A stretch of 64,000 nt of DNA, from contig JAFLBN010000009.1 in NCBI GenBank assembly GCA_017303395.1, positions 92,746 to 156,745 on the forward strand, read 5' to 3'. The notes beneath the pieces were generated by a model, which saw nothing but the letters and a program-made list of their open reading frames with translations, was not told the origin of the DNA and made no database searches. The position numbers and the translations under genes are program-made. The stretch comes from Chitinophagales bacterium. GTDB taxonomy: Bacteria > Bacteroidota > Bacteroidia > Chitinophagales > Chitinophagaceae. Below, one piece after another: positions 1 to 64,000 of the stretch. The first letter of the stretch is position 1. Each line of letters starts with the position of its first letter.

Positions 1-1
1 A

Positions 2-91
2 AAAGTAGAAGTGGTGACAGAAGAAGAAGGCAAAACAGGCATATTGGCACAGAAGGTGATAGATATGCAACTCCACAAAAACGAACTATAA
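2..91 (+). CDS. C-terminal tail of an unidentified protein (partial)
   Basis: An open frame enters from the left edge in frame 2 and ends at TAA (89-91). It gives 29 residues ending in DMQLHKNEL. The tail is rich in Glu and Lys and its codon use looks like that of the neighbouring genes. A strong terminator follows about 40 bases later, which supports a real gene end. There is too little sequence to assign a family. Confidence 0.6.
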   Translation, partial: KVEVVTEEEGKTGILAQKVIDMQLHKNEL

Positions 92-131
92 TTACTTTGG
101 CCACTATGCCATAGGATATAGAGATAAAATT

Positions 132-160
132 AAAGCCCCGATATTCGGGGCTTTATTATT
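132..160. terminator. Bidirectional hairpin terminator
   Basis: A 10-bp perfect inverted repeat (AAAGCCCCGA / TCGGGGCTTT, 3-base loop) is flanked by T-rich sequence on both sides. It lies between the rightward partial gene and the leftward T9SS gene, so it can serve both. Confidence 0.85.
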
Positions 161-179
161 TGAATTCAGTTAAGATTTC

Positions 180-2828
180 CTATTCTATCAGGAATCGTTG
201 TCGGCCTATTACAGCTTTCTCGGCTGTTATGTCTATGATATAAGTACCAACAGGTAAGCCCATTGCCCTTACATATGTTACACCGTTAGCATTTAGCTTT
301 TGCTCATTTTGCCATACTGTACGGCCGCTTCTGTCCAGTATGCGGATGGTAGCCAATGTGTTTGCATACATAGCAATATTCGTCTTCACTTCAAATATAC
401 CATTGTTAGGGTTCGGGTATATTGAAAGATTTTTGTTTGAGTATGGTATGATGCTGATTACAGTAGTAGTATCTGTAGTATCTACAGGTTTAGTCGGGTA
501 CACCTGCAATTTACTCTTCCAGAGCCCACGCCCGTATGTTGATGCCCATATTTCTCTGGTTTTGTAGTTAATGCCAAGGTCCGTAACCTCTATACTAGGC
601 ATTGCATTACCGTTGTTGAATACTTCCCATTTATTAGTTGTTGTATCCCAGTGATAAACACCTATGTCTGTACCAAGGTATTTGAAGCCTGTAGCAGAAT
701 CTATTTCCATACAATGTACAGGTACGTTTGGCAGTCCTGTATTATATGGTGTCCATACACCGGCATCATATTGTGCAACCAGCGGGCTACCATAGCTGCT
801 GAAAGTAAGCCAGAAACGGTCTTTCTTCTTAGGATCTACTTTAATGTCAGATGGTCTTGATTGGTATGGAGTTACAATAGTATTGAAAGTAGTTGGTGTG
901 CTTGCGCTATAGGCATATGTGTAATATACTTTCGTTGTATCGCTGCCTGAATATGCAGTAATAGCATACAATGTTTTATTGTCTGCGGCAGTCATTGCCA
1001 GTTTATGTACATCGCGCGATGCGTTGAGCGCACTACCTGAAATAGACATCCAGCTATCGCCGCGGTCTGCAGATGCATATACATGTCTGTAACCTGCAAT
1101 TACTTCTGCAGGGTTGTGAGGGTTAACAACAAAAGGAGTTATCCATGCGCCATTACTTGGTTTGCCCACAATATTATTAGATATCTGGTCGTCTCCCCAT
1201 GTAGGTGAATGGCGATCTATATTTCCGTACTGTGTAGATGTGTAATAGGTTGTGCTGTCTGTAAAGTCTATCTGACAATCCATACCATCACCACCATTTT
1301 CATCTACCCAGGTAGTATTGCGCAATCCTTTAGTACCATTATCCTGTGCGCCCGCAAGTTGAAAATTCCTGTCAGGACTCACAGCGTTGCGGTAAAACTG
1401 TGTGATACCCATGCCGTTCGTCATATCTGTCCATATAGTACTCGATGTGTTATCTGTACGGTATATACCACCATCGTTGCCTTCCATCAATCTGCCAGAT
1501 ACCAACGGATGGAAACCGAGGAAGTGTTTGTCTGCGTGTACGGTTGCAACACCCGGTAATTGAGACCACCACTGTGTAGCAATTGACCAGCTAGAACCAC
1601 CGTTGGTAGAACGCCAAGTATTAACACCGCCTACAAATACTTCATTGGCGTTGCTAGGATTGATAGCAATACATAAGTCGTACCAACCTTGCCCACCGCA
1701 TCCGTTGCCACTCATGGCACCTACAAGAATATTACCTGTGCAACCACCACCCGAAGCAGCATAAATTGAAGTAAATGTTTTACCAGTATCTGTAGAATTG
1801 TATATGCCTGCAAGGCCGTTTGATGTATTGCTGACAACAAGTTTTACAATCGCAACATTGGCAGGAGTAACGGCAATTGCTATACGTCCGAGGCCTGAAA
1901 AAGTTGAAGACAGGTTTGTCCAGTTTTTACCACCGTTTGAAGAACGGTAGTATAGAGCAGAACCAACAGCATACATGATGTTTGAATCTGTAGGGTGGTA
2001 AACGATGTCTTTAAAATTGCCTGTTTGTACGCGTGTAAAGTTTACCCCAGCGTTAGTAGATTGATAAATACCATCGCTTGTAGCAACGGTTAGTGTATTT
2101 GGATTTTGTTTGTTAATAACCAAAGCATTGGTAAGCCTGCTCTGTGTTACAGCCCATTTCAACCCTGTAGTATCCCATGACAGGCCACCGTTTAATGATT
2201 TCATAACACCTATACTATATGTATCGCTGGCATCTCTGTCGCCTGTACACATATATATTACGTTTGGGTTATTGGGGTGTATATCTATATCTGATACACC
2301 AAGAACGGGCAACATGTGAGACATAGATGTCCAGCTTAGGCCATTATTGGATGTTTTCCATGCACCACCACCTGCACTGGCTACCCAGAGTTGGTTTGCG
2401 TCTGTGGGATGGAAGGCAATAGAATTGATACGTCCTATACCTGCATAGCCGCCGGTGCTGGTTGTTGGCCCCTGAAAACTCCAGTTAGCAGATGTTGATG
2501 ATCCGGATGTGGTCTTGCTGGCAGTGTTACCGTAATACTTTCTCCATTCCTCGTAGTTTCTGGCAGCAGGTACCAGATAGCCATTCTGGTCTGTGTGCGA
2601 CTCTGCATGCCATTTCCAGCGATAGAAATGATAGTCTTTGTTTTCTTTTACAGGTTCTCCTTTTACTCGCTGTTCCTCTATGGTAGCGGCTTTTTGCGCT
2701 TCGTGCGCGTTAATGATGTCCTGTAGTTTGGTTTGTTCTACATTTACATTTTCAAGCCACGGTTGTGCATTTGTTACATTAACTGTAACCATACCAAGCC
2801 CCAGTAGCAGTAATGATTTTCTTATCAT
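180..2828 (-). CDS. T9SS type A sorting domain protein with sortilin/BNR-type repeats
   Basis: 882 residues. The N-terminus (MIRKSLLLLGLGMV...) is a Sec signal peptide ending near NAQ. The body holds many Asp-box/BNR-like repeats (STNGGSSW, SSNGGKNW, SADRGDSW type), the hallmark of sortilin/VPS10-like beta-propellers. The last ~80 residues (LSIYPNPNNGIFEV... to RQRFLIE) form a T9SS type A sorting domain. It should therefore be exported across the outer membrane by T9SS and anchored or released at the surface. The substrate is unknown; binding or hydrolysis of glycans or proteins is possible for this fold. A paralogue with the same architecture and the same N-terminal HFxRWKW...HTDxNGYLV block lies at 22865-25459. 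Confidence 0.9.
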   Translation of the reverse strand: MIRKSLLLLGLGMVTVNVTNAQPWLENVNVEQTKLQDIINAHEAQKAATIEEQRVKGEPVKENKDYHFYRWKWHAESHTDQNGYLVPAARNYEEWRKYYGNTASKTTSGSSTSANWSFQGPTTSTGGYAGIGRINSIAFHPTDANQLWVASAGGGAWKTSNNGLSWTSMSHMLPVLGVSDIDIHPNNPNVIYMCTGDRDASDTYSIGVMKSLNGGLSWDTTGLKWAVTQSRLTNALVINKQNPNTLTVATSDGIYQSTNAGVNFTRVQTGNFKDIVYHPTDSNIMYAVGSALYYRSSNGGKNWTNLSSTFSGLGRIAIAVTPANVAIVKLVVSNTSNGLAGIYNSTDTGKTFTSIYAASGGGCTGNILVGAMSGNGCGGQGWYDLCIAINPSNANEVFVGGVNTWRSTNGGSSWSIATQWWSQLPGVATVHADKHFLGFHPLVSGRLMEGNDGGIYRTDNTSSTIWTDMTNGMGITQFYRNAVSPDRNFQLAGAQDNGTKGLRNTTWVDENGGDGMDCQIDFTDSTTYYTSTQYGNIDRHSPTWGDDQISNNIVGKPSNGAWITPFVVNPHNPAEVIAGYRHVYASADRGDSWMSISGSALNASRDVHKLAMTAADNKTLYAITAYSGSDTTKVYYTYAYSASTPTTFNTIVTPYQSRPSDIKVDPKKKDRFWLTFSSYGSPLVAQYDAGVWTPYNTGLPNVPVHCMEIDSATGFKYLGTDIGVYHWDTTTNKWEVFNNGNAMPSIEVTDLGINYKTREIWASTYGRGLWKSKLQVYPTKPVDTTDTTTVISIIPYSNKNLSIYPNPNNGIFEVKTNIAMYANTLATIRILDRSGRTVWQNEQKLNANGVTYVRAMGLPVGTYIIDITAEKAVIGRQRFLIE

Positions 2829-2903
2829 TTATAACTAAATTTTAACTACTTATGTCCTTAATAGCCTACTAAAATACATCATTTTAGCTTTAATATCAGC
2901 TTT

Positions 2904-3239
2904 GTGGAAGATAAACGGTCAATTAAAATATCAATTTCAGACAATGCGTGGCAGGCAAAAATTGCTTCTCGTTTCCTGAAATCGGATAAAGCAGCTATTG
3001 TATTTGGGCGTAATATCTATCTGTGGGGGGCTTCCAAACAAATATTCCTAGATAACCAAAGGTGGCTGCTGCACGAGTTGCAGCATGTATTACAATACCA
3101 AAGGGATGGTTTTGCAGGGTTTATATACAAGTATTTGCTAAATCATATTAAACACGGATATTATAACAACCCATATGAGGTAGAGGCAAGGGCTGCAGAG
3201 CAAAACGAAGAATTGCTTAAACAGTTTGATTTGACTTGA
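2904..3239 (+). CDS. Small DUF4157-like protein with HELQH zinc-site motif
   Basis: 111 residues starting with GTG at 2904; no ATG fits. A central HELQH motif (H-E-x-x-H, in LLHELQHVLQY) resembles the zinc site of DUF4157 and minimal metallopeptidase-like proteins. It is followed by YNNPYEVEARAAEQN, where the Glu residues could supply a third ligand. I see no signal peptide or membrane segment. It is transcribed divergently from the T9SS gene. Proteolytic activity is inferred from the motif only; many small members of this group have unproven activity. Confidence 0.72.
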   Translation: MEDKRSIKISISDNAWQAKIASRFLKSDKAAIVFGRNIYLWGASKQIFLDNQRWLLHELQHVLQYQRDGFAGFIYKYLLNHIKHGYYNNPYEVEARAAEQNEELLKQFDLT

Positions 3240-3270
3240 TTTACCGCTTTTAACTTTAAAGTTTAGCCAT

Positions 3271-3278
3271 TATATTTG
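3271..3278 (+). promoter_or_regulatory. TAnnTTTG -7 box for the 2TM gene
   Basis: TATATTTG matches the Bacteroidota -7 element TAnnTTTG and sits 20 bases before the ATG at 3299. I see no clear TTTG -33 box at the usual spacing, so the assignment is tentative. Confidence 0.45.
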
Positions 3279-3298
3279 CATTCAAATTATCAGAAGCA

Positions 3299-3547
3299 AT
3301 GCCTCAGAAAATAAAACCAACAGGCCGTCAGAAATCTATATTCTTCCTGCATTTCGCTGTATTTGCAGTTGCATCTGCTATCATGCTGCTTACATATGAT
3401 AAAGGTGCTACTACCTGGGTATATCCTTGGCCGGCATGGATAGTTGCTGCTTGGGGCCTTTCACTGATAGGACACGGCTGCGCAGTATATACCAGCTACG
3501 AAGATCCTGGACATGCAGACTATACGCGTCAGGAAAATAACGGTTAA
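3299..3547 (+). CDS. 2TM domain-containing small membrane protein
   Basis: 82 residues with two predicted membrane helices (about residues 15-34, IFFLHFAVFAVASAIMLL, and 44-62, WIVAAWGLSLIGHGCAVY). They are separated by a short Trp/Pro-rich loop. Lengths and layout match the Bacteroidota 2TM domain family, which also occurs fused to regulators. The function is not established. A terminator follows at 3577. Confidence 0.75.
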   Translation: MPQKIKPTGRQKSIFFLHFAVFAVASAIMLLTYDKGATTWVYPWPAWIVAAWGLSLIGHGCAVYTSYEDPGHADYTRQENNG

Positions 3548-3576
3548 TAAATCTTTATACTAACTATATTATTGAG

Positions 3577-3612
3577 GCACCTCTTGCAATGCGGCAGGAG
3601 GTGCTTTATTTT
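3577..3612 (+). terminator. Rho-independent terminator after the 2TM gene
   Basis: The stem GCACCTC (3577-3583) pairs with GAGGTGC (3598-3604), with weaker inner pairing, followed by a T-rich run. It separates the 2TM gene from the kinase gene. Confidence 0.75.
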
Positions 3613-3632
3613 TAATGTATTGATATTGAAAT

Positions 3633-6266
3633 ATGGATACCCCAAGATATAAGGAGTTACAAAAGGAATACGACATACTGAAAGATGAACGCGCAAAGAT
3701 TGACGTCTATGTGCAGATGGCTGTGGAGGTCAGGAATTTTGATGTGGAGCAGGCGATGGATATGGCCAATGAAATCATCAATCGTGCAGATGCTATAGGT
3801 TACAGGCTGGGTAAAGGCCGTGGCATGAACCTGAAAGGCTGGTGTTACTGGCAACAAGGCGAGTATGATGATGGTGTAGATATACTGCAAGATGCGCTGA
3901 AGATATCGCGCGATATTAACAATAAGCCATTGCAGGCACGTGTGTTGAATAACCTTGGTTATATCTACCGCGACCGTGGCGATCTTGCAGATGCACTTAA
4001 CCACTTTGAAGGGGCATTGAAGATAAATGAAAAGCTGGGTGATGAGGTAGCACAATCTGTAAACCTGTCGAGCATTGCTTATCTGCTATACGATCTGAAT
4101 GATTACGAAAACGCACTAGAGTTTGCATTGCGTTGCCTGCCGATATTTGAAAAGGCAAACGACCTGCATAGGCTCAATGCACTGTACCACATACTTGGTA
4201 ATATCTACTTCAAACAAGAGCAACACCTGGAGGCACTGAGGTATTTTGAAGAAAACCTGCGCCTGAGTGAGCAGGATACCGTAATGCACGCATTGGCTAT
4301 CAGCGGGCTGGGTAAGGTGTACTACAAGATGAATGATTTAGCGAATGCGCGCAAACATCTTGTAGATGCATTGAAGGAATCGGAAGAGTTGAGTAATGTA
4401 GAGGTGCAGATTATATGTCAGTTCTACATCGGAAGGATGATGATGGACGAAGGTAATTACCGTCAGGCGCAGCAGCACATGAATGCAGCTTTTGAGCTGG
4501 CAGATGAATATAATCGTAAGCACGACGTGATGAGCGTACACGAAGCCCTGGCACAGCTGTATGATAAGATGGGAGATATTCCTAAAGCCTTTTATCATCT
4601 GAAGACCTATGAACAGATGAAAGAGGAAATCTTCAAGCAAACAACATTTAATAAAATACGCAACCTGCAAACACGCCAGCAGGTAGAGCTTGCACAGAAA
4701 GAAAAAGAAGTAGCAGAGCAGACCGCACAGTTAAAGCAACAGTTCATGGCGAATATGAGCCATGAAATACGCACCCCTATGAATGCGATAGTGGGTATGA
4801 CAAGCCTGTTGATGAGCAAGAATCCGCTGCCAGAGCAGATGAAATACCTGAAAGCCATTCAGCAATCGGCAGACAATCTGCTTGTAATCATTAACGACAT
4901 CCTTGACCTCTCTAAGATAGAAGCAGGTAAAATTGTTATTGAACAAACCGACTTTTCGTTGCGTGAAGTGACGAATAGTGTGCGTGATATGCTGATGTTC
5001 AAAGCAGAAGAAAAAGGCCTGCAATTCATGGTGAATGTTGAAGAAGGGATACCTGTAAGGGTGATAGGAGACCCGACACGCATCAATCAGGTTTTGATAA
5101 ACCTTGCAGGTAATGCGCTGAAGTTTACAGAGAAGGGGTATATAGAAGTTCGTGTTACCATTCAGAAGAAAGCAGAAAAGAAATACTGGCTGAAGTTCGA
5201 GGTGATAGATACAGGTATCGGTATTTCTCCAGACTATGTAAACAAGATATTTGAAAGCTTTACACAGGCAGGTACAGATGTTGCGCGTAGGTTTGGTGGA
5301 ACAGGTCTGGGTCTTACCATATCAAAACAATTGGTAGAGTTGATGGGTGGCGAAATAGGTGTTACCAGTGAATTGGGCAAGGGCACTACGTTCTTTGCCA
5401 TCATACCACTTACCGAGTCTGATGTGCAGATAGTAGAGCAAAAAAGCTCAGCCGTGGATGAACAGACGATGAAGAAGTTGAATGATGTGAAGCTGTTGCT
5501 GGTAGAGGACAATGAGTTTAATCGTATGGTGGCTGAAGATACACTGAAAGAACTGTTGCCGGACATTACAATAGACATAGCGATAAACGGACAGGAAGCT
5601 GTAGACAGGGTGCAGGAAGAGCACTATGATATTGTACTGATGGATATACAGATGCCAGTGATGGATGGCGTAACAGCAACACGTACAATAAGGACTACAC
5701 TTTCTGCGCCGGCAAAAGATGTAAAAATCATTGCCATGACGGCAAATGTATTGCAGGAAGACGTGGCGCAGTACTTTAATACCGGTATGAATGCCTATGT
5801 ATCTAAGCCGTTTCAGGTAGATGAGTTGTTGCTGAAAATGGCTGCTGTGCTTGAAGGACAAAAACCTGCCATGCAAGGGGCTGCTACAGTAAAAAATACA
5901 ATTGTGGCAGAACCCGCAATGCCATCGCTGCCCGATAAGATAACAGACATGCAGTTTTTGAGGCAGTTTGCAGGTGGTAATGACGAAAAAATGGCCAAAT
6001 ACGTGGGAATGTTCCTTGAAAATGGTCCTAAACTGCTGAATACGATAGAACAATCGCTGCAGGCGAAAGACTATGCGGCAGTGAAAATAGCGGCACACTC
6101 TATGAAGCCGCAATTGTCTTACATGGGTGTGAAGGAAGATGTTAGCCATATCTTCCTGATAGAACAGACTGCAGGAGAGTCTGCCCACTACGATAGGTTG
6201 CCTACACTGGTTGTAAACCTGAAAAGGGTGTGTGAGAAAGCTTTTGAAGAACTGAGAAACATATAA
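3633..6266 (+). CDS. Soluble TPR hybrid sensor histidine kinase (HisKA-HATPase-REC-HPt)
   Basis: 877 residues. The N-terminal half (about 40-330) is a string of TPR units (e.g. ARVLNNLGYIYRDRGDLADA). A coiled segment leads to HisKA with phospho-acceptor His377 in FMANMSHEIRTPM, then HATPase_c (N box NLAGNALKF; G boxes DTGIGI and GGTGLGL). A receiver domain follows from about 617 (LLLVEDNEFNRM) with Asp671 in VLMDIQMPVMDG. The C-terminal HPt has His822 in AAHSMKPQLSYMG. There is no signal peptide or membrane segment, so the kinase should be cytoplasmic and sense through the TPRs. The HPt implies a phosphorelay to a separate receiver, and the next gene on the same strand is a membrane-tailed receiver. 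Confidence 0.93.
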   Translation: MDTPRYKELQKEYDILKDERAKIDVYVQMAVEVRNFDVEQAMDMANEIINRADAIGYRLGKGRGMNLKGWCYWQQGEYDDGVDILQDALKISRDINNKPLQARVLNNLGYIYRDRGDLADALNHFEGALKINEKLGDEVAQSVNLSSIAYLLYDLNDYENALEFALRCLPIFEKANDLHRLNALYHILGNIYFKQEQHLEALRYFEENLRLSEQDTVMHALAISGLGKVYYKMNDLANARKHLVDALKESEELSNVEVQIICQFYIGRMMMDEGNYRQAQQHMNAAFELADEYNRKHDVMSVHEALAQLYDKMGDIPKAFYHLKTYEQMKEEIFKQTTFNKIRNLQTRQQVELAQKEKEVAEQTAQLKQQFMANMSHEIRTPMNAIVGMTSLLMSKNPLPEQMKYLKAIQQSADNLLVIINDILDLSKIEAGKIVIEQTDFSLREVTNSVRDMLMFKAEEKGLQFMVNVEEGIPVRVIGDPTRINQVLINLAGNALKFTEKGYIEVRVTIQKKAEKKYWLKFEVIDTGIGISPDYVNKIFESFTQAGTDVARRFGGTGLGLTISKQLVELMGGEIGVTSELGKGTTFFAIIPLTESDVQIVEQKSSAVDEQTMKKLNDVKLLLVEDNEFNRMVAEDTLKELLPDITIDIAINGQEAVDRVQEEHYDIVLMDIQMPVMDGVTATRTIRTTLSAPAKDVKIIAMTANVLQEDVAQYFNTGMNAYVSKPFQVDELLLKMAAVLEGQKPAMQGAATVKNTIVAEPAMPSLPDKITDMQFLRQFAGGNDEKMAKYVGMFLENGPKLLNTIEQSLQAKDYAAVKIAAHSMKPQLSYMGVKEDVSHIFLIEQTAGESAHYDRLPTLVVNLKRVCEKAFEELRNI

Positions 6267-6285
6267 AAACTGACAGAAAATATAT

Positions 6286-6311
6286 AAAGGTTGATATTAA
6301 TCCTTTTTTAT
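6286..6311 (+). terminator. Possible weak terminator after the hybrid kinase
   Basis: The imperfect hairpin AAAGG...CCTTTTTT in the 93-base gap between kinase and receiver gene ends in a T run. The stem is short and A/T-rich, so read-through is likely. Confidence 0.4.
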
Positions 6312-6358
6312 TTCTGAATATTTTTTCTATTTTACTAACAAATTGAATGATTTAGCTC

Positions 6359-6886
6359 ATGGCTACTGAAAACGCTCGCTACATGTTTCTGGTTGATGAC
6401 GAACCAATCCAGAACGAAATGTTGAAAGATTACCTTTCTGAAAGGTTTTTATATACCATCAAAACATTTGATAACGGCGAGGAGGCGGTTAACAACCTAT
6501 CGTTGAATCCTGAAATTATCGTGTTAGATTATCACCTGAATGCGCACCTGCCAAATGCCAAAAACGGTGTTGACATTCTTAAAATGATTGTAGAGCGTGC
6601 GCCTTCAACACAGGTTATCATGCTATCAGGTCAAGATAAAATTGATGTTGCCATCGATAGCATGAAGTATGGTGCATACGATTATGTTGTAAAAGGTGAA
6701 ACCGCGTTTTCGCGTATCGAAAACGTTATCAACAACGTAAGTGAACTGCACAAGGTTAAGACCATCAACAATGCGTATAAGAAAACAATCATATTCTTAT
6801 CTGTTGTAATAGGGCTTATAGTTCTGCTTGCGTTATACCTTACATTCTTTACATCTGCGTTCTCGCATATGTCATCTGCATCATAA
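6359..6886 (+). CDS. Response regulator receiver domain with C-terminal membrane helix
   Basis: 175 residues. A complete receiver domain spans about residues 8-128: acidic pair Asp13-Asp14 (FLVDDEP), phospho-acceptor Asp57 (IIVLDYHL), switch Ser90 (MLSGQD) and Lys112 (YVVKGE). There is no DNA-binding or enzymatic output domain. A hydrophobic helix follows at about 143-166 (IIFLSVVIGLIVLLALYL), then a short tail. The protein should thus be a receiver held at the inner membrane by its C-terminus. It lies 92 bases after the soluble TPR hybrid kinase that ends in HPt, a plausible phosphodonor. The output is unknown. Confidence 0.88.
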   Translation: MATENARYMFLVDDEPIQNEMLKDYLSERFLYTIKTFDNGEEAVNNLSLNPEIIVLDYHLNAHLPNAKNGVDILKMIVERAPSTQVIMLSGQDKIDVAIDSMKYGAYDYVVKGETAFSRIENVINNVSELHKVKTINNAYKKTIIFLSVVIGLIVLLALYLTFFTSAFSHMSSAS

Positions 6887-6922
6887 GGCAGTATTTTAAA
6901 GGTTTTTTATCGCATTCTTATT

Positions 6923-6930
6923 TAGATTTG
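6923..6930 (+). promoter_or_regulatory. -7 promoter box for the aminotransferase gene
   Basis: TAGATTTG matches TAnnTTTG, 32 bases upstream of the ATG at 6963. A short palindrome around TTGTTTCGAACAA follows and overlaps the predicted start of transcription, so it could be an operator. No clear -33 TTTG is seen. Confidence 0.45.
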
Positions 6931-6962
6931 TTGTTTCGAACAACGATACAGATTGATATTTT

Positions 6963-8153
6963 ATGCAATTAGCCCAAAGATTGAACCGTATATCTGAGCC
7001 GCAAACTATTAAAATGGCCAAACTTGGCCGCGAGTTGAGGGCACAGGGTGCTGATGTGATAGACCTGAGCCTGGGCGAACCGGATTTTAAAACACCGGCA
7101 CATATTTGTGAAGCTGCTACCAAGGCAATGGAAGAAGGCTACACCAAGTATACACCAGTAGTGGGCTATCCGGAACTGAGGCAGGCAATTGCAGATAAGC
7201 TGAAGCGTGATAACGGGCTGGAATATGCCATAGATGAAATCATAGTTTCTACAGGTGCAAAACAATCTTTGGCGAATGCCATATTGAGCCTGATAAATCC
7301 GGGAGATGAGGTGATAATACCTACACCATACTGGGTTACATACAGTGCACTGGTACAGCTGAGCGAGGGTGTGGTGAAATATATTGATTGCTTTATAGAT
7401 ACAGACTTCAAGCTTTCTCCTGAAAAGCTGGAGGCTGCCATAACGCCGAATACAAAACTTTTCATATTCTCTTCACCTTGCAACCCTACAGGTAGTGTTT
7501 ATTCAAAAGCAGAACTGCAGGGATTGGCTGAAGTGTTCAAGCGTCATACGCATGTTGCCATCATCAGCGACGAGATATATGAATACATCAATTACACAGG
7601 CAAGCACGAAAGCATAGCACAGTTTCCCGAACTGAGAGATAGGGTAGCGATAATAAACGGAATGTCTAAAGGCTTTGCCATGACAGGCTGGAGGCTCGGC
7701 TATATGGCAGGCCCTAAAGATCTGGTACAAGCTTGCGAAAAGCTGCAGGGACAGTTTACATCTGCCACTAGTTCTGTAACACAACGTGCATCAATAGCTG
7801 CATTGACGGGTGATTTAACACCTACATTCAACATGACAAAATCTTTCAGAGAACGTCGTGATTTTGTTATAGGTGAGTTGCAGAAAATGCCGGGTATTAA
7901 AATCAATATGCCGGAAGGAGCTTTCTATGCTTTCCCGAACATCAGCGAATTCTTTGGTAAATCTGATGGTACTACAATCATCAATACAGATGAAGACCTG
8001 AGTATGTATCTGCTACACAAAGCGCATATCAGTTCTGTAAACGGTGCCGCATTTGGCAACAGTAATTGTATTCGTCTTTCTTTTGCTACAAGTATGGATA
8101 AGCTGGAAGAGGCAATGAAGCGTATGGCAAAAGCACTGAGCGAATTACACTAG
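6963..8153 (+). CDS. PLP-dependent class I aminotransferase (aspartate aminotransferase type)
   Basis: 396 residues, full length for the AspC/AAT class I family. It shows the N-terminal SLGEPDFKTP motif, the substrate-loop YTKYTPVVGYPELR, the CNPTG motif and the PLP-binding Lys236 in NGMSKGFAMTGWRLGY. It ends with the conserved IRLSFATS arginine region. It should transfer the amino group between aspartate (or aromatic/branched amino acids) and 2-oxoglutarate in the cytoplasm; specificity cannot be fixed from sequence. The stop lies 2 bases from the stop of the convergent DUF4296 gene, with no terminator between them. Confidence 0.92.
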   Translation: MQLAQRLNRISEPQTIKMAKLGRELRAQGADVIDLSLGEPDFKTPAHICEAATKAMEEGYTKYTPVVGYPELRQAIADKLKRDNGLEYAIDEIIVSTGAKQSLANAILSLINPGDEVIIPTPYWVTYSALVQLSEGVVKYIDCFIDTDFKLSPEKLEAAITPNTKLFIFSSPCNPTGSVYSKAELQGLAEVFKRHTHVAIISDEIYEYINYTGKHESIAQFPELRDRVAIINGMSKGFAMTGWRLGYMAGPKDLVQACEKLQGQFTSATSSVTQRASIAALTGDLTPTFNMTKSFRERRDFVIGELQKMPGIKINMPEGAFYAFPNISEFFGKSDGTTIINTDEDLSMYLLHKAHISSVNGAAFGNSNCIRLSFATSMDKLEEAMKRMAKALSELH

Positions 8154-8155
8154 GT

Positions 8156-8509
8156 CTATTTATTAGGATAAGTAGCTTCCATCTTACTAATCATAGGAAT
8201 CATAGCTGCATATACAGAATCCAGTTTTTCAGGATTCAGTTTATACCATTTGATACTTTCATTGAATTCTTCAACAGATACTTTGTGGTGCTCTAATATT
8301 GATTTGTAGAATACAGCTAAGGAGTCCATGTTCTTAGCGCCAGACATGTGCAGGGTGTCATTTACCATAGAGCTGTAGGTATCTGCATAGTGCATATCCG
8401 TCAATATGTCTTTCATTTTGTCCGCAGATATTACATCGTCGGCGCTTTTTGATGTACACGACGCTGCTATGCAACACAGTATGGTAATAATAGACTTTCG
8501 TAAACGCAT
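8156..8509 (-). CDS. DUF4296 lipoprotein
   Basis: 117 residues. The N-terminus has a lipoprotein signal with lipobox IAASC (Cys near residue 18). The rest fits the Bacteroidota DUF4296 family: an early MKDILTDMHYADTYSSM segment, a central FYKSILEHHKVS and a C-terminal Tyr/Leu-rich helix. It starts 2 bases after the porD stop and is therefore in the coaBC-porD operon. Function is unknown; location should be the inner face of the outer membrane or the periplasm. Confidence 0.85.
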   Translation of the reverse strand: MRLRKSIITILCCIAASCTSKSADDVISADKMKDILTDMHYADTYSSMVNDTLHMSGAKNMDSLAVFYKSILEHHKVSVEEFNESIKWYKLNPEKLDSVYAAMIPMISKMEATYPNK

Positions 8510-8511
8510 GT

Positions 8512-9429
8512 TTACTTGATGTTGTTATACTTTTGAATATTTGGGATATCTAGCTGTTGCAGCATTGATATGTATTTTGTTTTTTCACCTTGCTCTTCTT
8601 GCGCTACAAGGCTGGCAAACTCATCAGATTTTGCACTGAAGAAAAATTGCAACAGTATAGAACTTGGATTTTCCCTGTTAAGCTGTACAAGTTGTGGTAG
8701 TGTTTCCAATATTAGTTTACGGCTTTCTGCAGGCTTGGTAGACATCTTGTCAAGCCCCTCTCTGTGTATGTTGTACCAGATAGCACGGAAAGCTTTGAAA
8801 CGTGGATTCAGCATCTGGTCTATAATCCAATAGCGATTCTTATTACCATCAACTGCTTTCCAGCCTGTTATTGCTTTCCCCGATTCAGGTGCATTGTTAA
8901 CTATGTTCTGTGCTTTTTTGAAATAGTCTGTACCACCGTTTGGCGCAAAACTGTCATAGTCCAATCCTATAACAAGGTATGCATAGTATGCAAGTGTAGC
9001 CGTAAGGTTGGATGCAAAAGGATCGTTACCAACTATTCGGTTATCATCAAACTGTAGTGGTGTAAACTGATTGAAGCGAAACTTGAATTCCCTGTCTATA
9101 AAATTGACTAAAGAAGAATTATAGCTGGTATTGAATACAGGTCGCGATGCCTGAATATTGAGTGTAGCCTCAAACGCATCCTGTTCTATCTGCGATGTCA
9201 GGTTGATGAGTATGTTACATTCAATGCGTTCATTGGTTTGAAACTGATCGGTAGTCCATTTGCGCGTGTTCATAAACTCGGAAATATTACGTTCCATACC
9301 AATGAATACCTGCTTGTCTATACCTTGAATACGGTCATACATCACTTTTACCTTACAGTTCAGCTCTTGTGCAAAACTATTGATGGCAACCAGTGAAAGC
9401 AGTAATATATTAAACAGCTTTTTCTGCAT
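8512..9429 (-). CDS. porD: T9SS protein PorD (DUF4835 family)
   Basis: 305 residues with signal peptide MQKKLFNILLLSLVAINSFAQ. The mature part starts ELNCKVKVMYDRIQGIDKQVF and continues with NEPS-like conserved blocks (FEATLNIQASRPVFNTSY, FASNLTATLAYYAYLVIGLDYDSF) typical of DUF4835/PorD. PorD is required for type IX secretion in Porphyromonas and is conserved across T9SS-bearing Bacteroidota. The gene overlaps the end of coaBC by 20 bases, so translation is probably coupled. The presence of five T9SS cargo genes in this window agrees with this role. Confidence 0.87.
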   Translation of the reverse strand: MQKKLFNILLLSLVAINSFAQELNCKVKVMYDRIQGIDKQVFIGMERNISEFMNTRKWTTDQFQTNERIECNILINLTSQIEQDAFEATLNIQASRPVFNTSYNSSLVNFIDREFKFRFNQFTPLQFDDNRIVGNDPFASNLTATLAYYAYLVIGLDYDSFAPNGGTDYFKKAQNIVNNAPESGKAITGWKAVDGNKNRYWIIDQMLNPRFKAFRAIWYNIHREGLDKMSTKPAESRKLILETLPQLVQLNRENPSSILLQFFFSAKSDEFASLVAQEEQGEKTKYISMLQQLDIPNIQKYNNIK

Positions 9430-10627
9430 GTATCAGATCTGTTATACGGGTTACAATTGCATCAGCCACAGCTTGTTTGCTTTGCAATGGTAATTCCAGT
9501 TGGGTTCCTTGTTTATCTATTAAAGTTACTTTATTTGTATCATGCCCGAAGCCAGCCCCTGCATCTTTTAACGAATTCAATACAATCATATCGGCATTCT
9601 TACGGTTCATCTTATCCATTGCATGATGCAATTCGTTGGTAGTTTCCAATGCAAAACCTACTAACAACTGTCCTGCTTTTTTAGAAGAGCCGAGTGTTGC
9701 AAGTATGTCTTTGTTCTTTACCAATTGTATATCTAACGTATCGCCCTGCTTTTTTATTTTTTCAGGGGCTTTATTTGCAGGTTTATAATCTGCAACCGCC
9801 GCAGATAATACTGCTATATGTGTATCTGAAAAAGCTGCTGTACAGGCATTATACATCTCTTCAGCACTTTCTACATTGATGGTCTGTATGCCTGCCTTAT
9901 GGGTGTGCAAATGGCTAGGACCCAATACCAGTGTCACTTGTGCACCTGCATCTGCCAGTGCTTCGGCAATGGCGATGCCCATTTTGCCGGTAGAGAAATT
10001 GCCAATAAAACGAACAGGGTCTATACGTTCATAAGTAGGGCCTGCGGTTACAAGGGCTTTCTTCCCATTTAACAGGCTATTGTTTTTTTTTTGAAAGTAG
10101 CCTGCCAGAAAAGTTGCCAGTTCTTCGGGCTCAGCCATGCGGCCTTCACCTATCAGTCCGCTTGCAAGCTCTCCGTGTGCTACAGGAATAATTGTATTGC
10201 CATAGCTGCGTACTTTTTCAAGATTGTTTTTGGTGCTTTGATGCAGCCACATATCCTCGTCCATAGCAGGTGCTATGAATACAGGGCAAATAGCAGACAG
10301 ATACACGGCACATACCAGATTGTCGCAAAGGCCATTGGCCATTTTAGCAAGCGTATTGGCACTGCAAGGTGCTATCAGCATGGCATCTGCCCAACGGCCA
10401 AGCTCTACATGGTTGTTCCATGCACTACCATCGGCTACATTGCTATATACAGGGTGTTTTGACACCGTGGCTAATGCAAGCGGACTGACAAATGCTTCTG
10501 CTGCTGAGGTTGTAATAACGCGTACCTCCGCACCTGCTTTTATAAGCAAACGCACCAACTGAGGTGTTTTGTAAGCAGCAATGCTGCCTGTTACTGCCAG
10601 CACAATTTTTTTACCTGCTAATTGCAT
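9410..10627 (-). CDS. coaBC: Bifunctional phosphopantothenoylcysteine decarboxylase / phosphopantothenate-cysteine ligase
   Basis: 405 residues, the normal length. The N-terminal flavoprotein (CoaC) half has GSIAAYKTPQLVRLL, the SAANTLAKMANG-like segment (APCSANTLAKMANGLCDN) and the APAMDEDMW motif. The C-terminal ligase (CoaB) half starts near residue 190 (ALVTAGPTYERIDPVRFI) and includes SAAVADYKP and GFALET. It performs two steps of coenzyme A synthesis in the cytoplasm. In many Bacteroidota rpoZ precedes coaBC; none is present here. Confidence 0.95.
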   Translation of the reverse strand: MQLAGKKIVLAVTGSIAAYKTPQLVRLLIKAGAEVRVITTSAAEAFVSPLALATVSKHPVYSNVADGSAWNNHVELGRWADAMLIAPCSANTLAKMANGLCDNLVCAVYLSAICPVFIAPAMDEDMWLHQSTKNNLEKVRSYGNTIIPVAHGELASGLIGEGRMAEPEELATFLAGYFQKKNNSLLNGKKALVTAGPTYERIDPVRFIGNFSTGKMGIAIAEALADAGAQVTLVLGPSHLHTHKAGIQTINVESAEEMYNACTAAFSDTHIAVLSAAVADYKPANKAPEKIKKQGDTLDIQLVKNKDILATLGSSKKAGQLLVGFALETTNELHHAMDKMNRKNADMIVLNSLKDAGAGFGHDTNKVTLIDKQGTQLELPLQSKQAVADAIVTRITDLIHAEKAV

Positions 10628-10708
10628 AGTAATATTTTGTATGCGAGCCTTTTGGCTTGCTCTGCAAGGTACAGATTTTTAGAAGATATTCATTTTGTAG
10701 CAAGCTCC

Positions 10709-11062
10709 TTACCGAGCCGATTGTATGTGAATAATCACATAGGCTAGGATTATCAATAAAAGAATTACAACTATTGCTACCCAAGCCCAGTAATTGTCTT
10801 TAATGGCTTTGGAGCGCCTGCGTGGTTTTTTTCTTATTTGTTGCTGCAGTTCACGGTTCAGCTTGTTGGTTATTTCACGGCTTTCGTTGGCGGGTATGGT
10901 ATGCAAGCCTTCCAATGCATCTGCTTCTATGCCTGTTTCAGACAACCACATTTCTACCTCATGCTGTTGTTCGGCCGATAGGTTGCCGTCAAAATATGCC
11001 TGTAGCATATCTTCGGTCAGCTTATCGCTTTTGCGGTTCCATATGTTGTCCTTACCGTTCAT
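10709..11062 (-). CDS. Short anti-sigma-factor-like membrane protein
   Basis: 117 residues. The N-terminal ~45 residues (LTEDMLQAYFDGNLSAEQQHEVE) look like the cytoplasmic zinc-less anti-sigma helix bundle seen next to Bacteroidota ECF sigma factors. A basic stretch (RKKPRRRSKA) precedes one membrane helix near 90-112 (WVAIVVILLLIILAYVII). Only about 5 residues extend past the helix, so there is almost no periplasmic sensor domain. Its ATG overlaps the sigma factor stop (TAATG), indicating translational coupling. The anti-sigma role is inferred from this arrangement. Confidence 0.6.
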   Translation of the reverse strand: MNGKDNIWNRKSDKLTEDMLQAYFDGNLSAEQQHEVEMWLSETGIEADALEGLHTIPANESREITNKLNRELQQQIRKKPRRRSKAIKDNYWAWVAIVVILLLIILAYVIIHIQSAR

Positions 11063-11616
11063 TATTTCTTTTGCGTCAGTATCAGTTTCAGGTTGCGTTT
11101 CCCATTTTGAATATAGCTCTTTACCTGTTCAAAGGTAAATTTTGTATGCTCCATTATCTGTTTATAGCTCTGCTTTTGCATGTAGAAGAGTTGTATACAC
11201 AGTTTTTGTTCAGGTTCCAGCTTCTGTATGGCATCTTGCATAGCTTCAAGTGTTGCCTCTTTCCATACACGGTCTTCCTTATCGTCTTCTGTTGCAGATA
11301 CATTATACAATACAGCTTCGTCTGTATGATAATGTTTGTCTCTCAATTGTTGCAAACAGTAATTGCGCATCAGCACATATAGCCATCCCTTAAAGTTTTG
11401 AATATCATCTTTGGGCAGGTGAGATATTGCCTTCATGAATACATGCTGTACAGCGTCCTCTGCTGCAGTTTTGTCCTTCAGGTATTTCATAGCCACACCT
11501 AGCAGCAACATTGTGTAGCGTTGCAGCAGCAGCCCCATCAGCGTATTGTCTCCGCTTTTTCTGAAGGCGCTCAGCAGTTCTTCATCGGTTTTATATGTAG
11601 TTTCTCCTGTCGGCAA
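11062..11616 (-). CDS. ECF-type RNA polymerase sigma factor
   Basis: 184 residues. Region 2 includes AMKYLKDKTAAEDAVQHVFMKA and the FKGWLYVLMRNYCLQQLRD segment. Region 4 has LEPEQKLCIQLFYMQKQSYKQI followed by a helix-turn-helix. The first usable start is TTG at 11616, because an in-frame stop lies just upstream and the next ATG is about residue 28, inside region 2. The coupled downstream gene encodes the likely partner anti-sigma protein. The target promoters are not known. Confidence 0.85.
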   Translation of the reverse strand: MPTGETTYKTDEELLSAFRKSGDNTLMGLLLQRYTMLLLGVAMKYLKDKTAAEDAVQHVFMKAISHLPKDDIQNFKGWLYVLMRNYCLQQLRDKHYHTDEAVLYNVSATEDDKEDRVWKEATLEAMQDAIQKLEPEQKLCIQLFYMQKQSYKQIMEHTKFTFEQVKSYIQNGKRNLKLILTQKK

Positions 11617-11730
11617 ATGACAAACTATATGCTATAGAAGCAAGAAACAGCAATTTCCACAAAAATGACGATTAACTGTTTGTATATAATAATGTTTTAT
11701 TGCATTTTTAGTGTCAAATATCAACTACCT

Positions 11731-12600
11731 ATGATAAACAGACTACCTGTATTTCTGCTATTATTTGTTCTTGCTTTTTCCGGTAGCTTCCAATCTTTCG
11801 CTAAGGAAGATTATATAAAACAAGGTTATGTTAAGCAAAGCCGTCTTCCTTATAGCCTTCATAAATTCCAATTGGGTATATCTTCATTTGCAGCTAGCTC
11901 TTATTATAAGGGCGATTTTGTAAGCTATATAGGTGGTAACTATAAAAGTGTTTACTACGATGGGCCGTCAACTTCCAAAGGAGGGCTTGGTGTAACACTA
12001 GGCACGCATTCCCGTTTGTTGAGGATGGGTAAAGCAACTGTATTGACCTGGGATTTGGATTTCATGTACGGGTGGACATATTGGAAAGGTATAGGTCAGG
12101 GGTTCTATAGAGAAAGAGAATGGACCAATGGTGCAGTGACAACACAAATGGCATTGCCTACTGGTATTAGCCTGAGGTTTGGCTCAGACGCTGCGCGTGA
12201 AAAAAATCAGCGCTTCTGCTTCAATTTTGGTGGCGGTGTTATGCCTATGTACAACAAAACAAGACTGGAGGATACAGGAAAGAAAAATCCGAATGTGCAG
12301 AAGTTTTTCGGGCTTACGCCATATATGCGATTTGAAGTGGGCATATTTGCAGGTATCTGTTGGAAACTGCGTGTAAACTATAACTTCGGCGACTTCAAAC
12401 TGATTGATGATAATGACAACTGGCATGAAAACAATCCGTTTGGTGTTGATAATTTCAACCTGAGAGGAAAAACAGGGTTGAATGTATCATTGATTATGAT
12501 GCCTTTCTCTTACGACTGGCCGGATAACGGTTGGTGGAATAATTCCCGAACATCTACCAAAATGTGGAAGGGGTGGAAGGCGCGAAACAAAACAGATTAA
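11731..12600 (+). CDS. Putative outer-membrane beta-barrel protein
   Basis: 289 residues from the ATG at 11731. A longer frame opens at 11665, but the signal peptide MINRLPVFLLLFVLAFSGS starts at 11731. The mature protein is rich in Tyr, Trp, Gly and alternating hydrophobic residues (e.g. ISSFAASSYYKGDFVSYI, FMYGWTYWKGIG), as in outer-membrane barrels. No named family is recognised with confidence; related Bacteroidota proteins are called DUF6089-like or outer-membrane beta-barrel proteins. It is divergent from the sigma factor gene. Confidence 0.6.
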   Translation: MINRLPVFLLLFVLAFSGSFQSFAKEDYIKQGYVKQSRLPYSLHKFQLGISSFAASSYYKGDFVSYIGGNYKSVYYDGPSTSKGGLGVTLGTHSRLLRMGKATVLTWDLDFMYGWTYWKGIGQGFYREREWTNGAVTTQMALPTGISLRFGSDAAREKNQRFCFNFGGGVMPMYNKTRLEDTGKKNPNVQKFFGLTPYMRFEVGIFAGICWKLRVNYNFGDFKLIDDNDNWHENNPFGVDNFNLRGKTGLNVSLIMMPFSYDWPDNGWWNNSRTSTKMWKGWKARNKTD

Positions 12601-12629
12601 CGCCTCAATCTTTTTATCTTTAGCCATCT

Positions 12630-14354
12630 ATGAAAAGATGGCTATTTTTTTGCTTCTCGCTGTTGTTGGCATCTGCCAATGCACAGGACTTTGAAACAGT
12701 GTTTGAACGTAGTGGCGGCACCCAATCTGTCACATATCAGCAGCTGATAAAGTATTATCATGAGCTGGATGAACAATATGCTACCATACGCATGGCAGAA
12801 GCAGGTGAAACCGATACTTACTATCCGCTGCATGTAGTGTATTATAGCAACGATGCGGGTTTTGATATAGCCGAGTGGAAGGCTAAGAATAAACTGATAA
12901 TACTGATAAACAACGGCATACATCCCGGAGAGCCCGATGGTATAGATGCCAGCATGATGTTGCTGCGCGATGCTGCACAGGGCAAAATAAAAGTACCCGA
13001 TAATGTAGTGTTGGCAGTGATTCCCGTATTCAATATTGGTGGTATGCTGAATCGTGGCAGCCATAGCCGTGCCAATCAAAACGGCCCACTGGAATATGGT
13101 TTCAGGGGTAATGCACAGAACCTTGATCTGAACAGAGACTTCATGAAGATGGATGCTAAAGAAACGCAAAGCCTTGTATCACTGTTCCGCAGTCTCGACC
13201 CCGATATATTTATTGATAACCATGTAAGCGATGGAGCAGATTACCAGCATGTAATGACACTGCTTACAACACAGTACGATAAACTTGGTGGTGTGATGGG
13301 CAAATACCTGAAAGAAAATCTGGAACCTTCTGTGTACAGAGAAATGAAGAAGAAGGACTACGACCTTGTACCTTATGTAAATCATTGGGGGCATACACCG
13401 GAGCAGGGTTGGCTGGCTTTTCATGAAGGTCCGCGTTTTGCAAGTGGATTTGCAGCACTGTATCATACTTTTTCTTTTGTCAGCGAAACACACATGCTGA
13501 AACCGTTTAAGCAGCGTGTAGAAGCCACCTATACAATGATGAGCAGCTTTATACGTATTGCAGGTGCTGACGGTGCAGAGATACAGAAAACAAGAGCCAG
13601 GCAAAAAGCAGCCTATATGAAGCAATCTGCCATACCTATAGCATGGGTGTCCGATTCTTCAAGCCATTCTACCATCACCTTCAAAGGCTATGAAAGTGGT
13701 TTCAAACCAAGTGATATATCTGGTAAGCCAAGATTGTATTACGACAAAGAGAAGCCTTATACCAAACAGATAACGTACTACGATCATTACAAGGCATCAC
13801 AGACGGTTGCTGCGCCGCGCGCATATTATGTGCCACGTGGCTGGGGCAGGGTAGTAGAGAGGCTGAAAGTGAACAATGTGATGATGCAGGAAGTGCAGTC
13901 AGATACATTGATGCAACTGGGCGTATATATTATAGCGGGTTATGAAACATCTCCGCGACCGTACGAAGGGCATTATTTGCACAGTAAAGTAAGGGTAAAG
14001 TATGAGAAGCAATTTGTGAAACTATATAAAGGCGATTATATCGTTTCGCTCAATCAGCCATCTGCACGCTATCTGGTAGAAGTGCTGGAACCTACGGCAC
14101 CGGATGCATTCTTTGCCTGGGGCTTTTTTGATGCCATACTGCAACAGAAAGAATACTTCAGTGATTATGTATTTGAAGATGAAGGTGCAAGGCTGCTACA
14201 GGCAGACAAAGCATTGCAACAAAAGCTGAACGAGCAGAAATCAGCAGATGCAAAATTTGCAGAAGATGGCGAAGCACAGCTTGATTTTGTGTACAAAAAC
14301 TCGCCATACTACGAGCCTGTACACATGCGCTATCCTGTTTTCAGGTTAGATTAG
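12630..14354 (+). CDS. M14-family zinc carboxypeptidase, secreted
   Basis: 574 residues with signal peptide MKRWLFFCFSLLLASANAQ. The M14 zinc site is visible: His98 and Glu101 in GIHPGEPDG and His198 in IDNHVSDGADY. The substrate-binding LDLNRDFMK segment lies between them, and the probable catalytic Glu is in SFVSETHML. A C-terminal region of about 200 residues follows the catalytic domain. It should cleave C-terminal residues from peptides in the periplasm or outside the cell. No T9SS domain is present. The 3' end overlaps the convergent pterin dehydratase gene by 9 bases. Confidence 0.88.
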   Translation: MKRWLFFCFSLLLASANAQDFETVFERSGGTQSVTYQQLIKYYHELDEQYATIRMAEAGETDTYYPLHVVYYSNDAGFDIAEWKAKNKLIILINNGIHPGEPDGIDASMMLLRDAAQGKIKVPDNVVLAVIPVFNIGGMLNRGSHSRANQNGPLEYGFRGNAQNLDLNRDFMKMDAKETQSLVSLFRSLDPDIFIDNHVSDGADYQHVMTLLTTQYDKLGGVMGKYLKENLEPSVYREMKKKDYDLVPYVNHWGHTPEQGWLAFHEGPRFASGFAALYHTFSFVSETHMLKPFKQRVEATYTMMSSFIRIAGADGAEIQKTRARQKAAYMKQSAIPIAWVSDSSSHSTITFKGYESGFKPSDISGKPRLYYDKEKPYTKQITYYDHYKASQTVAAPRAYYVPRGWGRVVERLKVNNVMMQEVQSDTLMQLGVYIIAGYETSPRPYEGHYLHSKVRVKYEKQFVKLYKGDYIVSLNQPSARYLVEVLEPTAPDAFFAWGFFDAILQQKEYFSDYVFEDEGARLLQADKALQQKLNEQKSADAKFAEDGEAQLDFVYKNSPYYEPVHMRYPVFRLD

Positions 14355-14576
14355 TTTATCAATATCGTTTGCCAATGCTAGGTCTTTATCGGTAACGATA
14401 TTGCCTGCGTCGTGCGTGCTCAGCCATATTTCTACCGTACTCCAAACATTCGTCCATTTGGGGTGGTGATTATGTTTTTCGGCAAGTATGGCAACGCGTG
14501 TCATAAAGGCAAATGCTTCAGAGAAATCTTTGAATTGAAAGCGCTTGTAAAGCGTATTGTTTTCTTCTTTCCACAT
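14346..14576 (-). CDS. 4a-hydroxytetrahydrobiopterin dehydratase (PCD/DCoH family)
   Basis: 76 residues, short but containing the full core. The active-site motif EKHNHHPKW is present (two adjacent His, then Pro-Lys-Trp), followed by VEIWLSTHDAG. The family dehydrates 4a-hydroxytetrahydropterin to recycle the cofactor of aromatic amino acid hydroxylases, or acts in pterin metabolism more widely. No phenylalanine hydroxylase gene is nearby. The SET-domain gene lies 22 bases upstream on the same strand. Confidence 0.9.
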   Translation of the reverse strand: MWKEENNTLYKRFQFKDFSEAFAFMTRVAILAEKHNHHPKWTNVWSTVEIWLSTHDAGNIVTDKDLALANDIDKLI

Positions 14577-14598
14577 AGTATCAGGATTATGACTAAAG

Positions 14599-14991
14599 TT
14601 AGTCTTTTACATCAAACCAAACGGGTGTGGCATTGTCCCAATCGCCATTATAATTGATGGTTAGTTCTTCTCTTTCTGCTATAGCACGTACTGTTTTGAT
14701 GATGATGATTTTCTCATCATAGTTCATGAAGTATTCGCAGTTGGAAGTATAAGAGTGATTGTAAACAGAAACATATCCCTGTGCCATACAGCATTGGTTG
14801 GGGTTTTCAGGCGGTGTCCATTCGAAAATATAATCGTGCAGCAGGGTTTTATCCAGTAGTATTCTCTCTTCCGCACTCATTATGATGACAGGCGATACCT
14901 CAATTATCGTATCTGCTTCTATTGCCTCCAGTGTAAAAACACCGCGCCCTTTGTTTGCAGTAGTATCTATGTATAGAGAATGCAGTATCAT
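14599..14991 (-). CDS. Small SET-domain protein (putative lysine methyltransferase)
   Basis: 130 residues. The N-terminal KGRGVFTLEAIEADTIIEVSPVI matches the SET-N region (GRGVFA... type). SVYNHSYTSNCEY is the NHS signature and EELTINYNGDW is the C-terminal Y-containing motif. Stand-alone bacterial SET proteins are predicted SAM-dependent lysine methyltransferases; the target is unknown. The gene is probably co-transcribed with the pterin dehydratase gene downstream. Confidence 0.82.
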   Translation of the reverse strand: MILHSLYIDTTANKGRGVFTLEAIEADTIIEVSPVIIMSAEERILLDKTLLHDYIFEWTPPENPNQCCMAQGYVSVYNHSYTSNCEYFMNYDEKIIIIKTVRAIAEREELTINYNGDWDNATPVWFDVKD

Positions 14992-15023
14992 ACTACAAAT
15001 GTCTTTTGAATATGCATTAAAAC

Positions 15024-15055
15024 AAAAACATCCCGCAAATATTGCAGGATGTTTT
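15024..15055 (-). terminator. Terminator after the DUF6580 gene
   Basis: Inverted repeat AACATCCCGCAA / TTGCAGGATGTT with one mismatch, followed on the minus strand by T-rich sequence (TTTTGTTTTAAT). It lies just downstream of the DUF6580 stop. Confidence 0.8.
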
Positions 15056-15075
15056 GTTGTATGATGTAATGAAGA

Positions 15076-15624
15076 TTATGCGTTTTGCACTTGTGTGCTT
15101 ACAGCTTTCTTTGCCAGATGGTAAGTGCCGAATAATACTACACTACCTATAAGGTCTGTAACAAGGCTGTTTTTGTAGAAAGGTATAGCATCAATAAACG
15201 TCTTGGCAAGACCGCTCATTGCATAGCCATTCCAACCTGCCAGATAGTAACCAAAGTTTGATACTACGAAGAAGATGAAAGAACCAATGAGTGAATAACC
15301 CAATACTTTAACGCCCGTTACATTGCCCATTTTAGTACCCAGGAATGTAGTGAGTGCCATACCGCCATATACAAATAACTGGTCTATACCATAGAAACCT
15401 TTAATGCCTGTAAACAGGGTAAAGTATAAATCGGCCAGGAACATAGCAGCCAGTGGCAGTATGTAAGCATATTTTTTATCGGCAATAACAGCACCGCCAA
15501 ACAGGCCTACAGCCGCTATTGGCGTGATGTTCGGTATGAACATTTCTGCAGAAATAATGCGCATAACGGCAGCAGCCAGTATTAAACCCGCAGCCAGTAT
15601 AATATTTGTATAGTTACGTTTCAT
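15076..15624 (-). CDS. DUF6580 family putative transport membrane protein
   Basis: 182 residues with five or six hydrophobic segments. The sequence MFIPNITPIAAVGLFGGAVI, the loop FTGIKGFYGIDQLFVYGGMAL and the SNFGYYLAGWNGYAM segment fit the Bacteroidota DUF6580 family, which resembles ECF-transporter S components. The substrate is unknown and no EcfA/EcfT genes are nearby. A TAnnTTTG-type box (TACTTTTG, 15632-15639 on the minus strand) lies only 7 bases before the ATG, suggesting its own promoter and a very short leader. Confidence 0.78.
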   Translation of the reverse strand: MKRNYTNIILAAGLILAAAVMRIISAEMFIPNITPIAAVGLFGGAVIADKKYAYILPLAAMFLADLYFTLFTGIKGFYGIDQLFVYGGMALTTFLGTKMGNVTGVKVLGYSLIGSFIFFVVSNFGYYLAGWNGYAMSGLAKTFIDAIPFYKNSLVTDLIGSVVLFGTYHLAKKAVSTQVQNA

Positions 15625-15631
15625 CTTACGT

Positions 15632-15639
15632 CAAAAGTA
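15632..15639 (-). promoter_or_regulatory. -7 promoter box for DUF6580
   Basis: TACTTTTG on the minus strand fits TAnnTTTG. It lies in the 76-base gap between the secA stop and the DUF6580 start and would give an almost leaderless transcript. Confidence 0.45.
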
Positions 15640-15700
15640 TAAAGTCGGAAGCAATTATTAAAAAACAAAAATTCACATATCCCCAATTGTCATAAAAGGG

Positions 15701-18700
15701 CTATTGTAAGCCCCTGCCATGACAACTTTTATATTTCTTACCACTACCGCAAGGGCAAGGGTCATTTCGGCCTATTTTAGGGCCTGCCTGTACCGGTGTG
15801 CGCCTTACTGCTGTGTCCTCATTGTATATATCCTGTTCGTCTGCAGCGTAGTCTTGTCCTGCTTCGTCTATCTCTTCTTTGTTCATCTGCAGCTCGCTCA
15901 TATCTGTATGATGCGGAATCTCATCTACAGCCTGTGGTGGCGCATCCTGCATTGGTATGCCGGCACGCAGCAGGAATGATGTGATGGTTTTGTTTGTTTC
16001 CAGCATCATTTGTTTAAACAGGTTGAACGCTTCGAATTTGTAGATCAACAGCGGGTCTTTCTGTTCGTACGATGCCATCTGTACAGAATTGCGCAGGTCG
16101 TCCATAGCACGCAGGTGGTCTTTCCACGCATCATCTATCAGTGCCAGTGTCATATTCTTTTCCAGTGTCTGGTATACACTGCGGCCGTTAGTGGCAACAG
16201 CTTCTTTCAGGTTGGCATATACCTGTATGCCACGAATACCATCTGTAAACGGAATAACGATGTTTTCAACACGGTCGCCGTTTTCATTCAGTATCTGTGT
16301 AAGTGCAGGCAGTATGTTTTCACTTATAGCAGCAGTTTTGCGTGCGTAGTATTCTTTTACCTGATTGTACAGTTTATCACCTATTGCAGTCAGGTCACCT
16401 TTTGCAAATTCATCTTCTGTAATGCCTTGTGGTTCCATAGCAAGATGCATCATTACATCCAGTTTGAATGCTTCAAAGTCTCTGCTGTCTTCAAACTTGG
16501 TAGCAGTATCTATGCACACATCATACATTGCATTGTCGATGTCTATTGCAAGACGGTCGCCAAACAATGCGTGGTTGCGGCGTTTGTATATAACGTCGCG
16601 CTGAGAGTTCATTACGTCATCGTATTCCAGCAGGCGCTTACGTATACCAAAGTTGTTTTCTTCTACTTTCTTCTGTGCACGCTCAATAGATTTGGTAATC
16701 ATGCTGTGTTGCAGCACCTCACCATCTTTATGTCCCATTTTATCCATCAGCGATGCAATGCGTTCAGAACCGAACAAGCGCATCAGATCATCTTCCAGTG
16801 ATACGAAGAATTGAGATGTACCCGGATCGCCCTGACGGCCGGCACGACCACGCAACTGGCGGTCTACACGACGGCTTTCGTGGCGTTCTGTACCTATGAT
16901 GGCAAGGCCACCTGCTTCCTTCACACCCGGCCCCAGCTTGATATCCGTACCACGGCCTGCCATGTTGGTAGCTATGGTTACAGCACCTGTCAAGCCCGCT
17001 TCTGCTACTACCTGTGCTTCTTTAGAGTGTTGTTTCGCATTTAGTACGTTGTGCGGTATTTTCTTTTGCTGCAGCATACGGCTCAGCAATTCTGATACCT
17101 CTACAGATGTAGTACCTACCAGTACGGGGCGGCCTACACCACGTAGTGCTTCTATCTCGTCGATAACAGCTTTATACTTCTCGCGTTTTGTTTTGTAAAC
17201 AAGGTCTTGCTGGTCTTTACGAGCTATCGGTACGTTTGTAGGAATAGCTACTACGTCCAGTTTATAGATTTCCCAAAGTTCGCCTGCTTCCGTTTCTGCA
17301 GTACCCGTCATACCACCCAGTTTGTGGTACATACGGAAGAAGTTTTGCAGCGTGATGGTAGCGAATGTTTGTGTAGCGGCTTCAACCTCTACGTTTTCTT
17401 TCGCTTCTATTGCCTGATGCAAACCATCGCTATAGCGGCGGCCATCCAGTATACGGCCTGTTTGTTCGTCAACGATTTTTACTTTACCGTCCATTACCAC
17501 ATACTCCACGTCTTTTTCAAACAATGTGTATGCTTTCAGCAATTGCTGAATAGAGTGGATGCGGTCTGCTTTTATCGAATATTCCTGCAATAGCGCGTCT
17601 TTGCGTTGTGCTTTTTCTTCAGGAGATACGTTCATGTTTTCAATTGCAGTAAGCCCTGTTGCAATATCCGGCAGGATAAAGAAGTTAGGGTCTTCGCCTG
17701 ATTGGGTAATCAGTGCAAGGCCTTTTTCTGTAAGGTCTACGCTGTTTTGTTTTTCTTCTATGTAGAAGTATAGTTCAGAGTCCACCACAGGCATATTGCG
17801 TTTTTGCTCGCCTATGAAGTAGTTTTCTGCTTTTTGCAGTATTTGCTTATTACCTTCTTCGCTCAGGAATTTGATAAGTGCAGTGCTCTTTGGCAAGCCT
17901 CTGTATGCACGATACAAGTGCAGGCCACCGTTGTCTTTGTCTGCTTTACCTTCAGCTATCAGTTTCTTAGCTTCTGTAATGCTGTTATTAATAACACGTT
18001 TCTGTGCTTCAATCAGTTTTTCAATGCGTGGCTTCAGTATATGGAACTGTTGCTCATCGCCACGTGGCACAGGGCCTGATATGATAAGCGGTGTACGCGC
18101 ATCATCCACCAGTACACTATCCACCTCATCCACCATTGCATAGTGGTGCTTGCGCTGCACTTTTTCATCCGGGTGGTGCACCATGTTATCGCGCAGATAG
18201 TCAAAACCGAACTCGTTATTGGTACCGTATGTGATATCTGACAAATACGCTTTGCGGCGCATTGGAGAGTTTGGCTGGTGTTTATCTATACAATCAACCG
18301 TCAGACCGAGGAATTCGAACAGTGGTCCGTTCCACTCCTGGTCACGACGAGCCAGATAATCATTCACCGTTACTATGTGTACACCTTCGCCCGGAAGTGC
18401 GTTCAGGTATGCGGGCAGGGTAGATACGAGTGTTTTACCCTCACCCGTAGCCATTTCCGCAATTTTACCTTCGTGCAGGGTAAGGCCACCTATCAGCTGT
18501 ACATCATAGTGTACCATGTTCCATGTTACAGTATTACCTGCAGCCTGCCATGTATTGCTGAAGTGGCACATATCGCCTTCTATACGTATGTAGTCTTTTT
18601 CAAGCGCCAGTTCTTTATCCAGTTCTGTAGCTTTCGATACGATAACCGGATTTTCTTTCAACCTGCGGGCTGCTTCTTTTACTACTGCAAAAGCCTGCGG

Positions 18701-19027
18701 TGCCAGTTTTTCCAGAATTTCTTCTATTTGCTGGTCGCGTTTTTTTATCAGCTTGTCTACTTCGTTATATACAGCCTCGCGTGCGTGCAGGTCTGTTTCA
18801 GAATATTGCTCTGCAGCGGCTTTTTGTTCAGCTATCTGTGCATCTACATCCTTCAGGTACTCGCGGATTTGTGCACGGAACTCATAAGTTTTATTACGCA
18901 GTTCATCATGCGACAGGGATTGCAGTTCATTGTATATCCTGTTAATCTCGGCTACAATCGGTTGTACACGTTTTACGTCTTTGTCAGACTTGCTGCCGCC
19001 AAACAGTTTGGAAAGGAAACCAATCAT
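15701..19027 (-). CDS. secA: Preprotein translocase ATPase SecA
   Basis: 1108 residues, long compared with the Escherichia coli protein but usual for Bacteroidota. It has Walker A MATGEGKT, the DEVD box (AMVDEVDSVLVDDARTPLI), the GRAGRQGDPG helicase motif and the C-terminal zinc-binding SEC-C segment CPCGSGKKYKSCHG. It powers export of unfolded preproteins through SecYEG, which feeds the many signal-peptide and T9SS proteins seen here. The 264-base gap upstream separates it from a divergent secreted-protein gene. Confidence 0.98.
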   Translation of the reverse strand: MIGFLSKLFGGSKSDKDVKRVQPIVAEINRIYNELQSLSHDELRNKTYEFRAQIREYLKDVDAQIAEQKAAAEQYSETDLHAREAVYNEVDKLIKKRDQQIEEILEKLAPQAFAVVKEAARRLKENPVIVSKATELDKELALEKDYIRIEGDMCHFSNTWQAAGNTVTWNMVHYDVQLIGGLTLHEGKIAEMATGEGKTLVSTLPAYLNALPGEGVHIVTVNDYLARRDQEWNGPLFEFLGLTVDCIDKHQPNSPMRRKAYLSDITYGTNNEFGFDYLRDNMVHHPDEKVQRKHHYAMVDEVDSVLVDDARTPLIISGPVPRGDEQQFHILKPRIEKLIEAQKRVINNSITEAKKLIAEGKADKDNGGLHLYRAYRGLPKSTALIKFLSEEGNKQILQKAENYFIGEQKRNMPVVDSELYFYIEEKQNSVDLTEKGLALITQSGEDPNFFILPDIATGLTAIENMNVSPEEKAQRKDALLQEYSIKADRIHSIQQLLKAYTLFEKDVEYVVMDGKVKIVDEQTGRILDGRRYSDGLHQAIEAKENVEVEAATQTFATITLQNFFRMYHKLGGMTGTAETEAGELWEIYKLDVVAIPTNVPIARKDQQDLVYKTKREKYKAVIDEIEALRGVGRPVLVGTTSVEVSELLSRMLQQKKIPHNVLNAKQHSKEAQVVAEAGLTGAVTIATNMAGRGTDIKLGPGVKEAGGLAIIGTERHESRRVDRQLRGRAGRQGDPGTSQFFVSLEDDLMRLFGSERIASLMDKMGHKDGEVLQHSMITKSIERAQKKVEENNFGIRKRLLEYDDVMNSQRDVIYKRRNHALFGDRLAIDIDNAMYDVCIDTATKFEDSRDFEAFKLDVMMHLAMEPQGITEDEFAKGDLTAIGDKLYNQVKEYYARKTAAISENILPALTQILNENGDRVENIVIPFTDGIRGIQVYANLKEAVATNGRSVYQTLEKNMTLALIDDAWKDHLRAMDDLRNSVQMASYEQKDPLLIYKFEAFNLFKQMMLETNKTITSFLLRAGIPMQDAPPQAVDEIPHHTDMSELQMNKEEIDEAGQDYAADEQDIYNEDTAVRRTPVQAGPKIGRNDPCPCGSGKKYKSCHGRGLQ

Positions 19028-19291
19028 TTTTACGTTCTGTTATTAATTATGATTCCGAAATATCTCTTTGAGCCATCCGGGGTTAAAAAACAATAAGTAT
19101 CAAAAGCTGTGCAGTTTTTGAAAACTGACAGCCTGACACCTAAAGGGCACCAAAACTACGCCAAATGCTGCATTTGAGCAAGGAAATAAATGCCATAAAC
19201 GCCTGATTAAAAAAAAATTGCCCCTACCTATTGCAAGGCAAGAAAATTTTTATGTATTTTGGAAACGATTTAGAAAAAAAAGCGACTAATT

Positions 19292-19831
19292 ATGAAAAAA
19301 ACCTTCATCCTCATTACAACTGTGTTGGCATCGGTTTTTGCTACTAATACTGGTTTTGCTCAAAACGATGAACTGGTTAGGGTATATCGTTGGTACAATC
19401 CAAACGATCAGAACTATGTTACAGTTGCTGAAGGAGAATATCAGGACGGCCAAATGCTGAACTGGGGCTGGAAAGAAAAAACTTTGATGTTTGTAGCTTA
19501 TCGCAACCCGGGTCCTGGTCGCGTAGCTGTTAACAGCTGGTACAATCCTGACACTAAAGATTATGCGAGCATTGCTGACGATGAATTCAGCGATGACCAA
19601 ATGATAAAAATGGGTTATACTAACAAGCACTCACAATTCTATGCCCTCACAGGCCGTGGTGCTAACACGGTAACTATCTACCGTTGGTATGTTCCTAAAA
19701 ATCACGATTGGGTAACTATACCTGAAGAAGGTAACACTGATGCGTACTACAAAAAAGGCTACCGCAAGAAATCATTCCAATATTTCGGTATAGCTCGCGC
19801 AGCAGATGCTTATATCTACAACCAACTGTAA
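19292..19831 (+). CDS. Secreted protein of three DUF5648-like repeats
   Basis: 179 residues with signal peptide MKKTFILITTVLASVFATNTGFAQ. The mature part is three ~43-residue repeats, starting near residues 29, 73 and 119: VRVYRWYNPNDQNYVTV, VAVNSWYNPDTKDYASI and VTIYRWYVPKNHDWVTI. Each continues with an acidic/Tyr segment and ends in a Gly-Trp/Tyr-aromatic block (GWKEKTLMFVAY, GYTNKHSQFYAL, GYRKKSFQYFGI). The unit resembles DUF5648, found in secreted and phage-tail-like proteins. I assign the family by resemblance of the repeat and cannot assign a function. There is no T9SS domain, so the protein is probably periplasmic or outer-membrane associated. Confidence 0.7.
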   Translation: MKKTFILITTVLASVFATNTGFAQNDELVRVYRWYNPNDQNYVTVAEGEYQDGQMLNWGWKEKTLMFVAYRNPGPGRVAVNSWYNPDTKDYASIADDEFSDDQMIKMGYTNKHSQFYALTGRGANTVTIYRWYVPKNHDWVTIPEEGNTDAYYKKGYRKKSFQYFGIARAADAYIYNQL

Positions 19832-19860
19832 TATCTTATTTAGTAAGTATATACAATGTT

Positions 19861-19890
19861 AAAGGCTACCATCCGGTAGCCTTTAGTTTT
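19861..19890. terminator. Bidirectional terminator
   Basis: Perfect 10-bp stem AAAGGCTACC / GGTAGCCTTT with loop ATCC, followed by a T-rich run. It lies between the convergent repeat-protein and rlmI genes. Confidence 0.85.
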
Positions 19891-19914
19891 TAATATCTCT
19901 GTTTGATTTCTCTT

Positions 19915-21087
19915 TTACAATACCTGTACTATCAGGAATTTCAGGTATTGTGTGGTTGGTACATGCCAAAGTATCGGGTGGTCTGATGCCTGTGTCTGCC
20001 AGGTTACCTGACGTATTTTCCTTTTTGCGTCTTTAGCTGCCATTTCGATTGTTTTTAGGAACATATCGGGCGGTACCAGATTGGTACATGATGCTGTAAC
20101 AAGGAATCCACCCGGCTTAGTCAGCTTCATACCGCGCAGGTTTATTTCTTTATACCCGGTTATGGCTTTTTGTATGTTCTCGCGGCTTTTGGTAAATGCA
20201 GGCGGGTCAAGCATTACAACATCATAACGCTTACCTTCTTTTACCCATTGTTTCAGTACATCAAAAGCGTTTACGGCATCAAACTTGCATTTGTCTTGGA
20301 AACCGTTCAGCTCTGCATTGCGGCGTGCAGTGTTTACAGCACTTTCTGAAATATCAAGCCCAAGTACAGACTTTGCACCATAGTGTGCGGCATGCATAGA
20401 GAATGTGCCTGTGTAGCAAAATGCTTCCAGTACGTCTGCACCTTTTACTATATGCTGTACAGCACGGCGATTGTCCTGCTGATCAAGGAAATAGCCTGTT
20501 TTCTGTCCGTTTACGATGTCAACATGAAATTTCAATCCGTTTTCATTAAGGATGATGTTGGTATCGAATGGGGCAGATAAGAATCCTTTTTGTTGTGGTA
20601 ATCCCTCCAGTTCGCGTACAGGTACATCGTTCCTTTCGTAGATGCCCTTTGGTTTGAAGATAGTCTCCAAAGCCTTTACTATGGCTGGTTTCCACTTGTC
20701 TATACCAAGTGCCAGTGTTTGTATTACAAAGTAGTCGTTGAACTTATCTATGATAAGTGCCGGCAATTGGTCGGCCTCGCCAAATATCAGCCTGCAATTT
20801 TCTATATAGCCTATGCTTTGCCTGTAGGCCCATGCCTCGGCAATGCGCTTATGAAAAAACTGTTCATCAATCACTTCTTCCTTATCTCTTGACACAAGGC
20901 GGATGCGTATTTGCGATGCAGGGTTTATATAGCCCTTACCCACAAAAGAACCGTTGTAAGAAAATACATCTACAATATCCCCCGGTTCGTAAGTACCTTC
21001 ACTATCGCCAAGTTCGTTGCCGAAAATCCATGGGTGGCCGTTTATGACACGGTCGCCTGCTTTTTTCCTCAAAAAGAATTTTGCCAT
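19915..21087 (-). CDS. rlmI: 23S rRNA m5C methyltransferase, RlmI family
   Basis: 390 residues from MAKFFLRKKAGDRV; an in-frame upstream ATG at 21114 would add nine residues not typical of the family. The N-terminal PUA domain shows GHPWIFGNEL and GKGYINPASQIRIRL. The SAM-binding domain has VLEAFCYTGTFSMHAA, followed by DVVMLDPPAFTKSR and the TASCTN motif. It should methylate a cytosine of 23S rRNA (C1962 in E. coli). It is divergent from recN, with only about 65 bases between starts. Confidence 0.9.
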   Translation of the reverse strand: MAKFFLRKKAGDRVINGHPWIFGNELGDSEGTYEPGDIVDVFSYNGSFVGKGYINPASQIRIRLVSRDKEEVIDEQFFHKRIAEAWAYRQSIGYIENCRLIFGEADQLPALIIDKFNDYFVIQTLALGIDKWKPAIVKALETIFKPKGIYERNDVPVRELEGLPQQKGFLSAPFDTNIILNENGLKFHVDIVNGQKTGYFLDQQDNRRAVQHIVKGADVLEAFCYTGTFSMHAAHYGAKSVLGLDISESAVNTARRNAELNGFQDKCKFDAVNAFDVLKQWVKEGKRYDVVMLDPPAFTKSRENIQKAITGYKEINLRGMKLTKPGGFLVTASCTNLVPPDMFLKTIEMAAKDAKRKIRQVTWQTQASDHPILWHVPTTQYLKFLIVQVL

Positions 21088-21151
21088 CGTGCAAAAATAA
21101 TATACTGCCGACAACAGGGGGTTATTTATTTTTGTTCTACTGCACAGTTAT

Positions 21152-22813
21152 ATGTTACAGAAGCTTGTTATAAGAAATTACGCCATTATAGATAATCTGG
21201 AAGTAAAGCCGGACGCACATCTCAATACCATAACGGGTGAGACAGGTGCCGGTAAAAGTATTATTCTCGGTGCGTTGTCGCTCATCCTCGGTGCGCGTGC
21301 AGATACGTCTGTACTGATAAACAAAGAGGAGAAGTGTGTGGCAGAAGCACATTTTGATGTAGCTCATAACAAAGCCTTCCGTCAGTTGCTGGAACAGGAG
21401 GATATAGATTTTGAACCTGTAGCCATCATACGCAGAGAGATAAGTGCAGCCGGAAAATCAAGGGCCTTTGTCAACGATACACCCGTTACATTGCCTGTGC
21501 TTACCAAACTAACATCTATGCTGGTAGATCTGCAGCAGCAATTTGGCCATCTTGCATTAGAAAACGATAGTTTTCAGCTGGATGTAATAGATGCTATTGC
21601 ACAATCTGTGCAAGACAGAGAAGCATATAATGTTGAGTACAAAGAATATAAAAAACTATCTGCCAGCCTTGCAGACTTACAACAACAACAATTGCAATGG
21701 CAGAAGGAGGCAGACTATAATAGCTTTCTGCTGCAAGAGCTTACAGAAGCGGGTTTCAAAGAAAATGAAATAGAAGACGCCGAAAAGCAATTGAAGCAAT
21801 TATTGCATGCTGAGAAAATTATCAATACGCTGAAAGCTGCACAAACATCGCTTGAAGATGGTGAACAGCCGATGGTGAATGAAGCGAAACGCACCACACA
21901 AAACTTACAAGCTATTATAGATGTGTTTGCAGAGGCCTCTCCATTGCAAGAACGCATGAACTCTGTATGGCTGGAGCTGAAAGATATAGCAGCAGAGCTT
22001 TCTGCACTGCAGGATAAAGTAACACTTGATGAAGAGCTGGTAAGCAAGCTACAAGAGCGCGTAGATATAGGCTATAAACTATTAAAGAAGCATGGCTTAC
22101 AGGATACCAATGCTTTGCTTGCACTGCAAAACACATTGCAACATGCAATGGACGATAACAGTGCATTGACAGACAAGATTGCAGCACTGGAAAAAGAACA
22201 ACAGGCGTTGTACACCCAATTACAAAAAAGCGGGGGTGCATTATCTGCGAAGCGTGCAAAAGCGTTGCCTGCATTTACCGCACAGATAAATGATCTACTG
22301 GCATTGGTAGGCATGCCCAATGCTCGCATAGATATACAGATGAAAAAGCTGGACGCACCTGCATTGCACGGTGTTGATGACGTAGCCTTCTTGCTGGATG
22401 CCAATAAAAGCGGACAATTCTTGCCGGTACAAAAAGCAGCATCCGGTGGTGAAATGAGCAGGATAATGCTTTGTATAAAATCACTGACAGCCGCTGCTAT
22501 GCAATTGCCAACGCTGATATTTGACGAGGTAGATACAGGTATATCGGGTGAGGCTGCAAGGCAGGTAGGAATACTGCTGCGCAAACTGGCATCGCATCAT
22601 CAAATCATCTGCATTACACACCAGCCACAGGTTGCAGCCAAGGGTACTTCTCACTTCTACGTGTTTAAAGAAGAAGGGAAAGATGGTAGAATTAAGACAC
22701 AACTAAAGCTGCTGGCACAAGACGAAAGGGTAGATGCTATAGCACGTATGATAGGTGGCGAGCAGCCAAGCAAAGCTGCCATAGACAATGCAAAAGAACT
22801 TGTTGAAGCATAA
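21152..22813 (+). CDS. recN: DNA repair ATPase RecN
   Basis: 553 residues, normal length. N-terminal Walker A GETGAGKSIILGALS, a long coiled coil (about 150-400, rich in Gln/Leu/Glu), then the signature SGGEMSRIMLCIK and Walker B LIFDEVDTGISGEAA followed by CITHQPQVAA. RecN is an SMC-like protein that acts at double-strand breaks. In many Bacteroidota recN lies with coaBC and porD; here it is about 10 kb away. Its TAA stop lies inside the terminator palindrome. Confidence 0.96.
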   Translation: MLQKLVIRNYAIIDNLEVKPDAHLNTITGETGAGKSIILGALSLILGARADTSVLINKEEKCVAEAHFDVAHNKAFRQLLEQEDIDFEPVAIIRREISAAGKSRAFVNDTPVTLPVLTKLTSMLVDLQQQFGHLALENDSFQLDVIDAIAQSVQDREAYNVEYKEYKKLSASLADLQQQQLQWQKEADYNSFLLQELTEAGFKENEIEDAEKQLKQLLHAEKIINTLKAAQTSLEDGEQPMVNEAKRTTQNLQAIIDVFAEASPLQERMNSVWLELKDIAAELSALQDKVTLDEELVSKLQERVDIGYKLLKKHGLQDTNALLALQNTLQHAMDDNSALTDKIAALEKEQQALYTQLQKSGGALSAKRAKALPAFTAQINDLLALVGMPNARIDIQMKKLDAPALHGVDDVAFLLDANKSGQFLPVQKAASGGEMSRIMLCIKSLTAAAMQLPTLIFDEVDTGISGEAARQVGILLRKLASHHQIICITHQPQVAAKGTSHFYVFKEEGKDGRIKTQLKLLAQDERVDAIARMIGGEQPSKAAIDNAKELVEA

Positions 22814-22843
22814 ATAAAGGGAAGCAATTGCTTCCCTTTATTT
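22812..22843. terminator. Perfect 32-base palindromic bidirectional terminator
   Basis: A perfect palindrome with arms AAATAAAGGGAAGCAA / TTGCTTCCCTTTATTT. It includes the last bases of recN and lies 21 bases from the stop of the convergent T9SS gene. The outer A/T pairs give a T-run in both directions. Confidence 0.85.
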
Positions 22844-22864
22844 ATGACTGAAGTTGTGTGCTGC

Positions 22865-25459
22865 TTATTGGTAAGAAACCATTTTAGCTTTAGAGAATAC
22901 AATATTGTCTTTCAATACTTGTACCATATAGCTGCCTGTTGCTAATGATGCATCTATATTTACTTTACCGTCAGCAGGTACTTGTGTGTTTTGTTTCCAT
23001 ACAGTGCGTCCCTGCATATCTACAATCTGCACATCTACATTGCTGTTCAGCAATGCTTTGTTAGTTGTTTGCAGGGTGAAGCTTCCTTTATTCGGGTTGG
23101 GGAATACTTTGATAACATCTGCCGCATATGGGCTTAGATTTGAAATGCCCAAAGGATAACCGTAACGAGGCGATTTCCACATACCACGTCCGTATGTAGA
23201 TGCCCATATTTCATTGGTTGTGTAGTTGATACCTAGGTCTGTAACTTCTACATTAGGTAGGCCATTACTATACATTTCCCACTGTGCCATATCTTTTGCC
23301 CTGTAGTATACGCCAAAGTCCGTGCCGATGTAAAGTGTACCGTCAACACTATCTACAGCTATGCAATACACGGGTATGTCTGGCAGATTTTCATTCATGG
23401 TTTTCCATGTGCCATTCAGTGTGTATTCAGCTACTTTGTTAGTGCCATATCCGCTGAATGTAACAAATATGCGATCTCCGTTTTTAGGGTCTGCTATAAT
23501 ATCCGATACATCGCCAGCCGGTTTGCCGCTTATAAATTTCCAGTTTGCGCCCAAGTCTGTAGTATAGCGGATAGCGCCGCTTGTTACTGTTACAAAAATA
23601 TTATTGTCCTTATCCGGAGATAAAGTAATTCGTTTTGCATTGCCACCAAGCGATGGTGATATTTCATTCCAGGTAGTACCCTTGTCTGAAGACATATATA
23701 TTTTAGCATAGCCTGCAAAAAGAATACTGTTATTGTTCGGATGAAGAGTGAATGGCGTTATCCATTCACCTGTTGGCCTGCCCGGAATGTTGTTTGAAAT
23801 ATCTATAAAGTTGCCACCGCTGTTGGTTGTTCTTCTCAGCTCTCCGTATTGCAGAGAAGTGTAGAATGTAGTGAAGTCCGTAGGGTCCAATTCACAGTTC
23901 ATCCCATCACCGCCCGTCAGGTCGCTATATGTTGTGCCACTTATTTTTTTAGAGCCGTTGTCTTGCGCACCGCCAACTACATAGTTTGCAACGTTTGATA
24001 CTGCATTTCTGTAAAACTGTGTAATACCCATTCCGTTTGTAAGGTCTGTCCATAGCAGGCTGAGCGGGTTGCTTGTTTTATACAGACCTCCATCATTACA
24101 TTCAAACAGTGTATTTGGCAAATTAGGATGATATGCCTGATAATGTTTATCTGCATGCACTACTTTAATGCCTGGTAATGAACCTGTCCATTGGTTGGCA
24201 ATTTGCCAGTTTGCACCGCCGTCAGTAGAATACCATGTATTAACACCGCCGGCAACAACATTTTGAGCGTTAGACGGGTTGATAGCAATCGTCAGGTCGT
24301 ACCAGCCTTGTCCACCGCATGCTTTCCCGCTTGGGGAGCTGGCAAGTATATTGCCATCACAAGTAGTGTTGGTTGCTGCTGAATAGATTTTGGTAAATGA
24401 TTTACCTGTATCGTTAGAGCTATATACCCCTTCCAGACCATAAGATCCATTCGCTACTATCGCTTTCACTATGGCTACATCTGCTGGTGTTACTGCAATT
24501 GCTACACGGGCATTGGTGCCGAATGATGATTGCTGAGTCCATGTATAACCACCATCTGCAGAACGGAATACCTGATTTGTTCCTGTTGTAAAACCGGTTG
24601 CATATATAATGCTGGTATCTGAGGGATGATACAACATTTGTTTGAAACCACCACCAATAGTTTGGGTAAATGTTTTACCACCATCATTCGATTTGTAAAT
24701 ACCAACACTTGTAGAAACAGTTATAGAGCTGGTATCAATCGGGTTTATTAAAACGCCGGTTATTTGTCTGAAGTCTGTTACATTCCACTTCAGTCCTGTG
24801 GTATCCCAGGTAGTACCACCATCAGCACTTCTTAACAGCCCTACACTGTATGTGTCGTTAGCTTCCTTATCGCCTGTGGCTAGAAATATGATATTCGGAT
24901 CCAAAGGGTTAATTGCAATATCAGATACACCCATTACCGGAAACTTGTCTCCCAGAGAAGACCATGTAACGCCACCATCTGTTGTTTTCCAAGTACCGCC
25001 GCCTGCAGTACCTACATATAGTGTATTAGTATCCGTCGGGTGAAAGGCAACTTTATTTATTCTGCCAATACCACTGTACCCACCAGAAGACTTGTCCGGG
25101 CCTGCAAAGGTCCAAGCAGAAATATTGCCTGTAGTTTTATTCTGTGCCTGCTGCTGTTTTACCTTTTGCCATTCCATCAGGTTTTTAACCGGCGATACCA
25201 GATAGCCGTTTTCATCTGTGTGTTGTTCCCAATACCATTTCCATCTGTCAAAATGATAATGTTTGCCTTCTTCGGGTTTGTCATTATCACTGTTGTTTTT
25301 GTTTGCGCGTTCATCCTCTTTTTCATTCGCGTCTTTCATTGCCTTAACAATGTCTTCTAACTTTACGGGTTTGTTTCCCAGTTCTTTTACCCATGGCTGT
25401 GCATGTACACTGCCTGCAATAAACAGGGTACTGACAGCAAATAATAATCTCCTCATCAT
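22865..25459 (-). CDS. T9SS type A sorting domain protein with sortilin/BNR-type repeats (paralogue)
   Basis: 864 residues with signal peptide (MMRRLLFAVSTLFIAGSVHAQ). Asp-box repeats are frequent (SADGGTTW, SNDGGKTF, SADGGYTW, STDGGANW). The C-terminal ~80 residues (VIKVFPNPNKGSFTLQ... FSKAKMVSYQ) are a T9SS type A domain. It parallels the protein at 180-2828 along its whole length, including an N-terminal HFDRWKWYWEQHTDENGYLV block and the shared GMGITQFYRNAVS and YTTSLQYG-like segments. The ATG lies 6 bases after the stop of the upstream lipoprotein gene, so the two form an operon. Confidence 0.9.
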   Translation of the reverse strand: MMRRLLFAVSTLFIAGSVHAQPWVKELGNKPVKLEDIVKAMKDANEKEDERANKNNSDNDKPEEGKHYHFDRWKWYWEQHTDENGYLVSPVKNLMEWQKVKQQQAQNKTTGNISAWTFAGPDKSSGGYSGIGRINKVAFHPTDTNTLYVGTAGGGTWKTTDGGVTWSSLGDKFPVMGVSDIAINPLDPNIIFLATGDKEANDTYSVGLLRSADGGTTWDTTGLKWNVTDFRQITGVLINPIDTSSITVSTSVGIYKSNDGGKTFTQTIGGGFKQMLYHPSDTSIIYATGFTTGTNQVFRSADGGYTWTQQSSFGTNARVAIAVTPADVAIVKAIVANGSYGLEGVYSSNDTGKSFTKIYSAATNTTCDGNILASSPSGKACGGQGWYDLTIAINPSNAQNVVAGGVNTWYSTDGGANWQIANQWTGSLPGIKVVHADKHYQAYHPNLPNTLFECNDGGLYKTSNPLSLLWTDLTNGMGITQFYRNAVSNVANYVVGGAQDNGSKKISGTTYSDLTGGDGMNCELDPTDFTTFYTSLQYGELRRTTNSGGNFIDISNNIPGRPTGEWITPFTLHPNNNSILFAGYAKIYMSSDKGTTWNEISPSLGGNAKRITLSPDKDNNIFVTVTSGAIRYTTDLGANWKFISGKPAGDVSDIIADPKNGDRIFVTFSGYGTNKVAEYTLNGTWKTMNENLPDIPVYCIAVDSVDGTLYIGTDFGVYYRAKDMAQWEMYSNGLPNVEVTDLGINYTTNEIWASTYGRGMWKSPRYGYPLGISNLSPYAADVIKVFPNPNKGSFTLQTTNKALLNSNVDVQIVDMQGRTVWKQNTQVPADGKVNIDASLATGSYMVQVLKDNIVFSKAKMVSYQ

Positions 25460-25465
25460 ACTTCT

Positions 25466-25990
25466 TTATGGCATCGCGATGTCCGGTCGTTTAATGCAAG
25501 ACTTCACCGGTACGTACAGCCAGTTTTTTGATTTTGTTGTAAAGAAAATTCTGTTAGTCATTTGCGGTGTCACAGCTTCCGGTATCGGTGTCTTGCCACC
25601 GTACACAGGGATAAGCTCTACTGTGTCGCCTTTTTTGATTTTATCAGGGGAGATGTTTGTAGTACTATACCAGTTTTCACCAAATTGATATTTGGGTTTC
25701 GTGTTTGTTTTGTTTTTGTTCACTTTGCTGATGGTGCATTCAGTCCATCCGTCTTCGCCACGCCAAAAGAATGTTTCTGGCTTATTGGTACTTTTCCATA
25801 CCATCACAATGCGTTTAGTTGTGGTAGGTTCCATTTCGGGCCTGCCCGGTAGTGTAGTTTGTTCTGTACATTCTATCAATTTGGCATAAGAAGAGCCCGA
25901 TTGTACAGCAGCAGTTTTTTTTGTTTGTGCACATGCACTCATTGTAGTAAGGTAAATGCATGCAAATATGGGTAATGCTGTTTTCTTCAT
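25466..25990 (-). CDS. Hypothetical lipoprotein
   Basis: 174 residues. The signal ends at a lipobox-like MSAC (Cys near residue 19), predicting a lipidated protein. The mature part is polar and Lys/Thr-rich, with a motif-like FFWRGEDGWTECTI and a C-terminal LYVPVKSCIKRP. No family is recognised. It is the first gene of a two-gene operon with the BNR T9SS protein and could be a periplasmic or outer-membrane partner of it. Confidence 0.7.
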   Translation of the reverse strand: MKKTALPIFACIYLTTMSACAQTKKTAAVQSGSSYAKLIECTEQTTLPGRPEMEPTTTKRIVMVWKSTNKPETFFWRGEDGWTECTISKVNKNKTNTKPKYQFGENWYSTTNISPDKIKKGDTVELIPVYGGKTPIPEAVTPQMTNRIFFTTKSKNWLYVPVKSCIKRPDIAMP

Positions 25991-26021
25991 ATAAATATGA
26001 TAAGCTGTAAATATAAGTAAA

Positions 26022-26060
26022 AAGCGGCGTGCAATCAGATTGCACGCCGCTTGAATAATT
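26022..26060 (-). terminator. Strong terminator after the S46 peptidase gene
   Basis: A perfect 14-bp stem, AAGCGGCGTGCAAT / ATTGCACGCCGCTT, with loop CAG, followed on the minus strand by TTTACTTATATT. Confidence 0.88.
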
Positions 26061-26080
26061 GGGTTATGACAGTTGCCTGA

Positions 26081-28255
26081 CTATTTGCGTATGATTTTCA
26101 TTTCTTTAAGTAACCAACCGGCATCGCCAAATTTTTCCACAACGAATAGTGTATAACGAATATCGAGTGTAATGTTTCTGCACAAATTCGGGTCAAAGTA
26201 TAAATCGCTCATGGTGCCTTCCCATATTCTGTCGAAGTTTGTACCGATCAATTCGCCCCTTGCGTTCAGCACTGGGCTGCCGGAATTGCCACCTGAAGTA
26301 TGATTATTGGCTATAAAAGCCACAGGCACTGTTCCATTCACTGCCCAGCTCCCGTAGTTTTTCTTATTGTATAGTTCTTTCAATTTTTCAGGCACTTTAA
26401 ATTCTTCTACATCCTGATTGTCTTTTGCTATTGCACCGTCCAGATTGGTTTGGTAAGAATAGCCTGCAGGACCGTCAGGGTCTATGCCAGCCACCTGCCC
26501 GTAGGTAAGGCGCAGTGTCAGGTTTGCATCCGGGAAGAAAGCTTTGTTCCTGTCCAGTTTCATTTGTGCGTTCATATACAGTCTGTTCAGGTAGGCCATG
26601 TCTGCAGTATATTGAGAAAGAACAGGGTTTATTTTATCTTTTCTTAGTTGTGCAATTCCGTTGTATAGTTGCCATGCTGCATCTCCTATTATTTTATTGC
26701 TGTCAGCACTTGTTGCTTTGTTTGCAAACATTGTAATTGCATCCTGAGATGCCACTATGGAACTGTATACATAATTGCTCCATTGGATATAGTCAGAACC
26801 ATTTTCTCTATATTGATTACTGAATGATTTAGGGATGAAGTTGCCACCATTCTTCATGTACAACGGCATCAATGCAGCAAATACATCTTTATCGGTAGCA
26901 GCATCGTAGTTTTTATAATAGCCTGTTGTTGCTTTTGCCAGTTTGTTTAGTGTATCCTGCAATGCAGTGCCTTTGTAACCTGCACGCATGGTTTGCAGCA
27001 TTTTATCCAATACTGCAGCCTGTTGTATTATTTCAATACCAAATGCAGCTTCTTTAATATACTCATCAGCTTTCAGTACATCGTTTACGGCCATAGACTT
27101 TGCTGCGATGTTTGCGAGTAGATTGTCTGCATATGGCAGTTTGTCGTCCAGTGTAGCCCATCCCTGAAAATTGTTTTCGTAGTCCTGTTTTTTCTGCATT
27201 ACATTATTTATGCGCAGGCCACGTACTTCGCCCTGCCATTTTTTCCAACCATTAGCAACACCTGCCCTTTTCGATGTGTATTTCAGAAATACATCCCGAT
27301 TTTGTTGCATGTTTTTAGTCCATGCATTCAGGCGTAGTGTGCGTGCTTCAATGCGTATGGGATCAAGTATGCTGTATATCTGATTTAACTGTTGCGACGG
27401 TATATATTCCATTGTAGTGCCAGGGAAGCCATACACCATTGTAAAATCGCCTTCTTTATAGCCCGCTACGTTTATGGCAAAGTATTGCTCTGTCTGATAT
27501 GGCTTATTGTCCTTGCTATAGTCTGCAGGTTTGTTGTCTTTGCCTGCATATATGCGAAACATGCTGAAATCGCCCGTATGCCGTGGCCACATCCAGTTGT
27601 CTGTATCGCCACCGAAAGACCCTATGCCATTTGGAGGGAAGCCAACCAGCCTGATATCACGATATGTTTCTGAGAGAATCACCCAATATTGATTATTATT
27701 ATAATATGGCTTGATGGCAGCATCCATACCAGTAGCAAACTTGTAGCCTTTTTCCAGATTTTTTATTCTGGTTTGTACTACGGCATTGCGGGCAGCTTCA
27801 TTCATAGTGTCGGCAAGTCCGGTAGTTATTTTATCAGTCACATTTTCCATTTTTCTGATAAAAGTGACTGTAAGACCGGGGCAAGGAAGCTCCTCAGCAT
27901 TGTTTTTTGCCCAAAATCCATTGGCAAAATAGTCTTGTTCCTTGCTGCTAAGCCCCTGAACGGTGCCATAACCACAGTGGTGGTTGGTCAGCAATAGGCC
28001 TTTTGAGGATATTACCTCTCCCGTACATCCTTTCCCAAACAATACTACTGCGTTATTCAGCCCTGTTCCATTCTCATTATACAATTGCTCAACAGGTATT
28101 TCCAGCCCCATCTTTTTCATGTCATTTTCCCTGTTTTTCAGGGTAGGGGGTAGCCACATACCCTCTTTGGCAATTGCAGGTGCAAAATTGCCAACCATAG
28201 TGGCAAAAACGGCGGTCTTTAAGAATAATGGGCGAAAACGGATGCCTTTATACAT
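26081..28255 (-). CDS. S46 family dipeptidyl-peptidase, DPP11-like
   Basis: 724 residues, typical for S46. A signal peptide covers about residues 1-29. The catalytic triad regions are visible: NHHCGYGTVQ (residues 91-100), the Asp in DNWMWPRHTGDF, and the Ser658 of GNSGSPV. Residue +18 from that Ser is Arg676 in NFDRIWEG. In characterised enzymes Arg at this place (Arg673 of Porphyromonas DPP11) gives Asp/Glu specificity, while DPP7 has Gly. I therefore infer release of X-Asp/X-Glu dipeptides in the periplasm. The gene is monocistronic, with its own strong terminator. Confidence 0.9.
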   Translation of the reverse strand: MYKGIRFRPLFLKTAVFATMVGNFAPAIAKEGMWLPPTLKNRENDMKKMGLEIPVEQLYNENGTGLNNAVVLFGKGCTGEVISSKGLLLTNHHCGYGTVQGLSSKEQDYFANGFWAKNNAEELPCPGLTVTFIRKMENVTDKITTGLADTMNEAARNAVVQTRIKNLEKGYKFATGMDAAIKPYYNNNQYWVILSETYRDIRLVGFPPNGIGSFGGDTDNWMWPRHTGDFSMFRIYAGKDNKPADYSKDNKPYQTEQYFAINVAGYKEGDFTMVYGFPGTTMEYIPSQQLNQIYSILDPIRIEARTLRLNAWTKNMQQNRDVFLKYTSKRAGVANGWKKWQGEVRGLRINNVMQKKQDYENNFQGWATLDDKLPYADNLLANIAAKSMAVNDVLKADEYIKEAAFGIEIIQQAAVLDKMLQTMRAGYKGTALQDTLNKLAKATTGYYKNYDAATDKDVFAALMPLYMKNGGNFIPKSFSNQYRENGSDYIQWSNYVYSSIVASQDAITMFANKATSADSNKIIGDAAWQLYNGIAQLRKDKINPVLSQYTADMAYLNRLYMNAQMKLDRNKAFFPDANLTLRLTYGQVAGIDPDGPAGYSYQTNLDGAIAKDNQDVEEFKVPEKLKELYNKKNYGSWAVNGTVPVAFIANNHTSGGNSGSPVLNARGELIGTNFDRIWEGTMSDLYFDPNLCRNITLDIRYTLFVVEKFGDAGWLLKEMKIIRK

Positions 28256-28357
28256 AAATGTTTCTTGGTTTAAAGAAATAAAAATACAGTATTGCTATAA
28301 AAGTTTTGTCCGATTTGTTATATTAGCCCATTAGAAAGTGAAATTCGTTTCAGTATT

Positions 28358-30385
28358 ATGAGAAAATACCTACTGTTTGCAGCGCTGCTGATGGTGTCAT
28401 ATATCAATGTATCTCGTGCTCAAGGGTTATTTACAGCCCCTGATACGGTGTGTATGCGTCAAAAAGTTCAGCTAAAAAGCAATGTACCGAATGCAGCATC
28501 GCATTTCTGGGGTTTCTGCTCAGGTTACATCTTCAACAAGCCTGTAGGTACTAACATGGGCGCTACTTATGGCCTTGATGGTGCTACAGCTATTGAGATT
28601 GAAAAAGATGGTGATAACTACTTTGCATTTGCACTGAATGCAGGCCCATCAAACTCTTTCATAAGATTGGAGTTTGGTAAAAGCCTTGATAATACTCCAA
28701 AGATTACCAACTATGGAAATATGGATGGCGTATTGCCTTTGCAGCCAAGCTCTCTGCATATTGTGAAGGACGAGGCAAAAGGTACATGGCACGTATTTGT
28801 AGTGGGTGGTTCTAATATTGCTAATTCTGCTATTGCCCGTATGGACTTTGGTAAAACACTGGCGAACACTCCTAATATTGTAAATTTTGGAAACTTCGAT
28901 AATGTATTGAATAATCCTGTTGGATTATTCGTTGCCAAAGAAGGTAATCAATGGTTCGGTTACACACTTAACAGGGCTACTAACGAATTGGTGAAAATCG
29001 AATTTGATACACTACTTTCTTTTACACCGGTTCTGACAAATCTGGGTGTTGTAGCAAATATCACTGGTCCGAATGATTACGCACCTATTCTTCATAATGG
29101 TATTTGGTACTTCTTCGTAACTAACGAAACGAATAATAATCTTACTCGTCTGTCTCTTGGCTCTTCTCTTGCTACTCCTGTAGTTTCATCTACATTGCTT
29201 GGCAATTTTGCAAATGAACTGAGAAACCCGACTGGTATTTCTATCATCCGTGATTGCGATAGCTTCCACATATTTATTACAAACAAGCAAACACGCGAAT
29301 TCGTGAAGCTTGATGTAAATAACATCGCAGGTGTAACTGCTGATTTTACACTTAGTAATTTTGGTATACTTGGCGATATGTTGGCCCCAACAGGCCTTAC
29401 AAGGGCTATCAGGCACAGAGATAATATCTACATGTTCTCTACAAACCAAACAGATAATATTCTTGTTAAGGTTCAATTCCAACAATGTAGCAGAACAAAT
29501 ATTCAGTCATCTGAAACGAATATACCTCCTGTATATGCATATGATACTGCCGGTATTTACAACATTTATTACATGATAAATGAAGGTAAACCTGATATGC
29601 AGGCTCAATGCAAGCTGATATACGTACTGCCTACACCACCAATTACAATGAGTAATGATACCAGCATTTGTGCAGGTGATACTATATCATTGAAGGTGTT
29701 GTCGGTAAATGCAATCAACAAAACATGGAGCCCTGATTACAATATTTCGAGCACAACTTTAGATGAAGTGCGCGTATGGCCTCGTTACAGTACCGCTTAT
29801 CGTATATACATGCCATATCTGTCTGGTTGTACTGTAGATACTGCTATAAAAGTAACAGTAGCGAAAGTAAAATCTGATGCAGGCCCCGACCGTACACTTA
29901 ATGATGGTGCTACTACATTGCTTGGTGGTCCTTTTACAAGCGTTGGTATGAATTATACATATCAATGGACACCTGACAGGTACATCAGCAGTACAGGTAT
30001 AGCTAATCCTTCGGTATATCCTCCGTTCGACTATACTTATTACCTGACTGTTACAGATGAAAACTCTGGTTGTAAAGCCATAGATACCGTAGTTGTAAAT
30101 GTAGGTTGCAATGGTGCTAATCTGCCAAATGCATTCATACCGGAAGGCAATAAAGTTCAAAATCGTTTTGGCCTTGCAAACAGCCAGATTGTTAAGCTTA
30201 CAGAATTCAGTGTGTTCGATCGTTGGGGGCTGAAAGTATTTACAACTACAGATCCTACCAAAGAGTGGGATGGTAAAGTAAACGATCAGGTAGCACCAAT
30301 GGGTGTATATGTTTGGATTGTTGATGGTTTCTGCTCATCAGGTAAGCGAATACAACAGAAAGGTAATGTTACCCTGATACGATAA
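28358..30385 (+). CDS. T9SS type B (gliding motility-associated C-terminal) protein
   Basis: 675 residues with signal peptide MRKYLLFAALLMVSYINVSRAQ. A repeated ~50-residue beta-propeller-like region (about 60-400) uses the pattern 'LxNTPxIxNFGN', e.g. KTLANTPNIVNFGNFDNVL. PKD-like segments follow (PPITMSNDTSICAGDTISL; DRTLNDGATTLLGG). The C-terminal ~85 residues (LPNAFIPEGNKVQNRFG, FDRWGLKVF, WDGKVNDQVAPMGVYVWIV) are the CHU_C / T9SS type B domain. It should be secreted by T9SS to the cell surface, probably as an adhesin-like or matrix protein. Confidence 0.9.
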   Translation: MRKYLLFAALLMVSYINVSRAQGLFTAPDTVCMRQKVQLKSNVPNAASHFWGFCSGYIFNKPVGTNMGATYGLDGATAIEIEKDGDNYFAFALNAGPSNSFIRLEFGKSLDNTPKITNYGNMDGVLPLQPSSLHIVKDEAKGTWHVFVVGGSNIANSAIARMDFGKTLANTPNIVNFGNFDNVLNNPVGLFVAKEGNQWFGYTLNRATNELVKIEFDTLLSFTPVLTNLGVVANITGPNDYAPILHNGIWYFFVTNETNNNLTRLSLGSSLATPVVSSTLLGNFANELRNPTGISIIRDCDSFHIFITNKQTREFVKLDVNNIAGVTADFTLSNFGILGDMLAPTGLTRAIRHRDNIYMFSTNQTDNILVKVQFQQCSRTNIQSSETNIPPVYAYDTAGIYNIYYMINEGKPDMQAQCKLIYVLPTPPITMSNDTSICAGDTISLKVLSVNAINKTWSPDYNISSTTLDEVRVWPRYSTAYRIYMPYLSGCTVDTAIKVTVAKVKSDAGPDRTLNDGATTLLGGPFTSVGMNYTYQWTPDRYISSTGIANPSVYPPFDYTYYLTVTDENSGCKAIDTVVVNVGCNGANLPNAFIPEGNKVQNRFGLANSQIVKLTEFSVFDRWGLKVFTTTDPTKEWDGKVNDQVAPMGVYVWIVDGFCSSGKRIQQKGNVTLIR

Positions 30386-30406
30386 TACTTGATATAACTA
30401 ATACAT

Positions 30407-30440
30407 AAAAAGGCTATCAATGAATGATAGCCTTTTTTAT
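30407..30440 (+). terminator. Terminator after the T9SS type B gene
   Basis: Stem AAAAGGCTATCA / TGATAGCCTTTT with a short AATGAA-type loop and a trailing TTTTTTATTTT run, 22 bases after the stop codon. Confidence 0.88.
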
Positions 30441-30530
30441 TTTGGATTGTTTCGATTAATAAAATCGGTTCTTATCACATCGTACATTTAGTAATCAGAT
30501 GTCTTTTGAAGTACTATAACTGTATTTAAT

Positions 30531-30571
30531 AAACAATAGAGGGTGCGTATAATACGCACCCTCTATTGTTT
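30531..30571 (-). terminator. Very long perfect-stem terminator after the histidine kinase gene
   Basis: A 19-bp perfect stem (30531-30549 with 30553-30571, loop TAA) lies 24 bases beyond the stop of the leftward kinase gene. Its flanks are A/T-rich and can act in either direction. The stem is longer than those of the other terminators here. Confidence 0.8.
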
Positions 30572-30594
30572 ATGTCAACTTCTTTTGAACTTAT

Positions 30595-31869
30595 CTAAGC
30601 CAATGGAAGCATTACTGTAAATGTACTGCCTTTGCCGAGCGAGCTATCTACATTCACCTTGCCCTGATGCGCCTCTACAGTAGCTTTCACATAACTTAGT
30701 CCAAGTCCGAAGCCTTTTACATTGTGAATATTGCCGGTGTGTGCGCGATAGAATTTCTCAAATACTCTGGATTGTGTTTCCCTGTTCATGCCTATACCAT
30801 TGTCTTTTACAACAATAGCCAGCATACCATTCATAATTTTGGTAGAAACCTCAATGTGCAGGTTTTCTTTAGAATATTTAATGGCATTATCCAGCAGGTT
30901 GAAGACAATGTTAGAGAAGTGAACCTCATCTGCTTCTATTATATGTCTGTCTGCATTAAGCGATAGTGACAATGAGCCGTTCTTTTCCTGTATTTGCAGC
31001 GAAAGATTGTCTGCCACTTTGTTGATGATTTCGTGTGCATCCAGCTTTTGCAGGTTCAGTTTTATGTCCTGACGCTCAATACGTGCAGCCTGTAGTATCT
31101 TCTCTACCTGCTTATTCATACGTTTGTTTTCATCCTTTATCATGCTGCTATAGTAGCGCACTTTGTCAGAGTCGTGAATTACTTTCTCGTTAGTCAGTGC
31201 ATCTATAGCCAGTGAGATGGTAGCCAACGGCGTTTTCAGCTCGTGAGTCATGTTATTGATAAAGTCCGACTTTATTTCCGAAAGCTTCTTTTGGTTGAAC
31301 AGCGTGCGTACCGTAAGTGCAAAGGCCGATATGATGATGGCAGTAAAGAAGATAGAAGCCGCAATCATCCAACCCATCTTTTTCAGGATGTAGTTTTTGT
31401 CTTCACTTATATACAGGTGAAATACCTCCGGTGTTCTGGATCTGTCAGGGTCTGGTGTCAGTGATATCGATATGCCATCGTTCAGGTTATCTATATTAAA
31501 GCCTTTAGAGTTCTTTACAGGAACCTGATATATGTTAGTGATGGCATATTCATACTTCTCTTTGATATTGTATTTGCGTAGCGATGTATCAACAATCAGC
31601 TTTACTTCATCATCGCTCAGTGTCTGTACGGTAAAGCCCTGCAGATAGTACATTTTAGACTCTTCATCCAGATAGCCTATATTACCCGATTTTATCAGGT
31701 AGTTGCGCCAGGCCATTTCTTTTATCTGGTTCAGCGCATAGCCTATATCTTCTTTTCTTTGGTTTTGCCGCAGTTTTATGGCATCCCTTATCCACGACAT
31801 CTGTATAAAGATGATGCCGAGTACCGACAGGGTTATCAGAAATACTATGACAGGAAATACTCTTTTCAT
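30595..31869 (-). CDS. Membrane sensor histidine kinase, orphan
   Basis: 424 residues. Membrane helix 1 is at about 3-25 and helix 2 at about 168-190 (WMIAASIFFTAIIISAFAL); the periplasmic part between them is about 140 residues. HisKA has His209 in FINNMTHELKTPLATI. The ATPase domain has NLLDNAIKYS, VVKDNGIGM and GFGLGLSYVKA. It resembles RprX-type kinases of Bacteroidota. Such kinases are usually next to an OmpR-type regulator; none is here. A TTTAAC-N5-TTTAAC direct repeat 52-68 bases upstream of the ATG may be the partner regulator's binding site. Confidence 0.92.
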   Translation of the reverse strand: MKRVFPVIVFLITLSVLGIIFIQMSWIRDAIKLRQNQRKEDIGYALNQIKEMAWRNYLIKSGNIGYLDEESKMYYLQGFTVQTLSDDEVKLIVDTSLRKYNIKEKYEYAITNIYQVPVKNSKGFNIDNLNDGISISLTPDPDRSRTPEVFHLYISEDKNYILKKMGWMIAASIFFTAIIISAFALTVRTLFNQKKLSEIKSDFINNMTHELKTPLATISLAIDALTNEKVIHDSDKVRYYSSMIKDENKRMNKQVEKILQAARIERQDIKLNLQKLDAHEIINKVADNLSLQIQEKNGSLSLSLNADRHIIEADEVHFSNIVFNLLDNAIKYSKENLHIEVSTKIMNGMLAIVVKDNGIGMNRETQSRVFEKFYRAHTGNIHNVKGFGLGLSYVKATVEAHQGKVNVDSSLGKGSTFTVMLPLA

Positions 31870-31920
31870 GTTATCGCAAAATTAAATGCAAACAGGGGTA
31901 TTGCAGATAGCTTTCTTTGG

Positions 31921-31937
31921 TTTAACGCCACTTTAAC
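31921..31937. promoter_or_regulatory. OmpR-type direct repeat TTTAAC-N5-TTTAAC
   Basis: Two identical TTTAAC hexamers are spaced 11 bases start to start, which places them on the same face of the helix, as for OmpR/PhoB-type sites. They lie in the 169-base gap between the leftward kinase gene and the rightward ABC operon. A second copy of the same pattern is upstream of an L,D-transpeptidase gene (63745-63761). Confidence 0.45.
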
Positions 31938-32038
31938 GCCCATATACTATGCTGCTTATAGTTTGAAAATACAATTGTTTTTAGTTTTTATAATTAATTA
32001 TAAACTATACGGCATATACGCTGTTATTTTGCATATCA

Positions 32039-32965
32039 ATGGCGGCAGATATTATAATAGAAGCTAAAAATCTATCCAAGTCCTTTGGCAAGTTCAAGGC
32101 AGTAGAAGACCTGTCATTTGCCATCAATCATGGCGATGTGTATGGTTTTCTGGGGCAGAATGGTGCGGGAAAGAGTACTACCATGCGCATGTTGCTGGGG
32201 CTTATCTTTCCAGACAAGGGTAGTGTATATATCAAAGGTGAAAAATTCGGCAATGGCAGCAGGCATTTGCTAAAGCATGTGGGGGCGGTTATAGAACGTC
32301 CTGATTTGTATAAATATCTATCCGGTTGGGACAACCTGCGGATGTTTGCGCAGTTGAGTGGTGTGCCTATTGCTACCAACAGACTGCACGAAGTGTTGGA
32401 GATTGTAGGGTTGAAGGGCAGGGAGCAGGATAAAGTAAAAGGCTATTCACAAGGTATGAAGCAGCGTTTGGGTATTGCCATAGCAATGGTGCATAATCCC
32501 GATTTACTGATACTGGATGAGCCTACCAACGGGCTGGACCCGCAGGGTATCTACGAAATGCGTGTATTGATACAGCGCCTAAGTAAAGATTTCGGCAAAA
32601 CCATATTGATATCTTCTCATCTGCTGTACGAAATAGAGCAGATAGCAACACGTATGATTATCATAAATCGTGGTAAGAAGATAACAGAAGGTGATGTTAC
32701 CACACTACTTTCGCCCGATGATACGAATATAGATGTACGCATCGGTGCATTTGATATCACTACATCATTAAAAGCATCGCAATGGGCATCTGCACTGACT
32801 AATGCTGTGGATGGTAAATTGCAGTTTCGCATGAATCCGTCCAATATTCCTGCGCTCAACAAATGGTTGGTAGCACAAGGTGTGGATGTTTATGAAATCA
32901 ATGCTTCTCACTCATTGGAAGCTTATTTCTTATCACTTACAAACGAAGACAATGCTAAGGCTTGA
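32039..32965 (+). CDS. ABC-2 type transporter, ATP-binding protein
   Basis: 308 residues. Walker A GQNGAGKSTTM, Q-loop region, signature YSQGMKQRLG, Walker B LLILDEPTNGLDPQG and H-loop SSHLL are all present. The C-terminal ~80 residues are typical of bacitracin/lantibiotic-type ATPases. It begins an operon with the permease (14-base overlap) and a LolA-like protein. A TATTTTG-like box just before the ATG suggests a short leader. The exported substrate is unknown. Confidence 0.93.
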   Translation: MAADIIIEAKNLSKSFGKFKAVEDLSFAINHGDVYGFLGQNGAGKSTTMRMLLGLIFPDKGSVYIKGEKFGNGSRHLLKHVGAVIERPDLYKYLSGWDNLRMFAQLSGVPIATNRLHEVLEIVGLKGREQDKVKGYSQGMKQRLGIAIAMVHNPDLLILDEPTNGLDPQGIYEMRVLIQRLSKDFGKTILISSHLLYEIEQIATRMIIINRGKKITEGDVTTLLSPDDTNIDVRIGAFDITTSLKASQWASALTNAVDGKLQFRMNPSNIPALNKWLVAQGVDVYEINASHSLEAYFLSLTNEDNAKA

Positions 32966-33782
32966 GCTCTATAAAATATTCAAACGACCGCGTACCTACA
33001 TCAGCTTTGCTATCATCACGGCATTTGCATTGGTTATACAGTTGGCGTTGGTTGCAGATGGGAAGAACTTTATATCATTCGCATTGCAAGGCGTTAATGA
33101 ACAGTTTGATGTAAAAGGAAACATACTGAATGGCTATCTGGTTACATACATCATACTACAATCGCTCCTCGTGCAGATACCGTTATTAGTAGCATTGGTA
33201 GCTGGCGATGTGCTTGCGGGTGAAGCCAATATGGGCACCATGCGCTTGTTGCTTACCAAGCCTGTATCGCGCACCAGACTTGTATTGGTAAAGTATACCG
33301 CATCTGTCTGCTATGCTTTATTACTGATAACATGGTTGGCTGTTATTGCACTTGCATTGTCTGTTTCCATATTTGGTGCGGGCGATTTAATAAACTTAAA
33401 GAGCGACTCTTTCGTAATCATACTAAAAGATGATGTATTGTGGCGCTATCTTGCTGCATTTGGTTTTGCAGCTTTGGCCATGTCTACCGTTTCTGCGTTA
33501 GCATTGTTCCTGTCTTCCTTTGCCGATAATGCTATCGGCCCTATCATGGGTACAATGGGGGTAATAGTTGTGCTGATGATTTTCACAACGCTCGATTTGC
33601 CCATCTTCAATACCATCAGCAGATACCTGTTTACTACGCATATGATAGGGTGGAAGGGTTTCTTTGACGATCCCGTCCCTTATGCGGCAATAACGAGGTC
33701 TGCAATCATATTAGCTATATATACAGTGTTGTTTGTAGGGGCTACCATTTGGTGGTTCAATAAAAAAGATATTCAGTCATGA
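32952..33782 (+). CDS. ABC-2 type transporter permease
   Basis: 276 residues from the ATG at 32952 (MLRLELYKIFKRPRTYISF), the usual cytoplasmic start of ABC-2 permeases. A longer frame from 32880 is less likely because it lies inside the ATPase gene. Six hydrophobic segments are visible, e.g. YIILQSLLVQIPLLVALVAG and MGTMGVIVVLMIFTTL. The motif MGTMRLLLTKPVSRTRLVLVK is the conserved cytoplasmic loop. It pairs with the ATPase before it. Confidence 0.9.
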   Translation: MLRLELYKIFKRPRTYISFAIITAFALVIQLALVADGKNFISFALQGVNEQFDVKGNILNGYLVTYIILQSLLVQIPLLVALVAGDVLAGEANMGTMRLLLTKPVSRTRLVLVKYTASVCYALLLITWLAVIALALSVSIFGAGDLINLKSDSFVIILKDDVLWRYLAAFGFAALAMSTVSALALFLSSFADNAIGPIMGTMGVIVVLMIFTTLDLPIFNTISRYLFTTHMIGWKGFFDDPVPYAAITRSAIILAIYTVLFVGATIWWFNKKDIQS

Positions 33783-34489
33783 GAAAGGTATTATTGGCAG
33801 GGTTGTTCAGTATGGTAGCGTCTGTTGCGTCTGCACAGCAGATGGAGGCAAATTTGTTGTTTACAAAGCTGAGGAGTAAAATAGATGCAGTAAAAGACTA
33901 CGTAGCAACGGTAGATATGAAGATTGATGTATCCTTCATAAAAGTACCCAAACTAAAAGGGAAGCTATATTTCAAAGCACCCGATAAGATGAAGCTGGAG
34001 CGCAACGGTGGTATCTCTATCCTGCCAAAAAACAGTATCAATATGACGGTCAATAACCTATTGCCGGCATCGGGCGCTACGGTAATAGATGCGGGTACAG
34101 ATAATATTAAAGGAACACCTGTACGTGTGTTGAAGGTTATACCTGATATTGAGGGCGATATAGTACTATCTAAAATATGGGTAGATGAAAAAAGATTACT
34201 GGCACTAAAAACAGAAACTACTACCCGAGATAATGGTACCGTGAAAATGGAATTGGAGTTTGGTAAGTTTGAAAACCTGTCTCTTCCGGACAGGGTAACT
34301 TTTTATCTCGATGTAAAAGACTTCAAACTGCCCAAAGGTGTAACCATGGATTATGAAACCAACCAGCAGCCTCCCCCCAAGCCCGAAGAAAAAGGGAAAA
34401 TGAAAAAAGGAAAGATATTAATAAATTATCTTGACTATACGGTTAATAAGGGTATTGCAGACAACGTCTTTACAGAAAAGAAGAAATAA
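33779..34489 (+). CDS. LolA-like outer-membrane lipoprotein-sorting domain protein
   Basis: 236 residues with signal peptide MRKVLLAGLFSMVASVASAQQ. The mature part (LKGKLYFKAPDKMKLE..., SKIWVDEKRLLALKTETTT) fits the LolA/LolB-like half-barrel that binds acyl chains. The ATG overlaps the permease stop by 4 bases (ATGA), so it is translationally coupled to the ABC genes. It may receive or carry a hydrophobic substrate handled by the transporter; this is inference from fold and context. The C-terminus is Pro- and Lys-rich. Confidence 0.7.
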   Translation: MRKVLLAGLFSMVASVASAQQMEANLLFTKLRSKIDAVKDYVATVDMKIDVSFIKVPKLKGKLYFKAPDKMKLERNGGISILPKNSINMTVNNLLPASGATVIDAGTDNIKGTPVRVLKVIPDIEGDIVLSKIWVDEKRLLALKTETTTRDNGTVKMELEFGKFENLSLPDRVTFYLDVKDFKLPKGVTMDYETNQQPPPKPEEKGKMKKGKILINYLDYTVNKGIADNVFTEKKK

Positions 34490-34559
34490 ATTTTAGCCCT
34501 AAAACCTTTTGCAACATCAATATATTGATTAGTTTTAGGGGATAATACGATACTTTATT

Positions 34560-35075
34560 ATGAAATATTGTTTACTGATTGTATTCTCATTATTGACAAT
34601 TGCTTCCTGCAAAAAGGTAGAAGTACCACAATCTAAGCAGGAAAAATTGCGTGCTTCAGATTGGCGTGTAGATACAATCATGATTACCTATTTGGACACA
34701 AATGGCGCAGACTCTGAAATAGTAGGTGCTTGGAAACGCTATGAAAACGGCGTTGAAACATATAACAGGCCTTCTTGCTACAACGATGACATGATTAAGT
34801 TTAAAGAAAACTTCAGCGGTACGCATGTTACCGGTGCAGAATCATGTGTGTCTAATGAGCCTAATTTTGTTGATTTTACATGGGGTTTCAGAGATGCTGA
34901 TACCAAATTTTATATCTATGGTTTGTATAACATGTTTGGCGTAGATGTTAATGCAGACATACTGTATTTTCAGGATGAAGAGTTCTCTTTTGCTTACCGC
35001 AATAAAATCAAAAGGAATTCTACAGCAACAGATAGCATAACGGTAAAAACAACGTACAAACTGAAGAAAAAGTAA
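34560..35075 (+). CDS. Lipocalin-like lipoprotein, hypothetical
   Basis: 171 residues with lipoprotein signal MKYCLLIVFSLLTIASCKK (lipobox IASC). The mature part starts LRASDWRVDTIMITYLDT, then has alternating beta-strand-like segments with FSGTHVTGAESC and FVDFTWGFRDADTKFYIYG. This layout is typical of small Bacteroidota lipocalin-like lipoproteins. No specific ligand or family can be assigned. It is separated by 70 bases from the ABC operon and followed by a terminator. Confidence 0.7.
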   Translation: MKYCLLIVFSLLTIASCKKVEVPQSKQEKLRASDWRVDTIMITYLDTNGADSEIVGAWKRYENGVETYNRPSCYNDDMIKFKENFSGTHVTGAESCVSNEPNFVDFTWGFRDADTKFYIYGLYNMFGVDVNADILYFQDEEFSFAYRNKIKRNSTATDSITVKTTYKLKKK

Positions 35076-35093
35076 CCGGAGAAATTATGTCAT

Positions 35094-35128
35094 AAACCCA
35101 CCGGTACTATATCGGTGGGTTTTTTATA
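35094..35128 (+). terminator. Terminator after the lipocalin-like gene
   Basis: Stem AAACCCACCG / CGGTGGGTTT with a 9-base loop and a T run, 18 bases after the stop codon. Confidence 0.88.
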
Positions 35129-35145
35129 TCCACGAAGGCAATTCG

Positions 35146-35153
35146 TACATTTG
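35146..35153 (+). promoter_or_regulatory. -7 promoter box for thrS
   Basis: TACATTTG is an exact TAnnTTTG match, 30 bases before the thrS ATG and 18 bases beyond the preceding terminator. The -33 region is T-rich but lacks a clean TTTG at the best spacing. Confidence 0.55.
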
Positions 35154-35183
35154 CAACCAATTAATAACGATTATCAATAGTTT

Positions 35184-37130
35184 ATGATACATATTACACT
35201 ACCCGACGGAGCCGTACGCGAGTATCAGGAAGGGGTATCTGCCATGGATGTGGCAAAATCCATCAGCGAGGGGCTGGCACGCAAAGTGCTGGCTGCTGAA
35301 GTGAATGGTGAGGTTTGGGATGCTTCCCGTCCTATCAACAACGATGCAAGCCTGAAACTGTTGACGTGGGATAATAAAGAAGGTAAATCTACATTTTGGC
35401 ACTCATCTGCCCACCTGATGGCAGAAGCGCTGGAAGCACTGTATCCTGGTGTGAAACTGGGTATCGGTCCTTCTATCGAAACAGGCTTCTACTATGATAT
35501 AGACCTCGGCGATAACAGGGTTATCAAAGAAGAAGACCTGAAGAAGATAGAAGATAAAATGAAGGAGCTTGCTAAAAACAACAGCGTGTACACACGCAAA
35601 GACGTTAGCAAGGGCGATGCAGTTGCATATTTTACAGAAAAACAAGACCCGTACAAACTGGAACTGATTGAAGGTTTGGAAGACGGGCAGATAACTTTCT
35701 ATACACAAGGTGGTTTTACAGACCTGTGCCGCGGGCCACACATACCGCATACAGGTTTCATCAAAGCCATCAAGTTGATGAACATAGCCGGTGCATACTG
35801 GAGGGGGAATGAAAAGAACAAAATGCTTACACGTATCTATGGTGTAACATTCCCTGCACAGAAAGAGTTGGACGAACACATTGCCCTGCTGGAAGAAGCG
35901 AAGAAGCGCGACCACCGCAAGCTGGGTAAAGAACTGGAACTGTTTGCATTCTCTGAAAAAGTGGGTAGCGGTTTGCCTTTGTGGTTGCCGAAAGGTGCTA
36001 TGTTGCGCGAACGCCTGCAGCAATTCCTGCAAAAAGCTCAGTTAGATACAGGTTATTTGCCTGTTATCACGCCGCATATCGGTAGCAAGCAGTTGTATGT
36101 TACATCAGGCCACTGGGAAAAATATGGTAAGGATAGCTTCCGCCCTATTACTACACCACAAGAGGGTGAAGAGTTTATGCTGAAGCCGATGAACTGTCCG
36201 CACCACTGCGAGATATACAAAACATCTCCACGCTCTTACAAAGACCTGCCTTTGCGTCTTGCAGAGTTTGGTACCGTTTACCGTTACGAGCAGTCGGGCG
36301 AATTGCACGGCCTGACACGTGTACGTGGCTTTACCCAGGATGATGCACACCTTTTCTGCCGCCCTGATCAGGTACTGGAAGAGTTTAAGAAAGTAATAGA
36401 CCTGGTGATGTATGTATTTACATCGCTCGATTTCCAAAACTTTACAGCACAGGTATCGCTGCGCGATAAAGAAGACCGCAGTAAGTATATAGGCAGTGAA
36501 GAAAACTGGCAGATAGCAGAACAAGCCATCATACAGGCAGCTGCTGAAAAAGGCCTGAATACTGTTGTGGAATATGGTGAGGCTGCATTCTATGGCCCTA
36601 AGCTAGATTTCATGGTGAAGGACGCACTGGGCCGCAGCTGGCAGTTGGGTACTATACAGGTAGACTATAACCTGCCTGAACGCTTTGAACTGGAATACGT
36701 AGACAGCGATAACAGCCGCAAACGCCCGGTGATGATACACCGTGCGCCATTTGGCTCTATGGAGCGCTTCATTGCCGTATTGTTGGAACACTGCGGTGGC
36801 AACCTGCCTTTGTGGCTGGCGCCGGTGCAGCTGAAAGTATTGCCTATCAGCGATAAGTTTGGCGAATATGCAGAACAGGTAGCTAAAGCACTGAAAGCAG
36901 AAGGCATCAGGGCCGAAGTAGATGATCGCAACGAGAAAATAGGCAAGAAAATACGTGATACCGAACTGATGAAAGTGCCTTATATGCTGGTAGTGGGCGA
37001 GAAGGAAATGAACGAAGGAATGGTAGCGGTGCGCAAACATGGCGAAGGTGATAAAGGAACATTACCGCTGCAGGAATTCATCGCTGAAATAACAAACACT
37101 GTAAAAGAGCAGATTAGCGGCAAAAAATAG
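35184..37130 (+). CDS. thrS: Threonyl-tRNA synthetase
   Basis: 648 residues, full length. The N-terminal TGS domain starts [19 protein letters not shown]. The editing domain has the zinc-like [11 protein letters not shown] (HxxxH) motif. The class II core shows [12 protein letters not shown] (motif with zinc ligand Cys), [17 protein letters not shown] and [11 protein letters not shown]. The anticodon-binding domain is at the C-terminus. It charges tRNA-Thr. infC follows after 87 bases. Confidence 0.98.
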
Positions 37131-37217
37131 CTGTTTTAAATGTATATAAACATGGCTGTTCATATACATTTGAATTGTAAATACACTATTTTTGCCATCA
37201 TTTATTAATAATCATTA

Positions 37218-37772
37218 ATGCAAAGAAGAAGTAAAGGACCATACTTTAGACCGAGAGTACCACAAAACGAACATCGTTTAAACCGTGAAATCACTGCACA
37301 GGAAGTGCGTTTGATAGGCGAGGGCATAGAGCCAGCAGTCTACAAACTGGAAGATGCATTGAGGCTTGCACAAGAGCAGGAAGTAGATCTGGTAGAGATT
37401 TCTCCAAATGCAGTTCCTCCTGTGTGTCGTCTTATCGATTACAAAAAGTTCCTCTACGAAAAGAAGAAGAAGGATAAAGAACAGAAGGCAAAATCTAAGC
37501 AGTCTGAGCTGAAAGAAATCCGTTTTACACCAAATACGGACGAGCACGATTTCGACTTCAAAGCAAAACACGCAGAGAAGTTCTTGCAAGAAGGTAACAA
37601 GGTGAAATGCTATGTGCAGTTCAAAGGCCGTGCCATCATGTTTCAGGAACGCGGTGAGTTACTTTTGTTAAAATTTGCTGAGAGATTGGCGGAAGTAGGC
37701 TCACTGGAATCGATGCCTAAAATGGAAGGACGTAGGATGTTAGCCATCTTTACACCTAAGAAAAAGAAATAA
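37218..37772 (+). CDS. infC: Translation initiation factor IF-3
   Basis: 184 residues. The N-domain has LNREITAQEVRLIGEGIE and the conserved VDLVEISPNAVPPVCRLIDYKKF. A Lys-rich linker follows, then the C-domain with KEIRFTPNTDEHDFDFKAKHA. Here the start is a plain ATG rather than the rare codons of enterobacteria. In most Bacteroidota rpmI and rplT follow; here the next 331 bases hold only the duplicated RNA-like element and no L35 or L20 gene. Confidence 0.97.
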   Translation: MQRRSKGPYFRPRVPQNEHRLNREITAQEVRLIGEGIEPAVYKLEDALRLAQEQEVDLVEISPNAVPPVCRLIDYKKFLYEKKKKDKEQKAKSKQSELKEIRFTPNTDEHDFDFKAKHAEKFLQEGNKVKCYVQFKGRAIMFQERGELLLLKFAERLAEVGSLESMPKMEGRRMLAIFTPKKKK

Positions 37773-37811
37773 TATTCTGTTAATAACACAGATTAAAATT
37801 TTGTAAGAAAC

Positions 37812-37842
37812 TTGTTTTAAATTAAAACCCTTCTTACATTTG
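37812..37842 (+). promoter_or_regulatory. Promoter upstream of RNA element copy 1
   Basis: TTG (37812-37814), a 20-base spacer, then TACATTTG (37835-37842), an exact -7 box. Transcription should begin about 37847-37850. It lies 40 bases after the infC stop, with no downstream gene until 38104. Confidence 0.6.
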
Positions 37843-37847
37843 CATTA

Positions 37848-37946
37848 TAAAATCTGATACCATATAGCGCTTCGGCGTTTTATTATAAGAAGTTTTCATG
37901 GTGATAGGGTTTATAGGGGCTGGCCTGTTCTCAGGCTGGCTTTTTT
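37848..37946 (+). ncRNA. Predicted small RNA 1 (about 100 nt)
   Basis: Bounded by the promoter at 37812-37842 and the terminator T-run at 37941-37946. The 5' part holds a UUCG tetraloop hairpin, and the 3' part is the 62-nt repeat element with its terminator stem. No known RNA family is recognised. An 18-codon ATG frame also runs through the repeat but is not kept in copy 2. Confidence 0.45.
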
Positions 37947-37951
37947 GTTTT
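37890..37951 (+). repeat. 62-nt element, copy 1
   Basis: 58 of 62 bases match the copy at 38019-38080. It begins AAGTTTTCAT, has the conserved core GTGATAGGGTTTATAGGG, and ends in a hairpin (left arm near 37918-37927, loop TTCT, right arm 37932-37941) with a T run. The G-C and G-T pairs at 936-937 swap in the other copy while pairing is kept. Confidence 0.9.
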
Positions 37952-37984
37952 TAGAAATATTTATACCGCCATTGAAAAAAACTT

Positions 37985-38015
37985 TTTGGATAATTTTAAT
38001 CAATATTTAATTTTG
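37985..38015 (+). promoter_or_regulatory. Promoter upstream of RNA element copy 2
   Basis: TTTG (37985-37988), exactly 19 bases, then TAATTTTG (38008-38015): a full match to the Bacteroidota TTTG-N19-TAnnTTTG promoter. Transcription should start near 38020, at the first base of the repeat. Confidence 0.65.
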
Positions 38016-38018
38016 TAA

Positions 38019-38080
38019 AAGTTTTCATAGTGATAGGGTTTATAGGGGCTGGCCTGTTCTCAGGTCGGCTTTTTTATTTT
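38019..38080 (+). repeat. 62-nt element, copy 2 (predicted small RNA 2 or leader)
   Basis: It differs from copy 1 at four positions (38029, 38065, 38066, 38076). The terminator stem is intact, with loop TTCT and a T run at 38070-38075. The predicted transcript is only about 56 nt. The element ends 24 bases before the next ATG, so it could also be an attenuating leader of that gene. Confidence 0.85.
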
Positions 38081-38103
38081 ACATTAGCATACAAATACCA
38101 GGT

Positions 38104-39186
38104 ATGCCCCGTGTTTCTCTGATTGTCTTATTGATACTTTGTTTAGGATTTACAAGCAACGCACAACTGGCGTGCTATGTCAATATGCAAAACCAGGTGA
38201 TGGTTTGGGACAAGGGCATGATACGCAAAGTAGACTACTTGCCGCCCACTGAAGTGAAAGTAGGCAAAACAGCTATCCCGTATCTGGATAATACGCGCTC
38301 ATTCAAAATATATTATGGTGGTGGCGTTAAGACTGTCAACATCGGGTTTACGAACGAGTTTAAAGTGAGTGATAATCTGGTCACTTTTCTTAACAGTAAA
38401 TCATTGAATGTTTTTGATAATGGTAATATCAAAAATTTATCAACGTTTTGCTCGCAGTACTTTGTGGGCGATAGTGTTATCCTGTATTTTGACGGTATAC
38501 GTAGCGAGTATAAAGCTTACTACAACGGCAATGTATATCCCATAGAAGGTTTTCTGGCAGGCACACCACTGGAGGTGATAAAAGTATCAGACAATATTGC
38601 GGCGTATGATAACTATGCAAACCAATTCCGCATATTTTACCACGGGCAGATACTGGAACAGGAAAACTATGCAGTGAGTAGTTTTGAAGTAGGTCGTAAT
38701 ACAGTTGCATATCTTGATATCAATAGGCAATTCAAAATCTTTCACAGCGGGCAGACCTATGTTGTAGAAGACTTTCCACCACAAACCTATCAGGCAGGCG
38801 ATAATGTTGTAGCATTTGTATCAACAGATGGCTACTTCAAAATCTTCTACGGAGATAGTGTTCGTACTATAGGCTTCTTCTCTCCGCAAGATTTGCGTGT
38901 TGCAGACAACATGGTTGCGTACAGAGATCAGAGCGGTTATTTCAAAGTATTCTACAAAGGCAATATCTATTCTTTAGAAAGCTACTATCCCGATAAGTAT
39001 GTGATGCAGTACAACTCTATTGCTTACGTAAACAGAATAGGTATGCTGCGCCTGTTTACAGAAGGCGAAATATATGATGTTACCAATGCCGAACTGGAAA
39101 ACTGGGAAGTCAATTACGATGTCCTCAAATACCAGATAGGTATGAACATGTTCCGCATTTACCACAAAGGCAACGAGTACGATTAA
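38104..39186 (+). CDS. Secreted protein of about ten 35-residue repeats
   Basis: 360 residues; signal peptide MPRVSLIVLLILCLGFTSNAQ. The remainder is a regular repeat of about 35 residues with pattern 'VAYxDxxxxFKIFYxGxxxxxExFxPxxxxxxDN'. Clear units begin TVAYLDINRQFKIFHSGQ, VVAFVSTDGYFKIFYGD and MVAYRDQSGYFKVFYKGN, and about ten can be counted, the last one cut short. Short units with two to four strands suggest a beta-propeller or solenoid. I recognise no named family. There is no T9SS domain; it probably acts in the periplasm or at the outer membrane. It lies directly after RNA element copy 2. Confidence 0.75.
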   Translation: MPRVSLIVLLILCLGFTSNAQLACYVNMQNQVMVWDKGMIRKVDYLPPTEVKVGKTAIPYLDNTRSFKIYYGGGVKTVNIGFTNEFKVSDNLVTFLNSKSLNVFDNGNIKNLSTFCSQYFVGDSVILYFDGIRSEYKAYYNGNVYPIEGFLAGTPLEVIKVSDNIAAYDNYANQFRIFYHGQILEQENYAVSSFEVGRNTVAYLDINRQFKIFHSGQTYVVEDFPPQTYQAGDNVVAFVSTDGYFKIFYGDSVRTIGFFSPQDLRVADNMVAYRDQSGYFKVFYKGNIYSLESYYPDKYVMQYNSIAYVNRIGMLRLFTEGEIYDVTNAELENWEVNYDVLKYQIGMNMFRIYHKGNEYD

Positions 39187-39195
39187 TCCCGTCGT

Positions 39196-39981
39196 TTAAA
39201 AGAATCGCTTTATCAGGCGTAGCTGGTGTGTGCGTTTGCGCAGCCCTACGCTGATGATACCCCCTTGGTCTATACGGTCTATTACCACACGCCCGCTGGT
39301 TTCAGTAGCATGTATAATGGTGTCATTATCCAGCAACATACCTACGTGTACTATTTTACCATCTGCATTGTTGAAGAATGCAAGATCGCCACACTGCGCA
39401 TGCTGTAGAAAGTCTACAGCTATGCCTTCATTGGCCTGTTGGTTGGCATCTCTTGAAATGGCTTTGCCGCACAGCTTATATACCATCTGGGTGAAGCCCG
39501 AGCAATCTATACCCGAAATACTGCGTCCACCCCATAAGTACGGAGCGTGTAAGTATTTCATTGCCATAGTCTTAAGGCTATCCTCATCTAGCTGCATTTT
39601 ATCATGGCGCAGCCTTTTACCACGAAATTTTGCTTCAGGCAGGTTTAGCGGAGCTTTGCCGCCCTTCAGGCCAAATAAATCGCTGCCAATAGGTAGCCAT
39701 TGCTCACCTTGTTCAAACACAAGCTTGCTTTTCAGGGAGAATGCCACCGCTTTCGGGGCTTTTCTGTATTCCTTCAGCGATACCATAGAAAGCTGGCCAA
39801 AACGGCACCAACCTTCATATCCGTCCCATTCGCAACGTATTCTTGCCCAGTCCTTCTCGTTAATTTCCAATATCTCGCAACGTTCGCCATATAGCATCTG
39901 GTTTACCTGTTCTGCGCTGTGGCTTGGCTCGCTGCGCATAGGCATTTCAGATACGTTGCAATATGCATATGATAAAACCAT
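39196..39981 (-). CDS. NlpC/P60 cysteine peptidase with SH3-like N-terminus
   Basis: 261 residues. The N-terminal half has SH3b-like segments (SEMPMRSEPSHSAEQVNQ; CEWDGYEGWCRFGQL). The C-terminal NlpC/P60 domain has catalytic Cys160 in GIDCSGFTQMVYK, His in KIVHVGMLLD and the third polar residue in IIHATETSG. It should cleave D-Glu-diaminopimelate bonds in muropeptides. There is no obvious signal peptide, so it may act on recycled cell-wall peptides in the cytoplasm, like dipeptidyl-peptidase VI. It converges on the repeat-protein gene with a 9-base gap. Confidence 0.9.
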   Translation of the reverse strand: MVLSYAYCNVSEMPMRSEPSHSAEQVNQMLYGERCEILEINEKDWARIRCEWDGYEGWCRFGQLSMVSLKEYRKAPKAVAFSLKSKLVFEQGEQWLPIGSDLFGLKGGKAPLNLPEAKFRGKRLRHDKMQLDEDSLKTMAMKYLHAPYLWGGRSISGIDCSGFTQMVYKLCGKAISRDANQQANEGIAVDFLQHAQCGDLAFFNNADGKIVHVGMLLDNDTIIHATETSGRVVIDRIDQGGIISVGLRKRTHQLRLIKRFF

Positions 39982-40189
39982 TATGTATTCGCTGTGTGGT
40001 ACAATATTACGGTGTTAAAACCATATATGGCAGCCCAATCGCCATTTCCTTAACCGAAATCTTTTCTTAACTTAGCAGGCTAATGAAGCCAAACCGCATT
40101 ATTTAATATATATATAATTAATAACTAAGGAAAAGGCCGAATAGAAATGGAATAAACTAACGGACTAAAAGCAAAAGTTAAACAACATT

Positions 40190-41764
40190 ATGGATTCAAC
40201 AATTATCGTTGCCGTCGTAGCGGTAGCGGCTATATTAATAGGTATCATTTTAGGTAAATTCTTATTCGCAAAAAACACACAAAAACAGGTTGAAGAAGCA
40301 GAACTGACAGCAAATAAACTTGTAGAGGCAGCTAAGGACAAAGCCGAGGCGCTGAAAAAAGAAAAAATACTGGAAGCTAAAGAGCATTTTCAACAACTGA
40401 AGAGCGAACATGAAAAAGAAGCACTGCAACGTACCCAAAAAATAGCTGAAGCTGAAGCACGCATTAAGCAGCAACAACAAAGCGTAAACGATAAGAACGC
40501 TGCACTGCAAAAGCAAACTAACGAAAACCAGCAACTGAAAGAAAAACTGGATGCGCAACTGGAAGCTGTAAACATCAAACGCAGCGAACTGGAACGCCAT
40601 CAGGAAGAACACATCAAGCGTCTGGAGAAAGTAGCCAACCTGAGTGCTGAAGAAGCAAAGGCAGAGTTGATGGAGGCTGTGAAAGAAGAAGCCCGCACAG
40701 CTGCTATGGCGCACGTGAAGGAGATAATGGAAGAGGCGAAGCAAAACGCATCTAAAGAAGCTAAGAAAATCATCATCCAGACTATACAGCGTACAGGTGC
40801 TGAGCAGACTATCGAAAATGCCATCACTGTATTCAATCTGGAAAGTGACGAAATCAAGGGTCAGATCATTGGTCGTGAGGGACGTAACATTCGTGCGCTG
40901 GAAGCAGCAACCGGTGTTGACCTGATAATAGACGATACGCCTGAGGCAATTGTATTGAGCTGTTTCGACCCGCTGCGCCGCGAGGTAGCACGCCTGTCGC
41001 TGCAACGCCTTGTACAGGATGGTCGTATACACCCTGCACGTATTGAAGAAGTGGTTGAGAAAACCAAAAAGCAACTGGAAGAACAAGTACTGGAAATAGG
41101 CGAACGCACTATCATAGAACTGGGTATCCACGGTCTGCACAAAGACCTGGTACGTATGGTAGGTAAAATGCGCTTCCGCTCTTCTTATGGCCAGAACCTG
41201 CTGATGCACTCTAAAGAAACTGCCAACCTTTGCGGTATCATGGCTGCAGAACTGGGTCTTGGACAGAAAGTAGTGAAACTGGCTAAACGTGCCGGTCTGC
41301 TACACGATATTGGTAAAGTGCCTGACGAGGAAACAGAACTGAGCCACGCATTATTGGGGGCTAAACTGGCTGAGAAATGTGGCGAACATCCTGCCATCGT
41401 AAACGCAATAGGTGCGCACCACGATGAGATGGAAATGACTTATATCATCAGCCCTATCATACAGGCTTGTGATGCCATTAGCGGTGCAAGGCCTGGTGCC
41501 CGCCGTGAGATGATGCAAAGCTACCTGCAACGTATCAAAGATCTGGAAGCATTGGCAATGGCTTACAATGGTGTTGAAAAAGCATATGCGATACAGGCAG
41601 GCCGCGAACTGCGCGTGATAGTAGAAGCAGAGAAAGTAAGCGATGCAGACAGCACACGCCTATCTTTCGAGATTGCTGACAAAATACAGAAGGAAATGCA
41701 ATACCCGGGACAAGTGAAAGTAACCGTAATACGCGAACTGCGTGCGGTGAACATTGCCCGCTAA
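40190..41764 (+). CDS. rny: Ribonuclease Y
   Basis: 524 residues. An N-terminal membrane helix (about 4-24, [21 protein letters not shown]) is followed by a long Glu/Lys/Gln-rich coiled coil (about 30-205). A KH domain ([19 protein letters not shown]) and an HD domain with LLHDIGKV and GAHHDEME come next. It is a membrane-bound endoribonuclease starting mRNA decay. It is monocistronic, with its own terminator. Confidence 0.96.
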
Positions 41765-41785
41765 TTGTTGCAACAAACGATAACA

Positions 41786-41820
41786 AAAACGGCTCCGAAA
41801 CATCGGGGCCGTTTTTTTTG
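41786..41820 (+). terminator. Terminator after rny
   Basis: Stem AAAACGGCTCCGA / TCGGGGCCGTTTT (one mismatch/wobble) with a 4-base loop, followed by an eight-T run. Confidence 0.9.
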
Positions 41821-42094
41821 CCTTATAAGTACCTGATAAACAGGCTTATTTTGGATGTGTTGAAATTTTGTTTCCATTTGTTTCCGTTTTTACAAGCAGT
41901 GAAATGGAAACAATATTAACTATTGGCGATGTAGAAAACGGTATGTCAAAGAGCATATTTACTAATGCAAAAATAAGTATTTTATAATTTTTATTGTCTT
42001 TTTTAGTATAGGATTGTAGTCTTATAAAATACCTTTAATCGGGGGATGTTTTGGCTGATAATAATGGTATTTTGTATTGTCTAAATATGTTGTT
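41821..42094. other. A/T-rich intergenic region with inverted repeat
   Basis: About 270 bases without a gene. It holds a perfect 12-bp inverted repeat, TTGTTTCCATTT (41868-41879) and AAATGGAAACAA (41902-41913), with 22 bases between arms, plus an extra TTTCCG copy inside. It is not followed by a T run, so it is not a simple terminator. It could be an operator or a remnant site. The rest is A/T-rich with no recognisable signals. Confidence 0.6.
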
Positions 42095-42508
42095 ATGACT
42101 AAAGTAAAAGGTAAGGGTACAAAAGAAAGCCCTTGGGAATTGTTGACTGCACCCGGCACATCGGCATATACTATGCACAAAGATGATAGTAAAGAGCCTG
42201 CAATATTGGTGTGTACGGTAGGTAAGACAGTACTGCATTATCAATGGCGTTGTATTGACGACCTGCATGCCATGTTGAAAATACACGGTGATTGGATGGA
42301 GCTTGGCGGGGCAGATGAACAAAAGCCTGCTAAAGAGGGTACAGTGGAAGCATGGGGGCGAGCAACTGACAATCCTGTTGGTGGATGGTATGGTTTGAAA
42401 AAGGGCTTTCGTGGCAGGTTTGGGGTATATGTGCCACCATTAATGGAAGCCTTAGGATTGGCTGAGTTAGAGCACAATCCTAAGAACAATCGGATGAAAG
42501 CTAAGTAG
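42095..42508 (+). CDS. DUF6855-like small protein
   Basis: 137 residues from ATG 42095 (MTKVKGKGTKESPWELLTAP). An upstream TTG at 42077 is less likely. The conserved-looking core includes TSAYTMHKDD, DWMELGGADEQKPAKEGTVE and NPVGGWYGLKKGFRGRFGVY. This matches my memory of a small, very conserved family (DUF6855) found across several phyla, with no known function. No signal peptide or membrane segment is present. It stands alone between the A/T-rich gap and the convergent MBL gene. Confidence 0.62.
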   Translation: MTKVKGKGTKESPWELLTAPGTSAYTMHKDDSKEPAILVCTVGKTVLHYQWRCIDDLHAMLKIHGDWMELGGADEQKPAKEGTVEAWGRATDNPVGGWYGLKKGFRGRFGVYVPPLMEALGLAELEHNPKNNRMKAK

Positions 42509-42513
42509 CAGCG

Positions 42514-43629
42514 CTATTTTACTTGCTCCCACCACGGATGGTGTTGATTGCTGCCATCCAGGTTTACTACCTGTCCAATCATTGGGGTAACCATAGGTAC
42601 ATTCTTTTTCTTGCCTTCTGCCAATGCCCGTTTAATAGGTTCATCCCATGCATGCAGCGCAAGGCTGAATTTTGACCAATGCACAGGCATCAGCGTTTTG
42701 GCTTTCAGGTCTATCGCTGCTTGCACTACTTCTTCGGGCATCATGTGGATGTATTTCCAGTAAGGGTGATATTGCCCACATTCCAGCAATACAAAATCGA
42801 ACGGGCCGTGTTGCTTGCCTATAGCTTCGAAGTGGGTATCATAGCCCGAGTCTCCACCCAGAAATATCTTCATGGATGGTGTCTGCAAAACATAAGACAT
42901 CCATAAAGACTGATTGCGCTTGAAGCCCCTGCCGGAAAAATGCCTGCCAGGTGTGGTATGTACCGTAAAGCCACTATCAAGAGTTACAGTCTCATGCCAA
43001 TCACGTTCTACGATTGCTGATGTATCGAATCCCCAGTGTTCAAAATGCTCACCCACACCAAGCCCCATGATTATCTTACCCACTTTCGGCTTCAGCTTCA
43101 TGATGGTTTCGTAATCAAGATGGTCGTAGTGGTCGTGCGTTATGAATAGATAATCTATCGGCGGGAAATCTTCTATGGTATATGCATCACTTCCTTTAAA
43201 GCTCTTGGTGGTAAAGCTGACAGGCGACGCGCTACCACTCAGCACAGGGTCTACCAATATGCGCTTGCCATCTATCTGAATATAGTAAGACGAGTGGCCA
43301 AACCAAACCAGCACATTTGTATCTGCAGGCAGGCTATGCAGATCTGTTTTTTGTGTAGGTATAATATCCTTTGGTGTATTCCTTTTGTCTTTATCAAAGA
43401 AGAAGTCCTTCATTACCCTGTAGTAGCTGACACCCTCTGCAAGATCGGGCGTATGGCTGAGGTTCTGAAACTTGCCATCGCGATAGTTGGGCGATTGTTT
43501 TATTCTTTCAAGCCTTGCACCTGATGGTGTTTTGCCAAATGTTGCTTTTTGCATATAAATAATAGTAGCTGAAGTTAGTATGAATACGATTATTACTATC
43601 GTATAGATTATGTTTTTAATGATGCGCAT
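42514..43629 (-). CDS. MBL-fold metal-dependent hydrolase (NAPE-PLD/UlaG-like)
   Basis: 371 residues. An N-terminal hydrophobic segment (about 6-26, IIYTIVIIVFILTSATIIYM) could be a membrane anchor or signal. The metallo-beta-lactamase signature is FITHDHYDHLDYE, with further ligands in TPGRHFSGRG and LGGDSGYDTHF. The FSGRGFKRNQSLWMSYVL and MPVHWSKFSLALHAW segments match NAPE-PLD-like lipid hydrolases. It is the last gene of the TetR-SDR-MBL cluster, 1 base after the SDR stop. Confidence 0.87.
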   Translation of the reverse strand: MRIIKNIIYTIVIIVFILTSATIIYMQKATFGKTPSGARLERIKQSPNYRDGKFQNLSHTPDLAEGVSYYRVMKDFFFDKDKRNTPKDIIPTQKTDLHSLPADTNVLVWFGHSSYYIQIDGKRILVDPVLSGSASPVSFTTKSFKGSDAYTIEDFPPIDYLFITHDHYDHLDYETIMKLKPKVGKIIMGLGVGEHFEHWGFDTSAIVERDWHETVTLDSGFTVHTTPGRHFSGRGFKRNQSLWMSYVLQTPSMKIFLGGDSGYDTHFEAIGKQHGPFDFVLLECGQYHPYWKYIHMMPEEVVQAAIDLKAKTLMPVHWSKFSLALHAWDEPIKRALAEGKKKNVPMVTPMIGQVVNLDGSNQHHPWWEQVK

Positions 43630-43630
43630 C

Positions 43631-44449
43631 TTATTTCATTTGGCTGAGCATTAGGCTGTCAAACATACGGTCGCTAAGCAATGCACGCGCCAGCAGCACG
43701 GGCTTGGCACTAGCGCCCGCTACATATCTTGTTTTCGGTTTTTTTGCATTAACCGCGCTGCTTATGGCACGCGCTATTACGATTGGTTCCGATGCCATTT
43801 TACCATCGGCTCTTTCCAACATGCGAAAGTGTTTGGCGGCAAGCTCTTTGTAGGCTGTTTGTCCGGATACTTTCATCAGATTTTCTCTGGCTATTGTATT
43901 CCATTCTGTTTTGATGGCTCCCGGTTGCACCACAACCACGTCTATATTAAATTGCTTCAATTCCATACGCAGGCTATCGCTCAAACCTTCCAGCGCGAAT
44001 TTGGTAGCATGATACCATGCGCCGTGTGGCTCGCCAATCTTGCCACCCATTGATGATATGTTGATGATTTTGCCAGAACGTTGTTGGCGCATATAGGGTA
44101 GTACCAATTGTGTAAGCCTTGCAAGACCGAAGATGTTTACTTCAAACTGATACTTGGCTTCGCTGATAGGTACATCTTCCAGCGCACCATAAGAACCATA
44201 GCCCGCGTTGTTAACCAGTACATCTATTGTTTTGTGTGCAGCTACTATGGTGTTTACAGCGTTTACCATAGCGGCATCGTCTGTTACATCCATCGCAATC
44301 AGTTTAACGCCATATTGCTCAAGTTCTTTCATTTTGTCTATACGGCGTGCAGTGCCATATACTGTATAGCCCTGCTGTGCCAGCATTTTGGCTGTTTCTT
44401 TGCCAATGCCCGATGATGCACCCGTTATTAATACTACCTGATTTTTCAT
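43631..44449 (-). CDS. Short-chain dehydrogenase/reductase
   Basis: 272 residues from MKNQVVLITGASSGIGKE. A longer frame from 44485 would start with GTG inside the predicted operator, so ATG 44449 is preferred. It has the cofactor motif TGASSGIGKE, NNAGYGSYG, IISSMGG-type Ser and YHATKFALEGL with the catalytic Tyr-Lys. It is a classical SDR oxidoreductase; the substrate is unknown. A run of 12 A residues stands directly before the ATG on the coding strand. An operator-like site is at 44475-44487. Confidence 0.9.
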   Translation of the reverse strand: MKNQVVLITGASSGIGKETAKMLAQQGYTVYGTARRIDKMKELEQYGVKLIAMDVTDDAAMVNAVNTIVAAHKTIDVLVNNAGYGSYGALEDVPISEAKYQFEVNIFGLARLTQLVLPYMRQQRSGKIINISSMGGKIGEPHGAWYHATKFALEGLSDSLRMELKQFNIDVVVVQPGAIKTEWNTIARENLMKVSGQTAYKELAAKHFRMLERADGKMASEPIVIARAISSAVNAKKPKTRYVAGASAKPVLLARALLSDRMFDSLMLSQMK

Positions 44450-44474
44450 TTTTTTTTTTTTAAGATTATTAGAT

Positions 44475-44487
44475 TGAGTAGTCACTC
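44475..44487. promoter_or_regulatory. Putative TetR operator 1 (upstream of SDR gene)
   Basis: TGAGTAGTCACTC matches TGACTAATCACTC at 45078-45090 in 11 of 13 bases, with the same arms TGA-n4-TCA. It lies in the 59-base gap between tetR and the SDR ATG. Confidence 0.55.
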
Positions 44488-44508
44488 TATTATTTTGTCA
44501 AAAAAATA

Positions 44509-45066
44509 TTAAGTAATCATCTTCCAAACCAGTTCGAAAGATTCGTTGATAAGTTGCTTTTGTTTTGCCGAGCTTAGTTTTTGTGAATTAATGTATTGGT
44601 TGACCCCGTAGAGGTGGCTGCTGATGATAGACATCACATATTCTGCAGGTGTTACTTTTATCAGTTTCTGCTTGATACCCTCTTTTATCATGTTGATCAT
44701 AGCCAGGCTTTGCTCAACAAGCTCTGCAGGTATCATAGATACGTACGGAGAGCTGAGGAATTGCTGAATGTAGCGGAACTCTGTTTCATTGTCTATGCCC
44801 CAATGCAATGCGGCTACATAGTATTTGCGTGCTGTTTCTTTTATGCTGTCTTCGGCCTGAATGTCTTTAGCTACGCAGAAGCCTAATTGCTTTTTGATGT
44901 CTACATACAGGGCAACAATCAGCTCGTCCTTAGTCTTGAAATAATGGAACAACGTACCATTAGCCACACCTGCCTCTTGTGCTATCTTGCTGGTAGGCGT
45001 GCCATGAAAACCGAATTCAGTAAACAGTTTCAGTGCAGCATTCAGTATGTCTTTTTGTTTATCCAT
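44509..45066 (-). CDS. TetR/AcrR family transcriptional repressor
   Basis: 185 residues. The N-terminal helix-turn-helix is textbook: ILNAALKLFTEFGFHGTPTS then KIAQEAGVANGTLFHYFKTK. The C-terminal ligand domain is all-helical and variable. It heads a cluster with the SDR and MBL genes. Its promoter and the SDR upstream region share a 13-base site, so it probably represses itself and the SDR-MBL unit until a small molecule binds; the ligand is unknown. Confidence 0.9.
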   Translation of the reverse strand: MDKQKDILNAALKLFTEFGFHGTPTSKIAQEAGVANGTLFHYFKTKDELIVALYVDIKKQLGFCVAKDIQAEDSIKETARKYYVAALHWGIDNETEFRYIQQFLSSPYVSMIPAELVEQSLAMINMIKEGIKQKLIKVTPAEYVMSIISSHLYGVNQYINSQKLSSAKQKQLINESFELVWKMIT

Positions 45067-45077
45067 TATTTTATGAT

Positions 45078-45090
45078 TGACTAATCACTC
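45078..45090. promoter_or_regulatory. Putative TetR operator 2 (in the tetR promoter)
   Basis: TGACTAATCACTC lies directly downstream of the -7 box of tetR and 12 bases before its ATG, so a bound repressor would cover the start of transcription. Confidence 0.6.
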
Positions 45091-45092
45091 CA

Positions 45093-45123
45093 CAAATGTA
45101 CATCCTTTGGCTGAACTGCCAAA
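45093..45123 (-). promoter_or_regulatory. tetR promoter, full consensus
   Basis: On the minus strand, TTTG (45120-45123), exactly 19 bases, then TACATTTG (45093-45100). This is a perfect match to TTTG-N19-TAnnTTTG. Confidence 0.7.
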
Positions 45124-45163
45124 TTTTGCATAAATGGATTTGTTTATAGCGCTATAGGGAATC

Positions 45164-46468
45164 TTACAAAGCACTCTTTCTATTATCCATAAACTTCACC
45201 TGCTTGCGGCTGTTTGGCGGAAACTGCATTTGCTGCATTTCGCTGCCGCTATGGAAGTGGAGTAGTGGTGCCACACGTAGTTTTGACTGCAACAATGGTT
45301 TCAGCTTTGCTTCGCAATCGTCTACAGGTAGCGGAGTGTTTACGTGAATACGTAGTTCATCCGTACCCAATTCATTCGTGAATACTTCTACCACATATTC
45401 TTTTATGAAAGGAATATTGTTGAGTATATCGAACACCGCAGGTGGGTATAGTGTTGTACCCTTGTATTTAATCATTTGCTGCTTGCGGCCAAGCACAGGG
45501 CTAAGCCTGCGGCTGTATCTGCCACAACTGCATTGTGTTTCGTAGAAGGTACAGATATCGCCTGTACGGTAGCGTATCAACGGCATGCCCTCTACACCAA
45601 GTGTAGTAATGGTTACCTCGCCATATTGCCCTGCAGTCAGCGGGTCGCCATGGTCGTTCAGTATTTCAAGAATTATTAAATCAGGTATTTCGTGGCCACC
45701 CATACCTGCACCACATTCTGTAAATGCCGTTTGCATTTCGGTAGAAGCATAGGTACTATAGAATTTGATTGGCCAGTCGCTGTATATCTTATTGCCCAGT
45801 ACATTCAGTTCAAAGTCTGCTGCACGCAGGCTTTCGCCGATGCAGATAGCTTTTTTGACAGGTGTATGGTGCAGGTCTATCTGGTGCTCTTGTGCATATT
45901 CAATCATCTTCAGCATAAAAGACGGTACGGCTACAATGCTATTGCTCTGCAGGCGGAAGATGGTATCCCATTGCATAGCAGGCAAGCCTGGTCCTGTACG
46001 CACCAATGCACCACCCAATTTGCGTATGCCCTGGTAGTAGGCTATGCCTGCCATAAACTGGCGGTCGAGCGTAAGCATCAATTGATAGCAATCTTCAGGC
46101 TTACCATCGGCAGTAAGGAAAGATTGCTGTTCGTTATATGCAAGGCGATCAAGGTCGCCTGCTGTAAGTGCTATAGTAACAGGTCTGCCCAGTGTACCCG
46201 ATGTAGCGGTGTATTCTTTTATTTCGGTAGAGGGTACACAAAGGAATTCCCAGTTGTGTTCCTGCATATCGCTTTTGGTAGTAGTGGGCAGATAGCCCAT
46301 GTCTTTTACACCCTTAATATTGGCCAGGTTAATATTATGCTCCTTGAACAAGCGCTGATAATATGGCGACCTGTCCTGTACATAATGCAGCAGTTTTACC
46401 AAGGCCTCAGACTGCCATTCTTCCTGTTTGCTACGGGTCTCAAACGCCAGATGCGGGTGCTGTGTCAT
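45164..46468 (-). CDS. Phenylacetate-CoA ligase-like AMP-forming enzyme
   Basis: 434 residues from ATG 46468 (an upstream TTG adds one residue). The N-terminal LHYVQDRSPYYQRLFKEHNI and the adenylation loop YTATSGTLGRPVTI match the PaaK-type family. The acceptor region is STYASTEMQTAFTECG, and a Cys-rich CSCGRYSRRLSPVLGR follows the RYRTGDIC motif. It should activate an aryl or acyl acid with ATP, then pass it to CoA or a carrier. No phenylacetate pathway genes are nearby, so the true substrate is unknown. Confidence 0.8.
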   Translation of the reverse strand: MTQHPHLAFETRSKQEEWQSEALVKLLHYVQDRSPYYQRLFKEHNINLANIKGVKDMGYLPTTTKSDMQEHNWEFLCVPSTEIKEYTATSGTLGRPVTIALTAGDLDRLAYNEQQSFLTADGKPEDCYQLMLTLDRQFMAGIAYYQGIRKLGGALVRTGPGLPAMQWDTIFRLQSNSIVAVPSFMLKMIEYAQEHQIDLHHTPVKKAICIGESLRAADFELNVLGNKIYSDWPIKFYSTYASTEMQTAFTECGAGMGGHEIPDLIILEILNDHGDPLTAGQYGEVTITTLGVEGMPLIRYRTGDICTFYETQCSCGRYSRRLSPVLGRKQQMIKYKGTTLYPPAVFDILNNIPFIKEYVVEVFTNELGTDELRIHVNTPLPVDDCEAKLKPLLQSKLRVAPLLHFHSGSEMQQMQFPPNSRKQVKFMDNRKSAL

Positions 46469-46612
46469 CAAGGGGAATTTTACGAAAAGTACAAAATTTC
46501 CGCCGCCGTTGCGCCTGATTTTTATCAGTAAATATTAATGATGTGGCATGAAAAGCAATGCTGTAGCGGCTTTTATAATGCTATCAGCGAATATTATAGC
46601 CGATTTTTTTAA

Positions 46613-48109
<1,497 letters not shown>

Positions 48110-48130
48110 TTCTTAGAGCATATAATTATA

Positions 48131-48160
48131 AAGCCCCGAACCATCGGGGCTTTTACTTTT
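48131..48160. terminator. Bidirectional terminator between guaB and DUF5686
   Basis: Stem AAGCCCCGA / TCGGGGCTT with loop ACCA, and T-rich flanks on both sides. The stem is almost the same as that of the terminator at 132-160. Confidence 0.87.
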
Positions 48161-50619
48161 TAGAAACTGAATGAAGCACCAATCACAAACCGACCGTTTT
48201 TATTCCAGTCGAAAGGTGTATTGGCCCAATGATAGAAGGCTCCTAAGTTGAGGTTGAAATAAGCGATGTTCAGATAATTGAGGCGAACGATATTGTTGAT
48301 AATCAAACCAGATTCGTGATAGCCATTTGATGGCGCTGTAACTCCCGCATCTGCTGCGGCAGATTTTGATGATAAGCTACCATAGGTAAGATTGTGTGCA
48401 ATGCTGAGTGATGGCTTGCTGTATTTGTGATTGTAAAAATACCTGTCGAAATCGTGACGGTAGAAAACAGATGCAAACTGATTGTTGAAATAAGAGAATG
48501 GCAGCATGGTCATGAAGCCGCCCCATGCATACAGCTGATATTCTGAATTGAACCGATAACCATTGCCTGCAAGCAATAGCGAACGTGGCAGCGCGTTATC
48601 ATTCTCGCCTTGTATCATACCACCCAGCAGCCTGATATTATCCTGTCCCCAGCGGTTGATGTGTACTTTGTAATCCAGTGCTGCAAGTATACGAGTATAG
48701 TTTGTTGCGTAGCTGCCACTGGCCAATTGCCCACTTGCTAGTTGCAAATAGAGTATGGGGAACTTAGTGCCTGCAGGCAGATAGTAGCCATATACAGGTG
48801 TACGTTTTTCTTTGTATGCATAGCGAATATTGAGCGATGCTTCTTTCACATCATACTCTCCTGCTTTAGCCCCCATCTCATTGAAGTTGTAGAAATACTG
48901 TGGTTGCAGTTTTTGTTGTTTGCCCGCAATATCAAATTCCCAATAGCCGAAACGCCCGTGTGCGGTTCCTTTGTATTCTTCTATCTTATCTACCTGCACC
49001 AGCAACCAGTTTTGCAGGCCGCGTCTGTCTATCTCGGGGTGTATGTTTACATTGCCCGTGTTGCGATAATTGTTCTGATACGCAAACTCTACCCAATGCT
49101 CTTTTTTACCGGTAGGGAATATGCGAGCAGATGCGCCGTACTTCCCCACTTTATCTTTAAAACCATGGCCAAACCATCCGCCTACAGAAAAGTATTTTGA
49201 TATTTTATCGTTGGTATAGACACCAATACCAAGTCTTGTTCCTTCGTATGTGTTGAATGCGAGCAGGCGTGTAAGGTCGAGGTCTAAGAATTTGATTGGT
49301 ATCCTGCCAATAGCCAGATTGCCTGCATTTTCCAGAAATTTACCAACGCCTGTTTCTTCCATCAGGCTATCCATCAACACATAGGTTTGCTTTTCTTTTA
49401 CTCTTATAGAGTCAAACCTGTAGCGTTGCCATTCTTCATCTGTACGCATATCTACAGAGTCGTGCAGTTTTACGGCATGTGCTTTATCAAACCTGATATT
49501 GCCCGTGTTATAGAATACTGAATCAATGATTGAATGCCCTGAAAGTATCATGCCCATTTCAGGGCTAGGATATTTGGTAAATATGAAATCATAATTCAGC
49601 TCTCGCGGAAACCATTTACCATTTGTATAACGATATACTTGTTGCATCTTCAATACACGTCCATCTCCCGTATCAGGTGTTTGTGCTGTGATGTGCGAAA
49701 TGGCATAGCCGTTGGTGTTGATGTACAGCATGCCCTGCAACGATTTAAATACTACGCCTTTCTTTGCCTTGTATTTAAAGATGAAAATGGTGTCGTTTGC
49801 ATCCTGCAATTCATCAATCAGGTCGAACTGATAACGAGATTGCCAACCTGTAGAAAGCGGATTGACATAATCTACTGTATTGAGTTTTATAAAATCGTCG
49901 TAAGCATGAAAGGGTAGTACACCTGTTACTACATTGGTAAAAAGTGTTTTCTTAAAGCCTGAAAAGCGTGAAGCAAGAACCGTTTCCTGTCTTTTGCCCG
50001 GACGCTCATAAGCAACCCTGCTATATGTTTCGGAGAACAGGACGTGGTTATTGTTGAAGAAGGAATCGTTTTCTTTTTTTGTAGCCGCGCGCATAGAGTC
50101 TATGCTGCGTTGTGCTTCCTCACTGCGTTTGGCTTGCTTGTCTTCTTTAGCTCTGCGTGCTTTTAGCGCTTCTTCATTAGGCAGTATGTCTGCCAGCATT
50201 TTGTAATAAATATCGTAGCGGTATTGTTCGTACTTGTCGGGGTCGTTGTACTGTTTGTTGCGAATTGCAGTGTTGATGATGCGCTTTATTTTGTCGTAAG
50301 GAGGCCTTACAATTACCTCCTGCGAGGCATTGTATGCAGGCTGCAGAAAGATGGTGTCTGTATTGCCCGTATTAACTGTTTTTGTTTGGTAGCCTGTGTA
50401 GGATATAGTGATAGTATTTACACCCGAAAGCAGATTGAAAGCAAAGCGTCCGTTGATGTCGGCAATGAAACCCTGCTTACTGTCTTGTTGCCTGAGTGTG
50501 GCAAATGGCAATGGTTGTTTTGTGTCGCTATCTATTACAACGCCTGAAACTGATGTTTGTGCAATTGCCTGAGAACAGAAACAACACAACAAAAGATAAC
50601 AACATATACGTAGTATCAT
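48160..50619 (-). CDS. DUF5686 outer-membrane protein with carboxypeptidase-regulatory-like domain
   Basis: 819 residues; signal peptide MILRICCYLLLCCFCSQAIAQ. Residues about 22-95 form a CarboxypepD_reg-like domain (VSGVVIDSDTKQPLPFATL). The rest matches DUF5686, including DKIKRIINTAIRNKQYNDP and a C-terminal beta-barrel region ending in FVIGASFSF, with the terminal Phe expected of outer-membrane barrels. The domain pair is common in Bacteroidota outer membranes, with no proven function. Confidence 0.9.
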   Translation of the reverse strand: MILRICCYLLLCCFCSQAIAQTSVSGVVIDSDTKQPLPFATLRQQDSKQGFIADINGRFAFNLLSGVNTITISYTGYQTKTVNTGNTDTIFLQPAYNASQEVIVRPPYDKIKRIINTAIRNKQYNDPDKYEQYRYDIYYKMLADILPNEEALKARRAKEDKQAKRSEEAQRSIDSMRAATKKENDSFFNNNHVLFSETYSRVAYERPGKRQETVLASRFSGFKKTLFTNVVTGVLPFHAYDDFIKLNTVDYVNPLSTGWQSRYQFDLIDELQDANDTIFIFKYKAKKGVVFKSLQGMLYINTNGYAISHITAQTPDTGDGRVLKMQQVYRYTNGKWFPRELNYDFIFTKYPSPEMGMILSGHSIIDSVFYNTGNIRFDKAHAVKLHDSVDMRTDEEWQRYRFDSIRVKEKQTYVLMDSLMEETGVGKFLENAGNLAIGRIPIKFLDLDLTRLLAFNTYEGTRLGIGVYTNDKISKYFSVGGWFGHGFKDKVGKYGASARIFPTGKKEHWVEFAYQNNYRNTGNVNIHPEIDRRGLQNWLLVQVDKIEEYKGTAHGRFGYWEFDIAGKQQKLQPQYFYNFNEMGAKAGEYDVKEASLNIRYAYKEKRTPVYGYYLPAGTKFPILYLQLASGQLASGSYATNYTRILAALDYKVHINRWGQDNIRLLGGMIQGENDNALPRSLLLAGNGYRFNSEYQLYAWGGFMTMLPFSYFNNQFASVFYRHDFDRYFYNHKYSKPSLSIAHNLTYGSLSSKSAAADAGVTAPSNGYHESGLIINNIVRLNYLNIAYFNLNLGAFYHWANTPFDWNKNGRFVIGASFSF

Positions 50620-50720
50620 AATGGCTAAATTATCAAACTCAGCATTTAGTGCATTTGCCTTAAATCAAATTTAAGAGTTTGATATATAGCAACAATATAG
50701 TATCTGCTATAAAAAGACTA

Positions 50721-51914
50721 TTAACCTTCGGTATCAAAGCCCTTATCGGCATCTGTATTTTTCAGAATGCTATATACCACAGGTGCTTGCCTGTAGATAC
50801 TGCTGCTGTATTTGTTGCCTAGGATGATGATGGTGAAATTATCTTGTATAAAACGGTAGAATACTGTGTTATTGCCATGCCACCAACCGTTGTGATAAAT
50901 GATTTTATCACCATCAGGGTAGCAAAGCATACGCCAGCCGAGCCCGTAGTTTTTAATGCCCGGTTTCTCGAAAGAGCATGGCCCGTATGCCATCTCGATA
51001 GTCTCGTTGCTAAGGAAAGTGTTTTTATAGAAAGACTGGTCCCAACGATACATATCTTCTACAGTGCTGTAGATCCCTTTATCGCCCAGTACACCATCTG
51101 CAAACATATCAGGCTCTTTCACCCAATTAGCTTTGTAGCTGATAGTATTGCCATATGGCAGGCCTTTGAAAGGATTGTAAGCAAATGTGTTCTTCATGCC
51201 CAGTGGGTCGAAGATGTATTTGCGCATAAACTCTTCGTAGCTCATACCAATTACTTCTTCTATGATAGAAGCCAGTATAGCATAGTTGCTGTTGCAATAT
51301 TTAAAGCGGCTGTTTGCACGGAATTCCATTGCAGGCCTGTGTTTTGCAAACATGGCTATTACATCTGCATTGGTCATTGGTGTCTTTGTGTCCTTACGGA
51401 AAGACGGTACCCATTTTATATAATCAGGAATACCTGAACGGTGACACAGGAGCATTCTTACTGTAACATCGGGGTAAGGAATTTGAGGGATATATGTTTG
51501 AACTTTTTCGTCAATATTCAGATACTTCTGTTGGTGCAGCCACAGGATGGCAGCAGCGGTAAATGTTTTAGAAACAGATGCCAGTTGTACAGCACTATTA
51601 GGATTCAGTTTCAATCCTGTTTCCCTGTTGGCTAGGCCGTAATATCTTTCATACAATACTTTGCCTTTGTAGCCTACCAACACACTACCGTTGAAGCCTA
51701 CACGAGATTGAATAGCATAAAAAGAATCGAGCCTGCGCACCATTCTGCGAAATTCCGGTTGCGTAGTGTCTTCATATTTCAGTTTGATACTGCCGAATTT
51801 CTTTTCTTCGGGTATGCGTGGCTTGGCGTTTGCGGGTTCGGACTGAGAGTTGCAGGCAACTATTACAATTAATATAAGTATAGTAGCTATGTATGGGAAA
51901 AAATATTTGCGCAT
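50721..51914 (-). CDS. Serine hydrolase, class C beta-lactamase family, lipoprotein
   Basis: 397 residues from the ATG at 51914 (MRKYFFPYIATILILIVIVAC), which gives a lipobox ending at Cys21; the longer frame from 51971 adds a non-signal stretch. The SxxK motif is Ser113-V-S-Lys116 in LASVSKTFTA. The Tyr motif is FKYCNSNYAIL, and HNGWWHG is the C-terminal His-x-Gly box. It could act as a D,D-peptidase, esterase or beta-lactamase. It is in line with the AcpH-FUSC-TlpA genes, 59 bases downstream. Confidence 0.88.
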   Translation of the reverse strand: MRKYFFPYIATILILIVIVACNSQSEPANAKPRIPEEKKFGSIKLKYEDTTQPEFRRMVRRLDSFYAIQSRVGFNGSVLVGYKGKVLYERYYGLANRETGLKLNPNSAVQLASVSKTFTAAAILWLHQQKYLNIDEKVQTYIPQIPYPDVTVRMLLCHRSGIPDYIKWVPSFRKDTKTPMTNADVIAMFAKHRPAMEFRANSRFKYCNSNYAILASIIEEVIGMSYEEFMRKYIFDPLGMKNTFAYNPFKGLPYGNTISYKANWVKEPDMFADGVLGDKGIYSTVEDMYRWDQSFYKNTFLSNETIEMAYGPCSFEKPGIKNYGLGWRMLCYPDGDKIIYHNGWWHGNNTVFYRFIQDNFTIIILGNKYSSSIYRQAPVVYSILKNTDADKGFDTEG

Positions 51915-51973
51915 GACTAATTTAAAATACCAAAAAACCGAACCGTTCAAAAATACTATGCGTATTGCCAATT

Positions 51974-52561
51974 CTACAGGCTTAACTCAAGTTTAACAAA
52001 TTTAACAACGTCGTCCATAAATTCATAATAACACTGGTTTAGTTGATAAAATTGTGTGATGAATGTGGCGTATGCTTTATCTACAGGTGGCAGATGTTTG
52101 GCGCGTCTTGAGAGCCCTCCCAGCGATTGCTGAATGCCACGCAGATTGTAGTAACCATGCAACCAGTTTTCTTTTTGCATGTAGGGAAACATGTATGCAA
52201 AGCGTTCGGGGAAGTATTGGCTATTGGTTGCCAGTTGGTTATATGTTTGTTGTGAGAAATTGAATAAGGCCTCTTTGGATGCAAAGTGTTTAGGGTCGTT
52301 TGCCAGAAAATGGTCGTACAGAATATCGAGGATAGCCCCCGAGTACAAGCCGTAGTCGTTTCTGAACCACACTTTTGCACGCTGGTTGGCAGGGTGACTA
52401 TCTGCAAACGTATCTATTTTGCGATGCAGCATCAGCCCTTTCTGTATGTTTTCGGGATATTTTTCCAGAGCTAGTTTGCCCTTTACATAATCGCCCATCA
52501 TATTTCCCGTCAATATTTCGGCGTCTCCGAAAGATAAATAGGCGTGCCCCAGATAGTTCAT
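51974..52561 (-). CDS. acpH: Acyl carrier protein phosphodiesterase
   Basis: 195 residues. The N-terminal MNYLGHAYLSFGDAEILTGN and GDYVKGK match the AcpH/HD-like family. The conserved LHRKIDTFADSHP, LDILYDHFLA and GLSRRAKH motifs carry the His and Asp ligands. It removes the 4'-phosphopantetheine arm from acyl carrier protein. The ATG lies 17 bases after the FUSC stop, so it is co-transcribed. Confidence 0.9.
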   Translation of the reverse strand: MNYLGHAYLSFGDAEILTGNMMGDYVKGKLALEKYPENIQKGLMLHRKIDTFADSHPANQRAKVWFRNDYGLYSGAILDILYDHFLANDPKHFASKEALFNFSQQTYNQLATNSQYFPERFAYMFPYMQKENWLHGYYNLRGIQQSLGGLSRRAKHLPPVDKAYATFITQFYQLNQCYYEFMDDVVKFVKLELSL

Positions 52562-52578
52562 ACTGCGAAGCTAAGGCA

Positions 52579-54753
52579 TTATTCTTTTTCGCGGTTGGCA
52601 AGGCGTAGCAGATCTGTGTGCATGGCTTTCAGTTCTATTATCATGCGGTCCAGATACATCAGTTGTGTTTCAGACAATGGTGCATTGTAAGTAGCCTGCA
52701 CATCATCGCCCAATACATCTGTCTGTTTATCCAGATTGATAGCATTGCTGAGGCGAACATTTTTGTTGAACCATGTAAGCGCTGTATGCAGTTTTATCTT
52801 TTGTTCGATGCTGATATTATCTGCTTGGTTTACCGAGCGATTGTCTTCTTCCAGATGAATATTATTCAGCTCTCGTGTGATGCGTACATTGTGTGTAATG
52901 ATGTGGTAGTATACCGATACTGTCTTGCGTTTCAGGCTGGGTTCCTGCATATAGCGGTTGAAGGAATCGAAAGCATTGGTGTTCTTCGATTCTGCATTTC
53001 GTTTCATGCGTGTCCAGTTGGCAAGCCTGCTATCTGCAAAAAAGCTTTCCCTGAAGTATTGATAATTGGCGTTAATACAATCGGAAAGGTGGATGGGCAG
53101 CCACTTAGTATCCCAGTGTGGAAGCAGTGCAAAGCCTGCTATGATAGCAAGTGTAGCACCACCAACGGTTGATAGCCCGCGTGTAATGAGTAGTGTAGTA
53201 TCAAGTGTGCCTTCTACGTTGAATAGCATTACAAGGCTGAGCGTAATGAAAAACACAGCTACTGCATAACGCTTGTGTATGAAGTACACCATCATGATGA
53301 AGCTAATAAACAGCATGATTTCCTTGATGTATAAACCTGTAGGCAAACCCATAATAAGGCCACCTGCTATACCACCTGCTACAGTACCAATTACGCGGTC
53401 GATAGCTTTTTTGATAGTAGCGCCAAAGTAGGGTTGCAATACCAGCAGTGTAGTGAAGGGTAGCCAATACCCGTGACTGATATTGAACCACTTGGCAATA
53501 AACAGTCCGATAGTAGCAGCCACAGCAGCGCGTATGGCATAGCGTGTGGTAAAGGTGTTGAAATTGAACAATACCTGCAGGTTGCGTATCCAGTGTTTGG
53601 GGTGTAGTATGAAGATGGTTTTGATAAGCGAATAGGAGCGGAACACCGCACGTTCGTCACGCGATTTTTCAAGGCGTTCCATGCTGCTTTGTATCAGCTT
53701 GGTACACCGCTCTGCCAGTTGTGTGGCGCGTTTTATAGGATGGTAGTTTGCATCGCCCTCATCTATATTATATTCTTTCAGCAGTGCCGTCAGTTTATCC
53801 AACCTGCTGATGCGCGATTCTAACAGCAGTTCTTCCTCGGGCTTCAGGGTTACTACATATACTGCCATGCGATCTACCGTTTGTTGCAATGCTTTCAGCA
53901 CGGCATATATCTTCAGTCTCAGCGAGGTGTCTATATCGCGGATATTCAACTGCTCCAGTTCTTCGCTGATGGCAATAATGTGTGTGGCAACAAGTGCTGT
54001 AGCTTTGCGCACCTGTGCCAGTTCGTATTCGTGCGTATCTTTTTTATTGGCCTGATGTGCCATCGCCTCATACAGGTGCAGCGATGTATCTATAGCGGCA
54101 CGTACTTCTTTTTCCTGCAAATAAATATCGCGGATATTGCTGCGCACATCTTTACCATCCCAACCCTTGGCAACAGTATCTATCAGCCCGTGTATGCTTT
54201 TCCATATCACCGCAATAGTACGCCTGTATGGCTGCTTGGCAGGTGTGTACAAGGCCGCAGCAATACCTACAAGTGCATTCCATAAACCACCAATAAATAT
54301 CAATTCCACGCGATGCTGCAATTCGTGCCACGAATGGGTAGGGTAGTTGTTGGTGATGATGAATAGTACGAATACGCTCATGGCAAGCCCGCTGCCACGG
54401 TCGCCCAGATTTTTGAAAAGGCCCGATATAAAACCTACGAGCAACATGCAAACAAGGCTCAGCCAAAGCCAATCACCCGTTACACTGCCCAGCATACCGA
54501 AGAATAAAGACAGCATGATGCCACCCGTCAGTATGCGCAGCCTTTGCCCGAAAGAGCCTTTCAATTCTACCCAGCAGATACTCTCTGCCGTAAGTGCTAT
54601 CCATGTTGCATCTTCGCCACGCCCTGTGTACAAGCCCCACAGCACAGGCACAATAGCTGCTATTGCCATGCGCAGCCCCCAACTGAAAACAGGTTCAAAA
54701 GTTTCCTGCTCTACCAGTTTCGTAAATGTCTTGTATGAGGGTAGTAATCGCAA
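52579..54753 (-). CDS. FUSC family membrane protein (YccS-like)
   Basis: 724 residues. Two blocks of membrane segments (about 25-160 and 400-540) are separated and followed by large cytoplasmic helical regions, the FUSC layout of YccS/AaeB-type proteins. GYWLPFTTLLVLQPYFGATI and IDRVIGTVAGGIAGGLIMG are characteristic. It is a putative efflux protein for aromatic acids or similar molecules. The start is TTG, placed directly after the tlpA TAA with no gap; the next ATG is at residue 29. Confidence 0.87.
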   Translation of the reverse strand: MRLLPSYKTFTKLVEQETFEPVFSWGLRMAIAAIVPVLWGLYTGRGEDATWIALTAESICWVELKGSFGQRLRILTGGIMLSLFFGMLGSVTGDWLWLSLVCMLLVGFISGLFKNLGDRGSGLAMSVFVLFIITNNYPTHSWHELQHRVELIFIGGLWNALVGIAAALYTPAKQPYRRTIAVIWKSIHGLIDTVAKGWDGKDVRSNIRDIYLQEKEVRAAIDTSLHLYEAMAHQANKKDTHEYELAQVRKATALVATHIIAISEELEQLNIRDIDTSLRLKIYAVLKALQQTVDRMAVYVVTLKPEEELLLESRISRLDKLTALLKEYNIDEGDANYHPIKRATQLAERCTKLIQSSMERLEKSRDERAVFRSYSLIKTIFILHPKHWIRNLQVLFNFNTFTTRYAIRAAVAATIGLFIAKWFNISHGYWLPFTTLLVLQPYFGATIKKAIDRVIGTVAGGIAGGLIMGLPTGLYIKEIMLFISFIMMVYFIHKRYAVAVFFITLSLVMLFNVEGTLDTTLLITRGLSTVGGATLAIIAGFALLPHWDTKWLPIHLSDCINANYQYFRESFFADSRLANWTRMKRNAESKNTNAFDSFNRYMQEPSLKRKTVSVYYHIITHNVRITRELNNIHLEEDNRSVNQADNISIEQKIKLHTALTWFNKNVRLSNAINLDKQTDVLGDDVQATYNAPLSETQLMYLDRMIIELKAMHTDLLRLANREKE

Positions 54754-55236
54754 TTATTGTAAAGCCAGTTGTTTTTCTATCAGTAACTGCAATTGTGGTG
54801 CAGTAATGGTGCCTTCAAACAGGTTGGTGTATTCCATCTTTTTGTAGTACAGCATAGTAGCAGGTATAGAACCCTGCCAGCGTTCATCTATTTTCGGGAT
54901 GAATTCATTGGCATTGGTTTCATTCAGCCATACCACCTCATGTTGCAGTTTCTTTTTCGCAATAAATGCTGCCAGTTTCTTTGGGTATGCTTCTTTAAAG
55001 TCGAGGCTTACCAATAGTATTTTCACAGGTTTGCCCGTAAGCTGCTCTGAAAGTTTGGTAAATTGGGGTAGCTCTTTAATACAGGGCCCGCACCATGTAG
55101 CCCAGAAGTTGACTACATAAAATGAATCGGGGTTGGCTACCCGCTGCATCAGCTCTGTAGCCTTGTATGCCTGTATAGGCTGTGCTTTAGCTTGCAGCGA
55201 AAAAAAGAATAATATAATAAGTGCAGCGTATCTCAT
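54754..55236 (-). CDS. TlpA-like thioredoxin-fold thiol-disulfide oxidoreductase
   Basis: 160 residues. Signal peptide MRYAALIILFFFSLQAKAQ, then a thioredoxin fold with active site FWATWCGPCIKELPQF. The cis-Pro region is GSIPATMLYYK. It should work in periplasmic disulfide reduction or cytochrome c maturation. It is the first gene of the TlpA-FUSC-AcpH-hydrolase run; the TAA stop abuts the TTG start of FUSC. Confidence 0.9.
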   Translation of the reverse strand: MRYAALIILFFFSLQAKAQPIQAYKATELMQRVANPDSFYVVNFWATWCGPCIKELPQFTKLSEQLTGKPVKILLVSLDFKEAYPKKLAAFIAKKKLQHEVVWLNETNANEFIPKIDERWQGSIPATMLYYKKMEYTNLFEGTITAPQLQLLIEKQLALQ

Positions 55237-55336
55237 TCCTCAGTTTATAGTAAAGTTATTGCAGTAGCGGGTAGAATACAATCTTTCCAAGCCTAAATCC
55301 TTGTTATAAATAGTTGTTGTTTGGGGTGTTTTGCAT

Positions 55337-55344
55337 TAGGTTTG
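55337..55344 (+). promoter_or_regulatory. -7 promoter box for the carboxylase gene
   Basis: TAGGTTTG fits TAnnTTTG, 26 bases before the ATG at 55371, with a TTG 17 bases further upstream. Confidence 0.45.
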
Positions 55345-55370
55345 TTGCACAATTTTTGAATATCTGCGAG

Positions 55371-56909
55371 ATGGACAAGGTATCTGTATTAAAAAGCAAA
55401 CAAGAAGAAGCACTGCTTGGCGGTGGTGCAAAACGCATAGAAAGCCAACACAAAAAAGGCAAACTGACAGCACGCGAACGCATACAACTTTTGTTGGATG
55501 AAGGTTCTTTTGAAGAAATAGGTATGCTCGTGCAACACCGCAGCCGCGACTTTGGTATGGAAAAAGAAATGTACCCGGGCGATGGTGTAGTTACAGGTTA
55601 TGGTACTGTGAACGGCCGCTTGGTATATGTGTATTCGCAAGACTTCACCGTATTTGGTGGCAGTCTTTCAGAAACACATGCAGAGAAGATTTGTAAAATA
55701 ATGGACCTCGCTATACAAAACGGCGCACCTGTTGTGGGCCTGAACGATAGCGGTGGTGCACGTATACAGGAAGGTGTAGTGTCATTGGGTGGTTATGCCG
55801 ATATTTTCTATCGCAATGTAAAATCATCGGGTGTTGTACCTCAGCTGTCTGCTATCATGGGGCCATGTGCGGGTGGTGCCGTTTATTCGCCTGCCATCAC
55901 AGACTTCATCCTGATGGTGGAGAACACATCTTACATGTTCGTAACCGGTCCAAACGTTGTGAAGACAGTAACGCATGAAACAGTAACAAGTGAAGAACTT
56001 GGTGGTGCACATACACACGCATCAAAATCAGGTGTTACGCATTTTGCACTGGCAAACGAAGTAGAATGTATAGACCACATCAAGCGCTTGCTGAGCTATA
56101 TGCCTCAAAACTGCGAAGAAGAAGCACCTGTATATGCTTACGAAGCAGCTGATGAAACACGTGCGAAACTGGATAGCATTATTCCTGAAAATCCGAACCA
56201 GCCTTATGACATAAAAGAAGTGATAGAAGAAGTAGTAGATGCTGATTCTTTCCTTGAGGTGCATAAAGAATACGCTGAGAATATTGTTGTAGGTTTTGCA
56301 CGTATAGGTGGCCGCAGTGTTGGTGTGGTGGCTAATCAGCCAGCGTTTCTTGCAGGTGTGTTAGATATCAATTCAAGCAAAAAAGGTGCGCGCTTTGTGC
56401 GCTTCTGCGATGCTTTCAATATTCCTTTGCTGGTACTGGTAGATGTGCCGGGCTTCCTGCCGGGTACAGATCAGGAGTGGCATGGTATTATTACCAACGG
56501 TGCTAAACTGCTGTATGCACTCAGCGAGGCTACAGTGCCTAAAGTGACAGTCATCACGCGCAAGGCTTATGGTGGTGCGTATGATGTGATGAATTCTAAA
56601 CACATAGGTGCCGACCTGAACTATGCATGGCCTACGGCTGAGATTGCCGTAATGGGCGCTAAAGGTGCTGCAGAAATTATCTTCAAAAAAGAGATAGCAG
56701 AGGCTGCAGACAGCGAAGCAAAATGGAAAGAGAAAGAAATGGAATACATGGAGAAGTTCGCAAACCCTTATGGTGCAGCTGCCCGTGGTTTCATTGACGA
56801 AGTAATACTGCCATCTGAAACACGTGCTAAATTGATAAAAGCATACAAAATGCTTGAGAACAAAGTAGTTAGTATGCCTAAGCGCAAACATGGTAATATA
56901 CCGCTGTAA
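55371..56909 (+). CDS. Acyl-CoA carboxylase, beta (carboxyltransferase) subunit
   Basis: 512 residues from the ATG at 55371 ([19 protein letters not shown]). It has the crotonase-fold double domain with [20 protein letters not shown] and [17 protein letters not shown] in the first half and [18 protein letters not shown] and [17 protein letters not shown] in the second. This is the carboxyltransferase of propionyl-/methylmalonyl-CoA carboxylases; precise substrate is not fixed by sequence. No biotin carboxylase or biotin carrier gene is in the window, so its partner must be encoded elsewhere. Confidence 0.93.
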
Positions 56910-56939
56910 GGTTGAAATAATATAAATGAATAAATAAGG

Positions 56940-56968
56940 ATACGGCTGCACTTGCAGCCGTATTTTTG
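56940..56968 (+). terminator. Terminator after the carboxylase gene
   Basis: Perfect 10-bp stem ATACGGCTGC / GCAGCCGTAT with loop ACTT and a TTTTTG tail. It ends 8 bases before the next ATG, so that gene needs a promoter inside or an anti-termination route. Confidence 0.88.
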
Positions 56969-56975
56969 TTGGTAC

Positions 56976-57812
56976 ATGCTACGCAGGCTTACAGATTGGA
57001 TATTGTTTACCAGCATATTTGCTGCACTATGTGCTGTGGGTATGTGTATGGCTACAGAAAAATTGATACTAGGCCAAACGCCTGATACTATTACACCATT
57101 ACATCTATTGCTGTTTTCAAGTACGCTTGTGGTTTACAATCTTCATTTCATACTACGTACAATGGCGCAGGTAAGTGAAGAACACTGGTCGAAGTATAGG
57201 AGTATGTGGCATTGGGTGATGGTAATAGCTGGTAGTATGGGTTTGTTATTCAGTCTGCTGTACGTAAGCGCAGATATATTAGGGTGGTGTGCGGTAATGG
57301 GTGTATGCTCATTCATGTATTCATTTCCCTTATTGCCATTTACCAACAAACGTAGGCTGAAAGATTATGGATGGGGAAAGATAATAGCATTAGTAACAGT
57401 GTGGGTGATTGCGACCTGTGTATTGCCAATTTTATACCGGCATAAAAACATAACTGATTATCCATTTGAGATATTGATACGGACGAGCTTGCTGCTTGCA
57501 TTGTGTATTGCATTTGATATACGCGATATGCAGGCAGATGCACAAAAAGACATACAGACCATACCTAATAGAATTGGTGCTGCAAGAAGCTATACTTTGA
57601 TTGATGCATCAATAATAATATTCGCCGTAAGCAGTATTGTCCAATATTTAAGATACCCGCACATTGGCAGATTAATTGCAGAGCTAATAACAGCTATGTG
57701 TATGAAAGTAGTAATGCTGTATGTAAAGAAGTATCCATCAGACAAAGCTTATCTGGGGCTTGTAGATGGTATGATGTTGTTGTATGCTCTGTTGATAATA
57801 CTATTAAACTAA
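56976..57812 (+). CDS. UbiA-like prenyltransferase-family membrane protein
   Basis: 278 residues from the ATG at 56976; the longer frame from 56952 would be translated from terminator sequence. About eight hydrophobic segments. The second Asp motif is clear (FDIRDMQADAQKDIQTIP), while the first (usually N-D-x-x-D) is reduced to VVYNLHFILR. UbiA enzymes attach isoprenoid chains to aromatic acceptors. The altered first motif makes activity uncertain. Similar short UbiA-like proteins occur in Bacteroidota without assigned function. Confidence 0.68.
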   Translation: MLRRLTDWILFTSIFAALCAVGMCMATEKLILGQTPDTITPLHLLLFSSTLVVYNLHFILRTMAQVSEEHWSKYRSMWHWVMVIAGSMGLLFSLLYVSADILGWCAVMGVCSFMYSFPLLPFTNKRRLKDYGWGKIIALVTVWVIATCVLPILYRHKNITDYPFEILIRTSLLLALCIAFDIRDMQADAQKDIQTIPNRIGAARSYTLIDASIIIFAVSSIVQYLRYPHIGRLIAELITAMCMKVVMLYVKKYPSDKAYLGLVDGMMLLYALLIILLN

Positions 57813-57840
57813 AGCGCACAATATGTGCGCTTTAGTATTG
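57811..57840. terminator. Bidirectional terminator
   Basis: Perfect 10-bp stem AAAGCGCACA / TGTGCGCTTT with loop ATA, between the convergent UbiA-like and T9SS genes. The UbiA-like gene stop overlaps the stem start. Confidence 0.85.
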
Positions 57841-57855
57841 TAAGAGTTGTATTGG

Positions 57856-58710
57856 TTATTGTTTTATAAACGGCATTACTTGTTGTTCTCCGTTGTGTGC
57901 AACGCGAAGCATATAAAGTCCGCTTGCAAGTGAAGATGTATTGATGTTGTGTTCCAGCGCACTATTATTTACAGTGGTGTTAGTAGTGCTTACTATCTGT
58001 CCGCTGTTGTTTAGTATCTGCATTTCATAGCTGCCATTATCAGCAGCTTGTCTCTTTATATTAAGTACTGTAGATGCAGGATTGGGATATATACTGAATT
58101 TATTTTCTTTAGCCAGATTAGGTGTATTCAGTGATTCCGCCAAACCTATCATGATTGTGCTGCTTGGTTTGTCGTTGGCGCTGGTGCCATCTCCGTTTAC
58201 GGCATTTATAATGCCATAGAAGCGAACTTGTCCACTGTTTTTGGCAGGTGCTTTCCATGTAAATGTTACTGTCAACTGGCTTCCTGATATTGTATCTGTG
58301 TGTTCCAGTATCGTTCTGCCAGAAACTGTTTTAGACTGTACTTTAGGGCTCAGGTTAGATATTGTACCTGCATCAGAAGAATCATTCAGCTTCAAAACCT
58401 CTAGCTGAAAACCATATTTATTAAGAGATATGTGTGATCCTGAAAATTTTACAGTGTATAAAGAATCAGGCAAGTATGCATTTACTACTGCATTAGAGTC
58501 TGGTTTGAAACGTTTCCGTACTTCTATTGCACCTGTAGTAGTGCCAATGCCGGAAGTGTGGCAGCCGGGCATACCGCATGTTTGTCCGCCGGAACCGGGA
58601 CCACCGGTTTTGTTTCCCTGTCCATTGGTTGCAGGACCGGTTTTGTTACTGGTAAGAGTAATAAAAGTAAGGGCTGTCAAGGCTGTTGTAAGTAAAACTT
58701 TCTTTGTCAT
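57856..58710 (-). CDS. T9SS type A protein with choice-of-anchor V (Reeler-like) domain
   Basis: 284 residues. A signal sequence is followed by TCGMPGCHTSG (C-x4-C-H, a variant heme-like motif) in a Gly-rich segment, then a ~150-residue beta-rich domain of the choice-of-anchor V/Reeler type. The C-terminus is a T9SS type A domain (FSIYPNPASTVLNIK...VMPFIKQ). It should be secreted to the cell surface. The gene just upstream on the same strand is a paralogue, and a 233-base gap with a terminator separates them. Confidence 0.83.
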   Translation of the reverse strand: MTKKVLLTTALTALTFITLTSNKTGPATNGQGNKTGGPGSGGQTCGMPGCHTSGIGTTTGAIEVRKRFKPDSNAVVNAYLPDSLYTVKFSGSHISLNKYGFQLEVLKLNDSSDAGTISNLSPKVQSKTVSGRTILEHTDTISGSQLTVTFTWKAPAKNSGQVRFYGIINAVNGDGTSANDKPSSTIMIGLAESLNTPNLAKENKFSIYPNPASTVLNIKRQAADNGSYEMQILNNSGQIVSTTNTTVNNSALEHNINTSSLASGLYMLRVAHNGEQQVMPFIKQ

Positions 58711-58892
58711 AAAGTAGCTTTTTTAAGGTTAATGAATGGATGTGCAAATGGGGTCCATTACCTAAAAAACTAATGCCGCGTAGTTTTGTACTTATGCCAT
58801 GCTTACTGTAAAGAACTGCTACAAAGGTAGAATTGATATTTGCTATGTTTTATTAAAATCTCAGTACGTTTTTTAATGTGACGTAAAACAAA

Positions 58893-58930
58893 AAAGCAAC
58901 TCCTTTTTAAGGAGTTGCTTTCATTTATCT
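58893..58930 (-). terminator. Terminator after the second choice-of-anchor V gene
   Basis: 13-bp stem AAAGCAACTCCTT / AAGGAGTTGCTTT with loop TTT; the minus-strand side continues TTTTTGTTTT. Confidence 0.88.
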
Positions 58931-58942
58931 ATCAGATATAGT

Positions 58943-59815
58943 TTATCGTTTTACGATAGGCATAACTTTTGTTTCAACATCATTGCTGATTTGTATATAG
59001 TACATACCCGCAGCCCATTTAGAGCAATCAATGTTAGTATTCAAATTACTGTTGCTTGAAATAGTTGTTTGCGTAGCAATTACTTTGCCGCGAAGATCGT
59101 ACACAGCAATGTTCCAGTTGCCGCTGCTGATGCCGTCTGCGTTGATTGTGATAGCATTGGTAGCAGGATTTGGATATGCATTGAAGGATGCAGTGCTACC
59201 GATGGTTGGTACCGAAGTAGATTCACCAGCCAAAGAAGAACCTGCATTAGGTGCATCACCTGAAACAGAGCCTGAATTATCTACGGCATTAACTGTGGCA
59301 AAGAATTTTACCTGACCTGTACCTGCAGCAGGTGCGGTCCAATACAAGTTTGCGGTATATGCCCATGCAGAACCTGCACCTGTACCGCTTAACGGAGCCG
59401 TGTGTTCACCTATCTGAATACCACCTACTGTTCTTACTGCAGTATTGGCTGTACTTGTACCACCGGCGGTAATAGTACCTGCTTGTGTAGATGTACTGCT
59501 TGCTTTAACAGCAGCAACCTGGAAGCCGAATTTAGATTGAGTAAGGGCTGTAGTGGCACCTGCTACACGAAGACGATAGGTTTTGCCGGGCACATAAGAA
59601 GTAATAGGGGTTGTGTTGCTTGTGTCTGTAATGACAACAGTTACATTAAGTGCAGAGTTATTTGCTGCATGGCAACCGCCTCCGTCGCAAGAAGCTGTAG
59701 TGCCGTTGCTGCCTGTACGGTTAGCACCGGATTTCGCTGGTCCGTCATCATAGCTGGAAGCAAAAATCACTGCAAATCCCGCGCAAATAGTTAGTAGTAG
59801 ACTTTTTTTCTTCAT
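58943..59815 (-). CDS. T9SS type A protein with choice-of-anchor V (Reeler-like) domain, paralogue
   Basis: 290 residues with signal peptide MKKKSLLLTICAGFAVIFAS. It has SCDGGGCHAANN (C-x4-C-H) at about the same place as the neighbour, the beta-rich anchor V domain (FGFQVAAVKASS, VKFFATVNAVD) and a T9SS type A domain (FNAYPNPATNAITIN...KVMPIVKR). The two genes look like a tandem duplication. A single C-x4-C-H motif could bind heme c, but this is not a proven site. Confidence 0.83.
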   Translation of the reverse strand: MKKKSLLLTICAGFAVIFASSYDDGPAKSGANRTGSNGTTASCDGGGCHAANNSALNVTVVITDTSNTTPITSYVPGKTYRLRVAGATTALTQSKFGFQVAAVKASSTSTQAGTITAGGTSTANTAVRTVGGIQIGEHTAPLSGTGAGSAWAYTANLYWTAPAAGTGQVKFFATVNAVDNSGSVSGDAPNAGSSLAGESTSVPTIGSTASFNAYPNPATNAITINADGISSGNWNIAVYDLRGKVIATQTTISSNSNLNTNIDCSKWAAGMYYIQISNDVETKVMPIVKR

Positions 59816-59858
59816 ATAGTTGGTTTAAAATGACAAAATATAAGAATAAGCGAATGCT

Positions 59859-59866
59859 TATCTTTG
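59859..59866 (+). promoter_or_regulatory. -7 promoter box for trmB
   Basis: TATCTTTG fits TAnnTTTG and ends 8 bases before the ATG at 59875. It lies inside the extension that a start at 59830 would translate, so it favours the later start. Confidence 0.45.
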
Positions 59867-59874
59867 CTTCCTAT

Positions 59875-60567
59875 ATGGGGCAAAAGAAGTTACTTAAGTT
59901 CGAGGCAATTGGCAATTATCCGAATGTACTACAATATCCTGAGAATATAAAGGGAAAATGGAGCGATTTTTTCGGTAATAATCAACCTATTACGCTTGAA
60001 TTGGCATGCGGTAAAGGTGAATATAGTGTAGGGCTTGGCCGCGTACATAAAGACCGGAATTTTATTGGTGTTGACATAAAAGGGAACAGAATATACACGG
60101 GCGCAAAAACAGCACTTGCCGAAAGTCTGACGAACGTCGCATTCATGCGTACGCATATTGGTAAGCTGACGGAGTACTTTGAACCGGGAGAGGTAAAGGA
60201 AATTTGGATCATTTTCCCTGATCCGTTCCTGCGCGAATCAAGAGCTAAGAACAGATTAACACACGCTCGTTTTCTGCATCTGTATCAGCAGGTATTGGTA
60301 CCGGGGGCTAAAATCAACCTGAAGACAGACTCTAAGGAGTTGTACGATTTTACATTGGAAACAATAGCAGAACAAGGTTGCCATATACACGAAAACCTTG
60401 CTGATATATATGGCAAAGGACTGGCAACAGGGCCGCTTGCTATACAGACCTACTACGAAAAAATGCACCTTGCTGAGGGGCGCACTATATACTTTATATC
60501 ATTTTCATTGCCCGATAAGCCAATCATATTACCGGAAAGGTTTCAGAAGCATGAAGCAATTGATTGA
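59875..60567 (+). CDS. trmB: tRNA (guanine46-N7)-methyltransferase
   Basis: 230 residues from MGQKKLLKFEAI, the usual start of Bacteroidota TrmB; an in-frame ATG at 59830 would precede the promoter box. SAM-binding LELACGKGEYSVGLG, then IWIIFPDPFLRESRAKNR with the conserved Pro-Asp-Pro, and LKTDSKELYDFTL complete the family pattern. It makes m7G46 in tRNA. Its last bases overlap the DUF5522 gene by 17 bases. Confidence 0.92.
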   Translation: MGQKKLLKFEAIGNYPNVLQYPENIKGKWSDFFGNNQPITLELACGKGEYSVGLGRVHKDRNFIGVDIKGNRIYTGAKTALAESLTNVAFMRTHIGKLTEYFEPGEVKEIWIIFPDPFLRESRAKNRLTHARFLHLYQQVLVPGAKINLKTDSKELYDFTLETIAEQGCHIHENLADIYGKGLATGPLAIQTYYEKMHLAEGRTIYFISFSLPDKPIILPERFQKHEAID

Positions 60568-60754
60568 GGGGGAAGACTACTATATGCTGCCCGATGGTAG
60601 GCTGGTGTTTTCGGCAAAATACCATCTTGACAGAGGGTACTGCTGTGGTAAGGGTTGCCTGAACTGTCCCTTTGAGTATGTGAATGTAGATGACGAAATA
60701 CGCCGCAGCAGACTGCTTGAAAAAAGAAAACAAAATGGCGAAGTCGACAGATAA
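60551..60754 (+). CDS. DUF5522 small Cys-rich protein
   Basis: 67 residues from ATG 60551 (MKQLIEGEDYYMLPDGRLVF). The signature YCCGKGCLNCPFEY has four Cys that look like a metal site, a hallmark of DUF5522. It overlaps trmB by 17 bases and the next gene by 20 bases, so all three are in one translational unit. Function unknown; a link with nucleic acid modification is suggested by the context only. Confidence 0.83.
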   Translation: MKQLIEGEDYYMLPDGRLVFSAKYHLDRGYCCGKGCLNCPFEYVNVDDEIRRSRLLEKRKQNGEVDR

Positions 60755-61082
60755 AGAAAGCATCTATGATGTGATATATGATGTGGTAAGGGCTATACCC
60801 AAAGGTAGGGTAAGCTCTTATGGTGCTGTTGCTGCCGCTATAGGTGTAAAGTCGGGCGCACGTATGGTAGGGTATGCCATGAATGCCTGCCACAATGCCA
60901 AACCCAAAGTACCCGCACACAGAGTTGTAAATCGCAATGGTATGCTGACGGGTAAGCATCACTTCTCCCCGCCCGAAAAAATGGAACAGCTATTGAAGAA
61001 GGAAGGGGTAAAAGTGAAAGATGATAAAGTGGTCGATTTTGATAAACTGTTCTGGGACCCGGCAAAAGAATTAATACTATAA
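60735..61082 (+). CDS. Alkyltransferase-like (ATL) protein of the MGMT family
   Basis: 115 residues from ATG 60735 (MAKSTDKESIYDVIYDVV). It has the MGMT DNA-binding domain (IPKGRVSSYGAVAAAIG, GARMVGYAMNAC), but the active-site PCHR motif is PAHR (Ala61 in place of Cys). It therefore cannot accept an alkyl group itself. ATL proteins bind O6-alkylguanine and flag it for nucleotide excision repair. The gene overlaps DUF5522 by 20 bases, so it belongs to the trmB operon. Confidence 0.9.
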   Translation: MAKSTDKESIYDVIYDVVRAIPKGRVSSYGAVAAAIGVKSGARMVGYAMNACHNAKPKVPAHRVVNRNGMLTGKHHFSPPEKMEQLLKKEGVKVKDDKVVDFDKLFWDPAKELIL

Positions 61083-61138
61083 GAAATTGGGAACGGTTTT
61101 TGTATCATTACCCGATAAACACATCGCACACCATTTTC

Positions 61139-62827
61139 ATGGAAATCTCTAAACGAAGCAGGAAGTATATTCCGCTATTATTACTCATTATTATTGCGGT
61201 ATCTGTTACTACATCTTGCCGCTCCCGCAAATCGAGGAGCATGAGCAAGCATGCAGATGCTAAAGAAGCACCCAAACAAATCTCAAAGTTCAATGAAGCT
61301 GATGTTGCTGATGCCATAGAGTCTGCTATAGGTAGTAGCACTATAGATGACAGCATCTGGGCGAAGAATAAAGTGTATGATATCAACGCTGTCATGCAGC
61401 GTTCTTATGCAGATGAAGATTTCTTCCCGATATGGCTGACAGAAAACGGAGACATAAGCTATGCAAGTAGCCTGTTGAAAGAGCTGGAAGATATGCAGTA
61501 CGATGGGCTGAATACAGAACGCTATAAACTCGCAGAACTCAAAAAACTGTTGCAGGAATACCAATCTGCACAAACAGTGAATACCGATTTTGTTGTGAAC
61601 TTTGATACACTGTGTACAAAGAGTTATTTGCTGGCATCAAGAGATTTGCTGCAAGGTGCTGTGTTGCCTAAAAATGCAGATTCACTCTGGCATCATTCCA
61701 ACGACTCTTTGTGGCAGCCATATACTTTGCTAAGTGCGCTTGGCAAGGGCGATGCTGATTACCCGTCTTTAGATTCCTTCCGTAGCAAATACAAAACATA
61801 CACATTGCTGCGCGATGTGTTGAAGAAATACGTACCACTGACAACTGATAGTAACTACGCAAAAGCAAAAGCAGCAATTAATGCAAGTGGCTATACAGAC
61901 AGTGTGCGAGATGCTGTGATAGCAGCAGAGCTTCCTTGGGAAGCCACAACCTCTGATACGCTAAGCGCTACCGCAAGCATGCTGAAATCTTACCAATACT
62001 ATCTGGGTATAAAAGACCATCGTAAAAAAGATAGCCTGACACAAGCCTATCTGAAAGCACCGATTGATATTTTGATGAAACGTGCAGCTGTAAATCTGGA
62101 ACGCCTGCGTTGGATGACACAAACGCCCGAAGAAAAATATGTATTGGTTGATGTGCCTTTGCTGGAGCTCTTCTTCCGCATAAATGGTGAGAACGCCATG
62201 CATATGGAAGTAGTGGTTGGTAAAACCATCAGGCAGACACCGAGCCTGAACGCGAATATGGCAAATGTAGTCATCAATCCACCATGGGGTGTACCACCCA
62301 CTATCATGAAGAAAGATGTATTGCCCGGTATGGCAAAAAGCGGACAGGCATACTTGAACAGAAAAGGCCTGAAAGTATATGACATGAAGGGCAATAGGGT
62401 AAGTGCATCGGGTGTAAACAGCAGTAACTATAAGCGTTATGTTTTCCGTCAGGATCCCGGCGATGATAATGCTTTGGGATATGTAAAATTCAACCTGCCG
62501 AATAAATGGGATATATACCTGCACGATACACCACATCGTGAAGACTTTGGCAAGAAAGACCGCTTCCTAAGTTCGGGTTGCATACGTGTGCAGAAGCCTA
62601 AAGAAATGGCAGAGTTTATACTTAGTGAAATGGAAGGCAAACGCTACCCGATATCAAGAATAGACAGTGTGATCACAACGAAGAAAACACGGTATGAGGT
62701 GTTGAAAAACAAGATACCTGTACATATCGTTTACCTGACAGCTTTTGAAGATACTACTGGTACACAAATACATTTCATAACAGATGTGTATAAGCGCGAT
62801 GCTAAGCTGAGTGCAATGTTACCATAA
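61139..62827 (+). CDS. L,D-transpeptidase, YcbB-like, lipoprotein-type N-terminus
   Basis: 562 residues from ATG 61139. The N-terminus (YIPLLLLIIIAVSVTTSC) ends in a lipobox-like TTSC. The scaffold region (about 60-290) precedes the YkuD catalytic domain with catalytic Cys481 in FLSSGCIRVQKP and His in LHDTPHREDF. It should form 3-3 peptide cross-links in peptidoglycan or attach proteins to it. It follows the ATL gene by 56 bases and may share its operon. The 3' end overlaps the convergent second L,D-transpeptidase gene by 9 bases. Confidence 0.9.
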   Translation: MEISKRSRKYIPLLLLIIIAVSVTTSCRSRKSRSMSKHADAKEAPKQISKFNEADVADAIESAIGSSTIDDSIWAKNKVYDINAVMQRSYADEDFFPIWLTENGDISYASSLLKELEDMQYDGLNTERYKLAELKKLLQEYQSAQTVNTDFVVNFDTLCTKSYLLASRDLLQGAVLPKNADSLWHHSNDSLWQPYTLLSALGKGDADYPSLDSFRSKYKTYTLLRDVLKKYVPLTTDSNYAKAKAAINASGYTDSVRDAVIAAELPWEATTSDTLSATASMLKSYQYYLGIKDHRKKDSLTQAYLKAPIDILMKRAAVNLERLRWMTQTPEEKYVLVDVPLLELFFRINGENAMHMEVVVGKTIRQTPSLNANMANVVINPPWGVPPTIMKKDVLPGMAKSGQAYLNRKGLKVYDMKGNRVSASGVNSSNYKRYVFRQDPGDDNALGYVKFNLPNKWDIYLHDTPHREDFGKKDRFLSSGCIRVQKPKEMAEFILSEMEGKRYPISRIDSVITTKKTRYEVLKNKIPVHIVYLTAFEDTTGTQIHFITDVYKRDAKLSAMLP

Positions 62828-63664
62828 CGGTAGCATGATTGGCGGAATCTCTTTTAACATGGCCTGCATACGCGGGCCATATTCATATTCCACCACAGGT
62901 GCTTTTTGCAGCATCGGGTATTTGGCTGCAATATCCTGCGGGAGGTGGCTGATGTTTTTCTTTAGCCAAACGGAAGATTTCAGATATAGCTTCTGCGGAT
63001 AGTATATGAAAAGGCAAGTGCCATCTTTAATATGGTCTATCACTTTGTTGGATAGTTTGGCAGGTACCGCGGGGCAGCCCCAACTGCGCCCCAGGCGCTC
63101 GTTGCTGCAAATAAAATCTTTAGATACATATTCTGCACCATGCACTACAATGTCACGTTCGTAGGCCATATTATTAAAGCCCTTGTCCATACCATGCAGG
63201 TATAGCGAGCGTCCGTGGTCGCCATTGTAAGTATCGCCCGTTACATAAAAGCCGAGGCTGGTTTGGTGAGAGTTCATTTTGTTCGAGAACTTCATGGCAT
63301 ACTCCTCGCCACTGCCTTGCCCGTGTGCTACCAGTGTATGCAGCAATACCTTTTTTTGAGACAGGTCTATAATCCACATTCTGTTTTCGTTGGCAGAAAG
63401 GGAAAGATCGCAAATAGTAAGTATATGCTTATTGGCATTCAGCCTGCCTGCATTTTGCAGATTCAGGTAACCGCGATAAGCTTTTTCAAAAACAGCGTAA
63501 GAGGGCAGCGAATTGCCATCGGCACATATAGCGTTATACACATCTTCTATATGCATATCTGCGGCAGTACTGCTGATGCCCATACCCTCATCTGCGTAAG
63601 AAGGGGTTGGTGTGTTTATTATCAGCAGGGATGCCAGTGCCCACAAGACCAATTTCTTCATCAT
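62819..63664 (-). CDS. L,D-transpeptidase, YkuD_2-type
   Basis: 281 residues with signal peptide MMKKLVLWALASLLIINTP. The catalytic domain has GRSWGCPAVP (Cys197) and the upstream His in IVVHGAEYVS, the YkuD_2/murein L,D-transpeptidase layout. Preceding NKHILTICDLSLSANENRMW and VLLHTLVAHGQGSGEEYAM match the family. It acts in the periplasm on peptidoglycan. A TTTAAC-N5-TTTAAC repeat lies 80-97 bases before the ATG, the same as before the orphan histidine kinase gene. Confidence 0.88.
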   Translation of the reverse strand: MMKKLVLWALASLLIINTPTPSYADEGMGISSTAADMHIEDVYNAICADGNSLPSYAVFEKAYRGYLNLQNAGRLNANKHILTICDLSLSANENRMWIIDLSQKKVLLHTLVAHGQGSGEEYAMKFSNKMNSHQTSLGFYVTGDTYNGDHGRSLYLHGMDKGFNNMAYERDIVVHGAEYVSKDFICSNERLGRSWGCPAVPAKLSNKVIDHIKDGTCLFIYYPQKLYLKSSVWLKKNISHLPQDIAAKYPMLQKAPVVEYEYGPRMQAMLKEIPPIMLPLW

Positions 63665-63744
63665 CCTTTCCTTGTTTTGAAATCTGTAATGGATAATTCA
63701 AAGATATATATATGCGCTGTTGGCTGTTGTTAACAGCTTTTCGT

Positions 63745-63761
63745 TTTAACGGTGGTTTAAC
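63745..63761. promoter_or_regulatory. OmpR-type direct repeat TTTAAC-N5-TTTAAC, second site
   Basis: The same hexamer pair and 11-base spacing as at 31921-31937, in the same orientation relative to the leftward gene. A GTTAAC at 63729-63734 may be a further half-site. It lies in the 212-base gap between the L,D-transpeptidase and thiolase genes. Confidence 0.45.
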
Positions 63762-63843
63762 AGGCTTTTATTTTAGATTAATCTAATAAGTATACCGCTA
63801 TAAGGGCAATTTATGCAGATACATCACCATATCTTTTTTTCCG

Positions 63844-63851
63844 TACATTTG
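63844..63851 (+). promoter_or_regulatory. -7 promoter box for the thiolase gene
   Basis: TACATTTG is an exact TAnnTTTG match, 25 bases before the ATG at 63877. No clear TTTG is found at the -33 position. Confidence 0.5.
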
Positions 63852-63876
63852 GCGCGTCTTAAAAAAATTTTCTTTT

Positions 63877-64000
63877 ATGAAAGAAGTGTATATCGTATCG
63901 GCTGTGCGTACTGCAATGGGCGCATGGGGTGGTGCTTTAAAAGATTTCTCTGCTACGCAACTGGGTTCAATTGCTATCAAAGGTGCTATCAATAAAATTG
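63877..64000 (+). CDS. Acetyl-CoA acetyltransferase (thiolase), N-terminal part
   Basis: 41 residues before the right edge: [20 protein letters not shown], then [18 protein letters not shown]. This is the conserved N-terminus of thiolases (VYIVxAxRTPxGxxxG). It would condense or cleave acetyl-CoA units. The catalytic residues lie beyond the window, so the subtype cannot be set. Confidence 0.88.

Follow-up and report, generated by a model that had tools for sequence, protein, structure and literature searches.

A tandem pair of predicted small RNA genes downstream of infC and their FopS-like multicopy family in environmental Bacteroidota

The window analysed here, a stretch of DNA of 64,000 nucleotides, carries two short and nearly identical elements between infC and the gene for a 10-bladed beta-propeller protein, which begins 24 bases past the second element. 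The features of this locus, all of which lie on the forward strand, are as follows.

37218..37772, +, infC (translation initiation factor IF-3), the usual upstream neighbour (Pfam PF05198 and PF00707; synteny)
37812..37842, +, predicted promoter of copy 1: TTG, a 20-nt spacer and TACATTTG at 37835-37842 (sequence)
37848..37889, +, predicted leader in the RNA of copy 1 (start placed by its distance from the promoter; upstream consensus)
37890..37951, +, copy 1, conserved element: 5' arm GUUUUCAUGGU, core, terminator and T run (sequence comparison)
37903..37919, +, near-invariant core of copy 1, GATAGGGTTTATAGGGG, with two TAGGG blocks (family conservation)
37919..37940, +, terminator hairpin of copy 1, nine named pairs (pairing and covariation)
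37985..38015, +, predicted promoter of copy 2: TTTG, a 19-nt spacer and TAATTTTG at 38008-38015 (sequence)
38019..38080, +, copy 2, conserved element: 5' arm GUUUUCAUAGU, core, terminator and T run (sequence comparison)
38032..38048, +, near-invariant core of copy 2 (18-mer counts and family conservation)
38048..38069, +, terminator hairpin of copy 2 (hairpin scan and covariation)
38104..39186, +, gene for the 10-bladed beta-propeller protein, the usual downstream neighbour (Pfam PF21734; synteny)

Alignment of the two elements confirms the first-pass annotation of this DNA in reporting 58 of 62 identical bases at a spacing of 129 bases, the mismatches falling at positions 37900, 37936, 37937 and 37947 of copy 1. 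An 18-mer common to both copies, GATAGGGTTTATAGGGGC, occurs twice in the window against an expectation of 0.02 when up to three mismatches are allowed, and none of 100 shuffles of the window contained it twice. The TAnnTTTG motif that had been described before each copy is indeed found at 37835-37842 and 38008-38015, the latter preceded at the full 19-nt distance by TTTG, and each copy does end in a hairpin, of 13 pairs, followed by a T run. Terminator-like sites of this kind number five in the 2.5 kb scanned compared with 1.9 in shuffles, so the hairpins by themselves are nothing special. The CT-to-TC change between the copies exchanges G-C for G-U at two pairs, so that the stem is preserved, as had been claimed, and it is one-sided between these two copies. 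In the window, every Rfam family stays below its gathering score.

Comparison with other genomes indicates that both copies are members of a family of predicted RNAs, multicopy and uncatalogued so far, in environmental Bacteroidota, with predicted lengths of about 60 nt, about 100 nt where a leader is included, and about 45 nt for short forms. With the 62-nt element as the query, the genome itself contains five strong copies, namely the pair and one each on contigs C12, C1 and C42, and matches with E < 1e-7 occur in 19 of 59 genomes (own included): all 15 of the genus, 4 of 21 other members of the family and none of 23 from other families. The homologues in relatives on which the first-pass annotation had made its reading depend are therefore present, in further genera as well as throughout the genus. 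A covariance model, R1, reaches 60 bits or more in 28 of 157 sampled family genomes, representing 17 of 101 genera; at E <=0.1 it matches in 140 of the 157, and many of these matches are probably plain terminators. Over 198 genomes of the order at E <=1e-5, the model adds three genomes from other families, at 30-35 bits only. The exact 18-mer is found in one of 395 genomes drawn from the class, which is the genome under study, and in at least 116 stretches of named records, most of those listed being titled Flavipsychrobacter, Taibaiella, Chitinophagaceae, Sphingobacteriales or unclassified Bacteroidetes/Bacteroidota; six distinct 18-mer matches have no terminator and look like chance. Carriage by phages or plasmids was considered and rejected. 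The exact core was found in none of the viral contigs searched, the 62-base copy 1 had no match among phages and one weak Streptomyces match (E 0.4) among plasmids, and with a 201-base query weak matches came up in 74 phage records and 10 plasmid records, those listed (20 of the 74 and all 10) lying over the AT-rich spacer and the promoter.

Some occurrences are of an unusual kind. The element is present in records titled Azovibrio restrictus, Phycisphaerales and Bacteroides sp. (L124, L185, L134 and L110), so the names or bins of these MAGs are probably wrong. Elsewhere in the genome under study, GATAGGGTTTATAGGGTTTATAGGGG lies between two ORFs on C42 at 40039-40065 (L007), where it includes a third ATAGGG unit and no terminator is seen downstream. 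Four further loci of this genome (L006, which sits between ORFs, L245, L251 and L253) have a same-sense match at or near TTCATGGTGATAGGG with no terminator in view, and may be remnants or other RNAs.

Alignment A1 of the family comprises 89 rows from 97 sequences (six, L080, L138, L144, L148, L171 and L188, were excluded because they have no terminator, L085 because it is decayed and L059 because its stem is shifted), and all 89 were found by the exact 18-mer; core constancy in A1 therefore arises by construction, and the conservation figure was taken instead from 61 distinct copies found by BLAST (70 rows minus duplicates, short rows and rows containing N), a word-seeded search that itself favours conserved cores. 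In this set each base of GATAGGGTTTATAGGGG is 97-100% identical, and each base of the arm TTTTCAT, counted from the second T, is 90-97% identical. In the terminator stem, 99.4% of cells are paired and two-sided changes affect six of the nine pairs, in 64 cells compared with 8.6 in shuffles and at most 25 in slid controls. The covariation score of the stem is 0.416 against 0.202, a value reached by none of 500 shuffles, while the number of pairs with two-sided changes, taken alone, is matched by 45 of the 500. The covariation sought in the first-pass annotation is thus present in the family, and from these comparisons constraint acts on the sequence of the arm and on the structure of the hairpin. 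The RNA would accordingly present an exposed 5' arm, UUUUCAURGU, joined to a core, GAUAGGGUUUAUAGGGG, that hardly changes. These parts behave as modules: AGTTTTCATAGTGATAGGGTTTA is retained beside unrelated terminators in L335 and L337, GGTTTATAGGGGCTGG and its terminator are retained without the 5' arm in L331-L333 and L361, and the 5' arm is likewise lost in L330, which retains AATAGGGTTTATAGGGGCTGG.

Gene types and promoter positions were counted over 212 loci assembled from two overlapping collections, with sequence duplicates removed for these counts only; the copies counted differ in sequence, but the relatedness of their genomes means that the counts are not of independent events, and 9 of 177 copies, which have no T run, were left out of the promoter counts. 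Directly after CAT, 39 of 41 copies that come first in a tandem have G and all 41 later copies have A, which defines a CAUGG subtype for the first position and a CAUAG subtype for the later ones; 95 other copies are single or have their partner outside the view. In 28 of 41 later copies TAnnTTTG lies 22-26 nt upstream of the core (shuffles: mean 0.28, maximum 3), which places the expected RNA start at the arm. In 35 of 40 first copies it lies 55-110 nt upstream (shuffles: mean 2.4, maximum 7), so the RNAs of first copies should carry a leader. Among single copies, 7 of 87 have the motif 12-13 nt upstream of the core (only this count is used, since the shuffles kept the last 14 bases and cannot serve as a control), and all seven lack TTCATRGT and have a predicted start at GATAGGG. 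Translation of a short peptide from the ATG at 37898 was rejected, since this ATG is not conserved, its third base being A in all 41 later tandem copies, and is also lost in the short variants.

The leader of first copies has features of its own. An ataAAGAaG box lies about 1-12 nt before TTTTCAT in tandem-first copies and is absent from the later-copy consensus; it is matched by the 3' end of the copy 1 leader, and a processing site or an extra seed is a possible role for it. A hairpin in the copy 1 leader, discerned by eye, is clear among close relatives only and was not retained. The predicted fold leaves the arm of copy 2 open and pairs that of copy 1 with its leader, which suggested that the leader masks the arm, but over 37 first copies the mean leader-arm pairing is 0.39 compared with 0.43 for shuffled leaders, and the suggestion was rejected.

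The position of the pair after infC is shared by many members of the family. Either infC or the propeller gene is present in 96 of the 212 loci, and both, in the same orientation, in 71, which represent 50 distinct places when judged by the 100 nt after infC. An exact core lies between the two genes in 70 of these loci and a diverged copy in the remaining one, L325. The infC-linked copies are syntenic across genera, and the gene order is kept even at an infC identity of only 73-75% (in L325 and Taibaiella records); in L323 and L324, with infC at 72%, a copy follows infC and no propeller match is in view. This arrangement, together with the 24-base distance between copy 2 and the propeller gene, is what would be expected if the elements were cis-acting attenuators or leaders of downstream genes, yet the three other copies in this genome stand beside unrelated genes, one of them 276 nt before a gene, one facing a gene on the opposite strand and one about 950 nt from the next gene, the propeller gene of L191 is about 800 bases away, the arm of copy 2 folds open, and leader-arm pairing does not rise above shuffles. 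An attenuating or leader function in cis is consequently improbable, and the duplicated attenuator leader that had been proposed as an alternative fares poorly.

A more specific form of cis control, a divergent leader of ribosomal protein L20, deserves mention given the position after infC. L20_leader (RF00558) has the lowest E-value of the sub-threshold Rfam matches, at 22.6 bits against a cut-off of 58.7, and L335 scores 34.6, but the alignment consists of the terminator and AT-rich flank, copies in this genome also occur elsewhere, and rplT is on another contig; this reading is already unsupported and was rejected as extremely improbable. The infC of this locus has no rpmI-rplT downstream (window positions 37218-38104), rplT being on contig C43 (L430).

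It could also be argued that the family is a dispersed repeat, or an ordinary terminator, with no function as RNA. The 3' ends do look like ordinary terminators, and some same-sense fragments in this genome occur without one, but the arm is retained with unrelated terminators, the synteny extends across genera, the promoters stand at fixed distances, the viral contigs lack the exact core, and copy 1 matches nothing in phages and, among plasmids, only weakly the Streptomyces record, all of which makes a functionless repeat or terminator highly unlikely. Family-wide comparison brings out promoter motifs at fixed distances, an exposed and constrained arm, a hairpin constrained in structure and a two-subtype tandem after infC, and the two copies are very probably sRNA genes of an uncatalogued, FopS-like multicopy family. 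Of the options in the first-pass annotation, two small RNAs of about 100 and 56 nt is the one better supported, by the multiple copies, the promoter distances, the covarying terminator, the recurrence across genera and the unrelated neighbours.

B. thetaiotaomicron has, according to PMC11697453, 14 FopS paralogues, sRNAs that each combine a single-stranded 5' seed with one terminator. They repress sugar-uptake genes of this gut bacterium by base-pairing with SusC-like mRNAs close to the start codon; the RRM protein RbpB binds and antagonises them, and their conservation is reported within Bacteroidaceae. FopS was picked as the comparison for its fit to the arm. The FopS model (Rfam RF04319, BTncRNA_FopS) aligns over its full length to both copies, at 19.3 bits against a gathering score of 56 (E 0.7), and FopS is not singled out by score: over the same stretch it is equalled or exceeded by RatA (on the minus strand), L20_leader, rli61 and L10_leader, whose scores rest on the terminator, its complement or AT-rich flank. 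The FopS cut-off is passed in none of 39 genomes (own included), weak matches occur also in the control genomes of B. subtilis and M. jannaschii, and 14 of the 85 listed sub-threshold matches in the 39 genomes are copies of the present family. When 123 stretches preceding terminators are ranked by similarity to FopS, the three sampled copies occupy ranks 1-3, with the next best at 12 compared with 13; an equally good alignment to FopS is reached by 442 of 20000 dinucleotide shuffles of the arm. In the converse search, model R1 did not find FopS in 30 FopS-centred loci.

FopS is above its cut-off in 5 of 198 genomes of the class, and in all five the genes typically have GTGTTTTTCATRGTATTAGATTTAAGGTTAAC after TAnnTTTG, and GTTTTTCATRGT with the same A/G variation as the present family. 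L358, from a genome rich in copies of the present family, has TTTTCATGGTGATAGATTTAAG, which lies between both families, and a FopS score of 29.4 bits; L358 and L192 look like bridges between them. Both families consist of short RNAs (predicted ones here), multicopy in one genome, with a TAnnTTTG promoter directly before the RNA, a single-stranded arm G-UUUUU-CAURGU with the same A/G position, a single terminator hairpin, and RRM proteins in the host. Of the hallmarks of FopS, the arm contains the R1-type seed UUUUUCAURGU (open in the fold of copy 2 and leader-paired in that of copy 1), there is a single Rho-independent terminator hairpin, and the five strong copies of this genome with their promoter motifs match the multicopy organization behind canonical sigma-ABfr-type promoters. 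The 3'-extended seed of FopS (its AUUAGAUUUAAGG part) is absent, with GAUAGGGUUUAUAGGGG in its place and L358 looking intermediate. The present family also differs in having the core GAUAGGGUUUAUAGGGG rather than AUUAGAUUUAAGGUUAAC, a tandem pair after infC with fixed G/A subtypes, some short members without a start-codon arm, and a SusC target class that is not recovered in this genome. From these comparisons FopS is the closest known family and common descent is probable, with the copies best described as FopS-like and not as proven members; the earlier judgement that the element matches no known family thus holds at Rfam cut-offs, but a recognisable relative exists.

The wider literature supplies further comparisons. 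GibS, another sRNA of B. thetaiotaomicron, shares the start-codon-pairing R1 seed with FopS according to PMC11697453 and PMC7366714, and in this respect resembles the present family. At about 145 nt, with two seeds, internal hairpins and a different promoter motif, GibS is otherwise unlike it. Qrr and LhrC are sibling sRNAs of other phyla; these and OmrA/B resemble the present family in having several near-identical sRNA genes per genome, and to our knowledge none of them is related to it in sequence. OmrA/B are named as sibling sRNAs from outside the phylum in PMC11697453. In the literature searched, which covered few subscription journals, no such RNAs were found described for Chitinophagaceae, the letters of the core or arm did not appear, and the FopS work was the only account of paralogous sRNAs in Bacteroidota; two papers treat FopS together with RbpB, one of them in a single mention, and among the titles listed from broader searches none concerned a family of this kind.

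The antisense of the arm is AC(C/U)-AUG-AAAA-C, and pairing with start codons was evaluated against several backgrounds, none of which revealed an excess. Arm and core showed no excess pairing over 40 shuffles in 717 start regions (a 22% sample of the genome, with genes and starts set by a simple ORF rule rather than by annotation): 118 regions reach -16 kcal/mol or lower, compared with 113 (sd 18) in shuffles and 147 in windows inside genes. The longest exact complement in these regions is 11 nt and occurs twice, and the reversed seed has one of 12. Genome-wide near-matches to the arm antisense outside the copies number 12, compared with 17 for the reversed control pattern, and 19 TonB-receptor-like genes, at a mean of -12.0 compared with -12.9, pair no better than background, the best of them (L227, -19.0) lying within the best 4% of background; no SusC scores above the family cut-off in this genome. 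These counts do not recover the target class of FopS, and few or short targets remain compatible with the absence of an excess.

The core suggests a different kind of partner. It reads GAUAGGG-UUUA-UAGGGG, with two UAGGG blocks four bases apart, and PMC5503513 and PMC1784105 report, respectively, that the RRMs of hnRNP A1 favour UAGG, with UAGGGA/U obtained by SELEX, and, in a table, an hnRNP A1 oligonucleotide with the tail uaugauagggacuuagggug, which contains GAUAGGGACUUAGGG. The high-affinity RNA and the core are alike in placing two UAGGG blocks in one short RNA, but the former was selected for a human two-RRM protein, and a kinship to binding by bacterial RRMs is hypothetical. By this analogy the two blocks may be bound by an RRM protein, and the double UAGGG as a protein site is a lead rather than proof. 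The chief rival to regulation by base pairing follows from it: the invariant core, and not pairing, would be the functional part, its UAGGG blocks being held by a single RRM or by an RRM with a glycine-rich tail, and the copies would titrate or recruit the protein. The core is near-invariant and is retained where the start-codon arm is missing, its blocks resemble the preference reported in PMC5503513 and the oligonucleotide tail in PMC1784105, and nine double-TAGGG sites occur in 826 kb, six within called genes and the other three being sRNA copies. Three RRM proteins are encoded in the genome, and the tail of one is rich in glycine and arginine (RGG-like); the proteins are similar to hnRNP A1/A2B1 among many RRMs, with poly(A)-binding protein scoring best, and L410, on C14, has 233 aa, a long GGYGGNRGG tail and an hnRNP-like layout. 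Against this, RRM_1 proteins are found in 35 of 39 genomes (all 15 of the genus), with and without the family, so the RRM genes do not track it; the three RRM genes have no arm and no paired TAGGG nearby, one having a single TAGGG 259 nt upstream, and a UAGGG preference of these bacterial RRMs is hypothetical. A purely protein-binding role is for these reasons a possible but unlikely account.

The reading preferred here is that two tandem, FopS-like short sRNA genes exert translational control in trans with an RRM partner, for which we estimate a probability of about one half. Each copy would be transcribed and act in trans. Start codons in the context AC(C/U)-AUG-AAAA are complementary to the arm UUUUCAURGU, which would keep some mRNAs from initiating translation, the mechanism established for FopS in B. 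thetaiotaomicron; the core would extend the start-codon pairing, dock an RRM-type protein (RbpB in the case of FopS), or both; and the two tandem subtypes would differ in target preference through the G/A base next to the start-codon complement. More speculative, and rather doubtful at present, is a scheme built on the hnRNP analogy in which an hnRNP-A1-like double UAGGG core is read by a bacterial RRM or RRM-RGG protein, so that the family would form an RRM-centred sRNA network in Bacteroidota with the start-codon-antisense arm as an optional module joined to the core. If the preferred reading is true, the family carries the FopS type, reported within Bacteroidaceae, into Chitinophagaceae; the natural full-length, arm-less and terminator-swapped versions would offer a sharp test of the role of the exposed arm, and the RNA specificity of bacterial RRM proteins would become directly testable with a 45-nt RNA.

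Two further observations concern sequences complementary to the arm or to start regions. At L251, 13 nt exactly complementary to the arm (ACCCTATCACCAT) lie about 47 nt before the start of a gene that, judging by its N-terminus, we take to be truA; by a rough estimate, about two such 13-nt complements are expected by chance per genome. In other genomes of the family, FopS-model matches (L196/L367 and L197/L366) are antisense to apparent start regions (TTAACC..ATGAAAAA) and adjoin a terminator-like hairpin.
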